A DNA stretch of 6,165 nucleotides from positions 1 to 6,165 of the forward strand of contig JAGPIU010000068.1 in NCBI GenBank assembly GCA_018054805.1, given 5' to 3'. A program made the translations under genes and the position numbers. The notes under the pieces are model-generated. The model made no database searches. It saw only the letters and a program-made list of their open reading frames with translations, and was not told the DNA's origin. This document shows positions 1 through 6,165 of the stretch, piece by piece (position 1 is the first letter of the stretch; the number at the start of each line of letters is the position of its first letter). Origin of the DNA: Paludibacter sp. GTDB lineage: Bacteria > Bacteroidota > Bacteroidia > Bacteroidales > Paludibacteraceae.

Positions 1-828
1 CCAGTTATCCTTATCATCGTATATGTAATCAAAATATACCTGTTCGTATTCTTCTTCAACATCTGTCAACACATCCTTTTTGTCATTGTAGGTAATTGTG
101 CGAATACTTACCGTAAGCTCTTCCCCGTTCAGATTTTCGTTTCTTACACTTTTCAAAAGCTGATATTCATCATCTTTCTCAAAAGTGTGAATACGGGTAG
201 TTATGTATCCCTGACCCATAAAACCCTCAGAATACTTTGTAAACATTCCGTTAGAAGCAAATTCCATATCCTTCATAAAACTCCATGAAGTACTGCTACT
301 TACCGGATACTTTCCATCGTATTTTACAATCAGGGTGTCTTTTTCGGAATCGTAGGTATTTATTACAAGTAAATTATCTCCACTAAAAACATACTCTGTT
401 TTAAACCCGTCGCCTGTAATCGACTTCAGATTTGGTGTTAGTCCTGTTTCATGAAGATGAAAAGCCGAATTTATAACATATTTACCATGAGTATCATAAG
501 CAAATGTAGTTGTATTGGCACTACTTACATTATTGCTCACATTAGTGGTAGTTTTACTTGTTAATACACCATCTGAATTATAGTTATAAACGGTAGAATT
601 ACTATAGTTTTCAGATGTATATGAGTCACTTGTCATGAACCCCTTTTCATTAAATTCGATTCGTCTTTCTTCGGTCTGTACCGATTTTACCTTGTCACGC
701 AGTTTAAGTCGAACCAAACTATTCGACGACCAGTAGTTCTTAAAATCTGTGTTTACATCTGTGGGTTCGCAACCGCTAAACACAATTGCAGCTACGATAA
801 ATGATACCCATAATAGTTTTGTTTTCAT
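1..828 (-). CDS. Secreted lipoprotein with YD-like repeats, C-terminus outside the window
   Basis: The reverse strand is open for 276 codons from the ATG at 828-826 to the window edge. The N-terminus is a lipoprotein signal peptide: Lys2 and Lys4, a hydrophobic stretch at residues 5-18, then the lipobox FSGC with the acylated Cys at residue 20. The mature part is rich in Tyr, Asn, Asp, Ser and Thr and has degenerate strand-turn units of the type seen in YD/RHS-like Bacteroidota lipoproteins: FNEKGFMTS (59-67), YNYNSDGVLTS (81-91), FAYDTHGKY (109-117) and YIYDDKDNW (268-276). The last unit often closes such proteins, so the true end is probably close beyond the edge (inference). It is expected to be anchored to the outer or inner membrane facing away from the cytoplasm; no enzymatic motif is visible. 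It is divergent from the AraC-type gene and may share its control region. The function is not recognised. Confidence 0.85.
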   Translation of the reverse strand, partial: MKTKLLWVSFIVAAIVFSGCEPTDVNTDFKNYWSSNSLVRLKLRDKVKSVQTEERRIEFNEKGFMTSDSYTSENYSNSTVYNYNSDGVLTSKTTTNVSNNVSSANTTTFAYDTHGKYVINSAFHLHETGLTPNLKSITGDGFKTEYVFSGDNLLVINTYDSEKDTLIVKYDGKYPVSSSTSWSFMKDMEFASNGMFTKYSEGFMGQGYITTRIHTFEKDDEYQLLKSVRNENLNGEELTVSIRTITYNDKKDVLTDVEEEYEQVYFDYIYDDKDNW

Positions 829-841
829 AATGTATTACATT
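829..841. repeat. 13-bp palindrome abutting the lipoprotein start codon
   Basis: AATGTATTACATT is a perfect inverted repeat (6-bp arms around one central base), directly adjacent to the ATG of the minus-strand lipoprotein gene. The one-base loop rules out a good RNA hairpin, so if it matters it would be as a DNA site or by chance in AT-rich sequence. It lies inside the presumed 5' untranslated region. Confidence 0.35.
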
Positions 842-889
842 TAAGAGTTGTTTATGTGTTGCATAAATAATTCAATCATAGCTTCGCTG

Positions 890-897
890 CAAAATTA
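890..897 (-). promoter_or_regulatory. Candidate -7 element for the lipoprotein gene
   Basis: Read on the minus strand this is TAATTTTG, an exact match to the Bacteroidota -7 consensus TAnnTTTG. Transcription would start near 884 and give a leader of about 55 nt. No TTG lies at the usual 19-21 bp upstream; the nearest on that side is 26 bp away at 924-926. The missing -33 element fits a promoter that needs an activator, and the direct repeat at 923-953 is where one could bind. Confidence 0.45.
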
Positions 898-922
898 CAT
901 TCAAACCAATATTCGGGGGTAT

Positions 923-953
923 GCAAAACGTAAATTTTATTACGCAAAACGTA
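923..953. promoter_or_regulatory. Candidate AraC-type operator: 10-bp direct repeat at 21-bp spacing
   Basis: GCAAAACGTA occurs at 923-932 and again, identical, at 944-953. The start-to-start distance is 21 bp, or two helical turns, which is the half-site spacing classically used by AraC-family proteins, whose two helix-turn-helix motifs bind direct repeats on one face of DNA. Flanking bases are also partly conserved (about 15 of 21 positions between units starting at 921 and 942). The block sits between the two divergent -7 elements, 25 bp from the minus-strand one and 43 bp from the plus-strand one. That suits activation of the lipoprotein gene and autoregulation of the AraC gene. The assignment to the neighbouring regulator is inference. 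Confidence 0.45.
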
Positions 954-996
954 CAAATTTTCAAATTAAACTCTTTTTAGTAACACTTTTTTACAT

Positions 997-1004
997 TATT
1001 TTTG
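997..1004 (+). promoter_or_regulatory. Candidate -7 element for the AraC-family regulator gene
   Basis: TATTTTTG matches TAnnTTTG exactly. The likely transcription start is about 1010, leaving a leader of roughly 15 nt before the ATG at 1025. Upstream at the -33 distance there is only a T-run (974-978), no clear TTG. This promoter position is the main reason to reject the longer reading frame that opens at 848. Confidence 0.55.
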
Positions 1005-1024
1005 TACAAAAATTTAAGAACACT

Positions 1025-2200
1025 ATGCTAAAGACCATTCTTTTACTCACACCGGTTTATGTAACACTGTTTTGGTCTGTAGTGCTGCTAACCGACAAAT
1101 CTAACTATAGCATACCGCGATCTTTTCTTTCAAAATTCATGATAGCAGCTTTTGTTGTTTATCTCTCTCACTTTTTTTTCTATTCCGGCCTTGAAAACAT
1201 TTACATTGCTATTGACCCGATTTATCAGCTCAGTTCATTACTGGTATACCCGCTATATCACATCTACTTCCGGTTACTTACAATTGACCAGACATTCAGT
1301 ATAAGAAAACACTGGCATCTTCTGTTGGCTCCTTTTATGTGTTTTATACTTTATTTAATTGGAGTAATTGTGGCTGATAATAATGAATATAAAATGTGGC
1401 TATTCAACCGTAATCTTAATTTTACATCATCGGCGATGCTATATCTCAAAACAATAGATCAACTTATACGTGTATGCTTTATCATACAGGTTGTTTATGT
1501 AGTCGTTAGCAATTTTCGGCTTATTACGAAATACGGGCACAAAGCCAGTCACTTTTATTCAAACGCAACCGATAGCTCCACAATCCGCATTACCCTGCTG
1601 AATTATTCAATGATTTTCACTGCAATTTCATCTATCACACTCGCTACACTCGGACGCGACTTCTTCAAAAACGAATACACCGGCATTATCATTGCAGCTG
1701 TAATTTTCTCATCCATGCTTTTTTTGATTGGATGGCTGGGCGACCGGCAAAAAGTCCTGAACCCGGCTTTTGAAAGTGAGAACAGTCACGAAGAAGAAAC
1801 TCAAAACGACAATTCATCTGACAACCAGCACCTTTTGATCGACAAAATTGAAACCCTGTTTACAGAACAACAACTTTTCCTCAACAGCAAACTTAACATT
1901 CTCGACATAGCATCTGCATTAGGCAGCAACCGAACCTACATTTCATATCTTATCAACAAAAACTTTAATCAGAATTTCTGTAGCTATGTAAATCAATACC
2001 GCATTCAGTATCTCGAAGAAAAAATGCACGAACAGCCGGAACTACCTAATCAGCAACTTGCAGAACTGTGCGGATTCGGTTCTACAGATTCCATGAAACG
2101 TGCTGTGCTCAACAAAACAGGAATGTCGATACAGGAATGGAAGTCGAAACTCCACAACTCAATCATAAAAAAACAGTTAATAGACGATTCAAATCACTGA
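1025..2200 (+). CDS. Membrane-anchored AraC-family transcriptional regulator
   Basis: The protein is 391 aa from the ATG at 1025. The N-terminal 240 residues form about seven hydrophobic segments (roughly 4-23, 38-54, 67-84, 98-117, 147-162, 188-207, 219-238). An acidic, polar linker (about 250-268, rich in Glu, Asn, Asp and Ser) leads to a C-terminal AraC/XylS double helix-turn-helix (about 271-381). The first helix-turn-helix is around LDIASALGSNRTYISYLINK (293-312); the second is around LAELCGFGSTDSMKRAV (345-361), followed by the family's TGMSIQEWK (365-373). The fusion of a multi-helix membrane domain to AraC is common in Bacteroidota and suggests direct sensing in the membrane with DNA binding at its inner face. 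The ligand is unknown. The frame is open back to 848, but those 59 extra codons are low-complexity, cross the promoter at 997-1004 and would delay the first membrane segment. It is divergent from the lipoprotein gene, which with the 21-bp-spaced repeat suggests a local target. Confidence 0.88.
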   Translation: MLKTILLLTPVYVTLFWSVVLLTDKSNYSIPRSFLSKFMIAAFVVYLSHFFFYSGLENIYIAIDPIYQLSSLLVYPLYHIYFRLLTIDQTFSIRKHWHLLLAPFMCFILYLIGVIVADNNEYKMWLFNRNLNFTSSAMLYLKTIDQLIRVCFIIQVVYVVVSNFRLITKYGHKASHFYSNATDSSTIRITLLNYSMIFTAISSITLATLGRDFFKNEYTGIIIAAVIFSSMLFLIGWLGDRQKVLNPAFESENSHEEETQNDNSSDNQHLLIDKIETLFTEQQLFLNSKLNILDIASALGSNRTYISYLINKNFNQNFCSYVNQYRIQYLEEKMHEQPELPNQQLAELCGFGSTDSMKRAVLNKTGMSIQEWKSKLHNSIIKKQLIDDSNH

Positions 2201-2213
2201 AAATCCTATAAAA

Positions 2214-2229
2214 TATGTTATATAACATA
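2214..2229. repeat. Perfect 16-bp AT-rich palindrome after the regulator gene
   Basis: TATGTTATATAACATA is a perfect inverted repeat starting 13 bp after the stop codon of the AraC-type gene. As RNA it would form a weak hairpin made almost only of A-U pairs, without a following U-run, so it is a poor intrinsic terminator. As DNA it has the symmetry of a dimeric repressor site and lies about 30 bp upstream of the -33 element of the next promoter (2258-2288). Confidence 0.4.
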
Positions 2230-2257
2230 ATTATTCAACATGTTTTCGTTGATTTTC

Positions 2258-2288
2258 TTGGTTGATATTGAAAAAAGCAATACTTTTG
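2258..2288 (+). promoter_or_regulatory. Bacteroidota promoter for the small RNA or leader
   Basis: TTG at 2258-2260, a 20-bp spacer and TACTTTTG at 2281-2288 form a complete -33/-7 promoter of the phylum type. The expected transcription start is near 2294. No open reading frame of useful size follows before the terminator at 2405-2441, so this promoter either makes a short non-coding RNA or is the distal promoter of a leader in front of purD. Confidence 0.65.
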
Positions 2289-2293
2289 TACTG

Positions 2294-2441
2294 TGATTTT
2301 TTCATAGTATTAGATTTAAGGTTAACAAAGATTGGTAGTAAAGCGTTACTACCTTTCGCGTTTTTATAGGGTAGGTGTTTCCATTTAAACTCTATATATT
2401 TTCAGGGCTGTTCGGATTTTTCCGAATGGCTTTTTTATTTT
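2294..2441 (+). ncRNA. Candidate small structured RNA, about 148 nt (or attenuated purD leader)
   Basis: The segment is bounded by a good promoter (2258-2288) and an intrinsic terminator (2405-2441). It has no protein-coding potential; the only ATG, at 2426, opens a six-codon frame. Structure visible by eye: a perfect 8-bp hairpin, GGTAGTAA at 2334-2341 with TTACTACC at 2346-2353 around an AGCG loop, and a long-range stem, 2311-2321 with 2381-2394 (11 pairs, two small bulges), closing an asymmetric internal loop around that hairpin. The shape (closing stem, large bubble, inner hairpin, separate terminator) resembles 6S RNA in outline. Stand-alone RNAs framed by a Bacteroidota promoter and a terminator, such as the Bacteroidales-1 motif, are known in this order. 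I cannot confirm family membership by eye. It does not contain the conserved SRP RNA loop sequences and is too short for tmRNA or RNase P RNA. A cis-acting leader of purD is the main alternative. Confidence 0.5.
2405..2441 (+). terminator. Rho-independent terminator upstream of purD
   Basis: TTCGGA (2411-2416) pairs perfectly with TCCGAA (2421-2426) around a UUUU loop. The stem extends outward by two wobble pairs, then C2408-G2429 and G2407-C2430. It is followed by TTTTTTATTTT (2431-2441). This is the clearest intrinsic terminator in the window. It ends transcription from the 2258 promoter just before the -33 element of the purD promoter, whose TTG (2440-2442) overlaps the end of the T-tract. 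Confidence 0.8.
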
Positions 2442-2470
2442 GGTAAAAAACTAAAAAATAGCTACTTTTG
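2440..2470 (+). promoter_or_regulatory. purD promoter, -33/-7 of Bacteroidota type
   Basis: TTG at 2440-2442, a 20-bp spacer and TACTTTTG at 2463-2470 give the same spacing and the same -7 octamer as the promoter at 2258-2288; both also share TTGGT at the -33 and GTA after the octamer. The start would be near 2476, giving a leader of about 22 nt to the ATG at 2498. The promoter probably drives purD and the response regulator gene together. Confidence 0.7.
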
Positions 2471-2497
2471 TAACCCGAAACATAATCCACAACCACA

Positions 2498-3766
2498 ATG
2501 AATATTCTTCTCCTCGGTTCGGGCGGTCGCGAACATGCACTCGCCTGGAAAATTGCTCAAAGCCCACGTCTTACAAAACTTTTTATCGCTCCAGGAAATC
2601 CCGGAACAGCAACAGTTGGAACAAATCTTCCTATTGCGGCCGACGATTTCGACTCAATTAAAAACGCTGTGATTGAGAATAATATACACATTGTGCTTGT
2701 AGGCCCCGAAGATCCTTTGGTAAAAGGTGTAACCAATTTTTTTGCCGACGATGCGGAATTGAAACACGTTACAGTGGTTGGCCCTGACAAAGTAGGAGCA
2801 CAACTCGAAGGAAGTAAGGATTTCTCAAAGCAGTTTATGATGCGTCACAACATTCCGACTGCCGGATATATGAGTGTGAATGCGCAAAATTTCGAAGAAG
2901 GAATTGAATTCCTTAAAAAACTCGAAGCACCCTATGTCCTTAAAGCCGATGGACTGGCAGCCGGGAAAGGAGTATTGATAATCAACGACATAGAAGAGGC
3001 GAAAGCTGAACTAAAATCAATGATAGACGGTAAATTCGGAGCTGCGAGCCAAACAGTTGTCATCGAAGAGTTTCTTTCGGGCATCGAATGCTCTGTATTC
3101 GTAATAACGGATGGTAAAAACTATAAAATTCTTCCTGAGGCAAAAGATTACAAACGCATTGGCGAAGGCGATAAAGGCCTGAATACAGGTGGTATGGGCG
3201 CTGTGTCACCTGTGCCATTTGCGACACCCGACTTTATGAAGAAAGTGGAAGACCGCATCATTCGTCCTACTGTAGAAGGCCTTTATAGTGAGGGAATTAT
3301 ATATAAAGGATTCATTTTCTTTGGTTTAATAAAAGTAAACGGAGAGCCTTTCACCATTGAATACAATGCGCGAATGGGAGACCCCGAGACTGAAGTTGTT
3401 ATGCTTCGATTGAAGTCCGATTTTGTTGATTTGCTCGAAGGTGTAGCCCAGGGGAACTTAAATGAAAAACAGGTGGAATTCGACGAACGTTCGGCAGTAA
3501 CTGTCATGTTGGTGTCGGGAGGTTATCCCGAAGATTATGATAAAGGGAAAGTTATCAACGGGTTAAACAAAACTGAAAACAGCATTGTCTTTCATGCGGG
3601 TACAAAGCAACAAGGCAATCAGATTGTAACAAACGGAGGACGTGTAATTGCAGTGAGCTCCTACGGAAACAGCAAAAACGAAGCACTAGCCACCTCATTC
3701 AAGAATGCACAACTAATTGATTTTGAAAAGAAGTATTTCAGAAACGATATAGGATTCGACTTATAA
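2498..3766 (+). CDS. purD: Phosphoribosylamine-glycine ligase (GAR synthetase)
   Basis: This cytoplasmic enzyme makes glycinamide ribonucleotide from phosphoribosylamine, glycine and ATP, the second step of de novo purine synthesis. The 422-aa length is normal for a monofunctional PurD. The N-terminal domain opens with [11 protein letters not shown] (7-17) and carries GNPGT (33-37) and VGPEDPL (68-74). The ATP-grasp domain has [12 protein letters not shown] (148-159), [13 protein letters not shown] (189-201), [11 protein letters not shown] (228-238) and the PurD signature RMGDPETE (292-299), which contains the acidic metal-binding residues. The C-terminal domain has VMLVSGGYP (336-344), HAGT (366-369) and GGRV (380-383). 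All expected motifs are present and no disruption is visible. The ATG at 2498 gives an N-terminus that starts directly at the first beta strand, and it lies just downstream of its own promoter. The next gene begins 7 bp after the stop, so the two are probably co-transcribed. Confidence 0.97.
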
Positions 3767-3773
3767 AAACGAC

Positions 3774-4925
3774 ATGGCAAAAATACTTGTTATCGACGAC
3801 GAACGAAGCATCAGAAATACCCTGAAGGATATTCTTGAATTCGAAAAGCATGAAGTAGCTTTGGCCGGCGACGGGCAAACCGGACTCGATGCTGCACAGA
3901 GCGAAAGTTTTGACATTATATTTTCGGACATAAAAATGCCGGGAATGGATGGCATTGAACTACTTACAATACTGAAAGAGAAAGAAGTAGAAGCACCTGT
4001 GGTAATGATTTCTGGACATGGAAACATTGAAACAGCTGTAGAATGTATCAAAAAAGGGGCATTCGATTTTATTGAGAAACCTATTGATCTGAACAGACTG
4101 CTCATCACTGTGCGCAATGCCCTCGACAAGAATATTCTTGTTACCGAAACAAAAATCCTGAAAAAGAAGATAGCCAAACGTCATCAAATGATTGGCACTT
4201 CGCAAGCTATAGAAAAGGTAAGAACAATGATTGACAAGGTAGCTCCTACTGACGCAAGAGTATTGATTACCGGTGAAAATGGCACGGGAAAAGAAGTGGT
4301 AGCACGTTTACTATATGAACAAAGCACAAGAATAAATGCGCCATTTGTGGAGGTTAACTGTGCAGCAATACCATCGGAACTCATTGAAAGTGAGCTATTC
4401 GGACACGAAAAAGGTGCTTTTACGTCAGCAATTAAACAACGGATCGGCAAATTTGAACAAGCGGACAACGGCACAATTTTTCTCGACGAAATTGGTGACA
4501 TGAGCCTTTCTGCTCAGACAAAAGTACTTCGTGTGCTTCAGGAAAGTGAACTAACACGCGTGGGTAGCGACAAAAGCATAAAAGTGAATGTGCGTGTGCT
4601 CGCTGCCACGAATAAGAATCTGAAAAAGGAAATTGAAGCAGGAAATTTCAGAGAAGATCTTTTTCATCGCCTGAATGTAATTCCGATTCACGTGCCTTCG
4701 CTCGACGACCGAAAAGAAGACATTCCACTACTAATCAATCACTTTTGCGAACTTATTTGTAACGAACAGGGCATTCAGCTAAAAAAATTCGATGCCGCTG
4801 CTGTTGAGTCTTTGCAACAACGTTCGTGGACAGGAAACATTCGTGAACTTCGCAACGTGGTAGAGCGTTTAATTATTTTAGGTGGACGCTCTATTTCAAA
4901 AGCAGATGTAGAAATGTTTGCCTGA
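3774..4925 (+). CDS. NtrC-type sigma-54 response regulator lacking a DNA-binding domain
   Basis: The 383-aa protein has two domains. Receiver (1-120): acidic pair Asp8/Asp9, phospho-acceptor Asp52 in SDIKMPGMDG, Ser80 and Lys102 in EKP. AAA+ sigma-54 activator domain (about 138-370): Walker A GENGTGKE (167-174), sigma-54 contact loop GAFTSA (214-219, where GAFTGA is usual), Walker B GTIFLDEIGD (233-242), FREDLFHRLNV with arginine-finger candidates Arg293 and Arg299, and sensor II SWTGNIRELRN (351-361). The protein stops about 22 residues after that helix, at EMFA, where NtrC-like proteins normally continue into a Fis-type helix-turn-helix. The sequence after the stop shows no sign of a frameshifted remainder, so the short form looks genuine. 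FlgR of Helicobacter is a known regulator without this domain and can act without specific enhancer binding. No histidine kinase is in view. The gene lies 7 bp behind purD and probably shares its transcript; targets cannot be read from the sequence. Confidence 0.93.
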   Translation: MAKILVIDDERSIRNTLKDILEFEKHEVALAGDGQTGLDAAQSESFDIIFSDIKMPGMDGIELLTILKEKEVEAPVVMISGHGNIETAVECIKKGAFDFIEKPIDLNRLLITVRNALDKNILVTETKILKKKIAKRHQMIGTSQAIEKVRTMIDKVAPTDARVLITGENGTGKEVVARLLYEQSTRINAPFVEVNCAAIPSELIESELFGHEKGAFTSAIKQRIGKFEQADNGTIFLDEIGDMSLSAQTKVLRVLQESELTRVGSDKSIKVNVRVLAATNKNLKKEIEAGNFREDLFHRLNVIPIHVPSLDDRKEDIPLLINHFCELICNEQGIQLKKFDAAAVESLQQRSWTGNIRELRNVVERLIILGGRSISKADVEMFA

Positions 4926-4960
4926 AAATTTCTTTTATTCAAAAAATATTCTGATTTTGA

Positions 4961-5002
4961 AACAAGCCGGATTAATTACAAAAATGATTAGTCAGGCTTG
5001 TT
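4961..5002 (+). terminator. Long stem-loop after the response regulator gene, possible terminator
   Basis: AACAAGCC (4961-4968) pairs perfectly with GGCTTGTT (4995-5002). After one G-A mismatch the helix continues with GATTAAT (4970-4976) against ATTAGTC (4987-4993), including one G-T wobble. The total is 15 pairs around a loop of about 10 nt. No U-run follows, so termination would not be of the simple intrinsic kind; an RNA-stabilising or processing structure is equally possible. It lies 36 bp after the stop of the regulator gene and 28 bp before the rpiB ATG, and it covers the in-frame TTG at 4998 that could otherwise be taken as the rpiB start. Confidence 0.5.
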
Positions 5003-5030
5003 CCATACAACTTTAATTAAAAACAATTGT

Positions 5031-5483
5031 ATGAAAGCTATTCACGAATTGAAAATTGCTATCTGCAGCGACCATGCCGGTTTTGAACTTAAACAAATTG
5101 TAAATCAATATCTGATTGATAAAAAGCCTGTTGCTTATCATGATTTTGGAACCTACACGGCCGAAAGTTGTGATTATGCTGATTTTGCGCACCCTATGGC
5201 CTCAGCTGTAGAACAAGGCGAATTCGATTTCGGCATCTCAATTTGCGGAAGCGGAAACGGAATCAGCATGACTGTGAACAAGCATCAGGGCATACGGGCA
5301 GCACTTTGCTGGAACGAGGAGATTGCCCGACTTGCACGCCTCCACAACAACGCCAATGTATTGTCGTTACCGGCACGTTTTGTGTCGGTGGAAGAAGCTC
5401 TGAAAATGGTAGATGCATTTTTTACAACCGACTTCGAAGGTGGTCGCCATCAGGGACGTATCGATAAAATTCCGCAATGCTGA
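5031..5483 (+). CDS. rpiB: Ribose-5-phosphate isomerase B (RpiB/LacA/LacB family)
   Basis: This cytoplasmic enzyme interconverts ribulose 5-phosphate and ribose 5-phosphate in the pentose phosphate pathway, supplying the PRPP precursor. The 150 aa from the ATG at 5031 match the usual 140-155. Family features: SDHAG (13-17) with substrate-contacting Asp14 and His15; HDFGTY (37-42); ISICGSGNGISM (69-80) with the candidate catalytic Cys72 (equivalent to E. coli Cys66) and Ser74 where E. coli has Thr; RAALCWNEEIARLARLHNN (89-107) with His105; and GGRHQGRIDKI (137-147), whose basic residues bind the sugar phosphate. An in-frame TTG at 4998 would add 11 residues, but it lies inside the stem-loop at 4961-5002, and MKAIHELKIAI is a natural start. 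Sugar-phosphate specificity (ribose versus allose or galactose) cannot be told from sequence alone; rpiB is the usual assignment. No strong promoter is visible directly upstream, so read-through from the regulator operon remains possible. Confidence 0.92.
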   Translation: MKAIHELKIAICSDHAGFELKQIVNQYLIDKKPVAYHDFGTYTAESCDYADFAHPMASAVEQGEFDFGISICGSGNGISMTVNKHQGIRAALCWNEEIARLARLHNNANVLSLPARFVSVEEALKMVDAFFTTDFEGGRHQGRIDKIPQC

Positions 5484-5484
5484 C

Positions 5485-5518
5485 TTTTGAAAATTTGAAG
5501 ATTTGAAATTTGAAGATT
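5485..5518. repeat. Short AT-rich tandem repeat with unit ATTTGAA
   Basis: Starting just after the rpiB stop, the unit (A/T)TTTGAA begins near 5485, 5493, 5501 and 5508, at steps of 8, 8 and 7 bp. The 11-mer ATTTGAAGATT occurs twice exactly (5493-5503 and 5508-5518). Similar TTTGAA-rich strings are familiar from Bacteroidota intergenic regions. The run includes a TTTG at 5509-5512 that could act as the -33 element for thiL. Confidence 0.6.
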
Positions 5519-5541
5519 ATTTTCAGCCTAACATATAATTG
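5509..5541 (+). promoter_or_regulatory. Weak candidate promoter for thiL
   Basis: TTTG at 5509-5512, a 21-bp spacer and TATAATTG at 5534-5541 resemble the -33/-7 pair seen upstream of purD, with one mismatch in the -7 octamer (TAnnTTTG expected). The start would be near 5547, about 30 nt before the thiL ATG. AT-rich sequence makes chance matches likely. Confidence 0.3.
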
Positions 5542-5576
5542 ATTTATATAGAAATACACAAATACTTATACAAATA

Positions 5577-6165
5577 ATGTCGAGAACAGAAATTTCGAAA
5601 TATGGCGAGTTTGGCCTGATAAAACATCTTACCGAAAATTTTCCTATAAAAAATGAATCAACTCTGAAAGGAGTCGGTGACGATGCGGCTGTGCTCGATT
5701 ACTCAAAAGCAAAAGCGCTTGTAACTACCGATTTGCTGCTTGAAGGAGTACATTTCGACCTGATTTATGTACCCATCCGACATTTGGGCTATAAAGCTGC
5801 TGTAGTGAATTTCTCGGATATTTATGCCATGAATGGGCAGCCCAAACAAATGACTGTGTCGCTTGGCGTTTCAAAACGTTTTTCGGTAGAAGATCTAGAG
5901 GAATTGTACGCCGGCTTTAAACTCGCCTGCGACAATTACGGTGTGGATTTGATTGGCGGTGACACTTCGGCTTCACTTACCGGCCTGACCATTAGCATAA
6001 CTTGTATTGGCGAAGGTGAAGAAGGTAAAATTGTATATCGCAACGGAGCAAAACCCAACGATCTTATTTGTGTGTCGGGCGATTTGGGTTCGGCTTACAT
6101 GGGCTTACAATTGCTCGAAAGAGAAAAAATTGTATTTACAGCCAACAGCGAAGCACAGCCTGACT
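5577..6165 (+). CDS. thiL: Thiamine-monophosphate kinase, 3' part outside the window
   Basis: The frame from the ATG at 5577 stays open to the right edge: 196 codons of a protein normally about 320-350 aa. ThiL phosphorylates thiamine monophosphate with ATP to the active cofactor thiamine diphosphate in the cytoplasm. Family motifs are intact: GVGDDAAV (32-39) with metal-binding Asp35 and Asp36, TTDLLLEGVHF (50-60) with Asp52, NFSDIYAMNGQPK (78-90) with Asp81, IGGDTS (126-131) with Asp129, and VSGDLGSAYMGL (166-177). This matches the N-terminal AIRS-like domain of the PurM/ThiL superfamily and the start of the C-terminal domain. PurM is the related alternative, but the DLLLEGVHF and SGDLGSAYMGLQ patterns are those of ThiL. 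The start follows A-rich sequence without a Shine-Dalgarno motif. It is 93 bp after rpiB, so operon membership is uncertain. Confidence 0.93.
   Translation, partial: MSRTEISKYGEFGLIKHLTENFPIKNESTLKGVGDDAAVLDYSKAKALVTTDLLLEGVHFDLIYVPIRHLGYKAAVVNFSDIYAMNGQPKQMTVSLGVSKRFSVEDLEELYAGFKLACDNYGVDLIGGDTSASLTGLTISITCIGEGEEGKIVYRNGAKPNDLICVSGDLGSAYMGLQLLEREKIVFTANSEAQPD

Follow-up and report, generated by a model that had tools for sequence, protein, structure and literature searches.

A small RNA gene upstream of purD

The window, a 6,165-nucleotide stretch of DNA from a Paludibacter-like bacterium, carries an AraC-type regulator gene at 1025 to 2200 (HTH_18 above cut-off) and purD at 2498 to 3766 (GARS_N, GARS_A, and GARS_C), both on the + strand. 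The intergenic stretch between these neighbors is a stand-alone small RNA gene, as the initial annotation had favored, and the same RNA gene recurs at many loci. That annotation was also right that the stretch holds no reading frame (no ORF of at least 50 amino acids over 2258 to 2441 on either strand) and that purD has its own promoter past the terminator, with the -7 element TACTTTTG read from the sequence at 2463 to 2470 (+ strand). In locus L002, the RNA gene lies downstream of a GH97 glycosidase gene rather than an AraC-type gene.

The promoter annotated for the RNA gene is present as well. Its -33 element, TTGGTTG, lies at 2258 to 2264 (beginning with TTGG at 2258) and its -7 element, TACTTTTG, at 2281 to 2288, both on the + strand, giving the canonical Bacteroidota promoter expected of FopS. 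Because a sigma-70 promoter scan of 2100 to 2600 found none and a loose TTG-N19-TAnnTTTG pattern with two mismatches occurred in the window no more often than by chance (43 matches versus 43.2 expected), support for this promoter comes from homology: the -7 box TAnnTTTG is found in 184 of 195 related genes, and TTG falls between -38 and -27 in all 27 genes with the far palindrome described below.

A search of Rfam matched FopS (RF04319) to positions 2293 to 2370 at 59.6 bits, above the gathering cut-off of 56 bits and over model positions 1 to 71 of 71. This is the sole match above a cut-off, and 6S, 6S-Flavo, Bacteroidales-1, and riboswitches are all absent from the six matches listed at E ≤ 10, so that FopS takes the place of the 6S-like and Bacteroidales-1 families guessed at earlier. 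Judged by this match, the RNA is a member of the FopS family from outside the Bacteroidaceae, the host family being itself inferred (see below). Its short form would span about 74 nt, from 2293 to 2366 on the + strand, with both ends predicted.

An 8-bp hairpin with an AGCG loop occupies 2334 to 2353 (+ strand), exactly where the initial annotation drew it, and is followed by TTTCGCGTTTTT; folding, alignment, and covariation all point to it, and it stands where short FopS RNAs have their terminator hairpin. The intrinsic terminator named by the same annotation was recovered by a terminator scan at 2404 to 2438 (+ strand; stem 2404 to 2433, 13 pairs, T tract) and is a second, distal one, located inside a sub-threshold GibS match. 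That scan returned two terminator-like sites in 2100 to 2600, where 0.5 were expected; the other site is the minus-strand reading of the first hairpin. The region from 2290 to 2441 folds with a z of -5.6. Transcription probably stops past the first hairpin in most cases, giving the form of about 74 nt, and in some at the second terminator, the longer form of about 145 nt arising where the first hairpin is read through.

Compensatory changes support the first hairpin; the long-range stem (2311 to 2321 with 2381 to 2394) that had been proposed alongside it is not supported. Across five distinct relatives of the same length, 97.5% of hairpin cells are paired versus 22.5 to 60% in slid controls, and three hairpin pairs change on both sides; 48 of 500 shuffles reached three such changes, and none reached the pairing and covariation score. 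Covariation was measured on these five rows in place of the 50 mixed-length rows on which RNAalifold gave no consensus structure and no pairs, because the hairpins vary in length. In the alignment of 50 relatives (out of 123 distinct ones), TTTTTCAT and GTATTAGATTTAAGGTT are invariant and the hairpin 3' of them varies; since the seed pattern was used to retrieve these rows, the invariance of the seed is partly selection. The long-range stem can be drawn but is an unlikely fold, its four outer pairs having about 3% probability and costing 2.7 kcal/mol when forced. L003 retains a variant of the stem's 3' arm that is two bases longer; the stem was not seen in L126, L267, or L380. The outline of a closing stem and bubble is accordingly not the likely fold in our predictions.

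From about 601 to 2625, a stretch that takes in the AraC gene, the RNA, and the beginning of purD, the window and L001 are 93 to 100% identical per 75 nt. We rejected this near-identity as a sign of constraint, since the tract has sharp edges, with identity falling to 56 to 84% in 1 to 600 and 71 to 92% in 2626 to 3825. Such a fall on both sides marks recombination or a mosaic assembly.

The seed, its predicted targets, and its spread

The seed, TTTTTTCATAGTATTAGATTTAAGGTTAA, lies at 2297 to 2325 (+ strand) and, by alignment and a duplex survey, is complementary to a start codon region (antisense ...ATACTATGAAAAAA); its complement reads CTTAAATCTAATACTATGAAAA, a translation start. In the predicted fold it is mostly unpaired, except for CAT and the last bases. 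The R1' seed, a criterion for FopS, is an exact pattern match in the window and likewise in L001, L002, and L003. FopS RNAs of Bacteroides thetaiotaomicron are described as binding susC starts and blocking translation, with RbpB countering them (PMC11697453).

Targets and copy number were derived from relatives. When the first 39 nt of the window's RNA were paired with 45-nt start regions from 792 kb of genome G003, which has the same seed, 13 SusC starts gave a mean of -16.0 kcal/mol versus -10.3 kcal/mol for 522 others (Mann-Whitney P 5e-5), and duplexes of -15 kcal/mol or below formed at 8 of 13 SusC starts versus 49 of the 522. Thirty shuffled seeds gave a SusC-to-other difference of 0.2 ± 0.8 kcal/mol, against -5.6 kcal/mol observed. 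The top single duplex is not with a SusC start; several other high scorers adjoin susC genes. A smaller set agrees (30 SusC starts, taken from 54 SusC matches, versus 45 others, P 2e-4). First ATGs served as presumed start codons. Computed in a relative, these duplexes suggest that the seed is antisense to translation starts and prefers SusC, as would be expected from the published mechanism of FopS. A search of G001 and G003 for near-full antisense targets (at most 3 mismatches in 22) hit only the RNA genes themselves, and such targets were discarded. Three RRM genes are present in each of G001, G002, and G003.

With up to two mismatches, 120 of 150 genomes from the same family contain the seed pattern, as do 76 of 393 from the order and 13 of 14 picked from the loci, the miss being Labilibaculum. 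Read backwards, the pattern gave no match among the genomes listed, and 72 of the 82 places listed have the exact seed although two mismatches were allowed. We infer that the family is Paludibacteraceae because the L003 and L006 genomes, each labeled Paludibacter, belong to it. A covariance search across the phylum (296 genomes), run with strict filters and scoring at most 16 candidates per genome, found at least five at E ≤ 0.01 and at least three over the cut-off, G001 among them. The pattern matches five times in G001 and four times in G003; the G001 figure compares with 14 FopS RNAs in B. thetaiotaomicron and 12 to 15 in named Bacteroides (PMC11697453). Two FopS genes with the same hairpin lie about 4.3 kb apart in L003 (4532 to 4606, - strand, and 248 to 322, + strand), one before purD and the other beyond a thiL-like gene, pointing to a recent local duplication or conversion.

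An upstream palindrome as a candidate Cur site

Just 5' of the promoter, and overlooked in the initial annotation, is a 22-bp palindrome, AAATATGTTATATAACATAATT, at 2211 to 2232 (unstranded), centered 71.5 nt upstream of the predicted RNA start. We regard it as a candidate site for Cur, the BT4338-type regulator. It fits wwwTATGTTnTAnAACATAwww, the published consensus for BT4338 (named Crp, later Cur; PMC3878776, PMC6989115), at 22 of 22 positions, a fit found in none of 200 shuffles. Allowing one mismatch, the palindrome ATGTTnTAnAACAT lies upstream of 94 of 195 FopS-type genes, against 0.28 expected from shuffles, and downstream of none of the 195; a first set of genes had given 37 of 84, against 0.2 expected. 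ATGTTnTAnAACAT equals the core of the BT4338/Cur consensus, a match noticed after the motif had been found. FopS places found in the family and order genomes were fetched in part, and the 195 genes leave out viral loci, duplicates, and loci with less than 110 nt upstream or 60 nt downstream. With near relatives and multiple copies from one genome among them, they are not independent; they include GibS-like genes, and the Bacteroides/Phocaeicola label also covers Parabacteroides and Prevotellamassilia loci.

The palindromes occupy set positions, with centers at -72 (24 genes), -58 to -62 (34 genes), -28 to -32 (35 genes), and -90 (one gene). Between -38 and -27, TTTG is found in 3 of 37 near-site genes, 39 of 51 mid-site genes, and 6 of 27 far-site genes, and TTG in 25 of 37, 51 of 51, and 27 of 27, respectively. 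By analogy, the sites at -72 and -60, about one helical turn apart and upstream of the TTG -33 element, would resemble activator sites of the Crp family, as would the site at -28 to -32, whose promoters seldom have a TTTG -33 box.

Exact core sites number 13 in G001 and 8 in G003, versus 1 and 2 for the reversed control. Of the 16 sites fetched, 4 belong to FopS genes; 7 of the 12 others lie by genes judged from sequence to serve sugar use (arabinose-, epimerase-, sugar-permease-, or glycosidase-like). The center of the site is 40.5, 41.5, 50.5, 57.5, or 62.5 nt from the -7 box at the sugar genes, with one at 8.5 nt; at FopS genes of the same genomes the distances are 19.5 and 59.5 nt, and the 195-gene set yields 48.5 nt. 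The distances at sugar genes are compatible with activation and not decisive. The 22-bp Cur site of fusA2, used as a probe in 10 genomes with three mismatches, was set aside, as it gave two hits and its reversed control also two; both probe hits, in G837 and G838, lie immediately 5' of FopS genes, and the fusA2 promoter itself did not turn up.

One Crp-type protein group is common to five genomes (G001, G002, G003, G832, and G837), and we take its members as candidate Cur orthologues. The four members compared are 56 to 80% identical, and all five, that of G001 included, share LSREDLANLSNMTTSNAIRTLS. The B. muris and P. massiliensis members are 77.7% identical; the published figure for BT4338 and its B. 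vulgatus orthologue is 77.3%. Each candidate gene (L461, L463, L466, L470, and L473) has one or two similar palindromes with one to three mismatches, starting 29 to 48 nt ahead of the frame, as would be expected for autoregulation; Ravcheev et al. describe a site of this kind ahead of BT4338. A scan of nine further Crp-type loci over their full length gave two hits at up to two mismatches, a threshold that differs from that used for the group.

It is quite possible, if short of probable, that FopS here is simply as described and that Cur is uninvolved, the palindrome being a repressor site for another factor or a structural element. Cur binding is predicted, no palindrome within two mismatches was found at 74 of the 195 genes, and the reversed pattern does turn up in G001 and G003; against this stand the identity to the published consensus, the sugar-use genes beside most of the fetched non-FopS sites, and the set and phased positions of the palindrome. 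Together, these patterns suggest that Cur controls the FopS RNAs. As to direction, published work reports that FopS and GibS are anticorrelated and that GibS is highest on mucin or during starvation, conditions in which Cur is active, which disfavors activation; on balance we still lean toward Cur as an activator of FopS. The largely open-access journal literature searched contained no link between Cur and FopS; the mention of Cur in the available text of the FopS paper concerns colonization only (PMC11697453), and some carbon-limitation sRNAs, BTnc140, BTnc195, and BTnc364, are reported near BT4338 sites (PMC10294740).

We consider it highly probable that the window encodes a trans-acting FopS sRNA, the best explanation of the whole, with probable control by Cur. 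Transcription would start near 2293 from the Bacteroidota promoter and would probably be set by a Cur-type Crp/Fnr regulator at 2211 to 2232, in a direction that is itself predicted. The exposed 5' seed would pair across the start codon of mRNAs for SusC-type transporters and of some other polysaccharide-use mRNAs and, as in the B. thetaiotaomicron papers, block translation, an action that an RRM protein of the RbpB type may modulate.

As presented in PMC11697453, FopS was found by BLAST with a 28-base word in the family Bacteroidaceae plus one phage, and its transcriptional regulator is unknown. The present data place the seed in another Bacteroidales family, where the computed duplexes again favor SusC starts, and place the Cur consensus core at set promoter positions in about half of the genes examined. 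The RNA extends an already known family to a further bacterial family, and its link to Cur is likely. If so, Cur would be the regulator that the FopS paper leaves open, and this master sugar regulator would act both directly on promoters and, via near-identical RNAs that block start codons, on SusC translation, making transcriptional and translational control of polysaccharide use one circuit. There is a reasonable chance, somewhat better than even, that, throughout the Bacteroidales, the Cur regulon has a conserved arm made up of FopS RNAs.

Comparison with known RNAs and related elements

Like FopS of B. thetaiotaomicron (RF04319, PMC11697453), the RNA has a 5' GUG with a U run, the seed CAURGUAUUAGAUUUAAGGUUAA followed by a hairpin, its own canonical promoter, and, judged from relatives, several copies per genome, and its seed is complementary to SusC starts, here by computation. 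It differs in its probable origin outside the Bacteroidaceae, in its GUGA plus six U 5' end, in a U tract offset from the hairpin (UUUCGCGUUUUU), in its second terminator, and in its purD neighbor.

The 5' region, overall length, and distal terminator are also shared with GibS (RF04182, PMC7366714), a 145-nt RNA with two seeds and promoter motif PM2 that responds to GlcNAc, mucin, or starvation. The GibS model aligns over 2295 to 2438, distal terminator included, and gives 42.4 and 51.7 bits for the two copies of L003. In the window, however, it scores 38.8 bits, far under its cut-off of 115 bits; the FopS-type seed GTATTAGATTTAAGGTTAA is intact and free of GibS substitutions, in contrast to the GTATTAGATATAAGATTAA seen at this place in the GibS-like genes of Bacteroides-group genomes; and the canonical promoter, not PM2, has TACTTTTG and the palindrome, both of which are missing from L324, L338, and L344, loci termed GibS-like by sequence and not by Rfam search. 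A GibS orthologue is thus an unlikely identity for this RNA, and FopS is the assignment that we retain.

MasB of B. thetaiotaomicron is a Cur-activated sRNA that targets BT_1675, with Cur dependence shown (PMC10994844). Control by Cur would be common to both RNAs if the predicted palindrome is a Cur site; the RNA and the target are different. Spot 42 of Escherichia coli is a sugar-use sRNA under a Crp-type regulator and is repressed by CRP. It is alike in outline only; its sequence is different, and we claim no relation.

The initial annotation had offered, as an alternative, a cis-acting leader that ends transcription ahead of purD on a purine or folate signal; the RNA does lie upstream of purD, on its strand, with a terminator at its end, in a position common to L001, L002, and L003 (MAGs labeled Bacteroidia and Paludibacter sp.), but this is very improbable, as no riboswitch family matched in Rfam, purD has its own -7 box past the terminator, the same RNA sits at other loci in G001 to G003 and in many genomes, and only these 3 of 80 purD loci have it, leaving 75 of the 78 with at least 400 nt upstream without it.

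The 19-nt core of the FopS seed was also noticed in 42 viral contigs, with a TAnnTTTG promoter before it in 21. By pattern, the FopS core is missing from 9 of the 42, five of which (L101, L102, L107, L113, and L122) share one other sequence. In 12 viral contigs the FopS core is joined to a hairpin-like 3' part without a TAnnTTTG promoter, and 9 of these 12 elements lie 16 to 50 nt past the end of an open frame (loci for the viral-contig observation: L083, L087, L088, L097, L103 to L106, L108, L110, L115, and L121). Phages may therefore carry FopS seeds as the 3' ends of mRNAs. An association with tRNAs was dismissed; ARAGORN, run on 11 viral loci, predicted tRNAs in L103 alone, and there kilobases away from the element.

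A second multicopy RNA-like family has its own seed, TTTTTCATAGTTAAGGTTTAGGTTAA, followed by a hairpin and a T tract (L134, L136 to L140, and L143, at about 1501 to 1570). It has no Rfam match at E ≤ 0.05, and its preference for SusC in G003 is not significant (P 0.08). Close copies occur in G002 and G003, and the family is present in 59 of 120 genomes of the bacterial family, with none for the reversed control.
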